The position numbers were made by a program, and so were the translations under genes. The notes under the pieces were generated by a model. It saw only the letters and a program-made list of their open reading frames with translations. It ran no database searches and was not told where the DNA came from. A stretch of 64,000 nucleotides of DNA from Fischerella sp. PCC 9605 (GTDB lineage: Bacteria; Cyanobacteriota; Cyanobacteriia; Cyanobacteriales; Nostocaceae): positions 1,544,518 through 1,608,517 of the forward strand of contig NZ_KI912148.1 of assembly GCF_000517105.1 (NCBI RefSeq), written 5' to 3'. Within the stretch, counting starts at the first letter, position 1; each line of letters begins with the position of its first letter. Below are positions 1 to 64,000 of this stretch, piece after piece.

Positions 1-47
1 AATGACTAATAACCAATGACCAATGACCAATAACCAATGACTAATTG
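1..47. repeat. heptamer tandem repeat before the first gene
   Basis: Degenerate ATGACCA / ATAACCA heptamers run right up to the first start codon. The same class of repeat occurs upstream of proB (about 3890-3940), upstream of murQ (about 41996-42020) and near 32250. Short tandem heptamers of this type are well known in heterocystous cyanobacteria. No ribosome binding site is visible inside it. Confidence 0.7.
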
Positions 48-50
48 ACT

Positions 51-1076
51 ATGTCCCGTTCCAAAGCTATAACTTATTACATTACAGCCCGTTTGCTGTT
101 AGCTCCACTCCAGTTGTTAACTATCATTACCATCGTGTTTCTGTTGCTGAGATCAACACCTGGAGATCCAGTTGACGCAATTTTGGGTGCGCGTGCGCCA
201 GAAAGCGCTAAGGAAGAATTGCGAAAACAACTCGGTTTAAACTTGCCTTTATGGTTGCAGTACTTAAATTACATGGGCAACTTGCTACGCTTCGATATGG
301 GCAAATCTATTGCCAGTCGGGGACAACAAGTTTGGGATATCATTTGGCAATATTTCCCAGCGACAGCAGAGTTAGCTATATATAGTATCGCGATCGCTCT
401 AGTTGTTGGTATTGCTGTTGGTATTATTTCTGCTTCCCGTCCTGGTACCGCTGTAGATGTAGGGGGAAGATTGTTTGGAATCGTCACCTACTCACTACCC
501 ATGTTTTGGGCAGGAATGGTACTACAATTGATTTTCGCTGTTCAGCTTGATTGGTTGCCCTTGGGAACGCGTTATCCTGCAACACTACCAGCCCCAGAAG
601 CTATCACTGGTTTGTATACAATCGATAGTCTCTTAAGAGGCAACTTTACTCAGTTTTTCACTGCTGCACAATATCTCATTCTACCTTGTTGTACTTTGGG
701 AATCTTGCTCAGTGGTATTTTTGAGCGAATTGTGCGTGTGAATTTAAAGCAAACAATGCAAGCAGATTATGTAGAGGCTGCTAGAGCTAGAGGTATTCCT
801 GAAAAAACAATTTTATTTTCTCATGCCTTAAAAAATGCTCTAATTCCAGTGATTACCGTCCTAGGATTGACGTTTGCCTCTCTATTGGGAGGAGCAATTT
901 TAACCGAAGTCACATTTTCGTGGCCTGGATTGGCAAATAGACTATATCAAGGAATTTCGGAGCGAGATTATCCTACAGTCCAAGGAATCATGGTATTTTT
1001 TGGAGCTATTGTAGTTGGGGCAAGCATTTTAATTGATATTTTCAACGCCTACGTAGACCCACGAATTCGTTACTAG
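51..1076 (+). CDS. peptide/nickel-type ABC transporter permease (DppB/OppB family)
   Basis: Inner-membrane permease of a binding-protein-dependent oligopeptide importer. The 341-residue protein has an N-terminal membrane helix, a periplasmic loop with the STPGDP motif typical of DppB (about residues 35-45), further membrane segments, and the EAA-loop region (EAARARG ... HALKNALIPV) that docks on the ATPase. The ATG at 51 is preferred over an in-frame TTG at 45. No DppC, ATPase or binding protein follows; a fused DppD-DppF ATPase lies 51 kb away and may or may not be its partner. Family assignment is firm, substrate unknown. Confidence 0.93.
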   Translation: MSRSKAITYYITARLLLAPLQLLTIITIVFLLLRSTPGDPVDAILGARAPESAKEELRKQLGLNLPLWLQYLNYMGNLLRFDMGKSIASRGQQVWDIIWQYFPATAELAIYSIAIALVVGIAVGIISASRPGTAVDVGGRLFGIVTYSLPMFWAGMVLQLIFAVQLDWLPLGTRYPATLPAPEAITGLYTIDSLLRGNFTQFFTAAQYLILPCCTLGILLSGIFERIVRVNLKQTMQADYVEAARARGIPEKTILFSHALKNALIPVITVLGLTFASLLGGAILTEVTFSWPGLANRLYQGISERDYPTVQGIMVFFGAIVVGASILIDIFNAYVDPRIRY

Positions 1077-1228
1077 TGTTTGCTATTTAATTCTGTTAGA
1101 AGCTACGTAAAAATCTAAGGTGTCATGCTAGTTAGGCGTCCAGCTACATTACGAGTTTTTGCTAGTAGATACCTTTTTTTATAAAGATTGCAACAATAAA
1201 TATAAGACAGCTTTGTTGAGGTAAGGTT

Positions 1229-1549
1229 ATGAAACCTTTTACTTCAGTAGTTTTAGCAACATTCTTGGCTGCGGTTGCAACTTTAGGTTTTGAGCAAAGT
1301 GCCAAAGCTGATGTTATTATTCGGTACGATCGTGATGGTAACATATACTCTCGACAGTATCACCGTGGTTATAGAGGCAATAGCTACCAAATTTATCGTC
1401 CCAGATATCGGGTATATCGGAAGTATCACTATAGGCCTCGTATTAAGTATCGTTCAATTCGTCCGCGCTATCGAGTAGATTATCGAGACTATTACCCAAG
1501 ACCCTACCGCATTCGCTATCGTTATGACCGTTATCATTATAACGATTAG
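1229..1549 (+). CDS. small secreted Arg/Tyr-rich protein of unknown function
   Basis: A 106-residue protein with a clear Sec signal peptide (MKPFTSVVLATFLAAVATLGF, cleavage probably after AKA near residue 27). The mature part is built almost entirely of Tyr and Arg in YRPRYRV-like units, giving a very basic, aromatic, repetitive chain. GTAAGG just before the ATG resembles a weak ribosome binding site. I recognise no domain. Composition suggests binding to polyanionic surface material such as polysaccharide or peptidoglycan, but that is inference only. It stands alone between the permease gene and a repeat-rich gap. Confidence 0.75.
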   Translation: MKPFTSVVLATFLAAVATLGFEQSAKADVIIRYDRDGNIYSRQYHRGYRGNSYQIYRPRYRVYRKYHYRPRIKYRSIRPRYRVDYRDYYPRPYRIRYRYDRYHYND

Positions 1550-1554
1550 CTTTT

Positions 1555-1742
1555 AAACCTTCTATCTTGAAAATAGGGATTGGGGATTGGGAATAGGGGA
1601 TCGCCGAAGAGTTTTCATTCCTTCGTTGTGAGCGAAAAGCCCGTGGGGGTATGACTTGAAAGTAACCTCACCCTGTCAACAGAGGACACCCTCTTTGATC
1701 TCGCGGAGAGGGGCAAGGAGTGAGGTTTTTTCATACCTGGCA
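1555..1742. repeat. intergenic repeat block
   Basis: No gene seen. It contains the GGGATTGGGGATTGGG-type string also found near 5170, 35280 and 52735, then a segment beginning CTTGAAAGTAACCTCACCC and ending GAGGTTTTTTC that folds on itself. A sister copy sits at 21743-21805, inside the N-terminal codons of the CHAT gene. Confidence 0.6.
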
Positions 1743-1842
1743 GTGAAACTTGTTCCATAGGGATTCCCTCACTTGGGTTTTATGCGCTACGAAACTGTAT
1801 TAAGAGATTACAGTAAGGATAGCAGAGGATTCAGGAATCACT

Positions 1843-1905
1843 ATGGCAGCCCTCTACAGCTATGACCTACGTCAAAAAGCGATCGAGGCGGTAAAACGCA
1901 GCGTT
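1843..1905 (+). pseudogene. IS630-family transposase, 5' remnant
   Basis: The first 19 residues (MAALYSYDLRQKAIEAVKR) match the conserved start of cyanobacterial IS630-type transposases, which lead into a helix-turn-helix. After residue 19 the reading becomes unrelated and runs antisense into the 3' end of the Rieske gene. The catalytic DDE part is absent. It is a decayed insertion-sequence fragment; the formal frame stays open to 2043 but the later part is a shadow of the Rieske gene. Confidence 0.65.
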
Positions 1906-1946
1906 ATCGATGAAAGCCAGAATGGATTACTACAGCGAAATCGTAC

Positions 1947-2939
1947 TTACTTAGAAAACTTTGGTTCTACAATTTCCGGCCAACTCTCAAAATTGCGTCG
2001 TACCCAATCCATCCCCACTTCGTTATTGAGTTTAATTTTCTGAGGCGTATTCGGATAAATCTTCCGCAGAATATCCGTATCTTGTTCCACAACAACTTTG
2101 GCAAAGTTGAGAAACTTCTTGCCCAACACCTTAAATGCTGGATGTTTAGGTTTACCAAACATCAATATGTATGTGCGTGTCCGCATTTCTGACTCTGGTA
2201 CAAACAAATGGCATTGAGCAACTTTACCAATTGCCGTTTCCCCATGAAAGATGACTAAAGATGGAAAGTGATTTTCTAGATGTGCTTTAAGCTCTTTCGG
2301 CAACAGCAATAAATCAGGATTTTTGATTTTTTCGCCTAATGTTGTGGGTGCTGTGGGCATATTATAAAAAGCGTGAGATTCATGCCCATTGTCGATAAAT
2401 TTATCAAAATTTACTTCTTCGATCCGAAATAGGGGACGATGAGTACCATTTTGATGGTTGTAATCATGCATAATTAACAGCATAGTGATTAAGTCTGTCT
2501 CTACGCTGGTGTCTGCTATATAACCAATAAAGTCATACTCAGCAGCAATTTTATTCAATATGCTAGGAATAGGAGCTTTTGGTTCTTGTCCTCCATAAGA
2601 CCAAATAAAATCCCCTTGAATAATTAGTTCTAATGTTTGTGATTGCGGTAAGGTTTTTTTATTAGAGCCTGGCAAAATAGTGCAACCTTCACTATCAAAT
2701 TCCAAGGCATGAAAAGGGCAAACAACCACACTACTTTTATCTTTTTTCTGTTCACACCAACCTTCTGATAACATCGCTCCCATGTGAGGACAGGCGTTGG
2801 ATAAGGCGCTCACTTTGCCTGTTGCATCTTTCCACAGCACGTAGTCTGAACCGTAGATGGAAAATTTTTTGGGCTGGTTAACTTCCAACATTGATTTGTG
2901 TGCTAAGAGCCAAGGAGCACCAGCTAGCATTGATTTCAT
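1947..2939 (-). CDS. Rieske 2Fe-2S oxygenase (ring-hydroxylating type)
   Basis: A 330-residue protein with an N-terminal Rieske domain: CPH at about residues 50-52 and CPFH near 74-77 supply the two Cys/two His ligands of the [2Fe-2S] cluster. A catalytic domain follows with a D-x2-H-x4-H motif (DYNHQNGTH), the usual mononuclear iron site. The family uses O2 and electrons to oxidise aromatic or other hydrophobic substrates; the substrate is not evident. AAAGGA lies just before the start codon. It is divergent from a TetR gene, with two palindromes around its promoter. No reductase or ferredoxin gene is adjacent. Confidence 0.88.
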   Translation of the reverse strand: MKSMLAGAPWLLAHKSMLEVNQPKKFSIYGSDYVLWKDATGKVSALSNACPHMGAMLSEGWCEQKKDKSSVVVCPFHALEFDSEGCTILPGSNKKTLPQSQTLELIIQGDFIWSYGGQEPKAPIPSILNKIAAEYDFIGYIADTSVETDLITMLLIMHDYNHQNGTHRPLFRIEEVNFDKFIDNGHESHAFYNMPTAPTTLGEKIKNPDLLLLPKELKAHLENHFPSLVIFHGETAIGKVAQCHLFVPESEMRTRTYILMFGKPKHPAFKVLGKKFLNFAKVVVEQDTDILRKIYPNTPQKIKLNNEVGMDWVRRNFESWPEIVEPKFSK

Positions 2940-2952
2940 ATTATGTCCTTTT

Positions 2953-2973
2953 ATTAATTAATTTTTTAATTAG
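2953..2973. promoter_or_regulatory. putative TetR operator 1
   Basis: Near-perfect inverted repeat: ATTAATTAA, TTTT spacer, then TTAATTAG. It begins 13 bp upstream of the Rieske start codon and touches the predicted -10 box, so a bound repressor would block transcription. It is a near-identical copy of the palindrome at 3004-3025. Confidence 0.6.
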
Positions 2974-3001
2974 TATGTAACGGTAAAGAGTTTCTTGTCA
3001 A
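2972..3001 (-). promoter_or_regulatory. candidate promoter of the Rieske gene
   Basis: Read on the minus strand, TTGACA (2996-3001) is followed after 18 bp by CATACT (2972-2977). The two palindromes lie immediately on either side of this unit. The -10 box matches the consensus at only four of six positions. Confidence 0.45.
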
Positions 3002-3003
3002 CC

Positions 3004-3025
3004 ATTAATTAATTTTTTAATTAAT
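3004..3025. promoter_or_regulatory. putative TetR operator 2
   Basis: Perfect 9-4-9 palindrome: ATTAATTAA, TTTT, TTAATTAAT. It starts exactly 51 bp from the start of operator 1, about five helical turns, and abuts the -35 box of the divergent Rieske promoter. Confidence 0.62.
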
Positions 3026-3119
3026 TGAGTAATTACTCCTTGCTTGTGAAAATCTTCAAAACAGAGACTATACCTTGCGATAGGCTAGAAAAGCACATTC
3101 GTGGAAATTTAGTACAGTA

Positions 3120-3767
3120 GTGGTTCGTTCAGCTAAAACAAAACGCTCATCTAACAGCAGTCGCCAAGTTCGAGATCCGGAGGCGACAAAACAGCAGATT
3201 TTGGATGCAGCGGAAACGGAATTTTCCAAGCATGGGTTAAGTGGGGCGCGAATAGAGGCGATCGCCACCCGTGCAGGGGTAACTACAGCGATGATCCACT
3301 ACTATTTTGAGAACAAGGAAGGACTATATAAAACTGTGTTGCAACGTCCTGCGACTGAGTTGCATGACGCACTGCAACAACTAAATTTGGATACTTTACC
3401 ACCAGAAGAAGCTCTAAAGACTATGATTCGAGCTGCGATCGCCTACGAAGCGGCCCATCCTCATCGAGGGATGCTTTGGTTTCAGGAAGCCAACCAAAAT
3501 CAGGGCAAGTATTTTAAATTGGGCAACTGGCAAGAAACCTTCGCCCATGTCATCAAAATATTAGAACGGGGTATAGCAGAGAGAAAATTTCGTCAACTAG
3601 ACCCTTTTTTGGTATGCATACAGATTAGTGGCATCTGTACTTTATACTTTAATGCTCACGAAAACATCAAGCATCTTACCCCAAATGTGGATAGGTTGAG
3701 TCCAGAAATGATTGAGAAATACACCCAAGAAGCAATTAATTTAATCTTGGCAGGAGTGCGAGCGTGA
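3120..3767 (+). CDS. TetR/AcrR-family transcriptional regulator
   Basis: A 215-residue protein with a classic TetR N-terminus: a basic tail (residues 1-20), then TKQQILDAA and a helix-turn-helix of the form IATRAGVTTAMIHYYFENKEGLY near residues 45-70. The C-terminal part is a helical ligand-binding domain. The start is GTG at 3120. By position it most likely represses the divergent Rieske gene, and possibly itself, through the two palindromes at 2953-3025. The ligand is unknown, perhaps a substrate of the oxygenase. Confidence 0.9.
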   Translation: MVRSAKTKRSSNSSRQVRDPEATKQQILDAAETEFSKHGLSGARIEAIATRAGVTTAMIHYYFENKEGLYKTVLQRPATELHDALQQLNLDTLPPEEALKTMIRAAIAYEAAHPHRGMLWFQEANQNQGKYFKLGNWQETFAHVIKILERGIAERKFRQLDPFLVCIQISGICTLYFNAHENIKHLTPNVDRLSPEMIEKYTQEAINLILAGVRA

Positions 3768-3774
3768 GAGTGGG

Positions 3775-3822
3775 GGAGTGGGAGATGGGGAGATGGGGAG
3801 ATGGGGAGATGGGGAGAAAATA
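3775..3822. repeat. GATGGGGA tandem repeat
   Basis: About five units of GGGGAGAT-type octamers directly after the TetR stop codon. Simple tandem repeat, no coding function seen. Confidence 0.8.
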
Positions 3823-3881
3823 ATTCAAAATTTAAAATTCAAAATTCCCAACGAAGAATCTTTTTGACATTTGATTTTTGA

Positions 3882-3940
3882 CTTGTTACGCCACTAACCA
3901 CTAACTACTAACTACTAACGAATGACAAATGACCAATGAC
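3882..3940. repeat. heptamer tandem repeats abutting proB
   Basis: CACTAAC / TACTAAC heptamers pass into AATGACA / AATGACC units that overlap the proB start codon. The start ATG is itself part of a repeat unit, so the repeat probably shaped the translation start. Confidence 0.7.
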
Positions 3941-5057
3941 TAAAACGATTGTTGTTAAAATCGGGACTTCTAGTCTTACTCAACCAGAAACAGGAAAATT
4001 GGCAATTTCTACGATTGCAACCTTAGCAGAAACACTCTCGCATTTACAACAACAGGGACATCGGATGATTTTGGTTTCTTCTGGTGCTGTTGGAGTGGGT
4101 TGTGCGCGCCTAGGTTTAGGCGAAAGACCAAAGGCGATCGCCCTCAAACAAGCAGTGGCAGCAGTTGGACAAGGGCGTTTAATCCGTGTATATGATGATT
4201 TATTTAATACCTTACAACAACCTATAGCTCAAGTATTGCTTACCCGCAGCGACTTAGTACAGCGCAGTCGCTATCTGAATGTCTACAAAACCTTTAAGGA
4301 ATTACTGGAACTAGGGGTAATTCCTGTGGTGAATGAAAATGATACCGTAGCAGTGGAGGAATTAAAATTTGGAGACAATGACACTCTTTCGGCTTTAGTT
4401 GCTAGTTTAGTACATGCAGATTGGCTATTTTTACTTACCGACGTAGATAGACTTTACTCAGCCGATCCCCGTTCCGTACCGGATGCCCAGCCGATCGCAT
4501 TAGTTAGCAATCTCAAGGAATTAGAAGAATTACAGGTGCAAACAGGCACTCAAGGTTCCCAATGGGGTACGGGTGGTATGGTGACAAAAATTTCTGCCGC
4601 ACGAATTGCCATTGCTGCTGGTGTTCGCACCGTAATTACCGAAGGTAAATATCCCCAAAATATAGAAAAAATATTACATGGAGAACTACTTGGCACTCAC
4701 TTTGAACCACAACCGGAGCCAACCTCGGCTCGCAAACGCTGGATAGCTTACGGTCTACTTCCTACTGGCAAATTATATTTAGATGAAGGAGCAGTGGTAG
4801 CAATTTCGCAAGCAGGCAAATCTTTATTAGCTGCTGGCATTACCGCTGTGGAAGGCGAATTTGATACCCAAGAAGCCGTGCTATTATGCGATCCAAGAGG
4901 TAAAGAAATTGCTAGAGGACTTGTAAACTACACCAGTGCTGAACTGCAAAAAATTCGCGGGTGTCGTTCGAGCGAAATTGCAGTGATTTTGGGATATGAA
5001 AGTGGAGAAACGGCGGAAACAGTGATTCACCGAGATAATTTGGTTTTGACTACTTAA
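3936..5057 (+). CDS. proB: glutamate 5-kinase
   Basis: Catalyses ATP-dependent phosphorylation of glutamate, first step of proline synthesis, in the cytoplasm. The 373 residues match the usual length of the two-domain form. The amino-acid kinase domain (1 to about 255) shows [10 protein letters not shown], the SSGAVGVG loop, NENDTVA and GTGGMVTKI substrate- and nucleotide-binding motifs. A C-terminal PUA domain (about 275-360) carries the [11 protein letters not shown]-like signature (here [13 protein letters not shown]). proA is not adjacent. Feedback inhibition by proline is known for the family. Confidence 0.97.
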
Positions 5058-5088
5058 GCTCATTCCTCGGAGTTGTGCGCTCTTTCTC

Positions 5089-5111
5089 GTTACCAGATTC
5101 AACCTGGTAAC
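5089..5111. repeat. GTTACCAG hairpin repeat, copy 1
   Basis: Inverted repeat GTTACCAGATT, C, AACCTGGTAAC, 31 bp after proB. It belongs to a family with copies at 35457 and 43134. It may serve as a transcription stop for proB, though no T-run follows. Confidence 0.6.
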
Positions 5112-5389
5112 GAGAGTTTGTTGCATAGGCGAATCACACAACGAGGGAATGAAAATCTCTTCCCCGATTCTCAATCCCCAATCCCTATTTTCAAGTTAGA
5201 CGTCCATGCGATTTCATCACACACCAAACGGATGAAAATAAATCTTTCCTTTCCCCCTTAACCTTTCACGCCAGTCGCTAGAACGGAGGAGCCACTGCGG
5301 TGGACGGGTTTCCCGGCATAAAGCACGTGGCGTGGAACCTCCAAGGGCGTGCTGGCTCCCCTTTCCCCTATTTTCAAGATAGATATAAA
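5112..5389. repeat. repeat-rich gap between proB and the hydrolase gene
   Basis: No convincing gene. It holds a GGGATTGGGGA-type string on the opposite strand (about 5165-5190) and a GC-rich segment (about 5272-5372) with CGCCAGTCGC ... GTGCTGGCTCCCC, a common dispersed repeat in Nostocales. Confidence 0.5.
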
Positions 5390-6250
5390 TTAACGTTTGT
5401 AGACCAAGAAACCAGCGATCGCATCTAGAAGCGCTTCTTTTTCATCTACCCGAATCAAGTGACCGCTATTTTCAAAGATTCTTAAGTCGGCGTTGGGAAT
5501 TGCTTTAGCAATTTCAGAGGAGAATTCTGGAGGACAAATCCAGTCATGCCGCCCGCCAATTACTAAAGTCGGTGCAGTAATCTTGTATAGCCGATCGAGG
5601 ACGTTGTAGTTCCGCAGAAAGCCACCAAAGGCAACATTAATGGCATCGACAGAGAAAATAGTCCGATCCCAAGTTTTGCCAGATGAGGAGGGATCGTAGG
5701 TCAGCGAATACATTGATCCCATGACTTTAAAATACTCCCGTAGTTGTTCCTCATTTTCAAAAGAACCATTCCAAAGTCGCTGGGCAATTTTCTTTTGTTC
5801 TTCGGTTCCTCGATGTGCCAAAATCTCTTTGGCTCGCTCTAGAAAGCGGTAATTAGCCGCCGTGGCAATGACAATCAGATGCGATATATTCTGGGGATAG
5901 CGAACCGCATAAGAAAGAGCAACCATACCGCCGTAGGAAGTGCCAATGACAACAATTTGGTCAAGACCTAGGTAACGGCGCAATGCTTCCATATCTTCGA
6001 CATTGTTGTCTAGGGTGTAGGTTTGCTTCGATCCCCGGGCAGAACGTCCCTGGCCTCGATGGTCAAAATAAACTAGTTGCAGCTTTTGAGCGAGAGGAGA
6101 GAAGGCGGGTTTATAGGAAGTATGATCCGCACCAGGGCCACCGTGAATCAAAAAGGCAACAGGTTTGGTGTGAATGCGATCGCCATCCACTACTAAAGAA
6201 GAACCTTCCACATCAAAGAAAATCTCTGTATCTCGAATTTTTGCTCGCAT
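5390..6250 (-). CDS. alpha/beta hydrolase, proline iminopeptidase-like
   Basis: A 286-residue soluble hydrolase. HGGPG (about residues 36-40) is the oxyanion-hole motif typical of prolyl iminopeptidases. GTSYGG near residue 105 is the nucleophile elbow with catalytic Ser. RHDW near 235 supplies Asp and NSGHL near 262 the catalytic His. Substrate is not certain: the family includes prolyl iminopeptidases, esterases and lactonases. The VOC gene lies upstream on the same strand about 95 bp away; co-transcription is possible but not shown. Confidence 0.88.
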   Translation of the reverse strand: MRAKIRDTEIFFDVEGSSLVVDGDRIHTKPVAFLIHGGPGADHTSYKPAFSPLAQKLQLVYFDHRGQGRSARGSKQTYTLDNNVEDMEALRRYLGLDQIVVIGTSYGGMVALSYAVRYPQNISHLIVIATAANYRFLERAKEILAHRGTEEQKKIAQRLWNGSFENEEQLREYFKVMGSMYSLTYDPSSSGKTWDRTIFSVDAINVAFGGFLRNYNVLDRLYKITAPTLVIGGRHDWICPPEFSSEIAKAIPNADLRIFENSGHLIRVDEKEALLDAIAGFLVYKR

Positions 6251-6344
6251 TTTTCACTCCTCCCTACATGCCAATTTTCCCTTAAAATCGGTTGTGGTTG
6301 GCGGTAAGAGTATGTGCGGTGCGATCGCTATTTCACCATCTTTA

Positions 6345-6710
6345 CTATGGACGGGTCAGCAATTCTAGGTTATGGCCATCAATATCGTAGAAATAAAAGC
6401 CACGACCCCCTTTTCTGTGATTGATTTGACCTTTGTTCTGGTGCATGGGGTCACTACTGTATTCAAGACCTGCCTCTTTCACCCGTGCAAAGATGGCATC
6501 AAATTCTTCATCACTAACATGAAACGCATAGTGATGTGACTCAAATTTCTCCCTGTCGGCAAAGTCAAGTGTCAGCGTATCATTGACATGCACAGCGGCA
6601 AAAGGGCCAACAGGAGAATCAACCTTCAGACCAAAAATATGAGCAAAAAAACGTGCTGATGCTTCTTTATCACGGGCAGGCACTATGGTGTGATTTAGAG
6701 TAATTGTCAT
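6345..6710 (-). CDS. VOC (glyoxalase/bleomycin-resistance) family protein
   Basis: A 121-residue single VOC domain with paired beta-alpha-beta-beta-beta modules. Likely metal ligands are His near residue 6 (NHTIVPARD), His near 81 (HHYAFHV) and Glu near 116 (HNLELL). The ending GRGFYFYDIDGHNLELL is typical of ring-cleavage or glyoxalase-like members. The exact reaction cannot be told. A GGAG-type ribosome binding site precedes the ATG. A second, unrelated-length VOC gene is at 17907. Confidence 0.88.
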   Translation of the reverse strand: MTITLNHTIVPARDKEASARFFAHIFGLKVDSPVGPFAAVHVNDTLTLDFADREKFESHHYAFHVSDEEFDAIFARVKEAGLEYSSDPMHQNKGQINHRKGGRGFYFYDIDGHNLELLTRP

Positions 6711-6879
6711 GTCACACCTCTCCTCCTTATTTGGGCGATCGTTATTACTAACTCTCTATCAGAGTTGATAACAACAAAGTTCTTTGTTTACTTTGATGCA
6801 ATTCTTCTCTATTTTAATCTTTTTGTTACTGACACCAGCGGGGCAGCAAGCTTCGAGTCAAATCAACTAAGCATCACCG

Positions 6880-7095
6880 GGTGTCAGTGAAGAAATTCTT
6901 GGACGGGCACTCAAAGACTTTGCTAAACGAGAGCAAGTTGTTATTGCTACTAAAGTTTACAACCAAGTGGGCGATGCTATCAATGATCGAGGACTATTTC
7001 GCAAACATATTTTTGATGCGATCGATGTCTCACTGGAGCGATTCCAGAATGATTGCGTAGATTTGTACTAAATTCATCGTTGGGGCTATGAGACA
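6880..7095 (+). pseudogene. aldo/keto reductase, internal fragment with stop
   Basis: The plus frame reads GVSEEILGRALKDFAKRE, then QVVIATKVYN, RGLFRKHIFDAIDVSLERF and DCVDLY, followed by TAA (7069-7071) where intact relatives have Gln, then IHRWGYE. This is the NADPH-dependent aldo/keto reductase segment around the catalytic Lys (ATKV). Both the start and the last two thirds of the gene are missing. A CAA to TAA change would explain the stop. It marks the edge of the toxin-antitoxin island. Confidence 0.75.
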
Positions 7096-7142
7096 CGAAG
7101 CTATGAGACACGAATTAGCGATCGCCCTACAGACGCCCTCAA

Positions 7143-7230
7143 AGGCGATCGCTTATAGACAGTTTTCTCCCTTGCTCTTTGGGCAGAATTTAGTATTTGT
7201 ATGTGAGCGATCGCAGTAATGCGCGATCGC
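7143..7230. repeat. TA-island repeat, copy 1
   Basis: Pattern: GGCGATCGCT, AGACAGTTT, CTCCCTTGCTCTT, TTTAGTATTTG, TGTGAGCGATCGC. It is the most diverged of four copies (others at 8690, 9539 and 11271), all placed between small toxin-antitoxin genes. It lies just past the toxin stop at 7248. Confidence 0.6.
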
Positions 7231-7247
7231 TGAGAAACATTAATTTA

Positions 7248-7655
7248 CTACAACTGTTTCAGTAGCTGATTAACAGATAACACGGGCATAGTTGCACTTG
7301 AAAAATCATGATCGCGGGTAACAATTGCATCTAAACCTTGAGCAATTGCACAAGCAATTTGTACAGCGTCTTCAAAATCTGCTAAACCTGACGTTAAAGC
7401 AACTTCCAAAACAGTGCGATCAACAGGGCAAACCTCCATAACTGCCAGTATGATAGAGATTGTCTGCCTTGCTCGTTCGAGACTTTGGGTTTGCCTTTTG
7501 GCTATGTAGAAAATATCCGTTAGCGTTGTTGCAGTGACATAACCTACAACTTGTCCAGCACCGATCGCTTGAAACAAGGCTTCTGCATCCGACAAAAATG
7601 GCTCCCGCTCTAGCAAGAAATCAAGAACAATGTTGGTATCGATGAGAACTCTCAC
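7248..7655 (-). CDS. PIN-domain toxin (VapC-like)
   Basis: A 135-residue PIN-domain ribonuclease, probably the toxin of a type II pair. Acidic active-site residues are visible: DTN at residues 6-8, an Asp/Glu in LTDIFYI, DFEDAVQ near 93-99 and TRDHDF near 112-117. It overlaps the upstream antitoxin gene by 4 bp (ATGA). VapC-type toxins cut tRNA or rRNA; the target here is unknown. Fold and context are convincing. Confidence 0.88.
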   Translation of the reverse strand: MRVLIDTNIVLDFLLEREPFLSDAEALFQAIGAGQVVGYVTATTLTDIFYIAKRQTQSLERARQTISIILAVMEVCPVDRTVLEVALTSGLADFEDAVQIACAIAQGLDAIVTRDHDFSSATMPVLSVNQLLKQL

Positions 7656-7882
7656 TTGAGATACTTCTCCACTCGATACTCTTCCAGCATTGCCTCGATC
7701 TGAGCGTCAGTGGGTGGCGGCTGGTCTGTTTTTAGCAAACCACGCATCTGATTAATCAGAGTCTTTCGATTTGGTTGTAGGTTTAGATTGCCTTTTAGGG
7801 ATTCAATGATGTCACTGACTAATGCGAGGCGATCGCTCACCGATAAGTTACGGGCTTGCTCTTTCAACTTTTGCAATGACAT
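7652..7882 (-). CDS. antitoxin partner of the PIN toxin
   Basis: A 76-residue helical protein, first gene of the pair, overlapping the toxin start by 4 bp. The N-terminal MSLQKLKEQARNLSVSDRL region resembles the dimerising part of cyanobacterial antitoxins paired with PIN toxins. The C-terminal tail, rich in acidic residues and Pro (DQPPPTDAQIEAML), is the likely toxin-wrapping part. No classical DNA-binding fold is obvious. Confidence 0.75.
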   Translation of the reverse strand: MSLQKLKEQARNLSVSDRLALVSDIIESLKGNLNLQPNRKTLINQMRGLLKTDQPPPTDAQIEAMLEEYRVEKYLK

Positions 7883-8010
7883 GAAAACTACTCCAACGAT
7901 CGCTGGTATCTAGATTCTAATATGAGTGATCGCTCATCTGTAGCCTAGTTTTATTCACAAGAGAATGTCCTTTACAATCCAGTGTTAGGTGGCTGGCGAC
8001 TACTCACAAT

Positions 8011-8574
8011 TTACTCTAACAACCAAGCAAGCAAATCCTTAATTGTAAGGTGTAACTCACCCGCAAACGATGGCATAGGAAGAAGTGCATCTGGCTCATC
8101 AAACACTTCAGTTTCTTGTTTGGGACGATAAATAAACACAGTTTGCTCATTCGGATCAATTAGCCAACCCATTTGAGTTCCATACTTTAGACAATGAAGA
8201 ATATTTTTCGTCACTTTTGTCTGGTTTTGATCGGGAGACAAAATTTCAATTGTCCAATCTGGAGCGATGGAAAATGTATTGGCAACCTCCCCATTCTCAT
8301 CACGGGGAATCCTACTCCAAATAAAAACCGCGATGTCAGGTACAATTGAACGACCACCAAAAGTACAACGCAACTCAGGAAACGCACGAGCGATACGATT
8401 AGGCTTTACTACACCATTGATGGTAGATATAAATTCTCCTTGAATTGTACTATGTTTCCCTTGGGGCATGGGCTTCTGGATAATTTGACCATCAATGTAC
8501 TCACTAGCAGGTTTTGTTTCTGGTAGTTGCAGAAACTCTTCTAATGTCAGCATTTTAGATGGTACTTGTACCAT
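8011..8574 (-). CDS. Uma2-family (DUF820) putative endonuclease
   Basis: A 187-residue Uma2 protein, a PD-(D/E)XK-like fold that is hugely expanded in cyanobacteria. Visible are LTLEEFLQLP, EYIDGQIIQKP, VPDIAVF and WTIEILSPDQ (the D...E-x-S core), then YGTQMGWLIDP. The Met at 8574 (MVQVPSK) fits the family N-terminus; an in-frame extension to 8637 adds 21 unsupported residues. The function of Uma2 proteins is not established. It sits alone among toxin-antitoxin pairs. Confidence 0.85.
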   Translation of the reverse strand: MVQVPSKMLTLEEFLQLPETKPASEYIDGQIIQKPMPQGKHSTIQGEFISTINGVVKPNRIARAFPELRCTFGGRSIVPDIAVFIWSRIPRDENGEVANTFSIAPDWTIEILSPDQNQTKVTKNILHCLKYGTQMGWLIDPNEQTVFIYRPKQETEVFDEPDALLPMPSFAGELHLTIKDLLAWLLE

Positions 8575-8689
8575 TTTGCGCTTGCCTCCAAGTCTGCCAG
8601 AGCAAATTCCAATCTCTATCTTAGCTAGAAAACTCAATCAAAATTGCCCTACCGGATCGCTTAGTAGCGCCTAGACTTCTCAATTGGGT

Positions 8690-8775
8690 AATCGCTCACA
8701 GGCAGTTTGCTCCCCTTGCTCTTAGTAGACACTAGTATCTGGACTTGTTTATGAGCGATCGCGCATTGCTGTGAC
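8690..8775. repeat. TA-island repeat, copy 2
   Basis: Contains CAGTTTGCTCCCCTTGCTCTT, ACTAGTATCTGGACTT and TTATGAGCGATCGC followed by GCATTGCTGTGAC. The last stretch recurs in copy 4. Next to it is TGTAGCCTAGTTTTGGCAAA, which recurs near 10197 and in part near 7939. Confidence 0.7.
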
Positions 8776-8900
8776 ATAAGCTGTAGCCTAGTTTTGGCAA
8801 ACCCTCAGTAATTAACGGCAAAGGTCAGCCACCGCAAGTCACCTCTGAAACTCAACCGATAACCTCAATACGGTCAGTTGCGCCGCGTTCTTATACCACG

Positions 8901-9161
8901 CTACAACTTGCCGATTAGCTTGTCGTACTCTGCATGAGTCCCAATCCAAAACCAAGAAATGCCATCTTCTACTTCAACACCTAAAGCCTGATAATCTAGC
9001 CCTGCCCGAACTGACCAATACTTGTTACCAATCTTTTTGAAGTGCAACGATGGATGAGATGGATCAGCTTTAAGCAACTCATAGCATTGATCGGCAGTTT
9101 GCTGTACGTTTTCGGGTAAAGTGTTGTAGCATTTCCAAAATCGCCGTGTCGTGTAGTGCAT
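8901..9161 (-). CDS. RelE/HigB-like toxin
   Basis: Small basic single-domain protein of 86 residues from the Met at 9161, or 91 from 9176. It has the RelE-fold pattern: a helical start (RRFWKCYNTLPENVQQTADQCYELL), then the strand pair FKKIGNKYWSVRAGLDYQALG and a C-terminal IGTHAEYDKLI. Such proteins are ribosome-dependent or free mRNA interferases. The start at 9161 gives a TAATG overlap with the upstream antitoxin stop, the more likely arrangement. Confidence 0.8.
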   Translation of the reverse strand: MHYTTRRFWKCYNTLPENVQQTADQCYELLKADPSHPSLHFKKIGNKYWSVRAGLDYQALGVEVEDGISWFWIGTHAEYDKLIGKL

Positions 9162-9361
9162 TAAATTTCTCGACACTGCCCTGACTCGAATTCAGCGATC
9201 GCCTCTTGAGCTAAGGCTTCTAACTTACCATCTGCAATGTCTTGCTCTAGCTGTTCATCCCAATGCTGATAATCCAAGTCAAAAAACCACTGCCTTAGAC
9301 GCTCGAAATCCTGTGACGGAAGTGTTAGAATCGCCGCTTCAATTTCTTCTAGGGTTGACAT
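9161..9361 (-). CDS. antitoxin partner of the RelE-like toxin
   Basis: A 66-residue acidic protein (MSTLEEIEAAILTLP ...) immediately upstream of and touching the toxin gene. The ending LAQEAIAEFESGQCREI matches the tail of many small cyanobacterial antitoxins. No helix-turn-helix is apparent. Pairing rests mainly on gene order, size and overlap. Confidence 0.75.
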   Translation of the reverse strand: MSTLEEIEAAILTLPSQDFERLRQWFFDLDYQHWDEQLEQDIADGKLEALAQEAIAEFESGQCREI

Positions 9362-9538
9362 ATCAATAATTTACCTCTTTGCTCTTGAGCAAATTATAGC
9401 TTTGCGTCAACTGCAACGCGGTTATGTGATTGCTATTGCAAATAGCGCTTTTTATCTCTTTTAATTTTACTGGCTAGCAAGCGATCGCCCTACACCGTCG
9501 CAATTATCCCGTAATGGATAACCTCACGATTTTAAAGG

Positions 9539-9616
9539 AGCGATCGCTAAAAAACAGTTTGCTCTCCTTGCTCTTTCAGCAGACGCTAGTATCTGGACTT
9601 TATTATGAGCGATCGC
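9539..9616. repeat. TA-island repeat, copy 3
   Basis: Reads GAGCGATCGCTAAAAAACAG, TTTGCTCTCCTTGCTCTTTC, GACGCTAGTATCTGGACTT and TTATGAGCGATCGC. HIP1 octamers bound both ends. It lies between the second and third toxin-antitoxin pairs. Confidence 0.72.
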
Positions 9617-9656
9617 ACTTCACTTGTTTATATAGATTCGTTGTCATCGCTGTTAC

Positions 9657-9929
9657 CTAATAGACCTCGTCATGGCTACCAATATCTACAAACACAGCAT
9701 TCCCATCCTCTGTGAAGTAAAACAATACCCTCTCGTCATAACCCACGCTGAAACTCCATAATTCATTGAGCTTGCCAGACAATTTGTGAGTTTTCAGACT
9801 TTGATCAAATCGGTCTGTTGTAAACTGCTCCAGCTTTTGCCAAAATCTTGCTTCTAAATCTACGTTTCCCTTGATTCGCTTTTTAAAGGCACGTCGGAAT
9901 GAAGAACTGAAACTAACTTCCACTATCAC
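9657..9929 (-). CDS. YafQ/RelE-family mRNA interferase toxin
   Basis: A 90-residue RelE-superfamily protein. FSSSFRRAFKKRIKGN near the start, LKTHKLSGKLNELWSFSVGYDERVLFY in the middle and VFVDIGSHDEVY at the end match the YafQ-type pattern, with the C-terminal GSHDEVY typical of this subfamily. It overlaps the antitoxin gene by 4 bp. Likely role: translation-dependent mRNA cleavage when the antitoxin is lost. Confidence 0.87.
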   Translation of the reverse strand: MIVEVSFSSSFRRAFKKRIKGNVDLEARFWQKLEQFTTDRFDQSLKTHKLSGKLNELWSFSVGYDERVLFYFTEDGNAVFVDIGSHDEVY

Positions 9930-10132
9930 TCCTCTATCAGTCGTTTTAGTTCATTAATATTGGAGGAGAATTTCAGTTCACCGTTTTTTTCTTCTACTTG
10001 CGCTGTTTTGAAGTTTTCGTATATCTGTTCACGACGTTCTTCCCGTAGATACTGCTTCAACAGCAATTGAATTTCCTGCTTTTCCTCGATAGAAAGACCT
10101 TTGATTGCCTCGACCACATCACTGAAGCTCAT
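9926..10132 (-). CDS. antitoxin partner of the YafQ-like toxin
   Basis: A 68-residue highly charged helical protein. The N-terminus MSFSDVVEAIKGLSIEEKQEIQLLLKQYL is shared by many small cyanobacterial antitoxins. The C-terminal half is acidic and probably wraps the toxin. It is translationally coupled (4 bp overlap) to the toxin gene. No DNA-binding motif was recognised. Confidence 0.78.
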   Translation of the reverse strand: MSFSDVVEAIKGLSIEEKQEIQLLLKQYLREERREQIYENFKTAQVEEKNGELKFSSNINELKRLIEE

Positions 10133-10262
10133 AACTTGAAAAACCTTTTGGGGCTTACCCGATCAATTTAACATGATGGTTGTTGTGTTGGATAAATAGC
10201 CTAGTTTTGGTAAACCTCGGTAACGACCCCGTTATACAGTTGTTATTCGAGTATCATTCAAC

Positions 10263-10291
10263 TTGACAAATTATGCTAAAACTAGCATATT
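10263..10291 (+). promoter_or_regulatory. promoter and operator of the HigBA-like pair
   Basis: TTGACA at 10263-10268, a 17 bp spacer and CATATT at 10286-10291 form a plausible promoter. Within it lies the palindrome TATGCTA, AAAC, TAGCATA (10272-10289). The ATG at 10298 follows so closely that the transcript would be almost leaderless. The helix-turn-helix antitoxin encoded downstream is the natural candidate to bind it. Confidence 0.6.
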
Positions 10292-10297
10292 AAAGTC

Positions 10298-10696
10298 ATG
10301 AACCCACCCCTAAAGCCTGTTGAATGGATTGCCAGTTCCCTCGATGACTTAAAAGACTTTCCTGAAGATGTCCAGCAAGTCATGGGTTATGCCCTATACC
10401 TAGCGCAATGTGGTGAGAAGCACCCAGATGCAAAGCCACTCAAAGGCTTCAAAGGAGCAGTGATTTTGGAGGTGGTTGAGGACTTTGATACAGACACGTA
10501 CCGAGCAGTTTATACAGTCAAATTTGAAGGAGTTGTGTATGTGTTGGACGCCTTTCAGAAGAAATCTAAGCGTGGAATTGCGACTCCCAAGCAAGATATT
10601 GAACTGATTGAAGCTCGACTCAAACGCGCCAAAGAACATTACGAACAGTACTATAAGCAGCGTCTAGAGGAAGACAAAAATGAGCAAAGAAATTAA
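10298..10696 (+). CDS. HigB/Gp49-like toxin (DUF891 family)
   Basis: A 132-residue member of the phage-derived Gp49-like/HigB group. The core motifs are visible: VQQVMGYALYLAQCGEKHPDAKPLKGF, then TYRAVYTVKFEGVVYVLDAFQKKSKRGIATPKQDIELI. The YVLDAFQKKSKxGIATP segment is the family signature. As toxin-first gene it overlaps the downstream HTH antitoxin by 17 bp, the normal order for HigBA. Predicted function is ribosome-associated mRNA cleavage. Confidence 0.9.
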   Translation: MNPPLKPVEWIASSLDDLKDFPEDVQQVMGYALYLAQCGEKHPDAKPLKGFKGAVILEVVEDFDTDTYRAVYTVKFEGVVYVLDAFQKKSKRGIATPKQDIELIEARLKRAKEHYEQYYKQRLEEDKNEQRN

Positions 10697-11009
10697 GGTG
10701 CAATCAAGCAGTGGTAATATTTTTGCAGATATAGGACTCGCGACTTCCGACGAGTTGTTGATTAAAGCGGAACTCGTTCGACAAATCAGTGACCTGATCG
10801 CTGCGAGAAACCTGACTCAAACCGAAGCGGCAAAACTGCTCGGAATCGATCAACCCAAAATCTCTGCTTTACTGCGTGGAAAGCTTTCCGGATTTTCAAC
10901 CGAACGCCTCTTTCGATTTTTAAACGCACTGGGGAGTGATGTGGAAATTCGTGTTATTCCCAAACCTCAATCAAACTCTCAAGCTCAGACAAGAGTTGTT
11001 AGTGTCTAG
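10680..11009 (+). CDS. XRE-type helix-turn-helix antitoxin (HigA-like)
   Basis: A 109-residue DNA-binding antitoxin. The helix-turn-helix covers about residues 35-80: ISDLIAARNLTQTEAAKLLGIDQPKISALLRGK, followed by FSTERLFRFLNALGSDVEI, which is typical for the XRE antitoxin partner of DUF891 toxins. It overlaps the toxin by 17 bp. It probably autoregulates the pair through the palindrome at 10272-10289. Confidence 0.92.
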   Translation: MSKEIKVQSSSGNIFADIGLATSDELLIKAELVRQISDLIAARNLTQTEAAKLLGIDQPKISALLRGKLSGFSTERLFRFLNALGSDVEIRVIPKPQSNSQAQTRVVSV

Positions 11010-11057
11010 AACACCGATTCAGTATTCAACCTAAGGGCTAAAAAACCACGTTTGTTC

Positions 11058-11085
11058 GTAGAGACGCGAAATTTCGCGTCTCTAC
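11058..11085. repeat. GTAGAGACGCG palindrome, copy 1
   Basis: Perfect 28 bp palindrome with arms GTAGAGACGCGAAA and TTTCGCGTCTCTAC. Identical copies are at 15114 and 18970, a variant core at 41292 and a diverged one at 58170. A known kind of dispersed palindrome in Nostocales. Here it may also stop transcription of the HigBA-like pair. Confidence 0.85.
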
Positions 11086-11150
11086 AGCCAACGAAAAATC
11101 GGTCTTTTCAGGAACAAAAACTGGGTTTTTGGGATTACTGAATTGATGTT

Positions 11151-11280
11151 CTAGAGGATGTCGCGCAGTGTCGGTTCCCCAACAGTTTCAGTGACGTATT
11201 TTTTCAAATTCGCCTTTTTCAACTTTTCGGTAATTTGCCTCATCTGTTGTAAGGGTACATTTAAGTCAGAGGCGATCGCT
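11151..11280 (-). pseudogene. duplicated fragment of tex
   Basis: Minus-strand reading gives AIASDLNVPLQQMRQITEKL, then KKANLKKYVTETVGEPTLRD and IL before a TAG stop at 11151-11153. The intact tex gene (12228-12350) encodes the same segment with a few substitutions (AIAKDLAVPLQQVTQIAEKL ...). About 42 codons are open with no frameshift. The rest of tex is absent. It is a partial duplication lying upstream of, and fused to, a copy of the TA-island repeat. Confidence 0.8.
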
Positions 11281-11337
11281 AAAAGACAGTTTGCTAGTAT
11301 CTGGACTTCTTTATGAGCGATCGCGCATTGCTGCGAC
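11271..11337. repeat. TA-island repeat, copy 4
   Basis: GGCGATCGCTAAAAGACAGT, TTGCTAGTATCTGGACTT and TTATGAGCGATCGC then GCATTGCTGCGAC. The central CTCCTTGCTCTT segment of the other copies is deleted. Its left HIP1 is shared with the end of the tex fragment, suggesting joining at a HIP1 site. Confidence 0.7.
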
Positions 11338-11339
11338 GG

Positions 11340-11552
11340 CTACTCTGATTCACCCTCAACTGATGTACTTTGCTGAATCTGCTCAGTTAGGTTCTCTTCC
11401 CAATTATTGTCATTTAAGTCTATGCTGATCATCCGTCCAGCAGCTGATGAACGGTCAATATAAGCCTGAAAAGCGACGATATCTTCTCGATGACTCAGCA
11501 CATATTGCCTTAACTCATCAAGGCTCATTGCTTCATAATTAGTGGTTGTCAT
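11340..11552 (-). CDS. DUF6887-type small protein
   Basis: A 70-residue acidic protein. The start TNYEAMSLDELRQYVLSHREDIVAFQAYIDR matches small cyanobacterial proteins I know as DUF6887. It overlaps the upstream partner by 4 bp and the two are usually found together. Size, coupling and location among toxin-antitoxin pairs suggest a toxin-antitoxin-like module, but no biochemical function is known to me. Confidence 0.75.
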   Translation of the reverse strand: MTTTNYEAMSLDELRQYVLSHREDIVAFQAYIDRSSAAGRMISIDLNDNNWEENLTEQIQQSTSVEGESE

Positions 11553-11740
11553 GGCTCGTATCCTCCCGTAGGCTTGATCTCGAAATCCAAATTCTCTCCA
11601 GCTAGCACGTATAACCTGCCAGTCCTCTCGTCTATGCGAACAAGCTCAATACTTTTATATTGCCATCCCGGATATATGACGTTAGTGAGTCGGTAACACA
11701 ATCGATAAAGTCCCTGAGTTTGTTCATTTGTTGGATTCAT
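11549..11740 (-). CDS. DUF6888-type small protein
   Basis: A 63-residue protein: NEQTQGLYRLCYRLTNVIYPG followed by SIELVRIDERTGRLYVLAGENLDFEI. The RIDERTGRLYVLAGE pattern is characteristic of the group I know as DUF6888. It is the first gene of the coupled pair (4 bp overlap). The function is unknown; it could be the toxin or the antitoxin of a new type II-like module. Confidence 0.75.
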   Translation of the reverse strand: MNPTNEQTQGLYRLCYRLTNVIYPGWQYKSIELVRIDERTGRLYVLAGENLDFEIKPTGGYEP

Positions 11741-11819
11741 GTCATACGTACAGCTTAACTTGCCAACTCATGGTAGTAGCTTTGGTGCAACAAATGCTAC
11801 GCAAGCTAGTTATAAGCTT

Positions 11820-11873
11820 GTAGTGAGGACTTCAGTCCTCTTCCTTGAAAGCAAGGACTAAAGTCCTTACTAC
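11820..11873. repeat. GTAGTGAGGACTT inverted repeat
   Basis: Imperfect inverted repeat with arms GTAGTGAGGACTT ... AAGTCCTTACTAC, containing inner GAGGACTTCAGTCCTC and AAGGACTAAAGTCCTT hairpins. It is a common dispersed element of Nostocales, lying between the DUF6888 gene and tex, just beyond the tex stop codon, where it could end tex transcripts. Confidence 0.75.
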
Positions 11874-11908
11874 AAACAAGTTTTATACATAATGTGAGAA
11901 CAGAGATT

Positions 11909-14068
11909 CTACTGCTTCACCCCCTTCATCGATAAACCAATCCGCTTCAATTTCTCATTCACTTCCAACACTCTTACTTTCACAACCTGTCCCACCTTCA
12001 CGATTTTCTTTGGATCGTCCACAAACCTGTCAGCAAGTTGGGAGATATGCACCAAACCATCCTGATGCACACCAATATCCACAAATGCACCAAAATTGGC
12101 GACATTGGTAACTATCCCCTCTAATTCCATCCCTACTTTCAAATCGGAAATCTCTTTAATTCCCTCTTGGAAGGTGGCATACTTAAACTCAGCGCGGGGA
12201 TCTCTACCTGGTTTTTCTAATTCTTTAAGGATGTCGCGTAGTGTTGGTTCGCCTACGGTGTCGGTGACGTATTTTTTCAGGTTTGTCTTGTTGAGTTTTT
12301 CAGCAATTTGCGTCACCTGTTGTAAGGGTACAGCTAAATCTTTAGCGATCGCCTGCACCACCGAATAACTCTCTGGATGTACGGCGGTATTGTCCAAAGG
12401 ATTCTCACCACCGCGAATGCGGAGAAAACCTGCTGCTTGTTCAAACGCCTTTGGCCCCAACTTCGGTACCTTCAGTAGTTCCCGGCGATTTTTAAAGGCT
12501 CCGTGCTGGTTGCGGTATGTGACAATGTTGTTAGCAACCGTGGGCGTAATGCCAGAGACGAAAGTCAAAAGTTCCTTAGAAGCTGTATTCAAATCTACAC
12601 CAACGTAGTTAACGCAGCTTTCTACCGTTTCATCCAATTTCTTTTTCAGTAACTTCTGATCCACGTCGTGTTGGTATTGTCCCACACCAATAGATTTGGG
12701 GTCGATTTTCACCAGTTCCGCCAAGGGATCTTGCAAGCGGCGACCGATACTAATTGCTCCGCGCACGGTAACATCTAAGTCGGGAAATTCTTGTGCTGCA
12801 ACTTTACTAGCACTATATATAGATGCACCCGACTCATTGACAATAACTTTAATTGGTTTGCGTTCCATAGTTCGCAGCACTTCCGCCACAAACTCGTCTG
12901 TTTCGCGGGAAGCTGTACCATTACCAATAGCTATTAACTCTACCTTGTACTTTTCAATCAGATTTTTGAGAGTTTGTGCAGACTTAGCACGTTGTTCTAG
13001 TGCTTGGTGGGGAAATACCGCCTGGTATTCCAAAAATTTTCCCGTTTCATCAAGTATTGCAACTTTACACCCAGTTCTAAACCCCGGATCTATCGCCATC
13101 GTCGGTTTCATCCCCGCAGGTGCAGACAGCAGCAATTCTCGCAAATTTGCTTCAAATGTCTTGATCGACTCAATGTCAGCGTACAGTTTCTTCTCTGAAA
13201 TTACCTCACCGATCAAAGAAGTTTTCATCAGACGGTTAAATGCATCTTTAACCATTTCCTGGTAAAAATTGCGGATAGGGCGATGTTTGGAGCGAATTTC
13301 CTGTGATTCTAAATAGGAAAGCACCATATCTTCATTAAAGGAGATATCAAAACTCAACACACCTTCATTTTCACCGCGACACAATGCTAGCAAATTGTGA
13401 GGTGCAATATTTTTTACCTTTGCCTGATAGTTACGGTACATCTCGAACTTCGTCGTTCCTTCAGGATGCTCATCTTTGATCCGAGAGACAAATATCCCTT
13501 CTTCTAACAAATATTCACGCAGATATGCGCGTAACTCTGCTTTTTCCGCGACTTCCTCTGCAAGGATGTCAGCAGCACCCTTTAGCGCTTCCTCTGCTGT
13601 TTTGACTCCCTTTTCTAGGGAAATATACTTCTGTGCTTCTGCTTCTAAAGGAATAGGTGCAGCATTTTTGGTATTCAGCGACTTGATAAATTCTGCCAAA
13701 GGTTCCAGTCCTTTTTCTCTCGCAACGGTGGTGCGGGTGCGACGCTTGGGACGGTAGGGTAAATATAAATCTTCTAGCTCTGTTTTTTGCAAACAGGCTG
13801 CAATTTTTGCTTTGAGTTCGTCGGTAAGTTTACCTTGTTCGGCGATCGCATTTAAAATTACCGTTTTTCGTTCTTCTAGTTCCGTTAAGTAAGTATATCT
13901 ATCTGCCAATTCGCGCAGCTGGACTTCATTCATTTCCCCAGTGCGTTCTTTACGGTAACGTGCAATAAAGGGAATTGTTGCACCCTCCGCCAGGAGTTCC
14001 AGCGCGTTTTGCACCTGATAGGCTTTGAGGTTGAGTTCAGTTGCCAGTAATTGAGGAATGTTCAGCAT
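11909..14068 (-). CDS. tex: Tex-family RNA-binding transcription accessory protein
   Basis: A 719-residue protein, close to the usual length. In order: the N-terminal Tex helical domain (about 1-190, with PFIARYRKERTGEMNE), a YqgF/RuvC-like nuclease-fold domain (about 325-450, MAIDPGFRTGCKVAILDETG), helix-hairpin-helix motifs (about 490-560) and a C-terminal S1 RNA-binding domain (about 640-715, LKVGMELEGIVTNVANFGAFVDIGVHQDGLVHISQL). Tex proteins act on RNA and transcription under stress. Part of its sequence (12228-12350) has been copied to 11151-11280. Confidence 0.97.
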   Translation of the reverse strand: MLNIPQLLATELNLKAYQVQNALELLAEGATIPFIARYRKERTGEMNEVQLRELADRYTYLTELEERKTVILNAIAEQGKLTDELKAKIAACLQKTELEDLYLPYRPKRRTRTTVAREKGLEPLAEFIKSLNTKNAAPIPLEAEAQKYISLEKGVKTAEEALKGAADILAEEVAEKAELRAYLREYLLEEGIFVSRIKDEHPEGTTKFEMYRNYQAKVKNIAPHNLLALCRGENEGVLSFDISFNEDMVLSYLESQEIRSKHRPIRNFYQEMVKDAFNRLMKTSLIGEVISEKKLYADIESIKTFEANLRELLLSAPAGMKPTMAIDPGFRTGCKVAILDETGKFLEYQAVFPHQALEQRAKSAQTLKNLIEKYKVELIAIGNGTASRETDEFVAEVLRTMERKPIKVIVNESGASIYSASKVAAQEFPDLDVTVRGAISIGRRLQDPLAELVKIDPKSIGVGQYQHDVDQKLLKKKLDETVESCVNYVGVDLNTASKELLTFVSGITPTVANNIVTYRNQHGAFKNRRELLKVPKLGPKAFEQAAGFLRIRGGENPLDNTAVHPESYSVVQAIAKDLAVPLQQVTQIAEKLNKTNLKKYVTDTVGEPTLRDILKELEKPGRDPRAEFKYATFQEGIKEISDLKVGMELEGIVTNVANFGAFVDIGVHQDGLVHISQLADRFVDDPKKIVKVGQVVKVRVLEVNEKLKRIGLSMKGVKQ

Positions 14069-14223
14069 CGGGTGTCAATGGAAAAAGTTACTCAATCAAG
14101 GTAATACGGTAGATTGATGTGAGAAGGCAAGTGTAGAATGTTAAGCTAATATATTAGACTTTTTAGGAAACTTAACTAATTATGCTGTTGTTATTAATAG
14201 CGTATTATGGCCAAGAATAGCGC

Positions 14224-14240
14224 GTAGTAAATTTTACTAC
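14224..14240. repeat. GTAGTAAAT palindrome
   Basis: Inverted repeat GTAGTAAA, T, TTTACTAC in the 251 bp gap between the divergent tex and the small membrane-protein gene. It could be an operator for the latter, but no regulator is evident. Confidence 0.4.
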
Positions 14241-14319
14241 ACGTATTTATAACAGCAGCCTTAATATCCACATACCACGCATATAGCGCTTCTGGTTTTA
14301 GTTCAGAGGTGAAGGAAAA

Positions 14320-14655
14320 ATGCCTTTGTTGTTTCTGATACCACTTTTTACTGGTTTAGTAACTGCCTATATCTTCAAAAAAAGCACCGATGAAATCGGG
14401 CAGCTTATCGGTGTAGTCGCAGTTATTAGCCTAGCTTTAGGCTTGATATTAGCACCTTGGCAAGTGCAGCTTTTGTTGCTAGTAGTTGTCTTGGTTGGTA
14501 CTCAAAAACTATTACAACAAAATGAGTACAAACTCAGACAGCAAAAAAAACAACAAGAGCAACCAAATTATAATCACAGCCGACAAGCAAGTAGTTCTGA
14601 GGTTCAAAAAATGGAGAATGAATTTACACGTAAGTATCGCGGTGTAAATTACTAG
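14320..14655 (+). CDS. small membrane protein of unknown function
   Basis: A 111-residue protein. A short N-terminal hydrophobic segment (LLFLIPLFTGLVTAYIF) and a longer one (about 28-60, IGVVAVISLALGLILAPW then QVQLLLLVVVLVG) are followed by a Gln/Lys-rich cytoplasmic tail with predicted coiled-coil character (LLQQNEYKLRQQKKQQEQ). GAGGTGAAGGA before the ATG is a strong ribosome binding site, so I believe it is expressed. No family recognised. Confidence 0.75.
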   Translation: MPLLFLIPLFTGLVTAYIFKKSTDEIGQLIGVVAVISLALGLILAPWQVQLLLLVVVLVGTQKLLQQNEYKLRQQKKQQEQPNYNHSRQASSSEVQKMENEFTRKYRGVNY

Positions 14656-14979
14656 GACTTGACAGTTGAAGTTACAAAGGGAGAAATTGCTGGTAAGTAT
14701 TGCACTCTCCCTTGGAGAATTCATAAGCTTTGCTTTAAAACCGACGTTGTGCGATGGTGGGGACACCCGCTAGCAGCGATCGCATAACTGGCTAACAGGG
14801 TTAATATTCTTGACGTTAAAAAACTGTAACCAGTTATGGCGATCGTCAAGACAGGCGACGCTAAGCATAAAAACTTTTTAGATTTTCTCAATCTCTTGTG
14901 GGGTGGGCATCCTACCCGCCCAAGTTATGCAAATTAGATGTGTAATAGCTTAATAGGTAATGGTTCCAATAGTAAAAGT

Positions 14980-15004
14980 AGGATGGGCACTCACTGCCCA
15001 TCCT
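14980..15004. terminator. possible terminator hairpin
   Basis: Perfect 10 bp stem AGGATGGGCA / TGCCCATCCT with a 5-base loop CTCAC. No long T-run follows, so termination strength is uncertain. Confidence 0.45.
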
Positions 15005-15076
15005 CTAAATATCAGCATAGTAAGCTTCATGCTTTTTGTTGGCTGTGACGCTGAAAAATAGAGAAATCAACAACTC

Positions 15077-15142
15077 ATATCATTTCACAAAAACTCTGAT
15101 ACAAATACAGAGAGTAGAGACGCGAAATTTCGCGTCTCTACA
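15077..15142. repeat. 66 bp repeat carrying GTAGAGACGCG palindrome, copy 2
   Basis: ATTTCACAAAAACTCTGATACAAATACAGA-type leader (described in two parts: ATTTCACAAAAACTC, TGATACAAATACAGA) followed by the perfect palindrome at 15114-15141. An inverted copy with the same leader is at 18969-19037, so the repeated unit is longer than the palindrome. Confidence 0.8.
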
Positions 15143-15177
15143 AAATTTATATGTATCGTGATTAACGTGAAACGATA

Positions 15178-15756
15178 TCACTTGTTCTCGTCCACTGGGA
15201 CTAAAATGTAGGTCGTTTGATGCTTAGATGATGTGGCATCCTCAACTTTATTCTCTCCAACATCCACTGTATTTTTGACAGTATCCTGAATACCTTCAGC
15301 TGCACCCTTAACGATATCCGCAGTATTTATGGCGGTGTCGTTAACACTCACAGTTGTACTCTTGACGACATCTACAGTATTTTTAACAGTATCATTAACG
15401 TCTACAGCTGTAGTTTTAACAGTATTTCCTACATCTTTTACTGTATCGTTAAAACCTTCAGCTATAGTCTTAATTGCATCTCCTACACTTTTTACAGTTT
15501 GGTTAAAACCCTCAGCTGCTCCTTTTACATTATTGCCTACAGTTTTTACACTCTGGTTAATTCTTTGGGCTGTACCCTTAAGAGTTAAAGCCGTAGCTAC
15601 TGCGCCTAAAGTAGCACCAACAAGTCCTCCAATTAATACTTTAGATAGCCCATTATTTGTACCTGTACCTCCAGCATCAGTATCAGGTTGATTTGTCACA
15701 AAATCAATATTGTCATCAGGCTTATTCAAAAGCTGTTGGTTCTCATTCACATTCAT
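15178..15756 (-). CDS. LEA-like repeat protein with glycine-zipper segment (paralogue 2)
   Basis: A 192-residue hydrophilic protein. A disordered N-terminus precedes a Gly/Ala-rich hydrophobic segment (about 38-60, VLIGGLVGATLGAVATALTL) that may insert in or lie on a membrane. The rest is a series of about 11-residue units such as TVKSVGDAIKT, GFNDTVKDVGN and VNDTVKNTVDV, like group 3 LEA and apolipoprotein-like amphipathic helices. These often protect membranes or proteins during drying or osmotic stress, which is inferred here. It is a tandem paralogue of the next gene. Confidence 0.8.
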   Translation of the reverse strand: MNVNENQQLLNKPDDNIDFVTNQPDTDAGGTGTNNGLSKVLIGGLVGATLGAVATALTLKGTAQRINQSVKTVGNNVKGAAEGFNQTVKSVGDAIKTIAEGFNDTVKDVGNTVKTTAVDVNDTVKNTVDVVKSTTVSVNDTAINTADIVKGAAEGIQDTVKNTVDVGENKVEDATSSKHQTTYILVPVDENK

Positions 15757-15983
15757 GAGAATTGTCTCCCTTATACCAAAACAGATTAATTTCCATCTGT
15801 TTCAACGACTAAAAATTAGTTTTTTATACCAAGTTGCATTCGTGCAACTTGGTATTCTGGCAAAGAATATGCCATTATTGTTTTAGTTTGATTGATGACC
15901 TTGCTACGTACGGATTTGTTTTCGCTTTACACTATCATCTACAACTTGTTGACGAACTGTGAATTCTTCTGCCAGCAGCTCAT

Positions 15984-16877
15984 CTATCTGTAACCTTCAG
16001 TGTAACCTTCAAGCCGATTAATTTCTTCTTCCAGCGAGTTACCTTCACTAGAAGCTACTGACATGCCAGTGTCTGTCTGTTCTGGGGGTGCCACGTAGTT
16101 CATCTGCGAGCGATCGACATCTTCAGCTGTATCCCGTACAGCATCTGCTCCAGTTTGTACAGCTTGGTTAATACCCTCAGATGTACCTTTAGCTGTGTCA
16201 GCTATGGTATCTGCTCCTGCTTTTACAGTTTGGTTAAGAGTATCTGCTGTACCTTTGACCGTGTCTGTGACTGCCTCCGCTCCTACTTTTACAGCTTGGG
16301 TAACACCCTCTGCTGTATTCTGTACTGCGTCTAAGGTTCCCACAGCCGCTTGCGTGGCTCCTTCAGCTACGCCCTTTGCCGCATCCAATGTACCACCCAC
16401 AACAGCGTAACTAGTACCCTCAGCGACACTCTTAACAGCTTCCCCTACACCTTTTCCTGTCTGGATAAGACCATCACCCACAGTCTTGGCAGCGTCTCCT
16501 AGACCTTTGATAGCATGGTTAAAACCCTGACCTATTCTTCTACCAGCCAAAGCACCAGCTAATGACCCTAATGTAGCACCAATGAGTCCTCCGATCAGCG
16601 CTCTACTTAATGCATCATTCTTGCCTTGGTCTGCTGGACGAGTATCGGGTTGACGCATACTTGTAGGCGCATACGATGTATCTGTAGATACGCCAGCACC
16701 GATATTTGTGCCTGCGGAACCTGCATAAGGTTGACTTGTTGTTCCGCGATTAATATCTTCGGTTCTAGGTACACTAGCATCAATGTTTGTGCTTGCTGAA
16801 CTCGCATAAGGTTGACCTGTTGTCATGCGGTTAGGATTTTCATCCTGATTATTCAGAGTCTGTCTGCTTTCAACCAT
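15984..16877 (-). CDS. LEA-like repeat protein with glycine-zipper segment (paralogue 1)
   Basis: A 297-residue paralogue of the downstream gene. The N-terminus has three repeats around QPYASSASTNI / QPYAGSAGTNI. Next comes a glycine-zipper hydrophobic stretch (about 90-115, ALIGGLIGATLGSLAGALAG) shared almost exactly with paralogue 2. The remainder is LEA-type 11-mers (GTLDAAKGVAE, TVKGTADTLNQ, AVQTGADAVRD). A stress-protection role is likely by analogy only. The pair is bounded on each side by inverted dispersed repeats. Confidence 0.82.
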   Translation of the reverse strand: MVESRQTLNNQDENPNRMTTGQPYASSASTNIDASVPRTEDINRGTTSQPYAGSAGTNIGAGVSTDTSYAPTSMRQPDTRPADQGKNDALSRALIGGLIGATLGSLAGALAGRRIGQGFNHAIKGLGDAAKTVGDGLIQTGKGVGEAVKSVAEGTSYAVVGGTLDAAKGVAEGATQAAVGTLDAVQNTAEGVTQAVKVGAEAVTDTVKGTADTLNQTVKAGADTIADTAKGTSEGINQAVQTGADAVRDTAEDVDRSQMNYVAPPEQTDTGMSVASSEGNSLEEEINRLEGYTEGYR

Positions 16878-17328
16878 ATCACTCTTCTCCTTGAGCCAAA
16901 ATGCTTAATGCAATCATCTTCCAATGCTCATCTAATCTAACGATTGAAAATTATGATTGAACCGCTCTGGAGAAACAGTTTGTTAAATAGATAATGTGTC
17001 TGTGGTTATAAGTTAAATTTGTGGTGATGACTACATTAAATTGTTATAATCCATTGCTATTTAGATAAGTGAAAAAATATAGCAATTAGATTCTCTTGAT
17101 GAGATGTTCTGGTTTTTTATTCGTCATTCATAGACTTCTTGCATAGGTGTCTGGCGACTTTGAATCGCATGGCAGTTCAACGCCAGTCGCTAAGCTGTTC
17201 CACATCTAATTTGCATTCTGAGCGCGGGCGGGGATGCGCACCCCACAAGAGCTAGGCTAATGGCGACTAGCACGAGCAAGCTAAACAATCAACTAGTGTT
17301 CTATAAATGAATACACTAATTACATTGC
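16878..17328. repeat. gap upstream of the LEA pair, with inverted repeat copy
   Basis: AT-rich upstream region of the LEA gene, then a repeat at 17191-17251 that is the reverse complement of 14893-14951 (CACATCTAATTTGCAT ... CACCCCACAAGA). Nothing coding is seen. Two CGCCAGTCGC-type strings flank the repeat. Confidence 0.6.
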
Positions 17329-17829
17329 CTATTTACTGCCAGTTAGAATGTTTTCTTTATGCTTTGCTAAAAGCTGGAGATATTTCTCGTTAGTCTTAGC
17401 TTGCATCCATTTTTCTTTAAATATTGCGGCTGATTCAGCTTTGATTGGATCTACTTCATAAGGTAAAACATCTTTTCTTAATTGTATTTGTTCTTCTGTT
17501 GAGCTTGCTTTTTGCGGATTGTTTTTATATTTTCTGCCGCTTTTGTGATTCGCATAGCGACGCGCTCTGGTATAACCCATTTGTAAAAATTTTCGCGCCA
17601 TGTCTGCGCCAACAAAATCATCTTGCTCAAGATAAGCAAGAAACATTTCATAGATTTTTTGGCTAGACTCTCTGGCCACTTCTGGTGTTTTGAAGCGCCA
17701 GTGTGGAAGAATTTCTGATTTATATGGTTCTACTAAAAGTACACCCTGCTCACCTTTGCCAACACGGTAGAGTTCTGGATGTTGTCGGAAATCGATGTTC
17801 TGAAAATCTAAAGAATAATCAAACGCCAT
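17329..17829 (-). CDS. DUF4385 family protein
   Basis: A 166-residue cytoplasmic protein. The signature FDYSLDFQNIDFRQHPELYRVGKGEQGVLL (residues 3-32) and the central QMGYTRARRYANHKSGRKY are diagnostic of DUF4385. The second motif is basic and could bind nucleic acid, but no function is established for the family. It is transcribed alone; a divergent VOC gene starts 78 bp away. Confidence 0.9.
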   Translation of the reverse strand: MAFDYSLDFQNIDFRQHPELYRVGKGEQGVLLVEPYKSEILPHWRFKTPEVARESSQKIYEMFLAYLEQDDFVGADMARKFLQMGYTRARRYANHKSGRKYKNNPQKASSTEEQIQLRKDVLPYEVDPIKAESAAIFKEKWMQAKTNEKYLQLLAKHKENILTGSK

Positions 17830-17906
17830 GATAAATTTTTATTAGCAATAATAAACTAGAAAAAAATATTTGCCATCTATCCTAGAAAGTAAATTTCAGT
17901 GACGCT

Positions 17907-18368
17907 ATGCTATCTAGCCCCCAATCACTTACAAGTATCCTTACTCAGGGTGACTTACGTCGCGTGCATCACATTGCCTTGAATGTTAAAGATATGCAAG
18001 CTTCACGGCAGTTTTACGGCATTATCCTGGGTTTGCACGAATTAACAGGCGATGAAGTTCCCGCTACCTTGAAGGATTTAGTAGCGCAGGGCAAAGTAGC
18101 TAATTTTGTTACCCCTGATGGCACTATCCTAGATTTGTTCTGGGAACCAGAATTATCACCTCCAGATCCAAATCCAGAACGTACTTTTACCAGAGCTTAT
18201 CATCTAGCTTTTGACATAGATCCGCTCAGTTTTGACCGTGCTGTTGAAGTACTCAGACAAAATCAAATCGCGATCGCCCACGGCCCAGTCACCCGTCCTA
18301 CCGGACGCGGCGTTTACTTCTATGACCCCGATGGCTTTATGATAGAGATTCGCTGCGATCCTGTTTGA
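17907..18368 (+). CDS. VOC (glyoxalase/dioxygenase-like) family protein
   Basis: A 153-residue single-domain VOC protein. After a 17-residue leader, RRVHHIALNVKDMQASRQFYGIILG gives the first beta-alpha module with His ligand. HLAFDID near 95 and GFMIEIR near 145 supply the second His and the Glu. GRGVYFYDPDGFMIEI closes the second module. It is related to glyoxalase I and extradiol dioxygenases; substrate unknown. Confidence 0.88.
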   Translation: MLSSPQSLTSILTQGDLRRVHHIALNVKDMQASRQFYGIILGLHELTGDEVPATLKDLVAQGKVANFVTPDGTILDLFWEPELSPPDPNPERTFTRAYHLAFDIDPLSFDRAVEVLRQNQIAIAHGPVTRPTGRGVYFYDPDGFMIEIRCDPV

Positions 18369-18369
18369 G

Positions 18370-18447
18370 TAAATGTTGTTTGGTGTTTGGTGTTTGTTGT
18401 TTGAACCAACCACCAACAACCAACAATCAACAACCAACAACCAACAA
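18370..18447. repeat. inverted heptamer repeat (GTTGTTT / CCAACAA)
   Basis: A run of TGTTTGG / TGTTGTT heptamers is followed by complementary CCAACAA units, so the transcript can fold into a long hairpin. A near-identical arrangement is at 47347-47422. It may end transcription of the VOC gene while carrying the leader of the next gene. Confidence 0.75.
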
Positions 18448-18449
18448 AT

Positions 18450-18725
18450 ATGCAAATTTTCCAAGTTATCGAAGACGCAATCAAAAAACCTCCAATTCCA
18501 CACGAACCCGCAAAACAGTCATTAAAAGCTTGGGCGATGTATTGCTTGCGAGACAGAGGTTTTAAAGTGGTATACGCTCAAAATGCTGACTTTGCTATTG
18601 AAACGAGGAATGGCGAAAAGCTTTATTTTAACGTCTCAAATACTGGTGATAATTTAGATCATAAGTTTGGTTGGATAGTTTGGGATAGTGTTACAAAAAC
18701 TGCCAGCCTGATCCCTCCTCAATGA
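18450..18725 (+). CDS. small protein of unknown function, nuclease-fold-like
   Basis: A 91-residue protein starting directly after the heptamer hairpin. An N-terminal helix (KQSLKAWAMYCLRDRGFKVVYAQ) leads to DFAIETRNGEKLYFNVS, which has the strand-D-strand-E layout of small PD-(D/E)XK-like folds, though the Lys is not clear. It ends WIVWDSVTKTASLIPP. The family is not recognised and enzyme activity is speculative. Confidence 0.6.
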   Translation: MQIFQVIEDAIKKPPIPHEPAKQSLKAWAMYCLRDRGFKVVYAQNADFAIETRNGEKLYFNVSNTGDNLDHKFGWIVWDSVTKTASLIPPQ

Positions 18726-18968
18726 TTTGAAGTTAAGAGGATGTCTGAAAAGTTGTGGGTAAGTGATATAAATAAACGCTTCGGTGGTTTCAGGCAATAT
18801 TTCGTAATCTTTGCTGAGTCGGCGGCACCAATTGAAGCAACAATCATTTCCTTTCCAGCAGCCAACGTTTGGGCAGGGCTACGACCCCCTTGTGTTCCTC
18901 GGTACGGTACGAACACTCCAAATAGCCAATACGGTTCAGTTAAGGATTCTTGGTACAAAAAATTGGTC
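18726..18968. other. repeat-like non-coding block, possibly mobile-element debris
   Basis: Both strands stay partly open (about 80-110 codons), which is unusual for intergenic DNA, yet none reads as a known protein. The block starts GAGGATGTCTGAAAAGTTGT and ends next to the palindrome repeat at 18969. I suspect the edge of an old mobile element but cannot identify it. Confidence 0.35.
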
Positions 18969-19037
18969 TGTAGAGACGCGAAATTTCGCGTCTCTACACT
19001 GTCTGTATTTGTATCAGAGTTTTTGTGAAATGGTATT
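18969..19037. repeat. palindrome-bearing repeat, copy 3 (inverted)
   Basis: Palindrome at 18970-18997 followed by CTGTCTGTATTTGTATCAGA and GTTTTTGTGAAATGGTAT, the reverse complement of the unit at 15077-15142. It lies at the 3' end of the CHAT gene. Confidence 0.8.
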
Positions 19038-19042
19038 AGACT

Positions 19043-21895
19043 TTATTGCCAATTACCCACCAAAACATAAGAAGCCCAAAAATAAGGATGGGGAGGCAAA
19101 GACTTCAATTCATCAAATAACGGCTTACTCCGAAGAGACTTAATCTGTGACAATTGAGCTATCCTAAGAGCGTTAAGTTTTTTCACTCCTGGTTTTGTGA
19201 GTTCTTGATAGAATTCACCCATAAGTTGAGCGGTAGAAGCATCACTCACAGGCCAGAGAGTAGCAAGAGTGCTGCGTGCACCAGAACGTACAGCCGTTCC
19301 TGCCAAACCTAACATCGCTCGTTCATCACCAGTGGCAGTTTCACAAGCACTTAGCACCAGTAATTCCAAATTACTCTCTTGTTCTCTCAATAAATTGCTC
19401 AACTCATTAATACTGATACTTTTGCCATCCCCTGTAATAATAAAATTCTTTTGGGGGTTAGAACTGAATAGGCCGTGAGTTGCTAGATGAACAACAGGGA
19501 AATTCTCTTTCAGCTGGTTTTGGATAGTTTGAGTGGTGAACTCTTGATTGAGAAGCTTTAAAGAACTAGGAAAAGCTTCTTTAATTTCTTCTAATTCCTT
19601 TGGTACATTCACCAATGCGGGAAAAGTTTCTCCTTGAATCTGAACTTGCTTACTGACTCCAGCAGCTAAAACTTTGATTTTTTCCCGCTTGAGTAGTTTC
19701 GGATCTATAAGTTGCAGGCTTGGCACCAAAGCAACGCCATATTTTTCGATTAAATATTGTTGACCATTGTATAGGGCTGCCATCGGCACTTTTTGCAATC
19801 GACCATTCAGCACAAAAACTAAATTTTTGATTTGATTGGTATTTAACTGTGTCTCGACAGGTTGAATTAACCAGTTGTATAGCTGTGCAAAAATTGGTAA
19901 AAGTGTCTGGATATTTTCTTTTAATTCCTCTGGATCTGGGTTGGCAGTTGCTAGGATATTGCGAGCAGAGTTATTAACAGTAACATTGTCTAAGTAATCG
20001 TAAAGCCGATCAAGCGTGTCATTTACTTTATCTTCACTGACGGGAATTGCGAATTGCTGTAGAGGTTTTCCTGGTAAGGAAAGGATAATTTCTAAGCGGT
20101 CTTTAAAAATAAAAGGATAGATAACAGCTGCTTGGGTATCGATATCATCAATCTGAATGGCGATATTTGTTTCCTCAGAACATGGATCTTGAAAAAAGTT
20201 ATCTAATTCTGCTAATTGCCAAGATTCTATGACTCTACGGGCAAATTCTAAGCGGTTTTTTGGTTGGTTCTGCTCAAACTTTGCTTGGGTAATATTGGGA
20301 TTCGACACTACTAGGGAATTTAGCTCATCTGCACCCAGTTTTGATTGCAAAAGCAAATCTGCTAGTTCTATATAAACGGGTTTGACTTCTTTGAGAAAGT
20401 CAAACTGAACGTCTCGATTGTTGGCGTTTAAATCGCTACGGAGGGACTGGAGAGTGTTATAGGCTGCTGTGTAAGCTGCGATCGCTCCTTTTGTATCTCG
20501 TTGTTCTCTAAGCAAACTACCTAACTGCGATTGCCATAAATAAGTAATTTCTCGCGCATCTCCAGTAACATTTTGTTCTTGAGCTAACGCTAGGGCTTGC
20601 TGAGTTAGGGCGATCGCCTGATTTAACTGCTTTTGTTGGTAGTAAAATTGACCAAGATATCCCAAAACGTAAGTTTCTGCCCGTCGGTCTTGTAAAGTAC
20701 GTGCCTGTTGCAGTGCTGCATCCAAAACAGGTTTGGCTTTGTCTAGTTGTTCGGTTTTAATGAGACAGTCAGCAAAGCTAATCTGGGCATAGATGACTGC
20801 ACGATTTGGAGGAACAGTGGCAAGGGTAGATTCAATTTGAGTTTGCAAAGTTTGGGCATTTTGGCTGAGTTGGGATTCCAACTGAGACAAAAAATCTTTG
20901 GCGCGTTCAATCAACTGGGATTCGCCAAATCTAGTCCAAGAAACGATGCGCCGACTCGTCTGTTCTCTCCACCATTTTTGGTTTTCTAGTAATAGTTTAT
21001 AGTGATTGAGTTGTGCTGAAATTTTCACCACTGGTGGAGATGATGCCACAGTTGCTGCTTGCGTATAGTACTTGAAAGCTTGCTGGTAAGGGGCGAGAGC
21101 AGAGTCTTGGGATTTTTGGTCGATGATGGCTGTGATCTGTTCGTAATCCCAGCGATCGCGGATTTGGTTGCCTAAAGCTCGTTCGGTGTTGCCTAAACTC
21201 AGCAAAACAGCACTCGATTCTGGTGATTTATTCAGTACTGCTAAACTCAACTGCAAGACTTTTTGAGATTCCTTGAGCAATCCCTGTTTGCGGAGAACTT
21301 CACCAAGGCTACGCAAGCCAGTCGCTTGGGTGAGTGAAAGAGAGTCTCGCTTTTGGGAAATATTCGTGAGGAAACTGTTTAGTTGCGATTGGGTGCAGGT
21401 TGGTTTATCAACAGCAAAAGCTTGGAGTAAAGTTTTGCAAGCTTTGGGATATAATCCTAAATCTTGGAGAGCCTGGGATTGGTTAATCAGACTCTTATTC
21501 ATTCCCTCGCGATCGCCCTGTTGCTGATAAGCTTTAGCCGCTGCTTGCCAAAGCTTTGCTGCTTCGTCGAATTTGCCTGCATTATATAGTTGTTGTCCTT
21601 CTTGTGCCAGTTGTAGCGCACGAGTAGCAGAATTCGGAATCGGGGATTTGGAATTCGACCAAGCTGGAATACTCAGAGTAGAAATCAGTCCAAATAAAAC
21701 TGAAAGCGTCAAGACAACTAGACGACGGTAATTTCTGCCTCCTATCTTGAAAGTAACCTCACCCCCTGCCCCTCTCCTTAGCAAGGAGAGGGGTGTCTGA
21801 TAGAATGGGGTGAAGTTTTTCTTTGAGACTGCCTTCAGCCTTCCTTTCAAAACAAATTGTACTCCAGTTGAAAATAGACTCCGTTTTCTTGCCAT
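19043..21895 (-). CDS. TPR-CHAT protein (caspase-like peptidase family)
   Basis: A 950-residue protein, last gene of the TPS operon. After a hydrophobic segment (about 55-80) come many TPR-like helical repeats (about 90-480). The C-terminal CHAT domain (about 640-948) has catalytic His in HLATHGLFS near residue 806 and Cys in LSACETATG near 848, then LAGTAVRSGARSTLATLWPVSD. CHAT proteins are clan CD peptidases related to caspases and separase. The N-terminus is doubtful: residues about 28-52 are encoded by a dispersed repeat (21743-21805), and the gene overlaps tpsB by 49 bp. Confidence 0.92.
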   Translation of the reverse strand: MARKRSLFSTGVQFVLKGRLKAVSKKNFTPFYQTPLSLLRRGAGGEVTFKIGGRNYRRLVVLTLSVLFGLISTLSIPAWSNSKSPIPNSATRALQLAQEGQQLYNAGKFDEAAKLWQAAAKAYQQQGDREGMNKSLINQSQALQDLGLYPKACKTLLQAFAVDKPTCTQSQLNSFLTNISQKRDSLSLTQATGLRSLGEVLRKQGLLKESQKVLQLSLAVLNKSPESSAVLLSLGNTERALGNQIRDRWDYEQITAIIDQKSQDSALAPYQQAFKYYTQAATVASSPPVVKISAQLNHYKLLLENQKWWREQTSRRIVSWTRFGESQLIERAKDFLSQLESQLSQNAQTLQTQIESTLATVPPNRAVIYAQISFADCLIKTEQLDKAKPVLDAALQQARTLQDRRAETYVLGYLGQFYYQQKQLNQAIALTQQALALAQEQNVTGDAREITYLWQSQLGSLLREQRDTKGAIAAYTAAYNTLQSLRSDLNANNRDVQFDFLKEVKPVYIELADLLLQSKLGADELNSLVVSNPNITQAKFEQNQPKNRLEFARRVIESWQLAELDNFFQDPCSEETNIAIQIDDIDTQAAVIYPFIFKDRLEIILSLPGKPLQQFAIPVSEDKVNDTLDRLYDYLDNVTVNNSARNILATANPDPEELKENIQTLLPIFAQLYNWLIQPVETQLNTNQIKNLVFVLNGRLQKVPMAALYNGQQYLIEKYGVALVPSLQLIDPKLLKREKIKVLAAGVSKQVQIQGETFPALVNVPKELEEIKEAFPSSLKLLNQEFTTQTIQNQLKENFPVVHLATHGLFSSNPQKNFIITGDGKSISINELSNLLREQESNLELLVLSACETATGDERAMLGLAGTAVRSGARSTLATLWPVSDASTAQLMGEFYQELTKPGVKKLNALRIAQLSQIKSLRSKPLFDELKSLPPHPYFWASYVLVGNWQ
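21743..21805. repeat. dispersed repeat inside the CHAT reading frame
   Basis: TATCTTGAAAGTAACCTCAC then CCCCTGCCCCTCTCC, TTAGCAAGGAGAGGGG. It has the same outline as the intergenic copy near 1660-1730 and folds into a GC-rich hairpin. In frame it codes TPLSLLRRGAGGEV, a peptide typical of translated repeats and not of real proteins. Confidence 0.65.
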
Positions 21896-23727
21896 GTTTC
21901 TCGCCTCGAATCAATATCCACTAAAGGAATACCCCAGTCCAACCGGGCTGTAAAAGTTTCTCCCATCTGCCAGAGTAAGCCAACTCCTATACCCACTAAG
22001 GTATTGGGGTTTGGATTGTTTCTACCTGTATTCCAGCCAGTACCAAAATCAATAAATGGTGTGATTTGTAAAACTCTGTTGTTCTGTGAAGATTGGAAAA
22101 TGGGCAGCCGTGCCTCAACAGAAGTAAAAATGCCATTGTCGGTAATCACGGCATCTTGAGGATAACCCCGTACTGTTGCTTGTCCCCCTAAACTCAACTG
22201 TTCTATAGAAAGAAGAGAATCGCTTGCTAGTTGCACGCTGGAACGAACAAACAGGGTAGGATTGACGGCGGGCGTGTTTTTTGCCTCTCCAAAACGACGC
22301 AAATACAGCAATTGTCCCCGCCAAAGAAAAAACTGGCTATCCGGTTCGTTGTTGTTAACAGTGGCACTAAATGCACCAATGCCCAGACTAAACTCAGAAC
22401 GAGCAGCTAAGACTTGTTGACGGCTCCTTTGCAACCATTCTTGAGCAAAATTCAACTCCGAGACACGGGTTTTTCCATTTGCATCTGCTCCTGGAAACAG
22501 AGGAAATTCAACTCCAAGAATAGAAGAATCACTTTCCCGCCTAGCTACCCCCAGACTGAGGGCAAGTTCTTGACTGATTTTAGGACTAGCAGTTTGAATA
22601 ACTGGTTGACGAAAGTAGAGTTCATACTCGCGAGACTTGACCTCTATATCCAAATCGTTGAAAGGTGGTTTAACGATCTGGTTGTTGGTAATTCGGTAGT
22701 TAAAGCTCAAAGAGCCATTGCGAGGATTGACTGGTAAAGTATAACTGCCCTCAAATCTATTGCTGCCATCAGTGTTGCGATAGCCAACAATAAACTCATC
22801 TCCCAGTCCTAACAAACTTGCTTCTGATATCTCAATCCCACGCTCAAAACTGCCAACGCTGGGGTTGCGATTATTATTAAGGTTGAGTTGAGTTTGAAAG
22901 GTTTTGGCTCCTGTAACTGTTACCTCTAAGGAATTAGTACCGGGTTTAGTGCCAGCAGTAAGTTCAGCATTTAAACTTTCAATCCGAGGATTGAGTTGCA
23001 GTAATTGCAGCGACTCCTGTAGACGATTGATATTCAGGGGTGTGGAAGCAGCAACAGCAATGCGGCTGCGTACGTAATCAGAATTTAGCCGTCCTTTGAC
23101 GATATTGACATTAATATCTTGCAAACTGCCTTCCAGCACCTGAATTTTGACAATCCCCGATTGGATCTCTTGACTGGGTATGTAAGCTCCAGAAGTAATG
23201 TAACCCTGTTTGAGATAAAGTTGAGTGACTTGATTGGCAGCTTGCAGAAGCTGAGCAAAAGTGATGGGTTTCTTGGTAAAGTTAGCCGTCGCCTGCTCTA
23301 ACTCTTGTTGGCTAAATACAGTACTACCAACAAACTCAAACTTTTCCACGACAATCGTCCCGGGTAGATTCTGGATTTGATCGGGAGTTGGAGGTGCTGT
23401 AGGCGGGAACTGGAGGGGTTTTTCTAAAGGAGGTAGAGGAGTAGGAGCAGGACGGGGTTGTTCTTCTGGAGTTGGGGTAATAGGATTGACAGATTGTGCC
23501 CATGCAGAGGATGTGTGGGAGAGCATGGGCAGCAAAAAGAAGGGAAGTAGGGGCAGATTGATCGCGCCTTTGAAGATTGGTAGACGGGTAGATGAAGAGA
23601 AGAAAAGATGGGTAGATGAGGAGAAGAAAAATATCTTTGTGTTTTTGCGTCCCTGTGTTTTTGCGTCTTGTTTCTGTTTGTTTATCCCCTTGTTCCTTTG
23701 TCTGTGTGACTTGGGTTTAATTAGCAT
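21847..23727 (-). CDS. TpsB two-partner secretion transporter (ShlB/FhaC/HecB family)
   Basis: A 626-residue outer-membrane protein that exports the adjacent TpsA. After a Pro-rich linker come POTRA domains (about 120-270, VEKFEFVGSTVFSQQEL), then a beta barrel with the conserved GGQATVRGY loop motif (VRGY) near residue 519 and a C-terminal aromatic ending (YNLF) for barrel assembly. The first 50 residues include a low-complexity stretch (FFFSSSTHLFFSSSTRL) coded by a DNA repeat; a signal-peptide-like segment follows (LPLLPFFLLPMLSHTSSAWA). It overlaps tpsA by 11 bp. Confidence 0.94.
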   Translation of the reverse strand: MLIKPKSHRQRNKGINKQKQDAKTQGRKNTKIFFFSSSTHLFFSSSTRLPIFKGAINLPLLPFFLLPMLSHTSSAWAQSVNPITPTPEEQPRPAPTPLPPLEKPLQFPPTAPPTPDQIQNLPGTIVVEKFEFVGSTVFSQQELEQATANFTKKPITFAQLLQAANQVTQLYLKQGYITSGAYIPSQEIQSGIVKIQVLEGSLQDINVNIVKGRLNSDYVRSRIAVAASTPLNINRLQESLQLLQLNPRIESLNAELTAGTKPGTNSLEVTVTGAKTFQTQLNLNNNRNPSVGSFERGIEISEASLLGLGDEFIVGYRNTDGSNRFEGSYTLPVNPRNGSLSFNYRITNNQIVKPPFNDLDIEVKSREYELYFRQPVIQTASPKISQELALSLGVARRESDSSILGVEFPLFPGADANGKTRVSELNFAQEWLQRSRQQVLAARSEFSLGIGAFSATVNNNEPDSQFFLWRGQLLYLRRFGEAKNTPAVNPTLFVRSSVQLASDSLLSIEQLSLGGQATVRGYPQDAVITDNGIFTSVEARLPIFQSSQNNRVLQITPFIDFGTGWNTGRNNPNPNTLVGIGVGLLWQMGETFTARLDWGIPLVDIDSRRETWQENGVYFQLEYNLF

Positions 23728-26700
23728 AACACGATGATGAAGTTAAGCCAGAACCGTAGGGGATAGCTGTAGGAGCAGCTGCTGTCAGGACGATCGCACC
23801 TTTGGGGTTAACATACCAACCTCGGGCTGGGGGTGGTAGTTGTTGGGTGTGGGCTTTGCCTGTGGCGATCGCTCCTGTTGAAGAATTTTCTGCTTGGGTA
23901 GGAGCAGACTCAAAACTAATCAAGGCTTCACTGCTAAGCGGTTCACTAGGTCGGGGTGGCAATCCTCCGCGTCCGGTGATGGTAAACTCACTCTGACCAG
24001 GTTTTCTGTTGGCTGGACAGACTTGTGCTACCACTTCTTCCGGTTTAGCGATCTCTTGTGGCAAATCGATAACTTCTTGGTTGGTAGTAGTATCCGGTGT
24101 AAATATTTCTACTTCACCATCTACTCCTAAATCTGAACTGGCACTAATCTGACATTCCGGGCAAACAAAGAGTCCTTGGGTATTGATACTGATGTTTCCT
24201 CCTCTACCCTGAAATGCGTTAGCAGTAATTTTGCTACCTTCGAGCAGCGCAACAAAATCAGTGGGACTGAAGCCAGTAATGGTGATGTTACCACCGTTAC
24301 CAGTACCACCAGCTTCTGCTGATATCTGACTGCCACGGCGCATTCGTAAGGAATCTGTCTGTAGGAAAATGTTGCCCCCTTCACCGGATGCGGTTGCTGC
24401 TGTGATCCCACCTTCCCTATCCAGGAAAGTAGAACGAGCATTGATCTTCACGCTGCCGGCATTGCCTGACCCATCATTCCTGGCAGTTACTTGACCTCTA
24501 TTCGTGACAATCAACTTAACAGTATTAATTGTTACGTCTCCAGATGCTCCACTCGGTACGGGAGGTAGTCCAAAAAGCTGTTGGGCAACTTTAGATGCAA
24601 TATTAGCACCGGAACTAATCAAACTGGGAATGGAAGTTCCAGGTATTGTGCCGCTCACTTCCACGGAGTCAGGGGCATTTACGGTAACACTTCCTGCGGC
24701 ACCAGTTGCAGAAGTGGAAGAATCAACCCGTCCTCCATTACGAACTACTAGTCTGGGTGTGTTAACAGTCAAGTTGCCTGCATTTCCACGACTAAGGGTT
24801 GAGACACCCACAGTACTTACAACCAATTGGCTTGGCTCTATACCGATGACTTCTACAGATTCAGTTGCGTTGATAGTAACATCTCCTCCAGAACCAGTTC
24901 CAAAAATTGCAGCACCCACACGCGCGCCATCAAGAACCGTCAGCCGACCGGTTGATAGATTCACATTTCCCGCATTTCCAGAACCGAAGGTTGAACTACT
25001 AATAAAGCTGAGCGCGTTGGGATTAAAAGGTGCGAATCCAATCACTTGTATCGAGTCAGAGGCATCCACACTGATGTCGCCACTTGCTGCATTTGTAAAG
25101 GAGGAAGTTGATATATTGCCCCCACCCCGGACAACTAAATCCTGGGTTGAAATACCAATATCTCCTCCCTTACTAGCTCCCAAGGTTATGGGAGAAAAGA
25201 ACACAGGTCTCCCTTGTACAAGGGTTCCTCCTAATTCGGAAGTGATACCACCTCCACTATCTAAAAAAACAGAACGAGCGTTTACTCTCACATTTCCAGA
25301 ATTTCCTGAACCTTGATTGCTTGCTGTCACCAGAGCACCATCTGTAACGCTCAATTTACCCGTGTTAATTGTCACGTCTCCAGAGGAGCCAGAAGGAACG
25401 GGAGGTAGTCTTAATAACTGTTGCAAGGGAGGATCGACAATATTGCCAGAGGAGAGGATCAGACTGGGATTGACAGATCCTGGTACTCTGCCACTCACAT
25501 CTACTGAATCTTTGGCATTAATTGTAATGCTGCCAGCAGGGCCACTCGCTAAAGTGGAAGCATCTACTCTGCCTCCATTTCGGATCGCTAAACGCTGAGT
25601 GTTAATTGTGACGCTACCGGCTTGGCCTGGGCCTCCTGTACCAGAGGTGATTTGACTGGGTGCAAAGACTATTGGTGCTACTCCGATGAGTTCCACCAAT
25701 TCAGATGCGTTCACAAATACATTTCCCCCTGAGCCAGTTCCAGCTGTTACAGATGCAATGTTTCCTCCATCTGTTGCTGTTAACCGCTTGGTTGATAGTG
25801 TGAGTTTTCCGGCATTTCCTGGGCCGAAAGTAGTAGCAGAGATGGTACTAAAACGATTCGGGTTTACAGATGAATACCCATTTACTTCTATCGATTCAGA
25901 AGCATTTACTGTGACATTGCCACCTTGTGCAGCAGTGAAATTAGCAGCAGATATGACACCTGCATCCTGAACAACTAGGCTTGGAGTGGTAATGTTAATA
26001 TCCCCATTCTTGCCACCTCCAATGGTTTCAGTAACTATATTGCTGGCAATCTGCCCGTCTGGTGTGGTTCCAATTAATTTCAAAGATTCAGATGCATTAA
26101 CGTCAATATTTCCAGCTGATTCTATCCCTTGAGTTTGAATTAATACGGCCGATCCATCACTAAGGTTGATATTTCTGCCCTGTAACTGGATCGAACCGCT
26201 ACCAACACCACTAGCATCAGCGATTGAGCGCGATCGCATCTCGATATCTTTCAAAGCAGGTACGCCCTGATAGCCCAATGTCCAGCCACCAGCAGTAGGA
26301 TTGAGACTAACCAAACCTTCACCCACACTACCTAACTCAATCCGTCCTCCCTCTGCGGTGAGAGTACCCCCGTCTAAATTGATATCCCCTCCCACCAAGG
26401 CTAGGGTTTGCCCAGGCTGCACTTTCAAACCAGCAGTACTACCCCTAGTAAAGGGTGAAAATATTTGACTTTCAAGGGATAAATTATGGCCCTGACCTTG
26501 AACGTTAATTGCTGCTGAATTTTGTCCAAATTGCAAGCCGACTGGAACGCTGATTGTTAGTACAGGAGAGTTCTGAATATTGGTGGCGCTAAACTCTGTA
26601 CCATCAGCAAACTTGAGGCTACTGGCTGTACTTCCTAAAAAAGAGCCACCTATGTTTAGTTGAGCATTGGCACCAAAATTAATACCACTCGGATTAATTA

Positions 26701-27037
26701 AAATCAAATTAGCGCCGTAGTTTTCTTTTATTAATCCATCAATATTAGAAATTGAGCCGCCTGTGACTCGATTGATAATGTTGACAATATTATTAACATT
26801 CGCACTGTTTTTAAAAAAAGCTTCGCTACCATTAGGTACAGAAAATTCTTTAAAACTGTGGAATAGGTTGCTGCCAGCTTGTGCTCCTCCAGTGATTTCA
26901 AAGACTTTATCTATTTGATTGACATTAGTTGGAATCGTGCCATCTGCGGAGATTTGTGCTTGCGCGGGGCAAATAGCAAATATACAGCAAATAAGCGTAC
27001 TGCTAACAAAGAAAATTTGCTGAGCAACCTGTTTCAT
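23717..27037 (-). CDS. TpsA filamentous-hemagglutinin-like exoprotein
   Basis: About 1106 residues, secreted through the adjacent TpsB. MKQVAQQIFFVSSTLICC and following residues form a clean signal peptide, so the Met at 27037 is preferred to the one at 27073. The TPS domain (about 30-275) contains NPSGINFG, a family motif. The body is a beta-helix of short Gly/Ser/Asn repeats; two long blocks near residues 380-620 and 650-870 are copies of each other. The C-terminus has the cyanobacterial ending CPANRKPGQSEFTITGRGG. Role likely adhesion or cell-surface interaction. Confidence 0.93.
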   Translation of the reverse strand: MKQVAQQIFFVSSTLICCIFAICPAQAQISADGTIPTNVNQIDKVFEITGGAQAGSNLFHSFKEFSVPNGSEAFFKNSANVNNIVNIINRVTGGSISNIDGLIKENYGANLILINPSGINFGANAQLNIGGSFLGSTASSLKFADGTEFSATNIQNSPVLTISVPVGLQFGQNSAAINVQGQGHNLSLESQIFSPFTRGSTAGLKVQPGQTLALVGGDINLDGGTLTAEGGRIELGSVGEGLVSLNPTAGGWTLGYQGVPALKDIEMRSRSIADASGVGSGSIQLQGRNINLSDGSAVLIQTQGIESAGNIDVNASESLKLIGTTPDGQIASNIVTETIGGGKNGDINITTPSLVVQDAGVISAANFTAAQGGNVTVNASESIEVNGYSSVNPNRFSTISATTFGPGNAGKLTLSTKRLTATDGGNIASVTAGTGSGGNVFVNASELVELIGVAPIVFAPSQITSGTGGPGQAGSVTINTQRLAIRNGGRVDASTLASGPAGSITINAKDSVDVSGRVPGSVNPSLILSSGNIVDPPLQQLLRLPPVPSGSSGDVTINTGKLSVTDGALVTASNQGSGNSGNVRVNARSVFLDSGGGITSELGGTLVQGRPVFFSPITLGASKGGDIGISTQDLVVRGGGNISTSSFTNAASGDISVDASDSIQVIGFAPFNPNALSFISSSTFGSGNAGNVNLSTGRLTVLDGARVGAAIFGTGSGGDVTINATESVEVIGIEPSQLVVSTVGVSTLSRGNAGNLTVNTPRLVVRNGGRVDSSTSATGAAGSVTVNAPDSVEVSGTIPGTSIPSLISSGANIASKVAQQLFGLPPVPSGASGDVTINTVKLIVTNRGQVTARNDGSGNAGSVKINARSTFLDREGGITAATASGEGGNIFLQTDSLRMRRGSQISAEAGGTGNGGNITITGFSPTDFVALLEGSKITANAFQGRGGNISINTQGLFVCPECQISASSDLGVDGEVEIFTPDTTTNQEVIDLPQEIAKPEEVVAQVCPANRKPGQSEFTITGRGGLPPRPSEPLSSEALISFESAPTQAENSSTGAIATGKAHTQQLPPPARGWYVNPKGAIVLTAAAPTAIPYGSGLTSSSCYAN

Positions 27038-27174
27038 CTTGAATTTAAAAATTAACAGATTAATAAAACTCATTGAACACTACTTAAGTTCTCTTTTTTT
27101 GTCAAACTTAAGTAAATTTAACTAAAAAATAGTATATTAAAATTTAAATTTCGGTCAAGAAAGGATGTGACTCT

Positions 27175-27711
27175 GTGAACAAAAGGCTATCTTGGGTCAC
27201 CATTTTGGGCATGGCTCCGATATTCGCATTCTCTGCTGTAGCAACAGTTGCTCAGCCTAGTCCAGTTTCTTCTACCATCAACATCACCTGTAATACTGAC
27301 ACCAGTAGTACACCCACGGCGATCGCTACTTCCTCTGCTCAAGGGAGTGCAAGAAATATTACAATGATCAGCTTCTTGCCTCAATATTTCTCAACTCAAG
27401 ATGCCGTGCAAAACTGCCAAAATACGGCTAAAATCTTGCAGGGACTATACAAGAAAGGGCGTGCTCACTACTTAACCAATGACAAGCTTAAAGCTCAACC
27501 TGTAGTTTGCGCTGTAGAACGTAGGGGCGTCGGTTGCAACCATTACAGCGCTCAGGTTTTATTTGCTCTCGACGCCAAGGTTAACTCCTCTCAAGCTTTA
27601 TACGAAATGCTTGGTAGCGATTTTAAGCAATCACAACCTCCTGATTCCAGGACTGTGAGTCGGATTTACGTTGATATCAAGTCCAAGCCTTGGTGGCAGA
27701 GGCTATTCTAA
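27175..27711 (+). CDS. COP23-domain secreted protein
   Basis: A 178-residue protein with an N-terminal signal peptide (VTILGMAPIFAFSAVATVA, cleaved near residue 27). The body fits the COP23 family, named for a circadian oscillating protein of cyanobacteria, with several Cys (ITCNTD, NCQNTA, VVCAVE, VGCNHY) probably in disulfides. Start is GTG at 27175 preceded by AAGGA. It is divergent from tpsA with about 100 bp between, so the two may share control. Its convergent neighbour ends 2 bp away. Confidence 0.85.
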   Translation: MNKRLSWVTILGMAPIFAFSAVATVAQPSPVSSTINITCNTDTSSTPTAIATSSAQGSARNITMISFLPQYFSTQDAVQNCQNTAKILQGLYKKGRAHYLTNDKLKAQPVVCAVERRGVGCNHYSAQVLFALDAKVNSSQALYEMLGSDFKQSQPPDSRTVSRIYVDIKSKPWWQRLF

Positions 27712-27713
27712 AA

Positions 27714-30700
27714 TTATCGGCTGCAATTGGTTTTTGCTTCCTCTGCAGCCTGGTAATCTGGCTTGAGTTTGAGAGCTGCTTCCAAAGCAGCAAATCCATC
27801 TTGAATTTGAGACGACTTACAAAACGTTAATCCCATGTAATACAAAGTTTCTGCTTGTTGAGCATCTGTCAGGCGAGAATCTTTGAGCATCTGCTGAAAT
27901 TGAGCGATCGCTTCTTTGTATTGCTGCAAACTTTGGAGTGCTAGACCCCGACCCCGCTGAGCAGTAAAGTATCGGGGATCGTATATTAGTGCCTGATCGT
28001 AAGCAGCAAGAGCTTCTTTGTATTGTTGCTTTTGTGCTAGCACCTTACCTTTATGACTAAAAGCAACTGATAACTCTCTGATGGTTTGCTGTTGCTCATC
28101 TACTTTCCCAGCTTTGTGAATTTTTTGCAGCAGCAGATTAATTGCTTCATCAATAGTGATAAGTGCCGTGTCGCTTTGCTTAAGTTCTATCAGTGATTCG
28201 GTTTTGTTAATCCAAAATATAGGGTCTTGCGAGTCGAGGGCAATAGCCTTGTCAAAGGCAGAGATAGCCTCATAGTTTTGCTTGAGGTTATGTAACGCCT
28301 CTCCTTGACAATTCCAAGCATACACTGCCTTTGGCTCGATGATAGTTGCTGTTGAGCAGGATTCCAGCATCTTGTTATATTCCTGCAAACCAGCCAGTGC
28401 ATAACCTCGGTTTGTCCAAGCTTGATAGTAATTACTATCGAAATTTAAAAGTCGATCGAATTTGGCGATCGCTTTTTTGTATTCTCCTTGGTGGAATAGT
28501 TCATTGCCTTGTTGAAAAAGATTTTTTACCTGTTGGTTCCGAAAGATATTTAAGCTAACGATGCTCAAACCAGCTATTGCCAGTAAAATCCAAATGCTTT
28601 TAAATATTACACCTCTATGATTGGCAATCAAATTGTTGACTTCAAACAGAGTGATTGTTGGAGTTGCTTTAATAGAAACACTTTTAGGTATAGTAATGGT
28701 TGAAGACGAGACTTGAAGCCATTTTGCTAATTCTTGCTCAACCCAATCCAGATTAAAAACAGATTGGTAAATGCGGTTAGATATTCTTAATTTATTCTCT
28801 TGTTTGACAACTAATCCTAAATTCAACAACTCTGTTTGGGTTGGACTGTCTTGAATAGAAACTTCTCCCTGTTGCAAGATTTGTTGATACAAACTCAGCA
28901 ACCACATCGGCTTGCAGTGCCGATTCTCAACTAAAGCCTGTCGAATAGCTTGCAAATGTTCAGCTGCTGCCTGATTTTCCCAATTTTCAATTAAGCGAGT
29001 TCGCACTAACTGTTCCACTCTTACTGCTTCTTCACCAGCAGGAATAAAAGTTTCACTATCACATATCAATTGACACAGCTTTTGGGTGAGAAAAGGTTGA
29101 CCGCCTGTCCAGGATAGCACCTCTTGTAGCAAAGTTTCTGGAAAACAAGCTTTTTCATCTAATTTGAATAACTTAATCGTGTTTTGGATAAAAGGTTGTA
29201 ATCGCACTAATTCTTGCTCAACCCAACCCGGATTAAAAACAGATTGATAGATGCGGTTAGCTACTCTTAATTTATTCTCTTGTTGGACAACTAATCCCAA
29301 ATTCAACAACTCTGTTTGGACTGGACTGTTATCATGAATTGACACTTCTCCCTGTTGCAAGATTTGCTGATACAACCTTAGCAGCCATATAGAATCACAG
29401 TATTGATTTTTGAGCAAACCCTGTCGAATAGCACGCAAATGTTCAGCCGCTGCTTGATGTTCCCAATTTCCAATCAAGCGAGTTCGCACTAACTGTTCCA
29501 CTTTCGCTGTTTCTTCACCAGCAGGAATAAAAGTTTCACTATCACAGACCAATTGACACAGCTTTTGGGTGAGAAAAGGTTGACCGCCTGTCCAGGATAG
29601 CACCTGTTCTAACAAAATATCTGGGCGACTGGCTTTTTGATCTAATTTAAATAATTTGATGATGTTGTTAAGAAAAGGTCGTAACCGTTCTAATTCTTGC
29701 TCAACCCAACCCAAATTAAAAACAGATTGGTAGATGCGGTTAGCTACTCTTAATTTATTCTCTTGTTTGACAACTAATCCTAAATCCAGCAACTCTGTTT
29801 GGACTGGATTGTGATGAGTAGGCACTTCTGTTTCTAACAAGACTTGCTGATAAAGCCTCAGCAGCAACATCGGGTCACAATGCTGATTTTCAACTATACC
29901 CTTGCGAATTGCCAGCAAATGCTCAGCTGCAACTTGAGTCTCCCAATTTTCAATCAAGCGGGTTTGCACTAACTGCTCTACTCTCGCCGCTTCTTCTCCA
30001 GCAGGAATAAAAGTTTCACTATCACATATCAATTGACACAGCTTTTGGGTGAGAAAAGGCTGAGCGCCTGTCCAGGATAGCACTTTTTGCAGCACAATTT
30101 CCGGACAACTAGCTTTTCGATCTAATTTGAACAATTTGATCGTGCTACGGATCAAAGGTCGTAGATGTGTTATTTCCTGGTGAATCCAACTCAAACTCGA
30201 AACAAATTTATGGTTAGGATTAGATTCTCTGATGTTGCTCTCTTGTTGTACTGCTAATTCTGAATTTGGTGACTCTGCTAGTATTTGACTGCTATTACTA
30301 TCTATAACTTCTTCCTGTTCCAAACTTGACTGGTATGGCTGACCTTCAGAAGTCAGATACTGTAAAAAAAAGCTGATTGTAGTTGGCTTGATCCAACCCT
30401 TGAGAACAGCTAATTCTCCAAATCTAAGTCCCATTTCTCTTTGTTCGTAGAGAATGGTTTTGATTTGATGCTCATTCAACAGCCCAGCTTCTTTAAGATA
30501 ATGACCTAAAGGCTGTTTCGATTCTTGACTTAATAGAGTCGGCCACTGCTCAGCGAAAAAATCAGCTGTTTCTTGTTTGAGCCATCCTCGCAAAGCTAAA
30601 ATCTGCCCTATCCGGATGTTTTCAGCTTGGGTTTGCTCTTGTAGAGCTATCTCTATCTGTGTAGTTGAAATTAAGTCAGCCTGTTGTAAAACTTGACCTA

Positions 30701-30728
30701 ACGGTTTGATAGGAAAGCTCATAGACAT
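27714..30728 (-). CDS. membrane protein with triplicated AAA_35-tail-like domain and TPRs
   Basis: A 1004-residue protein. Residues 1-130 hold two copies of a 60-residue module (LGQVLQQADLISTTQIEIAL ... LALRGWLKQET). About 183-662 are three near-identical 160-residue repeats containing SWTGGQPFLTQKLCQLI and LLNLGLVVKQENKLRVANRIY, the winged-helix region normally found after the NTPase core of cyanobacterial AAA-like (AAA_35) proteins. No Walker A motif is present. One membrane helix (about 702-724) and about seven TPR units (735-1000) follow. Function unknown; a scaffold is likely. Confidence 0.85.
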   Translation of the reverse strand: MSMSFPIKPLGQVLQQADLISTTQIEIALQEQTQAENIRIGQILALRGWLKQETADFFAEQWPTLLSQESKQPLGHYLKEAGLLNEHQIKTILYEQREMGLRFGELAVLKGWIKPTTISFFLQYLTSEGQPYQSSLEQEEVIDSNSSQILAESPNSELAVQQESNIRESNPNHKFVSSLSWIHQEITHLRPLIRSTIKLFKLDRKASCPEIVLQKVLSWTGAQPFLTQKLCQLICDSETFIPAGEEAARVEQLVQTRLIENWETQVAAEHLLAIRKGIVENQHCDPMLLLRLYQQVLLETEVPTHHNPVQTELLDLGLVVKQENKLRVANRIYQSVFNLGWVEQELERLRPFLNNIIKLFKLDQKASRPDILLEQVLSWTGGQPFLTQKLCQLVCDSETFIPAGEETAKVEQLVRTRLIGNWEHQAAAEHLRAIRQGLLKNQYCDSIWLLRLYQQILQQGEVSIHDNSPVQTELLNLGLVVQQENKLRVANRIYQSVFNPGWVEQELVRLQPFIQNTIKLFKLDEKACFPETLLQEVLSWTGGQPFLTQKLCQLICDSETFIPAGEEAVRVEQLVRTRLIENWENQAAAEHLQAIRQALVENRHCKPMWLLSLYQQILQQGEVSIQDSPTQTELLNLGLVVKQENKLRISNRIYQSVFNLDWVEQELAKWLQVSSSTITIPKSVSIKATPTITLFEVNNLIANHRGVIFKSIWILLAIAGLSIVSLNIFRNQQVKNLFQQGNELFHQGEYKKAIAKFDRLLNFDSNYYQAWTNRGYALAGLQEYNKMLESCSTATIIEPKAVYAWNCQGEALHNLKQNYEAISAFDKAIALDSQDPIFWINKTESLIELKQSDTALITIDEAINLLLQKIHKAGKVDEQQQTIRELSVAFSHKGKVLAQKQQYKEALAAYDQALIYDPRYFTAQRGRGLALQSLQQYKEAIAQFQQMLKDSRLTDAQQAETLYYMGLTFCKSSQIQDGFAALEAALKLKPDYQAAEEAKTNCSR

Positions 30729-32313
30729 GAAGCTATCATAAATAGTGCAATAAACAAGTATGTAACTTATCTTAAACGGAAGTTTTGTCAGATATATCAG
30801 TCTCTGCTTATAAATGATTATTAAGCACTTGCATAACTAGTTGTTAACCTTTTTATCATGCAGCTAATAAAGGTTAGGTAGCAATCTTAATTTTAAGTTG
30901 GGAATTATATTCATTTTCAACGAACTGCATGAGATTAACTAGATGTATAGCAGTAATTTCCTTGGGTAGCAAGCAGAAGAGCTTTTGCAAAAGTTTCTTT
31001 TGCGCTCTTGTTGCGGAAAAGGTTAAAAGTGAAAGGGAGACTCATCAATTGCCATGCAGGAGACAGTGCTATAGATCGTGGCAGGAAAATTATTCTTTTT
31101 TCAGTAATAGCTATTTTTAGCCAAAAAAGCTACAAATTATTCTTGACTAGTTATGCATAGTTTGATACATGACTGTTTAAAATCCATAACCTTTCTCCTT
31201 TGACCTTCAGTCTGATTCGATGTTCATGTATATAGCTTTATAGAATCTAGAGTAATTATAGTAGGTATTACTCGATGGCTAATACTTGGTATTTTTTATA
31301 CTGTACTTGCACTTAATATAAATATCTTTGTAGTGAGAACACTAGTCCAAATGTAGCCATTTTTGTGACTGTCAAGATTCACTGTAGAGAAATCAGGCTA
31401 CATTTTTTCCTTGACTGCAAGCCGACATAATTTTAACTTTATTATTTGTACATAAATTGCTTTGCCATAATCTTAAAAATCAACCCCAATACCTATATGC
31501 AGTTAGCCTTGCATACTTAATTGGTGAGGATTAGTGCATGTTGTTAGTATTAATCATTTATCTTGCAAAATGAATGATGGCTAGTGACTACTGATAGTCT
31601 TAACAATCAAAAGTCCGAGCTAGACGCAGTGTATATTAGTTTAAAAATTTTTATCCAGCAATCAGGCATCTAGCAGCTTGCTAGTAACTTTATGACAAGA
31701 CAATGCTTAGTATTACTCATGCTTGCAAATAAATAAAAATTAGCTATTTCAATAATAATTGATTAATATAAACTTTCAATTAAAATCACTGAAACAAGCA
31801 ATTTACAAGTAAATGTTGCACAAAACACATAAATAACATAGAATTGAAGAATATATCATAGCAATTTTATTATATTGGCTTTTTAAGCAAGGTCAAAAAT
31901 TTACAGGTATTTAAAATTCAGGTGCATCGGCTGTGCGCTACTTAATTACTTTTAAAGTGCTCCCTAAAGTTAAAATTTCCATGATAACTGCTCGGCAAGT
32001 AGTAGCATAAATATACATTTATTTTGATAGTTAGTAAGAGTTCAGATACAAATGAAAGCATTCTTCAGAGTTGGGTTAGATGTTCTTAACTAATCACAGC
32101 CAAGTCTTAAGTGTTTGTTTGCACTACCTAAAAGATTAAAGAAGTTAATTTCGGGTGCATTTGTCTATTTTTGGTTAGTCATTAGTCCTAGCATTAAAGT
32201 TGTTTAGTTTTTCCAAACTCATTGATATTGACAAAACTTTGACTTCGGACTAATGACAAATGAACTTCATGCTCAGCATACCGAACCTAGAAAATTGTCT
32301 TTAAAAATCATCT
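30729..32313. other. long AT-rich non-coding region
   Basis: About 1.6 kb without a convincing gene on either strand; the only open frame (about 30929-31120) has no family features. A possible transcript end lies at 31351-31409: ATGTAGCC ... GGCTACAT followed by TTTTTT. The last 100 bp include AATGACAAATGAA heptamer-like units before the chemoreceptor gene. It may hold its promoter, a small RNA or a decayed gene. Confidence 0.5.
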
Positions 32314-35226
32314 ATGCTTAAAAGTTATCGAAATAATTACAAAGAGATTTTTACACGAGCAAAAACAAATCCTAATGCTGTCCCAAAAGCAAAACTTCCT
32401 CTAGGGCAGTGGTTTGTTAACTTGCCAATTAACAGCAAACATTTAACTGCTATGCTTGTGTCTGAATTGGCAATTATTTTCGGTTTAGGTATTAGTTCGA
32501 CTTTAATTATTAATTGCAGTTTAAAGGCTCAATATCTCAAACAAGCAAAGTCAGAAATTAGCATTGCAGATGTTAATTACAACCTGAAATTTACTCAAAT
32601 GGATTTTGCCTTTAATGGCCAGTCAAAAAATAATGCCATTATTAAGGCTGCCCAACTGTATTTACTTGGTCAGAATTTAAGCCAGCCATCGTACTCTGAA
32701 GTCAAGCAAATTCTCCAAAATGAAATTCAGACTCTCCGTATTGACTCTGCAACTCTAGTCGGCACAGACAGGCGGATTATTGTTAATGCCAATTCTAATC
32801 GCAGAGGCGAATTTTTTGATCCGCATGGCTTGGTGAGTGAGGTATTAAAAAACCCCAGACAAATTCAAGCGAACGTCATTGTTAAGAGATCGGATTTAGA
32901 AAAAGAAATACCTTCCTTGGCGCGAAACTTGAATAATCAAGATGCTCTTGTTCGTTACACAGTTACACCTGTTAAATCTCACAAGGGTAATCAAGTTATT
33001 GGTGTTTTGCTTGCTGGGGATGTTGTCAATGGAAAACAGTCGATTACACGGAGAACCCTCAAAGCCACCGGCGAAGGCTACACCGCTATTTACATGAACA
33101 AAGGAGCAGGAGACTTTGCCTTAGCTACAGCTTTAAATAAAACTGAAGGAAACGACTTAAATGAAGCTACATCTAATCTAGACTTACCCGATAAATCAAT
33201 ACTTGTACGAGCAGTATTGGATCAAGGTAAAGTAGTGACTGGACAGGTGGCTATTGGAAACCAAAACTACGCGATCGCCGCCAAGGCTGTTCCTAATAAA
33301 ATCATTGCAGAACCCAGTCGGGATGTCCCCATTTTTGCAGGTGAATCAGTAGCCATTTTAGTACAGGGAAGCAGCCAAGATAATCTCCAGAATTTGCTTC
33401 AGCAAAATAGACTGCAATATGCACTGGCCAGTGTTTTTGGTTTAATTCTGATTGGGGTTTGGACATATACTCTCAAGCGAAGAATTCTGAAACCAATAGG
33501 AGAAATAGAAGGAAAAATCCGGAAATTTGCTGGTGGCGATCGCTCTGTTCGCATGGAAATTGACAGCACTGATGAATTAGGGCAATTGGCTGTCGCCTTT
33601 AACCAAATGGTAGAAACAATTTCTGAAAAAGCCATCCAGCAAGAAAATGAAGCCAAGCTAGCACAGCTAGTCAATAAAATTACTTTTCGCATCCGTGGTT
33701 CTCTTGATACTGCACAAATACTAAATGCAGCGGTAACAACAATGCGAGAAGCGATCCAAGCAGATCGAGTCGTTGTCTATAGCTTCGATGAAAACTGGAT
33801 GGGCAAGATTGTAGCTGAATGCGTTGGTGACGAGTGGCCGTCCGCGTTGGGTACAGAAATTCCCGACCCTTGTTTTGCCAGAGATTACGTTGACAAATAT
33901 CAAAGAGGCCGTGTCCAAGCACTGGAAAACATCTACGAAGCAGGTTTAACCGCGTGTCACATTGCTCAACTGGAGGCATTTGAAGTCAAAGCAAATTTAG
34001 TCGCGCCTATTTTGCTCAACAACAACCTCTACGGCTTACTGATCGCTCATCAGTGCGATCGCCCCCGTAAATGGAAAGAATCAGAAATCAATTTATTTAA
34101 GCAGGTAGCTATTCCCATTGGTTATGCTCTAGAGCAGGCACATATTCTTGAACAGGTACATAGAGCACGTTCTCGTGCAGAACTAATCGCCATTGAGCAA
34201 AGTCAACAGAAAGAAGCGCTGCAACAACAAATTATCAAACTGCTGCGAGATATCGAAGGAGCATCCAAAGGCGATTTGACAGTGCGTGCGACTATTACAC
34301 AAGGGGAAATAGGCACCGTTGCTGACTTTTTCAACACCATCGTTGAGAATCTCAGAGAGATTGTCACCAAAGTGAAAGCGTCTGCAACTGCTGTGAATGC
34401 AGCCCTTGGTGAAAACGAAGGTGCGATTCGCCAACTTGCCGACGAAGCCATCAAACAAGCAATTGATATCAACCATACCCTCGATAGTGTTGAGCGCATG
34501 ACACATTCGATCGCAGATGTGGCAGACAATGCTAAAAAAGCCGCCGCAATTGCCCATACAGCCTCCGATACCGCCACTGAAGGTGAAAAAGCAATTGATC
34601 TGACGGTAGAAAAAATCTTCAACTTGCGCTCAACAATTGATGATACAGCCAAAAAAGTCAAGCGCCTGGGAGAATCGTCGCAACAAATTTCCCGGATAGT
34701 TTCCTTGATTAACGAGATTGCCGTGCAAACCAACTTGCTAGCAGTCAACGCTGGACTGGAAGCCTCAAGGGTTGGCGAACAAAGTCAAGGTTTTGCAGTG
34801 GTTGCTACAGAAGTCGGTGAACTTGCAGCCCGTTGCTCTGACGCCACTCAAGAAATTAAGCTGCTTGTGGAGAATATTCAACGAGAAACGGCTGAAGTTG
34901 CCAAAGCAATGGAACAGGGAACTATCCAGGTAGTGGAAGGCTCTCGCATTGTAGAAAATGCGAAAATCTCTCTCAACCAGATTCTGAGTGTTTCTCGCCA
35001 AATTGATGAGTTAGTGCAGTCAATTTCTCAGGCGACTGTATCTCAAGTAGAAACATCGCAAGCAGTAACCAAGTTAATCGCAGAAATATCTCAAGTGTCA
35101 GAAAGTACCAGTAGCTCATCACGTCAAATTTCTCAGTCATTGCAACAAACAGTCAGAATTTCTCAGGAATTGCAAGCAACTGTGGCGAAGTTCAAAATTA
35201 GCGAACAAAATCGACTGGATGTGTAA
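32314..35226 (+). CDS. methyl-accepting chemotaxis protein with DXCF-type GAF domain
   Basis: A 970-residue transducer. Membrane helix 1 is at about 43-68, a periplasmic Cache-like sensor at 70-360, helix 2 near 368-388, and HAMP near 388-440. The GAF domain (about 455-612) contains DPCF with Cys520 and ACHIAQL with Cys548, the two cysteines of DXCF cyanobacteriochromes. A second HAMP-like linker follows, then the MCP signalling domain (about 700-960) with EIAVQTNLLAVNAGLEASR at its tip. No che or pil genes are adjacent, unlike pixJ operons. Likely role: light-directed motility, inferred. Confidence 0.92.
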   Translation: MLKSYRNNYKEIFTRAKTNPNAVPKAKLPLGQWFVNLPINSKHLTAMLVSELAIIFGLGISSTLIINCSLKAQYLKQAKSEISIADVNYNLKFTQMDFAFNGQSKNNAIIKAAQLYLLGQNLSQPSYSEVKQILQNEIQTLRIDSATLVGTDRRIIVNANSNRRGEFFDPHGLVSEVLKNPRQIQANVIVKRSDLEKEIPSLARNLNNQDALVRYTVTPVKSHKGNQVIGVLLAGDVVNGKQSITRRTLKATGEGYTAIYMNKGAGDFALATALNKTEGNDLNEATSNLDLPDKSILVRAVLDQGKVVTGQVAIGNQNYAIAAKAVPNKIIAEPSRDVPIFAGESVAILVQGSSQDNLQNLLQQNRLQYALASVFGLILIGVWTYTLKRRILKPIGEIEGKIRKFAGGDRSVRMEIDSTDELGQLAVAFNQMVETISEKAIQQENEAKLAQLVNKITFRIRGSLDTAQILNAAVTTMREAIQADRVVVYSFDENWMGKIVAECVGDEWPSALGTEIPDPCFARDYVDKYQRGRVQALENIYEAGLTACHIAQLEAFEVKANLVAPILLNNNLYGLLIAHQCDRPRKWKESEINLFKQVAIPIGYALEQAHILEQVHRARSRAELIAIEQSQQKEALQQQIIKLLRDIEGASKGDLTVRATITQGEIGTVADFFNTIVENLREIVTKVKASATAVNAALGENEGAIRQLADEAIKQAIDINHTLDSVERMTHSIADVADNAKKAAAIAHTASDTATEGEKAIDLTVEKIFNLRSTIDDTAKKVKRLGESSQQISRIVSLINEIAVQTNLLAVNAGLEASRVGEQSQGFAVVATEVGELAARCSDATQEIKLLVENIQRETAEVAKAMEQGTIQVVEGSRIVENAKISLNQILSVSRQIDELVQSISQATVSQVETSQAVTKLIAEISQVSESTSSSSRQISQSLQQTVRISQELQATVAKFKISEQNRLDV

Positions 35227-35543
35227 TGATAAACTGGCGATTCATGATTATTGCGGAGGCGATCGCATCTAGCTTGAAAGTAGGGATTGGGGATTTTCCT
35301 CTTTGTGTCCCTTCGCTGCGCTCGAGGGCAAGCTTAGTGTCTTAGTGTTTCAATCATTCTTTTTTCACCACCAAGACACATAGACACCAAGAAAAATCCA
35401 TTTTCAAGACTCACACCTTGACAGGGGTAGCAACAGTCCCCAGACAAGCCACCCTTGTTACTAGGTTCAACCTGGTAACAAGAATGAGAGCCTCTGGCTC
35501 TCCCAGATGCAACTTTTGAGTTAATCCTACTTCTACAACAAGT
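35227..35543. repeat. gap with dispersed repeats after the chemoreceptor gene
   Basis: No gene seen. It contains HIP1, a GGGATTGGGGATTTT string near 35282, and inverted GTGTCTTAGTGTTT / CACCAAGACACATAGACACC segments (35335-35395) that can pair. The GTTACCAG hairpin repeat is at 35457-35502. Confidence 0.55.
35457..35502. repeat. GTTACCAG hairpin repeat, copy 2
   Basis: Arms GTTACTAGGTT and AACCTGGTAAC around a single C, then a second small hairpin GAGAGCCTCTGGCTCTC. It is nearly identical to the unit at 43133-43180. Confidence 0.75.
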
Positions 35544-36305
35544 CTACTGACCAGCAGCGATTTTCTTTTCTAAAACAGCGATTCGCTCTTTTGCATTTGG
35601 GTGAGTACTCAAAAACGTCGGTCTAGAAGAACGATTCACTAATTTCCTTAGAAATGCTGGCATAGCATTCGCATCGTAACCCGCCCGTTGCATATACTGC
35701 AATCCTTTAGCATCGGCATCAAATTCAGCGTCACGGCTATTTGGTAAGTCTATAGCTACCTTATAAGCTAAAGCCGCCAAATTGCTTCTATCTAAGCCAG
35801 CAAGCGAAGCCGCCCCTTGAGCTAGTTGTGCTTGTTTCAGTTTGTTGATTAAGTCGTCATTACAAATGTGAGCAATTTCATGCGCCAAAACCGATGCCAA
35901 CTGGTCTTCGTTATCCACTGCTTGTAACAACCCAGTGTGGACATAGACATAGCCACCCGTGGTGGCAAAGGCATTAATGCTTGAGTTTTGAACTACATAA
36001 AATTTAAAAGGAGTTTGGGAACAGTCACTAGCTCGAGCTATTCGTTGACCTACCTTGTTAACATACGCATTAGTACCGAGCCTGTAATTTCTTCTTACTT
36101 GTTGGTGAATGTCGCCACCCAATGCAGCTTTTTGCTTCGTTGAAAGATTAGAAAGTTGGAAATACTGAATTCCAGGAACAATTAAATCCTGAAATGGAAT
36201 CGCACTTGCTGGCGCGGGAGCAGATAATCCCACACTAGCAGCAGTTCCCAAACCAAGAACTAAAGAAAGGGTTTTACGAAATTTATTAGGAAAACGAGCA
36301 ATCAT
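35544..36305 (-). CDS. M48-family metalloprotease, secreted
   Basis: A 253-residue zinc protease with a signal peptide (TLSLVLGLGTAASVGLSAPA, cleavage near residue 35). The HEIAH zinc site lies near residues 141-145, and the third ligand Glu is in SRDAEFDAD near 190. It ends FLSTHPNAKERIAVLEKKI, typical of M48C proteins such as BepA/LoiP-like periplasmic quality-control proteases. No TPR domain is attached. Likely role is periplasmic or outer-membrane protein turnover. Confidence 0.92.
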   Translation of the reverse strand: MIARFPNKFRKTLSLVLGLGTAASVGLSAPAPASAIPFQDLIVPGIQYFQLSNLSTKQKAALGGDIHQQVRRNYRLGTNAYVNKVGQRIARASDCSQTPFKFYVVQNSSINAFATTGGYVYVHTGLLQAVDNEDQLASVLAHEIAHICNDDLINKLKQAQLAQGAASLAGLDRSNLAALAYKVAIDLPNSRDAEFDADAKGLQYMQRAGYDANAMPAFLRKLVNRSSRPTFLSTHPNAKERIAVLEKKIAAGQ

Positions 36306-36565
36306 GATGACCCAAAATCTTATATCTCAATTGTCAACGCTAATTTAAGCCTGTTTTTAGCTAATTTTTAATTTACTCTTCCATCTGTTTGTTATATTTA
36401 ACTTTGTGTACTTTGTGTACTTTGTGGTTCGTTTAAAAAAAACCATGTTCACAACTCACATAGAATTGCTATAGTACACTTTATTTTACTTTTATTATAA
36501 ATAATTCACATACTTAACAGTCCTCTACCTGTAGATTGGAATTTTTCTATACTGCTGAAGTCTGT

Positions 36566-37438
36566 TTACAAAGGAGTCAGCCAATAGCTAACCCCACTAA
36601 CCACTTTATTTTTAAACCCAAATTCACTCAATTTCTCTGGTGGATAACCGACATAAGTCCAATGGGGTATATCATTTTCTACCGTCCGAAACCAACCATT
36701 TCGATTTAAAGCCTGTTTTTGCACTTCATTTGATACTCTTAAATCAATTGCTATTCCCCAAAGATGTTGTGAACTACCAGGAGGTGCGACTGTACCAAGA
36801 ATTTTTGTTTCTTCACCCTGTCGTACTCTCGCCAAAGTTATATCGTTAGCGTATTTTCTCCAAAACCTGACAGTTGTGGTAAAACTACGAGTACAGTCAC
36901 TATCACCATAACCAGATTTTAAAGGGATTATCACTTGTGCTTTTGCTCTATTTAAAGCATCGGCTGCGGCTTTTTGTAAATAACAGTCGTAGCTATCATT
37001 TACTTTAGCCATCGTCAAGGTAGCTTGAAAATCTTGTGTTTCTTGTTCGTTATTAAAAATCACTTTTGTTGGCAGTTTTATTTCTGGGTCTTGATTTACA
37101 AAAGCAGCACCATAGGCACGCAATAAAGTATATTCATAAGTACCAGATTGAGGGATAGTTAGTAACTTATCTGTAATCGCTGCCAAAAAACGTAGCTTGC
37201 CCGTCAATTTTCGTTCAGAATTAAAATATGTAGTAGAACTCGTGATATTTTTAGGTATATTTGTACATCTTTGAGATGATTGTTTGCGATCGCCTAATGA
37301 ATCAACAATAACGCAATTATCTGAGTTTTGGTTATATTGACTCAATATGTGGTGTCTAGTTCCGCTACTAGCCACTAAGGTAAAAACAATCAAGGCGATA
37401 ATTGTTAAAAAAATCGTCCTTTTAAAAATTACTTTCAT
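36566..37438 (-). CDS. M15-like D-Ala-D-Ala carboxypeptidase-type protein
   Basis: A 290-residue protein anchored or exported by an N-terminal hydrophobic segment (about 8-26). The C-terminal part has SSQHLWGIAIDLRV and NDIPHWTYVGYPP, matching the S-x-H-x6-D and terminal H-W of VanY-like M15 peptidases. The first metal His, the Asp and the last His are therefore present. It probably trims peptidoglycan peptides or acts as a related zinc hydrolase. The N-terminal half is not recognised. Confidence 0.7.
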   Translation of the reverse strand: MKVIFKRTIFLTIIALIVFTLVASSGTRHHILSQYNQNSDNCVIVDSLGDRKQSSQRCTNIPKNITSSTTYFNSERKLTGKLRFLAAITDKLLTIPQSGTYEYTLLRAYGAAFVNQDPEIKLPTKVIFNNEQETQDFQATLTMAKVNDSYDCYLQKAAADALNRAKAQVIIPLKSGYGDSDCTRSFTTTVRFWRKYANDITLARVRQGEETKILGTVAPPGSSQHLWGIAIDLRVSNEVQKQALNRNGWFRTVENDIPHWTYVGYPPEKLSEFGFKNKVVSGVSYWLTPL

Positions 37439-37696
37439 AAAGCAGCACCCTGAAAACAGTAGCTATATTTTTATTGTCATTTCAATTGAAAAATATTCAA
37501 CCGAGAAAACAATGAAATAGCTCAAATAAGCTGAAGTAGACATTTTTTGCTCAATGCCAAACAACAGCTACAAATTATTTTGATGAATAAATAAAAGTTG
37601 AAAGTTGATGCACATCTTTATCATATAATCTACGACCATGAAAACATATGTATCGGTTAAAATTGATAGTATCTCTGAGCTTAGTGTTCCTTAATC

Positions 37697-39634
37697 ATGA
37701 CCATGCACAATTCCGTAGAATTCCAAGACACTTTTGATGTCATCGTCGTCGGTGCAGGTCACTCCGGTTGTGAAGCAGCCCTTGCTACCGCACGCCTCGG
37801 TTGTCGTACTCTTTTGTTGACGCTGAACTTGGATAAAATTGCTTGGCAACCCTGCAACCCAGCGGTGGGTGGCCCTGCCAAATCTCAGTTGACCCATGAG
37901 GTGGATGCACTGGGCGGAGAAATTGGTAAGATGGCAGACCGTACCTATCTGCAAAAGCGGATTCTCAACTCTTCGCGGGGACCTGCGGTTTGGGCATTAC
38001 GCGCCCAGACTGACAAGCGGGAATACGCGGCGGTGATGAAAACTATTGTTGAGAACCAAGACAATTTGATTGTTCGCGAAGGAATGGTTACGGATTTGGT
38101 GCTGGGCGCTAACGATGAAATTGTTGGCGTGCAGACTTACTTTGGTGTAGCATTCGAGTGCAAAGCGGTCATCCTCACCACTGGCACATTTTTGGGAGGA
38201 CGAATCTGGGTTGGTAACAAGTCGATGCCAGCAGGACGTGCTGGTGAATTTGCTGCTGAGGGCTTAACAGAAACACTGCAACGTATGGGCTTTGAAACAA
38301 GCCGCCTGAAGACGGGTACTCCCGCACGGGTAGATAAGAGATCCGCAGACTACAGCAAAATGGAACTCCAGCCAGGAGATGCAGACGTCCGCTGGTTTAG
38401 CTTCGACCCCGAAGTGTGGGTAGAAAGGGAACAAATGCCCTGCTATATGACCCGAACCACAGCCGAAACTCATCGCCTGATTCGAGAAAATTTGCACCTT
38501 TCACCGGTGTATGGCGGCTGGGTAGAAGCCAAAGGGCCGCGTTACTGTCCCAGTATTGAAGATAAGATTGTCCGCTTTGCTGATAAAGAAAGCCACCAAA
38601 TCTTTATCGAACCGGAAGGTAGGGATATACCGGAACTTTACATTCAAGGTTTTTCGACGGGGTTGCCAGAAAACTTGCAGCTACAAATGTTGCGGAGTCT
38701 CCCCGGTTTGGAAAAGTGTATTATGCTGCGTCCGGCCTATGCAGTAGAGTACGATTATTTACCTGCGAACCAGTGTTATCCCACACTGATGACAAAGAAA
38801 ATAGAAGGGCTGTTCTGTGCAGGACAAATTAACGGTACAACTGGTTACGAAGAAGCCGCAGCCCAAGGCATTGTAGCGGGAATTAACGCGGCGCGGTTTG
38901 TACGCGGTCAATCTGCGATCGTTTTCCCGCGTGAGGAAAGTTATATCGGTACGCTGGTTGACGATCTGTGTACGAAAGACTTGCGCGAACCTTATAGAAT
39001 GCTGACTAGCAGGTCGGAGTATCGCTTAATCTTGCGTTCTGATAATGCCGATCAGCGTTTGACGCCCTTGGGACGGGAAATTGGTTTGATTGACGATCGC
39101 CGTTGGGAATTGTTTACCCGCAAGCAGGCAAATATCGCAGCAGAAAAAGAACGGCTGCACGCCACGCGGGTGAAAGAACATGATGATATTGGCAAAGCGA
39201 TCGCCCAAGCTACAGGACAAGCCATCAAGGGTTCGATTACCCTTGCTGACTTATTGCGGCGTCCGGGATTTCATTATGTAGACCTCAATAGATACGGACT
39301 GGGAAATTCTCAGCTTAACCGTGCTGAAACAGAAGGCGCAGAAATTGACATTAAGTACTCTGGTTATCTTGCCAGACAGCAAAATCAAATTGAGCAAATT
39401 GCTCGTCAGGCCAACCGTCAGTTACCTGCGGATTTGGATTACGCATCGATTGATACTCTTTCTAAAGAAGCACGAGAGAAACTCGCTAAGGTAAAACCGC
39501 TTACTATCGGTCAAGCAGCACGCATTGGTGGTGTTAACCCAGCCGATGTAAATGCTTTACTGATCTATTTAGAATTGCGTAAAAGCCGGACAGAAACTGA
39601 TTTTTCAGCCTTAATGTCCAACCAAACTTTATGA
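37697..39634 (+). CDS. mnmG: tRNA uridine-5-carboxymethylaminomethyl modification enzyme MnmG
   Basis: A 645-residue FAD protein, full length. The Rossmann FAD motif is [13 protein letters not shown] (about 18-30), followed by the family signatures [21 protein letters not shown] and [17 protein letters not shown]-type (here [18 protein letters not shown]) near 375. The C-terminal helical region binds MnmE. With MnmE it installs the cmnm5U34 modification on tRNA wobble uridines. The start may be 37697 or the Met at 37703. It is a single gene here. Confidence 0.97.
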
Positions 39635-39860
39635 AGCGGGAGTATAGTAGTAGGGTATATCGGGAATAGGTTAGTATGATTGATGACATCAGTACATACT
39701 GAGCATCATTAACCGTTTCCGATCGCAGTCGAATTTAATACCGAATAAATCATCAACCCGTCTACCTCAGACGGGACTATAGGTTTTTAATCCAAAATCC
39801 GCATAAACAGGGGTAACAATTCATCGGTTGCCCCCGACAAAGCCAAAACTGAAAATCGCT

Positions 39861-41192
39861 ATGTCTCAAGAAGCCAGCACCAATCTCATTATTCCAGATC
39901 CATCGGAGGAATTAATCGCCAGCGAACCTTGGACGATAGAAACCTATGCTGATGGCTTTATGGATGACCTGTTTGCCGAGATAGACTCAATTCTGGATGG
40001 TGGTGGAAATCTACCTTCGCAAACGGTGCAACAAGCATATACTCATCTGCAAACAGTGAGAATGCCGCATATTGTTTTGCCAGACACACCCTTGGGAAAC
40101 ATACAAACAGTGTCGCATTATCGGAACAACCCCAACGCGGTTGTAGTGAATGCTCCTCGTGTCAGCAAAATAGTCAAGAAAGTGCGTCCAAAATCGCGGC
40201 ACTGGTTTAGCCAAATGCTGAGTATGGGAACAACCTTGGGATTGGCGATCGCTGGCATGGCGTGGATGCTCAACTCTGGTTTGCTCAACCGTCTGGTATC
40301 GCAATCTCTCCAGCAAGCTTTGGAAGTACCACAGCCGCAGTTGCAGCCGCAGTTGCCGACAAAAGCAGAAGTAGAGGCAGATTTAGCTAATTATATGCTG
40401 GGAGCGCTCGCCGTTATAGACGCTCAAGCCGCAAAACACAATCTCAAAGGTAGCAATGTTGCACTTACACCAGGGTTAACAACTAACCGTACAGCCCTTG
40501 CCTATGTGAAGAACGACCAACCTACTGGTAATGCTAATCTACCACCTGTTTTAGCAGCTAACAATACAACTCCCGCCCCTAAGCACTCCACCAGCATGGT
40601 AGAGCGAATTTACATTCCTGTTTATCAAGCACCTTTGCCAATGCGCTACGTGCCTCCAGCTGTTGGTGGCATTGCTACAAATTTACCACCACTGCCATCC
40701 ACTGTTAGCAAAACAGCAGCAAATGCAAATAAACCCGAATCTAATGTAAAATCTTCGCACAATACAGTGTCTAAACCAAGTAAACCTGCGGATTTGTTTG
40801 CAGCCGTGCGATCAAACCTAAAGCCTGTAGAAGTGAAAACAGCGCCAATCGCTGTGCAGCAAGCACCCAAGCCAGCCATACCGTCTCTTCCTGCTCTGTT
40901 AGCGCCTCCCAAACTACCCACAGCTACAGCACCACAACCAGAACCAGCAATAGCTAAACAACAAGTGGCATCTGTTTCATCTGCTCCTGCTCCCTCTCAT
41001 ACCCTAGAAGGATTGTTAGAGTTAGGAAACAAATCCGCTGCTTTATTTCAAATTAATGGCGTGAGTCGCCGCGTTGATATTGGTGAAAGCATTGGTTCTA
41101 GTGGTTGGACACTAGTAGATGTCGCCAACGGAGAAGCAATCATCCGCCGTAACGGCGAAGTGCGATCGATTATTGCAGGACAGAAATTTTAA
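39861..41192 (+). CDS. bitopic membrane protein with GspC/PilP-like C-terminal domain
   Basis: About 443 residues from the ATG at 39861; an in-frame TTG at 39828 is less likely. An N-terminal cytoplasmic part leads to one membrane helix (about 115-135, MLSMGTTLGLAIAGMAWML), a long Pro/Ala-rich spacer and a C-terminal domain LELGNKSAALFQINGVSRRV, then DIGESIGSSGWTLVDV and AIIRRNGEVRSIIAGQKF. This layout resembles GspC or PilP pilotins of type II secretion and type IV pili. No pilus genes are nearby. Function inferred from architecture only. Confidence 0.75.
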   Translation: MSQEASTNLIIPDPSEELIASEPWTIETYADGFMDDLFAEIDSILDGGGNLPSQTVQQAYTHLQTVRMPHIVLPDTPLGNIQTVSHYRNNPNAVVVNAPRVSKIVKKVRPKSRHWFSQMLSMGTTLGLAIAGMAWMLNSGLLNRLVSQSLQQALEVPQPQLQPQLPTKAEVEADLANYMLGALAVIDAQAAKHNLKGSNVALTPGLTTNRTALAYVKNDQPTGNANLPPVLAANNTTPAPKHSTSMVERIYIPVYQAPLPMRYVPPAVGGIATNLPPLPSTVSKTAANANKPESNVKSSHNTVSKPSKPADLFAAVRSNLKPVEVKTAPIAVQQAPKPAIPSLPALLAPPKLPTATAPQPEPAIAKQQVASVSSAPAPSHTLEGLLELGNKSAALFQINGVSRRVDIGESIGSSGWTLVDVANGEAIIRRNGEVRSIIAGQKF

Positions 41193-41239
41193 ATTTTTTG
41201 TGCTCATAGCTTCAGAGCTAATGCTAAGTAGCCATTTTT

Positions 41240-41350
41240 GGCGTTGCTGATTTCATGTATGAAAATGATTTTGCGTTCTGCTAAAACCCCTGTAGAGACG
41301 CGCCATGGCGCGTCTCTACATTTGGATTCATACTTTGATTCAGCAACGCC
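41240..41350. mobile_element. 111 bp MITE with terminal inverted repeats and 8 bp target duplication
   Basis: It begins GGCGTTGCTGA and ends TCAGCAACGCC; the terminal repeats extend imperfectly to about 24 bp (through TATGAA / TTCATA). CCATTTTT is present on both sides (41232-41239 and 41351-41358) as an exact target-site duplication. In the centre is the palindrome GTAGAGACGCGCCA / TGGCGCGTCTCTAC (41292-41319). It has no coding capacity, so it would be moved by a transposase encoded elsewhere. Confidence 0.85.
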
Positions 41351-41363
41351 CCATTTTTTATAT

Positions 41364-41400
41364 CCCCTAACCTACATAGTTTGGCGGTTAGGGGAATTTT
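41364..41400 (+). terminator. hairpin after the GspC-like gene
   Basis: CCCCTAACC and GGTTAGGGG form a 9 bp stem around a 13-base loop, followed by AATTTT. It probably terminated the upstream gene before the MITE inserted between them. Confidence 0.55.
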
Positions 41401-41485
41401 AATTGGCTATCTAAACCCTTCTTTCTTTTTTCCTTTGGACACAAGCTAGAACTTTAATTAAAAATAGATCCCAAAGATAGAAAAG

Positions 41486-41914
41486 ATGATTACACCCATG
41501 CGTGTTTTTGTATTACTTTTTAATGCCGGCACAGACAATGAGGGAATTCACACAGTCCGAGTTGGCGATCGCAATAAAATTCTGATGTTCGAGTCAGAAG
41601 ACGATGCTACCCGCTTTGCTTTGATGTTAGAAGCTCAAGATTTTCCCATACCCACAGTCGAGGCGATAGATTCTGAGGAAATCAAAGAATTTTGCCTGAG
41701 TGCTGACTATGATTGGGAAATCATCTCCGAAGACAGTGGTTTAGCGGTTCCCCCAGAAATCAATGTGGAAGAAACCGATTGGAAACCAGATGCAGAAATA
41801 CAGGAGACTGAAGAGGATGCTCTACCTGATAATCAAGAATCACAACAAGAGGAACCGGAATTGTCTGATTCCGAACTGGACAGCATTCGCCGCAGATTAG
41901 AAGGATTGTTGTGA
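41486..41914 (+). CDS. DUF3110 domain protein
   Basis: A 142-residue cytoplasmic protein. The N-terminal 95 residues (MRVFVLLFNAGTDNEGIHTV ... FESEDDATRFALMLEAQDFP) are the DUF3110 domain found across cyanobacteria and plastids. The C-terminal 45 residues are very acidic. No function is established. The stop is followed by AGTCAAGAGTCAATAGTCA heptamers and then murQ, so the genes may be co-transcribed. Confidence 0.9.
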   Translation: MITPMRVFVLLFNAGTDNEGIHTVRVGDRNKILMFESEDDATRFALMLEAQDFPIPTVEAIDSEEIKEFCLSADYDWEIISEDSGLAVPPEINVEETDWKPDAEIQETEEDALPDNQESQQEEPELSDSELDSIRRRLEGLL

Positions 41915-42020
41915 TGAGTCATTAGTCAAGAGTCAATAGTCAAAATTAATTACTCTGGACTTTGGACTTATAACTGTGGACTCCACCTAGGCGTGGACAA
42001 ATGACAAAGGACAAAGAAAA

Positions 42021-42941
42021 ATGACAAATTTGCAGGAGCGTGGGCATCTTCTTACAGAGCAGGTTAACCCAAATAGCCAGAATTTAGACCAACTCAGTTC
42101 TTTAGAATTGGTGGAAATTTTTAATCGCGAAGATGAAAAAGCAGTGGCTGCTGTTGCTGCTGCTAAAATGCAATTGGCTCAAGCAATTGAACGCACAGCA
42201 GAGTCTTTGCGCCACGGAGGACGTCTGTTTTATGTCGGTGCGGGAACGAGTGGGAGGTTAGGGGTGTTAGACGCTGCTGAGTGTCCGCCGACTTTTTGTA
42301 CGCCTCCGGAACTAGTACAGGGAATCATTGCTGGCGGTGCTGGCGCATTAGTACGCAGTTCTGAAGATTTAGAAGATCGTTTCCAAGATGGAGAAGCGGC
42401 GATCGCACAACGACAAATAACACAATTAGATGTGGTAGTCGGGATTACCGCTGGCGGTACAACACCTTTTGTTCATGGAGCCATTAATGCTGCCCGTCAA
42501 CGGGGGGCTACCACTATTTTTATTGCCTGTGTACCTGCCGAACAAGTGAGTGTGGAAGCGGATATTGATATTCGCTTGCTGACAGGGCCAGAGGTACTAG
42601 CTGGTTCCACTCGCCTGAAAGCAGGCACAGCAACTAAGCTAGCTTTAAATATCCTTTCTACCGGTGTGATGGTACGCTTGGGCAAAGTCTATGGAAATCG
42701 CATGGTAGATGTAGCGGTGACTAATAACAAATTACGCGATCGGGCTTTGCGAATTTTGCAAGACCTCACAAGTTTAAGTCGCGAAGCATCGGGATTATTG
42801 CTAGAACGTAGCGGCAACTGGGTAAAGTTGGCGCTGTTAATGCATTGGACTGGTTTAGACAAGGAACAAGGCTTAAAACTGCTCTCAGAATACCAAGGTA
42901 ATCTAAGAGTAGCAGTTGCCAGTCATAAAAGCCGCAGCTAA
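42021..42941 (+). CDS. murQ: N-acetylmuramic acid 6-phosphate etherase
   Basis: A 306-residue SIS-fold lyase cleaving the lactyl ether of MurNAc-6-phosphate in cell-wall recycling. It shows the family pattern: YVGAGTSGRLGVLDAAECPPTF (about 73-94), VGITAGGTTPFV (about 139-150) and STRLKAGTATKLALNILSTG near 198-217. The length is normal. Upstream DNA contains heptamer repeats reaching the start. No murK, nagK or anmK gene is adjacent. Confidence 0.96.
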   Translation: MTNLQERGHLLTEQVNPNSQNLDQLSSLELVEIFNREDEKAVAAVAAAKMQLAQAIERTAESLRHGGRLFYVGAGTSGRLGVLDAAECPPTFCTPPELVQGIIAGGAGALVRSSEDLEDRFQDGEAAIAQRQITQLDVVVGITAGGTTPFVHGAINAARQRGATTIFIACVPAEQVSVEADIDIRLLTGPEVLAGSTRLKAGTATKLALNILSTGVMVRLGKVYGNRMVDVAVTNNKLRDRALRILQDLTSLSREASGLLLERSGNWVKLALLMHWTGLDKEQGLKLLSEYQGNLRVAVASHKSRS

Positions 42942-43690
42942 TCATAGAAGTGTGTTGTTAGTTGTTAGTTGTTAGTTATTCATCACCACTACCCGCTAAC
43001 TACTAATTACTAACAATTTACATAGGTAGCTAGAAGTAAGAAGCTAAAAGCTTTTCCCAGACTATTTTTTGATGATTGATATTTTATGTTTAATACCGAT
43101 TGCAACATTCGAGAGGCGGAGCCTTCAACCCTCGTTACCAGGTTCAACCTGGTAACGAGAATGAGAACCTCTGGCTCTCCTACTAGATATAGTACAAGAT
43201 ATTAGCAATAACATTTCAAGTGTAGTTCAGGAAGTCTATGCTAGCTTTCCTAACTCACTAGATTTGGATAATTAATTTTGCAGAATACTCTGATTAATAA
43301 AACCTAACAAATCCAGATTTATTGCAATAAAAAAATCAGGAGTTACACTGATTCTTTCCTGGTCGTAAAAGTATAACATGATATATGAATTCTGGGTGCA
43401 TCTCCATTTTAGAATATAGCAATCCTACTTGGTGATTTAAACCCTAGCTAGGAATATAGATTCTGAAGAGGAGAGCATCTATATTCAGAGTACTCCTTTA
43501 TTTATTCTGCTGCTTTTACTCTTCTCAATCTTGGCTTGGGAAAGCTATATACCAATATATAAAAAAGAAATAGCAGCTATTTGGATAGTTTGCTGGCGGA
43601 ATTTATTTATACTCTGAAAATATATTTGCTGACTAATTTATATCTATTCTAGTCGGCAATAAGATGACTTATTAATAAAAGGAAAAAAGT
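42942..43690. repeat. gap with heptamers and hairpin repeat upstream of the PATAN gene
   Basis: TTGTTAG heptamers (42952-42978) are mirrored by CTAACTACTAATTACTAAC (42988-43012). The GTTACCAG repeat is at 43133-43180. The remainder (43180-43690) is AT-rich with no gene; the AAAAGGAAAAAAGT segment just before 43691 gives a ribosome binding site for the next gene. Confidence 0.6.
43133..43180. repeat. GTTACCAG hairpin repeat, copy 3
   Basis: GTTACCAGGTT, C, AACCTGGTAAC is a perfect inverted repeat (43134-43156), followed by GAGAACCTCTGGCTCTC. It is the best preserved of three copies in the window. Confidence 0.8.
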
Positions 43691-44902
43691 ATGAGCCATC
43701 TGCAACCGATGGTAGCAAATAAATTAATGAACGAATTTAAACATTATACTGAATTAAAATATAGTGGCAAGTTACTTATTAAAAGTACCAAGGGATCTAA
43801 GTGGAATTTTTATTATCAATCAGGACAAATAGTTTGGGCAACAGGAGGAACTCATCCCTTCCGGCGCTGGCGTAGACAAATGGCTCAATATTGCCCTGAA
43901 ATTGACCTTGATAATATGCAGTTGTGCTCTCAAGACGTATCCATAGATTACTGGGATTATCGCCTTCTAGAATCTTTGTACGCTCAACAGAAAATTAAGC
44001 GCGAACAAATGAATGCTGTTGTGGAAAACACGATCGCAGAATTATTATTTGATCTCGTTCAACAGGCAAATTTTTCTTCGGTAAATAGCGATCGCAACCA
44101 AGAAATCATTTTGCCAGCATCAACGAACTTGGTAAGCGCCGATAAATTTTTCAAACTCATGGAGGAATCATGGAAAAATTGGTCGGAAGCTGGTTTAGCA
44201 AATCTTTCTCCTAACTTAGCACCAACAGTGCACAGAGCAGAACAACTCCAGCAACAAGTAAGTTCAGGTGTCTACAAAAATTTTGTAACTTTAATCAACG
44301 GCAAGTATACTCTACTGGACTTAGCCGTGAAAATGAAGCAGAGTGTCTTGTCAGTTTCCCGTTCTTTGCTTCCTTATATCTTTAAAGGAATTATTGAACT
44401 GGTGGAAGTTCCTGATTTACCTTTACGAGTAATTGAAGTTAAAGATAACTACAGCATCACCAAATCAAAAACACCAACTATTCCGCTGATCGCCTGTGTG
44501 AACGATCGCCCTCAGGTCAGCGAAATGCTAGAGGAAATTATTATACATAATGGGTTGAGACTAATTAATATCCAAGATGCTGTTCATCCCTTACCAATTT
44601 TAATTGAGCATAAGCCAGACCTGATTTTTTTAGATTTGGTTTTACCAGTCGCCAGTGGGTACGAAATTTGCGCTCAGTTAAGACGTATTTCTTTGTTTGC
44701 TAATACGCCAATAATTATTTTAACGGACAGCGATCGCTCTTTAGATCGAGTTCGAGCCAAAGTTGTAGGTTCAACAGATTCTATCGCTGCACCCCTATCA
44801 GCCGACAAAGTCATGGGTGTAGTACGTAAGCACATACAACCAGAGTCAAAAGTCAAAAGTCTAACAACTCTGGACTCTGGACTCTTGACCCTTGACTCTT
44901 GA
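43691..44902 (+). CDS. PATAN-domain response regulator (PatA-like), degenerate receiver
   Basis: A 403-residue protein. The N-terminal PATAN/DUF4388 region (about 10-110) has SGKLLIKSTKGSKWNFYYQSGQIVWATGG. A helical middle part follows. The C-terminal receiver (about 262-385) keeps the phospho-acceptor Asp (LIFLDLVLP) and Thr (IIILTDSD), but the conserved Lys before Pro is Ala (SIAAPLS). PATAN regulators act in heterocyst patterning and phototaxis signalling. The last 20 or so residues (ESKVKSLTTLDSG ...) are coded by a heptamer repeat, so the tail is probably non-functional. Confidence 0.9.
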   Translation: MSHLQPMVANKLMNEFKHYTELKYSGKLLIKSTKGSKWNFYYQSGQIVWATGGTHPFRRWRRQMAQYCPEIDLDNMQLCSQDVSIDYWDYRLLESLYAQQKIKREQMNAVVENTIAELLFDLVQQANFSSVNSDRNQEIILPASTNLVSADKFFKLMEESWKNWSEAGLANLSPNLAPTVHRAEQLQQQVSSGVYKNFVTLINGKYTLLDLAVKMKQSVLSVSRSLLPYIFKGIIELVEVPDLPLRVIEVKDNYSITKSKTPTIPLIACVNDRPQVSEMLEEIIIHNGLRLINIQDAVHPLPILIEHKPDLIFLDLVLPVASGYEICAQLRRISLFANTPIIILTDSDRSLDRVRAKVVGSTDSIAAPLSADKVMGVVRKHIQPESKVKSLTTLDSGLLTLDS

Positions 44903-45274
44903 CTAATCTTCCAGTGATTTAGCTGGTACTTCAACTGCTGTTACATCAATTGTGCCTTCAGGTGTAAAGCGCTGAAAACGACCATGTTGCACTAACAAAG
45001 CCTCTCCACAGTTAGGACACTGCAACTGGGTTTGATTTAAACCTGTAAATTCGTATTCACAGACGGGACAGCGATCGCTAACTAAGTTACGTTGTAGCCA
45101 CCAACGGAAACCAAAAAATGCCACAATCGGTGCGAGTAAAAGTAGCCCAAAAATAATCAGCAATGAATTTACTAACCAGCCTAAGCCCAATGAGCCTAGC
45201 AACCACACAATTACTATGAGGGTCAGCCAAGGGCGGAGATGATACAGACTTAACTGAAAGGTTCTAAAGCTCAT
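44903..45274 (-). CDS. zinc-ribbon membrane protein
   Basis: A 123-residue protein. Two membrane helices (about 15-33 and 36-55) precede a treble-clef/zinc-ribbon with CPVC at about 71-74 and CPNC at 88-91. It is conserved in layout with small cyanobacterial membrane proteins of unknown role. It is convergent with the PATAN gene, the two stop codons being adjacent, so transcripts may overlap. Confidence 0.8.
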   Translation of the reverse strand: MSFRTFQLSLYHLRPWLTLIVIVWLLGSLGLGWLVNSLLIIFGLLLLAPIVAFFGFRWWLQRNLVSDRCPVCEYEFTGLNQTQLQCPNCGEALLVQHGRFQRFTPEGTIDVTAVEVPAKSLED

Positions 45275-45652
45275 TTGTTAAGTATCGTCTTGCTCTTCCT
45301 CTAGGATAGCGAGTTTGTACAAGAGTCTCTAGTACAACAAGGCAAGAAACAGAAGATTATAATGCTTATAAAATCTACATTTTTGTCCATACTCTCACAT
45401 TCTGGTTATTTCTGCCCTGCTGCTCTCGCTACAAATAAATTAACCATTTGACTCTAAGATTTGGTCAATTCTTAAAATTTCGACAAGTTAAGGGTTACTC
45501 AACAAAGAGCGTAGAAACCAATAAAAAGGCTATTTCAATAAGGAACACACTATATAACTAAAAATTCAGGATATTAGCTTGAATTGGTGTGCGATCGCCA
45601 ATCTTCTTGATAACTGAGTCGATCGCATTACTTCTAACCCGCAGCTTGCTGA
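45275..45652. other. 378 bp gap
   Basis: AT-rich DNA with one HIP1-related site near 45591-45597. No gene, strong hairpin or repeat seen. It contains upstream sequence of the zinc-ribbon gene and the 3' flank of panC-cmk. Confidence 0.5.
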
Positions 45653-47260
45653 TTAAAATTGAGATAACCGTTGCTGATAATAGTCCGCTATTTTTTCTGT
45701 CACTTCAGTTACCGATAGACCATCAGTACTAATTTCAATCGCATCGGGTGCTTTCTTTAAAGGCGAAACTTTGCGAGTGCTATCTTTCCAGTCGCGTTCA
45801 GCAATATCTTTCTCTAACTGTTCCAAAGATACTTCGCTTTGACCTTGTTTTTGAAAGTCTTGCTGGCGACGACGCGCGCGTTCTTTCACAGAGGCGGTTA
45901 AAAAGATTTTCACTTCTGCATCGGGGAAAACGTGGGAACCAATATCCCGTCCTTCCGCGACTAAACCACCTTTTTTGCCCCAGCTTTGCTGTTGTTTTAC
46001 CAGTGCTTGACGCACAGCGCTTTGTGCAGCTATGGCCGAGACTTTAGATGTTACTTCTGTTGAGCGAATTACCTGGGTAACATTATGACCGTTAATCCAA
46101 ACCTGCACCGGAGATTGTAAATCCTGCCCGGGAGCCAGTTCGATTACACACCTGCTAACTAATTCAGCGATCGCACACTCATCATCAATAGCAATTCCCT
46201 CGTGCAGCACCAACCAGGTAACAGCACGGTACATTGCTCCTGTATCCAAATATACTAGACCCAATTTTGCCGCTACTTGGCGGGCAACTGTAGATTTTCC
46301 AGCTCCGGCGGGTCCATCAATGGCGATGATTGGTTGGCGATCGCGCAGAATCGTGTTGTCAATTAAACGTGTAGAACCAAGACGAGCAGCGATCGCGAGC
46401 ATTCCTTCCTCCTGAACTGTTTTTAAAGGTATTAACGTAGTCGGTTCAACCAATTCAATATATTCCACAGATACAGAACTGACCATTGCTATTTCTTGCT
46501 GCACTATTGCTATTAGCTTGCTCGTATTGCGTTCTCCGGCGCGAAAAGCTGCTTGAGCTTGCCGCAAACCGCGATACAACACTGCTGCTTGCTGCTTTTC
46601 TGTAGCAGTCAAATATTTGTTGCGAGAACTCATGGCTAAACCAGATGGTTCCCGCACAGTTGGGCAAGCAACAATCTCAATCGAGAAATTCAAATCAGCT
46701 ACTAGCCGTCTGATAATTGCCAGTTGCTGACCATCTTTTTGACCAAAATAGGCTCGGTCAGGCTGTACCAAGTTGAAAAGCTTGGTCACGATCGTAGCCA
46801 CTCCTTGAAAGTGACCTGGTCGAGAACGACCACACAAGCCTGAGATCATAGCAGATGGTGGGATGACTTGTGTAACTTTTGAGTCTTGTATATTCTTCAG
46901 GTCAACTCCCATCTCTTCCGGAGTTGGTACAAAAATCGCATCTACTCCAGCTTGTTCGCACAGTTGTCGGTCTTGATCTAAGGTGCGGGGATAACGATGA
47001 TAATCCTCGTTCGGGCCAAATTGCAGAGGATTGACGAAAATACTGACAATTACCGTAGCATTTTCTTGTCGCGCCCGTTGAATCAAGCTTAAATGACCCT
47101 GATGTAAGGCTCCCATTGTGGGAACAAGACCGACTGCTGTCAAGGATATGCCAGTTACTTCAAATTCTGATGGCCGCTCTTGCTCCAAAAGCATGTTTTC
47201 TGACGAGCGGCGTTTAGCTAAGTAGCAGCTTAGAGCTGCAATTGTTGTCAACAGGCGCAC
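45653..47260 (-). CDS. panC-cmk: bifunctional pantothenate synthetase / cytidylate kinase
   Basis: A 535-residue fusion typical of cyanobacteria. The N-terminal PanC (about 35-300) joins pantoate and beta-alanine with ATP; VPTMGALHQGHLSLI carries the HxGH nucleotide motif, and GQKDGQQLAIIRR and SSRNKYL are present. The C-terminal Cmk (about 308-530) phosphorylates CMP/dCMP; AIDGPAGAGKSTVARQVA is the P-loop, then LDTGAMYRA and EGRDIGSHVFPDAEVKIFL. It thus links coenzyme A and nucleotide metabolism. The first 25 residues are poorly conserved in appearance. Confidence 0.97.
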   Translation of the reverse strand: MRLLTTIAALSCYLAKRRSSENMLLEQERPSEFEVTGISLTAVGLVPTMGALHQGHLSLIQRARQENATVIVSIFVNPLQFGPNEDYHRYPRTLDQDRQLCEQAGVDAIFVPTPEEMGVDLKNIQDSKVTQVIPPSAMISGLCGRSRPGHFQGVATIVTKLFNLVQPDRAYFGQKDGQQLAIIRRLVADLNFSIEIVACPTVREPSGLAMSSRNKYLTATEKQQAAVLYRGLRQAQAAFRAGERNTSKLIAIVQQEIAMVSSVSVEYIELVEPTTLIPLKTVQEEGMLAIAARLGSTRLIDNTILRDRQPIIAIDGPAGAGKSTVARQVAAKLGLVYLDTGAMYRAVTWLVLHEGIAIDDECAIAELVSRCVIELAPGQDLQSPVQVWINGHNVTQVIRSTEVTSKVSAIAAQSAVRQALVKQQQSWGKKGGLVAEGRDIGSHVFPDAEVKIFLTASVKERARRRQQDFQKQGQSEVSLEQLEKDIAERDWKDSTRKVSPLKKAPDAIEISTDGLSVTEVTEKIADYYQQRLSQF

Positions 47261-47346
47261 AAAAATACCCCTAGTCTTTCCTTTGCTCTCCCCGTTAGTT
47301 TATATCTGAAAAGGAAGCAAGAGAGTAGTGACTGGGGTAATGAGGA

Positions 47347-47422
47347 TTGTTGTTTGTTGTTTGTTGGTTGTTGTTTGGAGCATCAATTACCAACCAACAA
47401 CCAACAACCAACCACCAACCAA
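47347..47422. repeat. inverted heptamer repeat, second copy
   Basis: TTGTTTG-type units followed by CCAACAA units, forming a potential long hairpin, as at 18370-18447. It sits between the 3' end of rlpA and the 5' end of panC-cmk (both minus strand) and probably ends rlpA transcripts. Confidence 0.7.
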
Positions 47423-47427
47423 TGTCT

Positions 47428-48480
47428 TTACCTTCCCAGAACTTCTATTTTCACTGGTGCTATGCCGCTACCCATCATTCCCAGAATTCGTGCTGCACCT
47501 GCGGAAAGGTCAATAACTCGACCGCGAATGAATGGGCCTCTGTCATTAATTCGTACAACAACGGAACGGCCATTGCGGGTGTTGGTGACACGTACTCGTG
47601 TACCAAAGGGCAAGCTGCGATGGGCCGCTGTCATTCCTTCTGGATTAAACCTCTCACCAGCCGCGGTACGATTGCCGGAAAAATCATAGCCGTAGTAAGA
47701 AGCTACTCCCTTGATGGTGTCTCGCACTCGCCCAGCAATCTGCTGCGGCAACTTTGGTAGTGAGGCTGACGAACGTACTGGTAAGTTAGCTATTTCGTTT
47801 AGGGGAGATGCGTTGCCTATAAGTCTGCGTAGGCGGTTGGTTGCCTGTAACGCGTCTTGTGCCGGATCGTTAGTTGTATCCGCTAGCCGCGTGTCATCAT
47901 TGATTTCGACAAGTTCTTCGCTATTGACTTTGATGATGAAGCGATCGCCAGACTTTTGCTGACCAGCTATGCTTTTGTTCTGGTCTTGATTGGAGGTTGT
48001 AGATGCGCCTCCTGCTTTCCAACTCACAATAATCTTGCTGGCGTCTACTTTATCCAAGGCTAGCTGGTTGATCTTTGCTGCTACTTTGCTAGCCCTTTGA
48101 ACTGGATCGTCTTTAGCAAAGCTACCCTGATTGGCCTGATTAGCGCTTGTCTTGCCCGCACTGTCAATTTCACCAACTTTAGTTTCTTCGCTGGTAACTG
48201 ACTTCTGACCCAAAAAGCTGAGAACAGGGATATCGCGCAGATAGAGCGTTGCCGCTGGACGTCCTGTCACTTCATGTGTTTGAATCTTTGCGATCGCAGC
48301 AGCATTAGAGGCAGGGTTCGCTGTTGGGGATTGGTATTCTCCTACTTTGACTACATCAGCTGAAAATGCAGATAGAGAAGTTGGAGCAGTTTTCTTAGTT
48401 GTTTCGGCACGTCCAACTAAGGGCATCCCCAAAACTGTGCTACACACAGCGACAACAGTCCACAAATGTTTTTGATTCAT
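47428..48480 (-). CDS. rlpA: RlpA-like septal ring lytic transglycosylase
   Basis: About 350 residues from the Met at 48480, which opens a clean signal peptide (MNQKHLWTVVAVCSTVLG ... cleaved after GRA); an in-frame extension to 48585 is not supported. The C-terminal double-psi beta-barrel has GVASYYGYDFSGNRTAAGERF, AAHRSLPFGTRVRVTN, RINDRGPF and VIDLSAGAARILG, with the catalytic-type Asp in NDRGP. It cuts naked glycan strands. The central region is low-complexity. No SPOR domain is present. Confidence 0.93.
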   Translation of the reverse strand: MNQKHLWTVVAVCSTVLGMPLVGRAETTKKTAPTSLSAFSADVVKVGEYQSPTANPASNAAAIAKIQTHEVTGRPAATLYLRDIPVLSFLGQKSVTSEETKVGEIDSAGKTSANQANQGSFAKDDPVQRASKVAAKINQLALDKVDASKIIVSWKAGGASTTSNQDQNKSIAGQQKSGDRFIIKVNSEELVEINDDTRLADTTNDPAQDALQATNRLRRLIGNASPLNEIANLPVRSSASLPKLPQQIAGRVRDTIKGVASYYGYDFSGNRTAAGERFNPEGMTAAHRSLPFGTRVRVTNTRNGRSVVVRINDRGPFIRGRVIDLSAGAARILGMMGSGIAPVKIEVLGR

Positions 48481-48585
48481 GCGTCCGATTATTAAAGCAA
48501 CTGTAGAACAGAGATTTGGTGATTTTGTAGGTGTTGCACTGCTGAGAGTGGCTTCCCGCAACAATCGAACTCGTTCCGCTTTCAC

Positions 48586-48950
48586 TTTTTGCTAATAACT
48601 GCAACAGACTAACATGAACCTCTGAATTTGGGGATCAGGGTTTTAGCGTAAGTATTGGTAGCATTATCTAAATCAAATTAGAATTTCAAGTCCAAAACCG
48701 TTCTAAAAAGCGGATTTTGGCTTAGTAACACTTTTTTTGATTGTTTAGAAATTTTATTATGAAAACCTAACAATATTTGGTATTTAAATCGATCAAATGG
48801 CATATGTGCTTGCCTAAAAAGCTCATTGATGTTATTTAGTTTCCAACAAAGTTGATTTAACCATAAAAATACTTAAAACAAGTAAATATACTTAAAGTAT
48901 TAATTTGAAGATTAAACTTTATTTTAAGTTATATTTATAACACTTTTTCA
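48586..48950. other. AT-rich gap upstream of rlpA
   Basis: No gene or repeat identified. It should hold the rlpA promoter. AT-rich runs dominate from 48720 onward. Confidence 0.45.
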
Positions 48951-49223
48951 GTGTCAGCTGCCAATTGCCAATTTCCAAGAGTAATAGGGTATTGCTTAGC
49001 TCAAGCTAGCATACAAGATAAATATTTCAACTATTTAGATATTAACAATCTTTTTCATAATGTTGTATTTGCAACAAGTACTCCGATACACTTACCTGAA
49101 CGTGATGTTGAAAAATTAAGTGAAATAAGTTACATATATTGGCAACAAAGAAGCTTGAGACGAGCTTTTGTTGAAGGAAGCATTTTTTACAATAAAATAA
49201 GAACCAATTATGTCGCGGTTTAA
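48951..49223 (+). CDS. doubtful small reading frame, unknown
   Basis: Ninety residues from a GTG. It contains a plausible amphipathic part (LPERDVEKLSEISYIYWQQRSLRRAFVEG), but no ribosome binding site and no recognised family. It may be a relic of a longer gene or chance. Kept only because nothing else explains this stretch. Confidence 0.25.
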   Translation: MSAANCQFPRVIGYCLAQASIQDKYFNYLDINNLFHNVVFATSTPIHLPERDVEKLSEISYIYWQQRSLRRAFVEGSIFYNKIRTNYVAV

Positions 49224-49332
49224 CCAAATTTGCTGGCACTGTGCGAGTACTTTGTAACCACGGCTAAGAAGCACAATATCTTACCCAAGGTAGTTGAGAA
49301 AGCGTAACTTTTCACACTGAATTGTCAGTTTC

Positions 49333-50307
49333 ATGGCAAACCAAGAAGATTTAGCAAAACCCCCATCATCACTTCAATCTTTTCTTGAAGACTTGCATTG
49401 CAAGTACAAGCCATTGCAGAATGGTGCAGTAGCGAATTACATTCCAGAACTGGCAAAGGTAGACCCAGATTCGTTCAGCATCTGCATCGTCACCGTTGAT
49501 GGTGAAGTTTACGAAGTTGGAGATAGCCAGCAGCTATTCACAATTCAATCTATCTCCAAAGTGTTTGTATACGGACTCGCTCTTGAAGACCACGGAAGAG
49601 ATTACATATTAACTAGGGTGGGTGTAGAACCCACAGGAGACGCATTCAACGCTATCATTCTTGACGAGCAATCTAAGCGACCTTACAACCCAATGGTGAA
49701 TGCAGGAGCGATCGCCACCACCAGTTTAATCAAGGGGTCGGGTGCAACCGAACGTTTGAACCGGATGCTGGATATGTTCCGCAGATATATAGGACGCGAT
49801 GTATTCGTTGATATTTCGGTATTTACATCAGAACGCACCACCGGACATCGCAACCGAGCGATGGCACACCTGATGCTCAACTTTGGTATGATTGACGAAC
49901 CCATCGACACAGCACTAGATCTTTACTTTCAACAGTGTGCGGTGATGGTCAATTGCCATGATTTAGCTGTGATGGCGGCGACGCTGGCAAATAAGGGTGT
50001 CAACCCTATGACCAAAGAACAAGCGGTTAATAGCCGTTACGTCAAAGACATTCTCAGCGTCATGTATACCTGCGGAATGTATAACTTTGCGGGTGAGTGG
50101 GCATACAAAGTTGGTATTCCCGCCAAAAGTGGTATCTCTGGTGGGATTATTGCCGTAGTACCCGACAAGATGGGAATCGCAGTATTTTCACCTCGCTTGG
50201 ACGCACGCGGTAACAGCGTCCGGGGAGTGAAGGTGTGCGAGGAACTTTCGCAACATTTGGGTTTACACCTGTTTGAGTGTGCGCGGTTAGTCAAGAGTCA
50301 AGAGTAA
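49333..50307 (+). CDS. glsA: glutaminase
   Basis: A 324-residue serine-dependent glutaminase of the beta-lactamase-like fold, releasing glutamate and ammonia from glutamine. The catalytic SISK tetrad is near residue 77 ([10 protein letters not shown]); [15 protein letters not shown] near 120, the Tyr of [26 protein letters not shown] near 245-270 and [18 protein letters not shown] complete the active-site set. The C-terminal KSQE is coded by the start of an AGTCAAGAGT heptamer repeat. Single gene. Confidence 0.97.
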
Positions 50308-50468
50308 ATACTTAGAGGTAAAAGAGGAACAAGGATTAGGTGCAGTAGAGCCAACTGTGCTGTAAATTCTGATAAAAGCTGTGTCTTTTTGCCTGCATAT
50401 TTTACTTTTACCAAGATTTTGTTGAATTGTACCATAATAAAAATATTAGGTTTTTATGGAAAAAACAA

Positions 50469-51146
50469 ATGGCTAAACCCACAGGAGAACTTGGATATCT
50501 TCGTGCCAGTATAGATGAGAATTGTGAACTAAAATCAAGTTTTGAAAAAATACATTTTTCAAAAGAGAAAGATGCAGTTGAGCAACATATCGTTTCATGT
50601 TTTATAAATTCAGCAAATAAAGAAATTAATCAATCAGGGGAAACGTTTTTCTTGTCTAATCCTGTAAAAAAGCCGTTAGATGATTTCGATTTTGAGGTTT
50701 CCACACCTAAAGGAACTGCTTATTTGGAGTTGATGGAAGCTGCTCCACTCGAACGTATAAAAGGGGGGTATGCTCATGCTCCTCAAAGTTATAAGCCTTA
50801 TGACTTTGCACAAAATATCTTCAAAAAGATTTTAGATAAATCTCAGAAGTACTCAAAATCTCGAAAGCACGATGAACTTTTTCTTCTCATATATGTAACG
50901 CATTGGACATTTGTATTGAGCGAAACAACTATCGACTTGTTGAGATATTTTTGCAATCAACAGCAAACGATTTTCAAGGCAATTTTTTTGTATACCCCTC
51001 TTGATGAAAAGGAAGGTGTTGTCAAGTTCATTTGTCCTGTCCCCCCAGAATTTTTGCAGGAGATTGATCCTGAAAAATATAAAGAAAACGTAGTACTCAA
51101 TTTAGATCCTAAAAAATTTAAGACTGTCATTAAAAGAGAGCCTTGA
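50469..51146 (+). CDS. unrecognised 225-residue protein
   Basis: From the ATG at 50469; an in-frame TTG at 50427 is less likely. No family recognised. DDFDFEVSTPKGTAYLELMEA (about 70-90, given here as one motif of an acidic strand-turn-strand) has the D...E layout of nuclease-like folds, but the following Lys is absent. FLLIYVTHWTFVLSETTIDLL suggests a buried strand-helix. Composition is Lys- and Glu-rich. Its neighbour is a higBA module, so it may be part of a small accessory or defence insertion. Confidence 0.65.
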   Translation: MAKPTGELGYLRASIDENCELKSSFEKIHFSKEKDAVEQHIVSCFINSANKEINQSGETFFLSNPVKKPLDDFDFEVSTPKGTAYLELMEAAPLERIKGGYAHAPQSYKPYDFAQNIFKKILDKSQKYSKSRKHDELFLLIYVTHWTFVLSETTIDLLRYFCNQQQTIFKAIFLYTPLDEKEGVVKFICPVPPEFLQEIDPEKYKENVVLNLDPKKFKTVIKREP

Positions 51147-51192
51147 CACCCACTTTTTCCGTATTGAGCCAAGATGCGTGAAATAAAAATTG

Positions 51193-51244
51193 TGCGTCTG
51201 AAAAAACGCTTAGACGCATCAGATGTAGACTTCAATTCTACATC
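51193..51244. terminator. paired hairpins between convergent genes
   Basis: Stem 1: TGCGTCT (51193-51199) with AGACGCA (51212-51218). Stem 2: GATGTAGA (51222-51229) with TCTACATC (51237-51244), overlapping the higA stop codon. They probably end transcription from both sides. Confidence 0.5.
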
Positions 51245-51564
51245 GACACCCTTTGATTCTGTTCCTTATGACTAAATCTCAATATGGCTTTAATATCATC
51301 CTCTTCTTGCTTGAGTACATGGTATAGATCCCAATTCTGTTGAAGGTTGAGCCAGAACTCAGAACTGTTTCCAAAGAACTTGGACAAACGTAATGCAGTA
51401 CTTGGTGTTACACCACGTTTCCCATTGACTAACTCATTCACTCGCTGATAGGGAACATGAATTGCTTGTGCAAGTTCAGTTTGTGATATTCCCATTGCTT
51501 CTAAGAAGTCTTTAAGCAGGATTTCTCCAGGATGTGTCGGAGGACGATGTTTTGGAGTTCTCAT
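51238..51564 (-). CDS. higA: HigA-family antitoxin
   Basis: A 108-residue helix-turn-helix antitoxin. It begins with the HigA signature RPPTHPGEILLKDFLEAMGIS, then LAQAIHVPYQRVNELVNGKRGVTPSTALRLSKFFGNSSEFWLNLQ, the XRE fold with FWLNLQ ending. It follows higB by about 13 bp and closes the operon. It should neutralise HigB and repress the promoter through the inverted repeat at 51873-51901. Confidence 0.95.
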   Translation of the reverse strand: MRTPKHRPPTHPGEILLKDFLEAMGISQTELAQAIHVPYQRVNELVNGKRGVTPSTALRLSKFFGNSSEFWLNLQQNWDLYHVLKQEEDDIKAILRFSHKEQNQRVSM

Positions 51565-51577
51565 AAATTATTACCCC

Positions 51578-51871
51578 CTAATGATAATCGACTATTTCAA
51601 CCTCACAAGGTCCTTCTGGTGTCCATGCAAAGCAAATCCGATACTGGTCGTTAATCCGAATACTGTAGTAACCTTTTCTATCTCCCTTGAGTGCCTCTAA
51701 TCTATTGCCTGGTGGCACTTTCATGTCATCCAAAGAAAAAGCTGCATTCAGTTGGTCTAATTTCCTTTGTGCAACTTCCCAAAGATTGACGGGACACTTC
51801 TTTCGAGCGTCTTTTGAGTCGTTCCCATCGAAAATGTCTTCAGTCGCTTTATCTTTGAATGACACTATCAT
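51578..51871 (-). CDS. higB: HigB-family toxin
   Basis: A 97-residue RelE-superfamily mRNA interferase from the Met at 51871 ([16 protein letters not shown]), the normal family start; an in-frame extension to 51931 is probably wrong because it would run over the operator and the ABC gene. Core: [51 protein letters not shown] and VEIVDYH. This toxin-first order is typical for HigBA. Confidence 0.93.
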
Positions 51872-51872
51872 A

Positions 51873-51901
51873 TTAGCATGATAACACGGATGACATGCTA
51901 A
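51873..51901. promoter_or_regulatory. putative HigA operator
   Basis: Perfect inverted repeat TTAGCATG (51873-51880), 13 bp, CATGCTAA (51894-51901), immediately upstream of the higB start codon. The half-site ATGCTA/TAGCAT also occurs in the operator of the other HigBA-like pair at 10272-10289. Confidence 0.65.
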
Positions 51902-51927
51902 GAACAAATCCATACTCTCCCCACTCC

Positions 51928-53577
51928 TCAAGCACGTGCCAGCAGAGGTGCAGCAGCAAGCAGGGTTTGAGTGTAAGGATGCTGAGGATTAGCAAAAATT
52001 TCTTTTGTGGGGCCTATTTCGACAATTTTGCCACCGTTCATCACGGCAATGCGATCGCACAAAAATCTCGCTAACCACAAATCGTGGGTGATAAACAAAT
52101 ACGTTAAATCAAACTCTTCTTTTAACTCCAACATCAAATCCAGGACTTGTGACTGCACGCTAGCGTCTAACATACTCACGGGTTCATCGCAGATTAAAAG
52201 TTTGGGATGAGTAATTAAAGCACGAGCAATGGCTACTCGTTGCTGCTGTCCTCCTGACAAATCTGAGGGATAGCGCTGATAATAAACTTCTGGCGGTTTT
52301 AACCCCACTTTCTCCAGCATCGACAATACCTGTTGTTTCGCTGCTTCAGGAGTTGCGATCTGATGAATTAATAGCGGATCGGCGATACTCTGTCCTACCG
52401 TCATCGCTGGATTGAGGCAAGCATGGGGATCTTGAAATACCATTTGCATTTGCCGCCGTTGCTGGCGGATTTCTTGCCGAGATAGGTTAGTTATATCTCT
52501 TCCTAAAAACTCGACTTTGCCAGCGCTAGGACGAATCAGTTGCAAGATTGTTCGCGATAAAGTACTCTTACCGCAACCAGATTCCCCGACTAATCCTAAA
52601 ATTTCTCCTGAATAAAGTTCCAAATTGATGCCATCGACTGCCTTTATTGTCTGACCTTGACCTTTAAACAATCGCTCAACAAAATTAGGCTCGATGGTGT
52701 AGTGCTGTTTTAGTTCGAGGACGCGCAGAATTGGGGATCGGGGATCGGCGATTGGGGATTGGGAAGAAATTTCCCCAGTCCCTTCTACATTTTGAATATG
52801 CAAAGCTGCTTGTAAGAGCGATCGCGTGTATTCGTGCTGGGGATGCCTAAATACAGATTCTGTCGCACCCATTTCCACCATCTTGCCGTCATACATCACG
52901 CCAATGCGATCGCAATATTCTGCCACCATTGCCAAATCGTGGGAAATCAACAGCAGTGCCATGTTTTCTTCTGCACACAGTCGCGTTAGTTCCTGCAAAA
53001 TCTGCGCTGAGACTGTGACATCTAAGCTGGTGGTGGGTTCATCGGCAACTATCATCTTGGGTTGCAGCAATAAAGCCAAAGCAATGGCTACTCTTTGCCG
53101 CATCCCACCGCTAAACTCGTGTGGGTACTGATTCCAGCGATTAGCAGGTATCTTAACTTTTTCTAATATGGCGATCGCCTTTTCTTTGGCTTCTCGTGCT
53201 GACAACTCGGGTGAGTGCGCCTTGAGTGTTTCAATACAGTGGTTGCCAATAGTCATTAACGGATCGAGGCGCGTCATGGGATCTTGGAAGATCAGCGCTA
53301 CTGCCTCCCCTCGAAATTTCCGCATTTGGATTGGTGTTAAATCAAACACTGATTGTCCTTGAAATGTCACCCGTCCTTCAATGCGAGTAGACGCTGGTAG
53401 CAAGTGCATCGCTGCCCTTCCCAAGGTTGACTTACCACACCCCGACTCTCCCACTAATCCCATTCTTTCGCCTGGTTGCAGGCTGAAAGATACGTCATCA
53501 ACTGCCCATTGGGCTTCTTCACCACTACGATGAGGATAGGCAACCCGCAAATGTTCGATAGAAAATAAGATACTCAC
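51928..53577 (-). CDS. dipeptide-type ABC transporter ATPase, fused DppD-DppF
   Basis: A 549-residue protein with two complete ABC domains. Domain 1 (about 1-260): Walker [10 protein letters not shown] near 39-47, signature [12 protein letters not shown] near 158, Walker [12 protein letters not shown]. Domain 2 (about 285-545): Walker [10 protein letters not shown] near 335, signature [12 protein letters not shown], Walker [12 protein letters not shown]. DppD and DppF are usually separate genes; the fusion is known in several bacteria. Between the domains is a short segment coded by a GGGATTGGGGAT-type repeat ([12 protein letters not shown]). Permease genes are not adjacent. Confidence 0.95.
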
Positions 53578-53662
53578 GTAATATCAATCCTTTTAGCCTA
53601 CTATCTCTCAATTTCTACTAAATCAGATATGTAGCTCAACCTTAAAAAACATAATAATGTAG

Positions 53663-53693
53663 GGTGCGTTAGGACAATTCGTCCTAACGCACC
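53663..53693. repeat. GGTGCGTTAGGAC inverted repeat
   Basis: Perfect 13 bp stem GGTGCGTTAGGAC / GTCCTAACGCACC with loop AATTC, followed by more TAACGCAC-type sequence. GTAGGGTGCGTTA fragments also occur near 61600 and 63820. A common cyanobacterial dispersed repeat. Confidence 0.75.
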
Positions 53694-53760
53694 TAAAACA
53701 TGAATTTTGGTACGTTACGCGCTACTCTAACGCACGCTACAGGTTTTATAAAGTCATAAA

Positions 53761-53786
53761 TAAAAAACCCTCCAATGATGGAGGGT
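53761..53786 (-). terminator. intrinsic terminator of the 53.8 kb gene
   Basis: On the minus strand, ACCCTCCA, TCAT, TGGAGGGT is followed by TTTTTT: an 8 bp stem with a 4-base loop and T-run, 23 bp after the stop codon of the gene ending at 53809. Confidence 0.85.
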
Positions 53787-53808
53787 GAAATAATGCGATC
53801 GCGCAAGC

Positions 53809-54189
53809 TTAGCTAGCTAGAATCCTTACCGCTTCATGCAGCAGCGTTTTTACTCTGTACAGCTTATAAAGCTTGTCCTGATAAAACCTCATCTGCTCAT
53901 CCTCAAAGTATTCTTCCTCTTTGGTTAGTCGCAACAGTCCCATTTGACTTTCTGTAGGTTTCCCAATCATATCAAGTGCTACTGTGATGTATTTGTAAAT
54001 TTCAATTCCAGGTGAGTGCAAGCCGATACCCTCTCTCATCTGGTCAATAGCGCGATAAGGAAAAGCAGTGAGTACGTTAATCCAAGCTTCAGATTTACCG
54101 TGGCTACCTAATGGTTGCACTCCATAGTGAGATGCCATCGCGCGTAAATCTTCAAGTGATAGCGCTTCTAGTTCTTTGCGTGTCATCAT
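53809..54189 (-). CDS. small protein with SAP-like N-terminus, function unknown
   Basis: A 126-residue protein. Its first 45 residues (TRKELEALSLEDLRAMASHYGVQPLGSHGKSEAWINVL) resemble a SAP-type helix-extended loop-helix, a nucleic-acid-binding fold. The rest is charged and helical (MGLLRLTKEEEYFEDEQMRFYQDKLYKLYRVK). A clean terminator follows, so the gene is probably real. It is divergent from another small accessory gene. Confidence 0.7.
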   Translation of the reverse strand: MMTRKELEALSLEDLRAMASHYGVQPLGSHGKSEAWINVLTAFPYRAIDQMREGIGLHSPGIEIYKYITVALDMIGKPTESQMGLLRLTKEEEYFEDEQMRFYQDKLYKLYRVKTLLHEAVRILAS

Positions 54190-54310
54190 ATAGTTGTCTC
54201 ATTGTTAATTGGGACTGGTAGCTATGAACTCTTGACGGATGCCATAGCTACCAATTAACTATTATTCAATAGGTTAACCAATTATTTCAAGCAAGATTAA
54301 GCAATGTAAA

Positions 54311-54508
54311 GTGAGTAAAGATAAGCGCGGTAATCCAGATATCAAAGAGCACGGCTTTAAAACCGATAGAGAAGAACCATTTAATAAATTGCTTGCTGTT
54401 AAAGTTACCGAGTCAATGTATAACCAAGTTAAAAGTCAGCCTGACTCTTCTGAATTCATGAGAAAAGCTATTCAGAAAGCACTGGATGAAGCTAAACAAG
54501 ATAAGTAG
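54311..54508 (+). CDS. small ribbon-helix-helix-like protein, unknown
   Basis: A 65-residue protein from a GTG. KLLAVKVTESMYNQVKSQ followed by SSEFMRKAIQKALDEAK looks like a ribbon-helix-helix DNA-binding unit of the kind found in plasmid maintenance or mobilisation genes. The assignment is by pattern only. No partner gene is seen. Confidence 0.55.
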   Translation: MSKDKRGNPDIKEHGFKTDREEPFNKLLAVKVTESMYNQVKSQPDSSEFMRKAIQKALDEAKQDK

Positions 54509-54891
54509 AGATATAGCTTTGTCGTTAAAATTTATTCAATAAGTTATTCAATATTTTTCAAAAATTTTAATATAAAAAATCAACAAACTCCTTTTGACAG
54601 GAGGTTTTATGTTTCTGTATGACATTACACTTTATCTCTGAGTCAAAGAATGACACAAAGAACAGGTCTATGATGCTTTTGACAAACTATGGGCTGCTGG
54701 TACACCAGTAACAGCAACAAATTTTAATAAAATCTGAACAAATAATATTTATAACCTATTGATGAAAATTTTCAATATATATTAGGAAAAACAGGTGGTA
54801 TATTCAACTAGATAAGTTAACTTTTTTCTCATTTCATCTACTTAATCGCGATAAAATGAAATTAAGCTAAGACAAGAGAGGTACAGATATT
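54509..54891. other. gap with a possible gene relic
   Basis: Plus-strand codons 54654-54737 read KEQVYDAFDKLWAAGTPVTA before a TGA, resembling the N-terminus of KfrA-like plasmid proteins, with no start codon. The rest is AT-rich. Together with the two neighbouring small genes this may be debris of an integrated plasmid. Confidence 0.3.
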
Positions 54892-55176
54892 ATGGGTGTA
54901 AAAATTTTACCTGATGTTGGAGATGTAGCTGAAAACCTTGGTGTAACAGGTATTTTAGGAGTTGTTCTTCTGCCTGTTTTCTTACCAGTGATTGCTGGTG
55001 TTGCTAAGCCAATAGTCAAGACAGCTGTGAAAGGCGGAATCCTTTTCTATGAAAAGAGTAAGGGAGCGATCGCAGAAGTTGGTGAATCTTGGGAAGATAT
55101 TGTGGCAGAAGCAAGGGCTGAAATTGGTGAGGCACGAATGAAATCGGCAGAACCTGTGGAAGCTAGTGCTGATTGA
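54892..55176 (+). CDS. DUF5132-like small membrane protein
   Basis: A 94-residue protein. One long hydrophobic segment (about 18-45, VTGILGVVLLPVFLPVIAG) is followed by an amphipathic helix and an acidic tail (EVGESWEDIVAEARAEIGEA). This matches the DUF5132 pattern seen in cyanobacteria. AGAGAGG lies upstream of the ATG, and a strong terminator follows at 55248. Role unknown, probably membrane stress or gas-vesicle-like accessory functions cannot be distinguished. Confidence 0.75.
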   Translation: MGVKILPDVGDVAENLGVTGILGVVLLPVFLPVIAGVAKPIVKTAVKGGILFYEKSKGAIAEVGESWEDIVAEARAEIGEARMKSAEPVEASAD

Positions 55177-55247
55177 CTGAAGGGAGAATCATGCTAATAG
55201 CCGAATTCAGCATTGCACATTTGCATAACAATGTAACTTTTTGTGAG

Positions 55248-55274
55248 GGATGGGAATTTTGCCCATCCTTTTTT
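55248..55274 (+). terminator. intrinsic terminator
   Basis: GGATGGG, AATTTTG, CCCATCC followed by six T. It ends the DUF5132-like transcript 70 bp after its stop codon. Confidence 0.85.
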
Positions 55275-55344
55275 GAAGGAAAGAATTGCAAAACTTAATA
55301 GACAACAACCGCCAAAAAATGATTGAACTGCAAGGAATAAGCAG

Positions 55345-56325
55345 ATGTCAGCTTCTGTGCTTCCGTTTTTGGAAACTGCTGCCCAACACCTAGTCCAAAG
55401 TGTTCCCCTTGCCCAAGCTTCTGAAACTGTCGGTTCTGTACTTGCTCACCTTGCTGGCAATGTATTCGATTCTGTCGAAGCTATCTATATTGTTGATGAA
55501 AATGGACATCTGCAAGGTCTAGTTCGCCTAGTAAATTTATTAACCGCGCCACAACACCGAAAACTAGGCGAAATCATGACTTTGCAACCACCAACAGCCC
55601 ATCCTCACGATGACCAAGAAAAGGTTGCGGGGTTGGCAGTTACATACGGATTGGTAGATGTTCCTGTAGTTGATCGACAGGGTTACTTTTTAGGAGTCGT
55701 TCCTGCCCAATCTTTAATTGCCATCTTAAGACGAGAGCATATTGAGGATCTGCATCGACTGACTGGTATTCGAGGTGAAGATTCCCAGGCACGTCACGCC
55801 TTGGAAGCACCACCAACGCGACGAGCACGCGATCGCTTACCGTGGCTGCTTGTCGGGCTACTTGGCAGTATTTTGGCTACATTCGTTGTCTCTCGGTTTG
55901 AAAGTACTCTCGAAGCTCGTGTTTTTGTCTCCTTTTTTGTGCCTGGGATCGTCTACCTGGCAGATGCGATTGGGACGCAAACGGAAGCAATAGTTGTCAG
56001 AGGTTTATCTTTTAACCACAATACCTCTTTGCGGAGTTTACTAACTGGAGAGCTTTGGACTGGACTGCTGATTGGACTTGCTCTCGGTGGTTTAAGTTTC
56101 CCACTCGTGCTTGTAGCATTTGCGAATTTGCAATTAGCTTTTGCTGTGGCACTAACGATAGTAACTGCTGGGGGTGTTGCAACCAGTGTAGGTTTGTTTT
56201 TTCCTTGGCTACTCCACAGTATCGGCAAAGATCCAGCTTTTGGTTCTGGCCCTGTCGCTACAATCGTTCAGGACGTAATGAGTTTACTAATTTATTTCCT
56301 GATTGTTCAATTTTTTGGAGTGTAA
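55345..56325 (+). CDS. mgtE: MgtE-like divalent cation transporter without the N domain
   Basis: A 326-residue protein. Residues about 15-130 form two CBS repeats (VEAIYIVDENGHLQGLVRL, DVPVVDRQGYFLGVV). After an Arg-rich linker, the MgtE membrane domain (about 165-325) has five helices, with VPGIVYLADAIGTQTEAIVVRGL and the hallmark DPAFGSGPVATIVQDV. It would carry Mg2+ or a similar cation across the inner membrane. The usual N-terminal MgtE_N superhelix (about 130 residues) is missing, so gating may differ. Confidence 0.9.
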   Translation: MSASVLPFLETAAQHLVQSVPLAQASETVGSVLAHLAGNVFDSVEAIYIVDENGHLQGLVRLVNLLTAPQHRKLGEIMTLQPPTAHPHDDQEKVAGLAVTYGLVDVPVVDRQGYFLGVVPAQSLIAILRREHIEDLHRLTGIRGEDSQARHALEAPPTRRARDRLPWLLVGLLGSILATFVVSRFESTLEARVFVSFFVPGIVYLADAIGTQTEAIVVRGLSFNHNTSLRSLLTGELWTGLLIGLALGGLSFPLVLVAFANLQLAFAVALTIVTAGGVATSVGLFFPWLLHSIGKDPAFGSGPVATIVQDVMSLLIYFLIVQFFGV

Positions 56326-56411
56326 GATTGCGTCCGGTTGACAACACGCCCCAAAAATCCTTAACTTGCTAAAATAGCTTAAACTTTTCTTAACCCTAAA
56401 GTTACAAAGCT

Positions 56412-56780
56412 ATGTTAGAACCCTTAAAAACTATCACCATCTTCCAAAAACAACCCGATCCCAAGGTATTTTCAACTGGTCAAGTTATCTTTGAGGAAGG
56501 AAGAACGGGAGATTGTATGTATGGTGTTATGGAAGGAGAAGTTAATTTATTGGTCAATGGCAAGGTTGTGGAGACCATTACAGCAGGAAATGTCTTTGGT
56601 ACAGGAGTGTTGATTGGCATCAAAACAAGAACTTATACAGCGATCGCCAAAACAGAATGCAAACTAGCTTACCTGGATAAAAAGCGGTTTCTATTTGCCG
56701 TTCAGGAAACTCCTATGTTTGCACTTGAAGTGATCGGAAATTACTCCCAACGCCTAGAACGTCTGCGGCAAGAAGTGTAA
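56412..56780 (+). CDS. single-domain cyclic nucleotide-binding protein
   Basis: A 122-residue cNMP-binding domain (Crp/PKA-type beta roll): VFSTGQVIFEEGRTGDCMYGVMEGEVNLL, then TITAGNVFGTGVLIG and RTYTAIAKTECKLAYLDKKRF. There is no DNA-binding or kinase domain. The phosphate-binding cassette normally has GE...RxA; here FGTGVLIG...RTYTAIA lacks the Glu, so nucleotide binding is doubtful. It lies 86 bp after mgtE and may be co-transcribed. Confidence 0.9.
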   Translation: MLEPLKTITIFQKQPDPKVFSTGQVIFEEGRTGDCMYGVMEGEVNLLVNGKVVETITAGNVFGTGVLIGIKTRTYTAIAKTECKLAYLDKKRFLFAVQETPMFALEVIGNYSQRLERLRQEV

Positions 56781-57199
56781 GCAACACTGCCAAACTTAAC
56801 TGTGGTTGTTTCCTATTAATTAGTACTTTCAATTAGTGATTTGTTTATAACTATAGCCCAATCCTGACTTACAAAAATTTATGTAAATTACTTGATGATC
56901 GTAAACTTATAAAAATGCCGATCAAATATTATAAAATTATTAAATGCTTTTAAATTTAATCAATACTTGTATGCCCAGCTAGTATTATATATTTGGTGAT
57001 TCAGGAGAGTGAGGAAGTCTTTAAATTAATGGCGATCGCGCATCAAACAGCAAGTTTTTGTTGCCGTTGAATAAAGGCTCCTCAGCAGCGGATACTGCAC
57101 TCCTAGTAATATTGTTTTGTTTGAAATATGCAATATTTGCATTCTGGAAACTGCGTTAAACCCAAAGTTGAAAATCAAAAATTAAAAATAGATTGACAA
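56781..57199. other. 419 bp AT-rich gap
   Basis: No gene or strong structure seen; one HIP1-like site near 57032. The AAAATCAAAAATTAAAAATAG run just before 57200 is a repeat string common before genes here. Confidence 0.45.
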
Positions 57200-57736
57200 A
57201 TGCTCATTTCTGCTGATACGCGCATTTCTTTCCCGTGTTCTCTAGTCTATGCCACCTACCGAGACAAGCTAGTTGAACTTGTTCCGTACATGCCAAACGT
57301 GCGTTACGTCAAAGTTAAATCTCGCCGCGAGGAGAATGGACGAGTTTACAGTATCAACGAGTGGCATGGAGGTGGAGAAATTCCACTGGCAGCAAGGACT
57401 ATAATTAGCGAAGATATGCTCTCGTGGACAGAATACAATACCTGGAACGAGGCTGAGTTTTTGCTGGAATGGCAAATCGAAACTCATGCCTTTAGCGAAG
57501 CAGTCAACTGTACAGGAAAAAATCACTTCATTGCCGATGGTAATTCCACTGTAATTAAGAGTCGTGGCGAACTCACGATTGATCCCAAGCAAATTAAGGG
57601 GGTGCCTCAATTCATTGCCAAGCAAATCGCGCACATAGTCGAGGATTTTCTCGGTAAAAAGATTGAACCCAATCTGTTACAAATGAGCGAAGGAGTGCGT
57701 CAGTATCTAGAACGGCAAGCTAAAGGTAGCGACTAG
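57200..57736 (+). CDS. SRPBCC-superfamily protein
   Basis: A 178-residue START-like fold protein. Opening strand ISADTRISFPCSLVYATYRDKLVELVPYMPNV, middle ARTIISEDMLSWTEYNTWNE and the long C-terminal helix IAKQIAHIVEDFLGKKIEPNLLQMSEGVRQYL are typical of the hydrophobic-ligand-binding SRPBCC group. The bound molecule is unknown. Single gene followed by simple repeats. Confidence 0.82.
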   Translation: MLISADTRISFPCSLVYATYRDKLVELVPYMPNVRYVKVKSRREENGRVYSINEWHGGGEIPLAARTIISEDMLSWTEYNTWNEAEFLLEWQIETHAFSEAVNCTGKNHFIADGNSTVIKSRGELTIDPKQIKGVPQFIAKQIAHIVEDFLGKKIEPNLLQMSEGVRQYLERQAKGSD

Positions 57737-57744
57737 GAAGACGC

Positions 57745-57900
57745 GGAGATCGTGAGACACGGTGACACTTCCCTTGACGCGGAGACAATGAGACGCGGTG
57801 ACGCGGAGAAATTATCAAAAATATTCCCCGTGTCCCCGTGTCTCCACCTCCCCGCATCCTCTTCATTCTCCGCGTCCCCGTGTCCTCTTCAAAGCTTTTT
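57745..57900. repeat. GACGCGGAGA / CCCCGTGTCC inverted repeats
   Basis: GACACGGTGACA, GACGCGGAGACA and GACGCGGTGACGCGGAG units on one arm and CCCCGTGTCCCCGTGTCTCC on the other form a long, imperfect inverted repeat. Dispersed simple repeat; non-coding. Confidence 0.7.
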
Positions 57901-58169
57901 GCAAGTTGCTTCCCGTAGGGTACAACCAACAACATACAACCAACAACACTTAGAAAGTGTTAAAACTAATGAAGCAAAAAGTCCACACTCTTGTAGCTGT
58001 GGGATGATTTTATCAAGGCGCTTTTAAGTGCCATGATAGGAAAATCTTGGTTGAAATACCACGGTGGTAAAGTAAAAATTCTTTGGAAATAGTGCAGCCT
58101 AAAGAAGCTAAAAATAGTTTTGTGAGGGTAGCGAAAACCTCCTGAAACTAAGCTCATGCATTTTTAACT

Positions 58170-58197
58170 GTAGAGGTGCATGATGGTGCGTCTCTAC
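58170..58197. repeat. diverged GTAGAG palindrome
   Basis: GTAGAGGTGCA, TGATGG, TGCGTCTCTAC: a decayed member of the palindrome family at 11058, 15114, 18970 and 41292. Confidence 0.6.
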
Positions 58198-58290
58198 AAG
58201 TCATAAAAAACCAAATAAAAGCTTTTTGAAGCAATCTACAGATTGCTTCATTTGTAACTTTGTAACAGGGTATACACAAACATATCCCAA

Positions 58291-58500
58291 ATGGATAAAC
58301 GCACCAGCATGTTATCCATGAGAGAATTGTAGCCTTAACCCTGAGCAAGGGCTACCTGAAAGGGCGAGTACCCTACAGGGATGCTATACTCTACCAGAAG
58401 TGGGAGGAACGGGTGCAGGCGTCTACGCCTACAAACTAAAAGCTTACGGCTTTTGAAGACAGATGAGCGAAGACTGTCGCAGTTGGTCGCAGCTGTGAGA
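58291..58500 (+). ncRNA. structured RNA candidate, HEARO/omega-RNA-like, orphan
   Basis: About 210 bases of dense nested structure without any gene. Stems: ATGGATAA (58291) with TTATCCAT (58312); AGCAT (58306-58310) with ATGCT (58381-58385), enclosing GTAGCC / GGCTAC (58329-58355) and the hairpin GGG, CGAGTA, CCC (58362-58373); then AGGCG / CGCCT (58417-58430) and AAAAGC / GCTTTT (58438-58454). AGCAT lies in the first loop, so a pseudoknot is possible. GC content is higher than the flanks. HEARO/omega RNAs of IscB elements occur alone in some cyanobacteria; the match is from memory. Strand is inferred. No iscB follows. Confidence 0.45.
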
Positions 58501-58621
58501 GTGTCAATTTCCTTTATGATTCTAAATACAGTCTCTAATCTCACAAGTAAAAATCTTCAAGATCTCATTGTGTACCAACATTCGCAATCCAGACAATCCC
58601 CAAGTTTTGGCAAAACACTTC

Positions 58622-58987
58622 CTACTCCTCTTTTGCATCTGTCTCTGGTGCAGGTGGTTTTAGGATAGCGTTACAGTAGTGAATAAGAGTCGTCAGGCGA
58701 TCGCTTATTGTCTTGAGTCTGTCAACAGCACTCGTACTTTGTCGCGCCCCTTGGAAAAACATCACATCTATTTCCAAAAGTCGCAATTGCTTGTTCATCT
58801 CTGTCCTATAGGACAATTCCCGCGATTTTTCTTCAGATAAAGGTATAATCTGTTGCTGAAAAAATTGCTGTAATGATGAAAGATGTTGCCGCAGTTGGTG
58901 TGCATCCATTTGCTTAGTCGCAACATTAGAGCGGAACTGCTCTAGGAGTATTGCGAAGGTGTGATATTTCTGATGATTGAGAGACAT
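58622..58987 (-). CDS. patD: PatD-like heterocyst frequency control protein
   Basis: A 121-residue helical protein. MSLNHQKYHTFAILLEQFRS, LSSLQQFFQQQIIPL and MNKQLRLLEIDVMFFQGARQ correspond to the pattern I remember for PatD, a small cytoplasmic regulator that limits heterocyst numbers in Anabaena-type cyanobacteria. The Pro/Glu-rich tail is variable. It is divergent from the (p)ppGpp gene with a 235 bp gap. Family match is from memory, so the symbol is tentative. Confidence 0.65.
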   Translation of the reverse strand: MSLNHQKYHTFAILLEQFRSNVATKQMDAHQLRQHLSSLQQFFQQQIIPLSEEKSRELSYRTEMNKQLRLLEIDVMFFQGARQSTSAVDRLKTISDRLTTLIHYCNAILKPPAPETDAKEE

Positions 58988-59300
58988 TCAGTACTTAATT
59001 GAGATACTATTAATGTCAAGAAATTTTTCATATACAATATACTTCTTTAACCTTTTGTTCAGGTTGCTGCCCCGGAAATTATAATTTGGGGCTAAATTTA
59101 TCATAAATCGATTTCCAGGATCATTATGCTCGATATCTATATTGGCTGAATTGCACAGACTTTTGGTTTGAGCAATTATCCTGCCATCGCTTTCCCTTCC
59201 CAGATGTCAGCAGATAGTCCTTTTGATGACGATAATGTCGTCGATTGTATCTAACCCCCCATTTAACCACCCATTACCTACAGCCCCGATATATTGTATG

Positions 59301-61583
59301 ATGAGTAGCGCAATTGTCAATCACCCCGTAGATATAACCATTCCAGAATGGCTACAAAATTGCTTGTCCGCACCGCCTCCAGATCGTGCCGCAAGTGAAG
59401 ATGACCGAAGGTATTATGATACAGATTTGATTTGCCGAGCATTTGAATTTGCCTATCACCTGCATCAAGGTCAGTACCGCAAATCAGGAGAACCTTATAT
59501 TTGCCATCCTGTTGCTGTAGCTGGGATGCTGCGTGATTTAGGAGGCAGTGCTGCTATGATAGCAGCTGGATTTTTACATGATGTAGTCGAAGATACAGAT
59601 GTTACAATTGAAGAAATAGAACAGCGTTTTGGCTCAGAAGTCAGACGTTTAGTTGAAGGTGTAACTAAGCTTTCAAAAATCAACTTCAAAAGCAAAACTG
59701 AAAGTCAAGCGGAAAACTTTCGGCGTATGTTTCTGGCAATGGCACAAGATATCCGCGTGATTGTGGTGAAACTGGCAGACCGTTTGCATAATATGCGGAC
59801 TTTAGAATTCATGCCAGAAGAAAAACGCCGTCGCACCGCTTTAGAAACAAGGGAAATTTTCGCTCCCCTAGCTAATCGCTTGGGGATTTGGCGTTTTAAG
59901 TGGGAATTGGAAGATTTAGCGTTTAAGTATTTGGAACCAGAAGCTTTTCGCCAAATTCAGCAGCTTGTTTCGGAAAAAAGAACGGCGCGGGAAGAAAGAT
60001 TAACGAAAGTAGCTGAAACTTTGCGATCGCGAATGGCAGAAGCAGGTATTCGCTGTCTTGATATCAGCGGTCGTCCCAAGCATCTTTATAGCATTTATCA
60101 AAAGATGCAGCGCCAAAACAAAGAATTTCACGAAATTTACGATTTGGCAGCACTGCGGGTGATTGTCCAGACCAATGAGGAATGTTATCGTGCTTTGGCG
60201 GTAGTTCATGATTTATTTCGCCCGATCCCCGGTAGATTTAAAGATTATATTGGCTTACCCAAGCCCAATCGTTACCAGTCTCTGCATACAGGGGTGATCG
60301 GGCCTTGGGGTCGTCCTTTAGAAGTGCAAATTCGCACCATCGAAATGCACCATGTCGCCGAGTATGGGATTGCAGCCCACTGGAAGTACAAAGAAACCGG
60401 AGGTTCTCACATTGGCCATTTAACTGCGTCTGATGAAAAATTCACTTGGTTGCGGCAGTTATTGGAATGGCAAAATGATCTTAAAGATGCTCAGGAATAT
60501 TTAGAAAGCATCAAAGATAATCTCTTTGAAGATGATGTTTATGTTTTCACTCCCAAGGGAGATTTAGTGGCTTTAAGTCCAGGTTCTACGACAGTAGATT
60601 TTGCCTACCGCATTCATACAGAAGTAGGAAATCACTGTGCGGGTGCGCGGGTGAATGGAAGAATGGTACCGCTATCTACGCGGCTGCAAAATGGCGATAT
60701 TGTCGAGATTATTACCCAAAAAAATAGCCATCCCAGCTTGGATTGGTTGAACTTTGTCAGGACTAGTGCGGCGAAAAACCGCATTAAGCAATGGTACAAG
60801 CGATCGCGCCGAGAAGAAAATATTGCTCGCGGTCGGGAATTATTGGAAAAAGAACTCGGTAAAACAGGTTTTGAAGGTCTGCTGAAGTCAGAACCAATGC
60901 AGGCGGTAGCAGAAAAGTGTAATTACCACTCAACTGAAGATTTACTCGCAGCTTTGGGTTACGGGGAAATAACGCTGAACTTAGTACTAAACCGTTGGCG
61001 AGAAATAGTTAAGGGGCAACAGCCTGTTACTAATGAACCAGAATTTACACCAAATCTGCCAACTACAGCTAAAGCAGCAGCGGCGTTGCGAGATGGAGGG
61101 CCGGCAACGACTTCGCGCTTATCTGACTCGCCAATCGTTGGGGTAGAAGGGTTAGTGTATCATCTGGCTGGGTGTTGTACTCCCATTCCTGGTGAGGCAA
61201 TTATCGGTGTTGTCACGCGCGGTAAGGGAATATCTATCCATCGCCAAGGATGTCACAACCTAGAGAAAGTAGAGTGCGATCGCCTTGTGCCGGTAAGTTG
61301 GAACCAAGCAGCAGAAAACATTGGTCGTCCTCAGAGTTATCCAGTGAATGTGCAAATTGAAGCTTTGGATCGGGTGGGAGTGTTAAAGGATATTTTGTCG
61401 CGGCTGAGTGACCAAGGCATTAACGTGCGTCATGCTAACGTCAAAACTTCTTTTGGTCAACCGGCGTTGATTGATTTGGGGATCGAGATCCGCGATCGCT
61501 CTCAATTAGAACACATATTTGTCCAAATTAAGAAAATGAGTGATATTCTCAATATTCGCCGCGTCGGTCAAATTGATGGATAG
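59301..61583 (+). CDS. relA: bifunctional (p)ppGpp synthetase/hydrolase (RelA/SpoT family)
   Basis: About 760 residues. Start taken at the Met of MSSAIVNHPVDITIPEWL; earlier in-frame starts reach 59223 (TTG). In order: HD hydrolase domain (YICHPVAVAGMLRDLG, GFLHDVVEDTD), synthetase domain (GRPKHLYSIYQKM, RFKDYIGLPKPNRYQSLHT, VEVQIRT-type LEVQIRTIEMH), TGS domain (DVYVFTPKGDLVALSPGSTTVDFAYRIH), helical and zinc-finger-like region (LAGCCTPIPGEAIIG) and a C-terminal ACT domain. Both active sites look intact, so it should make and destroy the starvation alarmone. Confidence 0.97.
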   Translation: MSSAIVNHPVDITIPEWLQNCLSAPPPDRAASEDDRRYYDTDLICRAFEFAYHLHQGQYRKSGEPYICHPVAVAGMLRDLGGSAAMIAAGFLHDVVEDTDVTIEEIEQRFGSEVRRLVEGVTKLSKINFKSKTESQAENFRRMFLAMAQDIRVIVVKLADRLHNMRTLEFMPEEKRRRTALETREIFAPLANRLGIWRFKWELEDLAFKYLEPEAFRQIQQLVSEKRTAREERLTKVAETLRSRMAEAGIRCLDISGRPKHLYSIYQKMQRQNKEFHEIYDLAALRVIVQTNEECYRALAVVHDLFRPIPGRFKDYIGLPKPNRYQSLHTGVIGPWGRPLEVQIRTIEMHHVAEYGIAAHWKYKETGGSHIGHLTASDEKFTWLRQLLEWQNDLKDAQEYLESIKDNLFEDDVYVFTPKGDLVALSPGSTTVDFAYRIHTEVGNHCAGARVNGRMVPLSTRLQNGDIVEIITQKNSHPSLDWLNFVRTSAAKNRIKQWYKRSRREENIARGRELLEKELGKTGFEGLLKSEPMQAVAEKCNYHSTEDLLAALGYGEITLNLVLNRWREIVKGQQPVTNEPEFTPNLPTTAKAAAALRDGGPATTSRLSDSPIVGVEGLVYHLAGCCTPIPGEAIIGVVTRGKGISIHRQGCHNLEKVECDRLVPVSWNQAAENIGRPQSYPVNVQIEALDRVGVLKDILSRLSDQGINVRHANVKTSFGQPALIDLGIEIRDRSQLEHIFVQIKKMSDILNIRRVGQIDG

Positions 61584-61776
61584 TACTCAATTTGGCAGGG
61601 TGCGTTAACACGTGAATTATCCCCTTGCTAGTTGGGGGTAGATTGTTTGTTGTGAAGAAAAATTATATTTATTTATAAGGTGGATTTAGAAGATTAATGT
61701 TTTCAAGAGATAGGTGAGAATTATGAATGATAAATGCTGAATCCTAAAAATTTCATAATTCATAATTAATAATTTC

Positions 61777-62103
61777 TTACGATGTCTGATTTAAGAAAAA
61801 TATCCAACAACCACCATTGAGTAAAGCCGTGATGACTGCACCAACAATTACTCCTTTCATCAATGGGAATTTTTCTCGTCTTTTTAGTATAAAAATAACG
61901 GGAATGATATATACAAGTTGAGTGATCCCAATACCACTAAGATATATAATCAAAACTCGTAGGAAAAAATTTATTGCTAATGCATAGCCAATCACTGACT
62001 CCAACAATATCAGAAAAAGAAAAATAACAATTGCTAGTATATGCATTCCCAATACTAAAAAAGCACCCGCAATAACATTAGTAAATTCATTTCTTCGAGA
62101 CAT
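61777..62103 (-). CDS. small polytopic membrane protein, unknown
   Basis: A 108-residue protein with three probable membrane helices (about 8-40, 45-72 and 84-104) and basic loops (KRREKFPLMKG). No family recognised. It starts 23 bp after the radical SAM gene on the same strand, so the two are very likely one operon, and it may anchor that enzyme or act on its lipid or cofactor product. Confidence 0.7.
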   Translation of the reverse strand: MSRRNEFTNVIAGAFLVLGMHILAIVIFLFLILLESVIGYALAINFFLRVLIIYLSGIGITQLVYIIPVIFILKRREKFPLMKGVIVGAVITALLNGGCWIFFLNQTS

Positions 62104-62126
62104 GGATTTTTCTTAAATGGCAAAAT

Positions 62127-63542
62127 TCAATTTTTTTTATTAACCAATTCATACCCAGCACTACCCTCGCGATAAAAAATATTGAAGGTATCAAAGGGAA
62201 TAATCCTTCCATCTGGATGTACGATATGAATACACGATCGCTTCACAGAACGCACATCAAAGTTAAAGGGATCGAGAAACTGGACTATCATAATCCGAAA
62301 AATATTCGCATAGGTAATACCTTCAGGTACGCTTAACATTGGCAAACAACACAAAAGTTGCTTTAATGATGTTGCAGCTGAACTGGGTGAATGACTGGTA
62401 GAAAATAACTGAAAAATGTGGTGTTTGAGTTCTGCGTTTTGTTCGTAAAGTACGCTATTCGGCATGATTTCTACAAACACTTCGGGATTGATTAGTCCAG
62501 TCAGTGGTATGACTTTACCATTCAGTTTCAGCACATAGGCCATTGCCAAACAATCGGGATGGCAAGGAACAGGTAGAATATCTTGAGGTTGAAAGTAGGG
62601 ACTCTGTTGTAAAATTGACCTGCGTACTTCTGTAAGAGTGTACCTATCACGCTTGGGATCAAATCCCTGCAAACGTCCAGCAGCTTGGATGGGTTGAAAT
62701 GTTACGCCTCGCACACAACGCTGTTGCAAAGCATACTCAATTATTTTGCCGATTTCGTGGTCATTTAGCCCTTTTTTGAGGGTGACGACTAGAGTTGTAG
62801 AGATATTGTATTCGTTCAGGTGTGCGATCGCTTGTTCGCGAACACTACGCAAATCTGCACCCCGCAATTCTTTTAGCGCTTCTGCCTCAAAGCTATCAAA
62901 TTGCAGATATACTTCTATACCAGGCATGTATTGACTGAGGCGATCGCAAAAAGTTTTATCTTTCGCAATCCGCACCCCATTCGTATTAATCATTAAATGC
63001 TTAATCGGCTTGCTTTTAGCAATATCCATAATTTGAAAAAACTCTGGGTGGATTGTCGGTTCGCCACCACTCAACTGTACTATTTGCGGTTCTCCTTCAT
63101 TAGCCACCACCGCATCAATCATCCTTTCAATTTCTGCTAAGCTGCGATGGTGTCTGGGTTGATGAGAAACTTGTGAAAATTCTTCTGCACCGGAATCAGC
63201 ATAACAAATTGGACAAGAAAGATTGCACCTATCTGTTACTTCTATTAAAGTTAAACAGCTATGTTGTTCATGGTCGGGACACAATCCACAATCATAAGGA
63301 CAACCATATTTTATCGGTGTATGAAACTGAAGTGGCATATCTCCTGGCTTGATGAATTCCAGGGATTTTTTGTAATATTCAATATCATCGGCAATCAAAA
63401 CTTCTTCTCGTCCGTGAGTAGGACAGTGTTTAACTAAATAAACGCGATCGTCCTGAAAAATAATTTTTGCTTCTACCTTGACGAGACACTTTGAACAAAC
63501 ACTATTCGTCAAAGCATAAAATAGATAATTGTGAGTGGGCAT
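62127..63542 (-). CDS. radical SAM protein with two CX3CX2C motifs (MJ0619/Tes class)
   Basis: A 471-residue enzyme. An N-terminal zinc-finger-like part has C16, C19, C40 and H43. Then CPYDCGLC gives C81-x3-C85-x2-C88 with C96 nearby, and CNLSCPIC gives the radical SAM cluster C106-x3-C110-x2-C113. PQIVQLSGGEPTIHPEFF follows. Two such Cys motifs behind a zinc module mark the class of archaeal MJ0619 (pterin methylation) and Tes (tetraether lipid coupling). Substrate here is unknown. The C-terminal third has no SPASM signature that I can see. Confidence 0.88.
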   Translation of the reverse strand: MPTHNYLFYALTNSVCSKCLVKVEAKIIFQDDRVYLVKHCPTHGREEVLIADDIEYYKKSLEFIKPGDMPLQFHTPIKYGCPYDCGLCPDHEQHSCLTLIEVTDRCNLSCPICYADSGAEEFSQVSHQPRHHRSLAEIERMIDAVVANEGEPQIVQLSGGEPTIHPEFFQIMDIAKSKPIKHLMINTNGVRIAKDKTFCDRLSQYMPGIEVYLQFDSFEAEALKELRGADLRSVREQAIAHLNEYNISTTLVVTLKKGLNDHEIGKIIEYALQQRCVRGVTFQPIQAAGRLQGFDPKRDRYTLTEVRRSILQQSPYFQPQDILPVPCHPDCLAMAYVLKLNGKVIPLTGLINPEVFVEIMPNSVLYEQNAELKHHIFQLFSTSHSPSSAATSLKQLLCCLPMLSVPEGITYANIFRIMIVQFLDPFNFDVRSVKRSCIHIVHPDGRIIPFDTFNIFYREGSAGYELVNKKN

Positions 63543-63912
63543 GATGAAGAATTTTGTTTTTCATCTTACACCAAAGTGTGAATTATTCCTCAATAAATCT
63601 TTTCAGTATCCTCAAATCGTCGCTAAACAATTATTTGCGAGATTACAAAAAATATCACTCACTCTTTACCAAATCCCACAGCAAATCAATTCCATTTCTA
63701 AGATGTTTTGAATTCTGGTGCAAATCAACCAATCTATTAGATTGTAGTGGACTGGCAAGCCTAAAATGGTGTAATAGAAAATGTTCGTAGTAAGCGCTTC
63801 AGCGAGCCTTGACACGCCAGTAGGGTGCGTTACGGCAAGTAAAGCACCATTAACAGAAAATATGTGTTAGCGATCGCGTCACACACTCTACATTATTAGT
63901 TAAGTTTAGACG
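63543..63912. other. gap with no certain gene
   Basis: A 78-residue plus frame (63554-63790) has no family features and is probably chance. TAGGGTGCGTTACGGCAAGT near 63821 is a fragment of the TAACGCACC repeat family. HIP1-like GCGATCGC at 63869. Confidence 0.5.
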
Positions 63913-64000
63913 TCAGATTTCTTTCCGTTCCTCTGAAATAAGCTGTGAAAGAATATTTCCTGTAATATCTAGTAGTTGATCTAGTAGAAAGCCGATTATG
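63913..64000 (-). CDS. 3' end of a gene entering from the right edge (partial)
   Basis: The minus strand is open from the window edge to a TGA at 63913-63915, giving IIGFLLDQLLDITGNILSQL then ISEERKEI. The amphipathic, charged ending looks like a real protein C-terminus, but fewer than 30 codons are visible, so identity and even coding status are uncertain. Confidence 0.4.
   Translation of the reverse strand, partial: IIGFLLDQLLDITGNILSQLISEERKEI

Follow-up and report, generated by a model that had tools for sequence, protein, structure and literature searches.

A Tes-like radical SAM enzyme, a diverged Lgt paralog and a small membrane protein: a putative lipid-modifying gene cassette in Fischerella and other bacteria

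Introduction

The tetraether lipid synthase Tes, also named GDGT-MAS (MJ0619; PDB 7TOL/7TOM), forms a carbon–sulfur intermediate at a [4Fe-4S] cluster, and its C-terminal cluster has been discussed for this role (PMC9433317). The protein was once assigned as a pterin methylase, an activity that has not been corroborated (PMC9433317). Homologs of Tes in bacteria are already known as unassigned proteins (PMC9433317, PMC8941075). A separately named bacterial enzyme, the membrane-spanning lipid synthase Mss, couples two fatty acids (PMC11868695).

Two further protein families are important for the comparison. The radical SAM (seleno)protein TrsS (NCBIfam NF045646) is paired with an adjacent methyltransferase of the DVU_1556 type. 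Lgt is the prolipoprotein diacylglyceryl transferase. In the Escherichia coli enzyme, the residues Y26, H103, R143, N146, G154 and R239 are absolutely required (PMC13251419). R143 and R239 hold the phosphate of phosphatidylglycerol (PG) in position, and H103 has been linked to recognition of the prolipoprotein (PMC4728403, PMC13251419). H103, and sometimes N146, also vary among the ordinary Lgts of other phyla (PMC13251419).

The window analysed here is a stretch of 64,000 nucleotides from Fischerella sp. PCC 9605, and the genes of interest lie at and just past its end. No description of a cassette that combines Lgt with a radical SAM enzyme was found in the literature searched, which is not proof that none exists.

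A Tes-Like Radical SAM Enzyme

The gene of the enzyme starts with ATG, and the following features were recognised in it.

62127..63542, minus strand: Tes-like radical SAM enzyme, 471 aa (zinc ribbon and Radical_SAM domains, PDB 7TOL match, AlphaFold2 model)
63414..63497, minus strand: rubredoxin-like metal site C16-X2-C19-X20-C40-X2-H43, spaced as in Tes
63270..63302, minus strand: N-terminal auxiliary [4Fe-4S] motif C81-X3-C85-X2-C88 with H91, aligned with Tes
63204..63227, minus strand: radical SAM [4Fe-4S] motif C106-X3-C110-X2-C113, within Pfam Radical_SAM
62550..62564, minus strand: C327 and C331, C-terminal auxiliary cluster region
62346..62351, minus strand: C398-C399 pair, absent from Tes
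62232..62234, minus strand: C437, common to Tes

The N-terminal Cys/His module and the two CX3CX2C motifs that the earlier note had described are present in the open reading frame, the motifs at exactly the residues it gave. Their cysteines and histidines, including H91, are all invariant in an alignment of 66 homologs from several phyla (cyanobacteria, Bacillales, Planctomycetes, Verrucomicrobia and others). In Pfam, Zn_ribbon_HMPTM is matched at residues 8–51 (E 9e-18) and Radical_SAM at residues 100–270 (E 2e-23). The rubredoxin-like site of Tes is C9X2C12X20C33X2H36, and its C73/C77/C80 and a conserved histidine are aligned with the N-terminal auxiliary motif of the enzyme (PMC9433317). 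The SAM-pocket residues R227, Q283 and R290 are also conserved and correspond to Arg210, Gln268 and Arg275 of Tes. Matches to antiviral pVip (viperin) in PADLOC span the radical SAM core only, and those in PHROGs are to generic radical SAM domains; a viperin identity was rejected.

The structural class proposed in the earlier note is borne out by the structure prediction and Tes alignment that it had recommended as a check. A phmmer search of the PDB returned Tes (7TOL, E 2e-64), to which the enzyme is about 28% identical. An AlphaFold2 model, computed without templates from 66 sequences, reached a pTM of 0.89 and a pLDDT of 85. When this model was compared with the PDB using Foldseek, 7TOL and 7TOM were the top matches (7TOL: E 3e-37, TM-score 0.79/0.76, over its length), and all subsequent matches had far lower TM-scores. 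The common four-domain architecture makes the predicted enzyme Tes-like, yet it is no curated Tes. Its best NCBIfam score is to the TrsS model, full-length over residues 12–462, with 322 bits against a cut-off of 490, and the Tes model (NF045702) gives 288 bits against a cut-off of 450. The enzyme is thus below both equivalog thresholds and outside both curated families. It has a PVPC-type C-terminal cysteine in common with methyltransferase-linked relatives. The earlier note had cited MJ0619 and Tes as two precedents, one of them a pterin methylase; both names denote one protein, and the methylase activity is uncorroborated (PMC9433317), so the pterin branch of the interpretation drops out.

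The enzyme differs from Tes in the C-terminal auxiliary region. C327 is present in all 80 sequences of the subfamily and C331 in 67 of them, and the Tes counterparts of the two are serine and cysteine; both may be regarded as candidate cluster ligands. The C398-C399 pair and C437 are likewise found in 80/80. Two further cysteines of Tes are replaced, by S436 next to C437 and by D451, so that the enzyme is without one cysteine of the Tes CC pair and without the Tes PFC cysteine. The C-terminal [4Fe-4S] cluster of Tes is characterised by labile Met439 and conserved Tyr459. At the position of Tyr459, the enzyme has I440, and isoleucine is found there in all 80 sequences; at that of Met439, methionine occurs in 53/80, and the window's enzyme has valine. 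Since the set of C-terminal cysteines differs, the same reaction is not to be assumed, and the chemistry of the enzyme may be different from that of Tes.

The Small Three-Helix Membrane Protein

An open reading frame for 108 aa begins 23 bp past the stop of the enzyme gene on the same strand.

61777..62103, minus strand: small three-helix membrane protein, 108 aa, cassette gene
61807..61809, minus strand: Cys99 of the small protein, in the C-terminal part of the last helix, after ...KRREKFPLMKGVIVGAVITALLNGG

The AlphaFold2 model (pLDDT 88) contains helices at residues 3–38, 41–75 (kinked) and 79–107, in agreement with the three-helix protein that had been expected from the sequence. No Pfam or NCBIfam family matches the protein. 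Its sequence drifts fast, with a mean column identity of 21% among homologs. Nevertheless, a cysteine near the C-terminus is found in 63 of 64 homologs, and the sole exception is truncated where its contig stops. The residue at −1 is alanine or glycine in 45/63 and that at −2 glycine or alanine in 51/63; the cysteine is preceded by a hydrophobic helix, with Lys/Arg ahead of it. This setting is lipobox-like and would resemble a lipoprotein signal peptide, and the charge pattern suggests an N-in/C-out topology. However, position −3 is mostly asparagine, compared with the usual leucine of a lipobox, which counts against a lipid cassette.

The neighbourhood survey that had been proposed as a check of the enzyme/membrane-protein pairing used a profile search and recovered a homolog of the small protein after the enzyme in 60 of 81 loci. 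Among the other loci, most of those from planctomycetes and verrucomicrobia encode a diverged small membrane protein at this position, and several from Paenibacillus and Saccharibacillus encode none there. The profile search thus leaves about a quarter of the loci with the protein undetected, a point against the cassette. Oscillatoriales USR001 has a tandem pair of small-protein genes after the enzyme (L043:11441-12102).

The Lgt Paralog and the Gene Cassette

The next genes upstream lie just past the end of the window.

Contig positions 1609006-1609746 (G000:C6), minus strand: Lgt paralog, Pfam LGT, 0.5 kb past the window end
Contig positions 1608430-1609002 (G000:C6; L113:2431-3003), minus strand: permease-like gene, 190 aa (BPD_transp_1), between the Lgt paralog and the enzyme

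The paralog has a length of about 250 aa. In the window's genome, it scores 103 bits to Pfam LGT (model positions 1–232 of 240) and is 23% identical to the ordinary Lgt encoded elsewhere, which scores 282 bits and is not the copy paired with the radical SAM enzyme. The paralogs of related loci match LGT with E-values from 1e-24 to 2e-32. R143, G154, Y235 and R239 are kept in 66/66 paralogs. Three other residues of the set required in E. coli are replaced, namely Y26 by histidine (64/66), H103 by valine (65/66) and N146 by cysteine (66/66); the same pair of Y26H and N146C has been reported for MSMEG_5408, the second Lgt of Mycobacterium smegmatis (PMC13251419). This pattern suggests that PG binding remains and that the acceptor or the chemistry has changed, with the caution that H103 and sometimes N146 are variable in ordinary Lgts as well. 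Given these three replacements at positions essential in E. coli, the paralog is perhaps no transferase at all.

Of 80 related loci, 65 have an Lgt paralog in the vicinity of the enzyme. With few exceptions, the paralog immediately precedes the enzyme on the same strand, and in many cases the two genes overlap by a few bases. The earlier note had suggested a membrane-associated system of two genes; the conserved pairing of enzyme and small protein holds, and the number of two is ruled out by this third gene. Among 386 genomes of the phylum (thresholds E <= 1e-60 for the enzyme and E <= 1e-20 for the paralog), the enzyme is present in 10, the paralog in 9, and both are shared in 9; the Fisher value of 2e-17 is only indicative, as genomes are not independent. 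Two relatives (G004, G008) possess both genes though unlinked. Exceptions to co-occurrence are a genome with the paralog and without the enzyme (G009), one with the enzyme at a contig edge and without the paralog (G037), and one with an enzyme fragment only (G005). In the last, a close relative, an N-terminal stretch of 88 residues (G005:C34:60618-60869, L013) lies about 5 kb from an intact paralog, and the remnant looks like decay or interruption.

In the window's genome, the permease-like gene begins 3 bp after the Lgt paralog, just past the window end, and 370 bp separate it from the enzyme, an arrangement that counts against the cassette. A homolog in the same place is found only in Argonema among the 80 loci (L039:1656-2282, 49% identity). 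A PspA/IM30-like gene (193 aa, L113:3859-4440, minus strand) directly precedes the Lgt paralog and recurs in only three other cyanobacterial loci (L034, L036, L041); a link to membrane stress is possible. Flanking genes such as TetR, MarR, Mn-catalase, HlyD, YbjQ and others vary among loci and were discarded as clues to function. On the other side, a RelA/SpoT-type (p)ppGpp synthetase/hydrolase reading frame, recognised by reading its sequence (window 59223-61583, plus strand), converges on the cassette.

The genes also occur in other orders: in Tumebacillus lacus, the small protein is ahead of the Lgt paralog (L070:8996-11413), and in a planctomycete locus (L093), a frame resembling the paralog lies downstream of the enzyme. 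The 1 Mb plasmid of Persicobacter psychrovividus carries an overlapping pair of Lgt paralog and radical SAM genes (L128:4265-6395), with an enzyme 55% identical to that of the window; its location on a plasmid suggests horizontal spread.

More distant relatives were also found. In Nonomuraea, and in Mycobacterium avium and M. branderi on plasmids, a diverged enzyme (33–35% identical to the window's) is encoded close to an Lgt-family gene, annotated as such in the two mycobacteria. Also near it are small membrane proteins that share the C-terminal cysteine. These actinobacterial enzymes (L130:5911-7452, L131:5911-7455, L133:4938-6470) keep the zinc ribbon and the SAM motif; the N-terminal auxiliary CX3CX2C is absent from this branch, which counts against the cassette reading. 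The plasmid-borne relatives of Mycolicibacterium vanbaalenii and a haloarchaeon pair with methyltransferases instead, and in an exploratory tree, whose deep nodes are weakly sampled, they stand apart from the cassette branch.

Possible Functions of the Cassette

The reading towards which we lean, with slightly better than even confidence, is a three-gene membrane-lipid-modifying cassette: the Tes-like enzyme would modify an acyl or diacylglyceryl substrate, and the Lgt paralog would transfer or present this substrate. The reading draws on the sequence and its motifs, the predicted fold, the association and co-occurrence of the genes and the residue swaps, and we infer the lipid substrate, the order of steps, the identity of the acceptor and the membrane sidedness. 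The C-terminal cysteines that differ from those of Tes, the isoleucine in place of Tyr459 and the residues replaced in the Lgt paralog weigh against it. The radical SAM enzyme would reduce SAM to give a 5'-deoxyadenosyl radical, which would take a hydrogen from the hydrophobic chain of a diacylglyceryl or phosphatidylglycerol-type substrate in the Tes-like pocket. The C-terminal auxiliary cluster might then couple or functionalise the carbon that has lost it. The Lgt paralog would bind phosphatidylglycerol via its retained arginine pair and transfer or present the diacylglyceryl group to an acceptor other than ordinary prolipoprotein. The small protein, with a cysteine ending a positively flanked hydrophobic helix, is a candidate acceptor or lipid carrier.

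One competing reading is that of a bacterial Tes, which would join the ends of two fatty-acyl chains to form membrane-spanning lipids (diabolic acid or brGDGT-like), with the Lgt paralog and the small protein supplying or tethering the substrate. Such coupling has been proposed for bacterial Tes homologs (PMC8941075, PMC11868695), and the common fold, three of four metal sites and the frequent methionine at the Tes Met439 position are consistent with it. The score below the Tes cut-off, the different cysteines of the C-terminal cluster and the invariable isoleucine in place of Tyr459 nevertheless make this reading unlikely. Cyanobacteria and most of the Bacillales that carry the cassette are not known for membrane-spanning lipids. 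It is just as doubtful that the small protein itself is the substrate, its C-terminal cysteine diacylated by the Lgt paralog and the lipid or nearby residues modified by the enzyme to yield a small modified lipoprotein or lipopeptide. The nearly invariant cysteine, the hydrophobic helix, the charged upstream loop and the small residues before the cysteine argue for such a product. Against this stand the tails after the cysteine, which are very short (4–17 residues) and unconserved in sequence, the replacement of H103, tied to prolipoprotein binding in Lgt (PMC4728403), and the loci with no recognisable small protein.

A TrsS-type enzyme whose substrate is a small thiol or a compound of a metalloid, with the Lgt association reflecting export or anchoring and not lipid chemistry, appears improbable. 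TrsS gives the top NCBIfam score, and the Mycolicibacterium and haloarchaeal plasmid relatives pair with methyltransferases; this score is, however, below the TrsS cut-off, and the open reading frame needs no in-frame selenocysteine codon. No methyltransferase recurs in the part of the neighbourhood clusters that was annotated, none of the DVU_1556 type was present beside the enzyme among the recurrent neighbours examined in related loci, and it is the Lgt pairing that defines the enzyme's branch. As for a pterin methylase, as once claimed for MJ0619, nothing speaks for it except the old annotation that survives in the Pfam name Zn_ribbon_HMPTM. With MJ0619 being Tes (PMC9433317) and no pterin gene among the annotated neighbours, this reading is scarcely credible.

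We rank a radical reaction of the cassette that functionalises or couples a diacylglyceryl substrate before the synthesis of membrane-spanning lipids and the modification of the small protein. Of the alteration of a lipid or a cofactor suggested in the earlier note, the lipid is kept as the best guess. The lipid-modifying role is the best supported reading. A bolder and rather tentative possibility is that a widespread system of Tes-like enzyme and diverged Lgt builds a new kind of lipid by a route separate from the normal lipoprotein pathway. The conserved cysteine of the small protein might, for instance, carry a diacylglyceryl group that is sulfur-linked or has undergone radical coupling.

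Conclusions

The gene association described here narrows the question of what bacterial Tes homologs do for one large branch of them. It provides named partners and targets for point mutants: an Lgt paralog that has kept the arginines for PG binding and lost three other residues that ordinary prolipoprotein acylation requires, and the nearly invariant cysteine of the small protein. If a lipid product is found, radical lipid chemistry would extend to common cyanobacteria and Bacillales.
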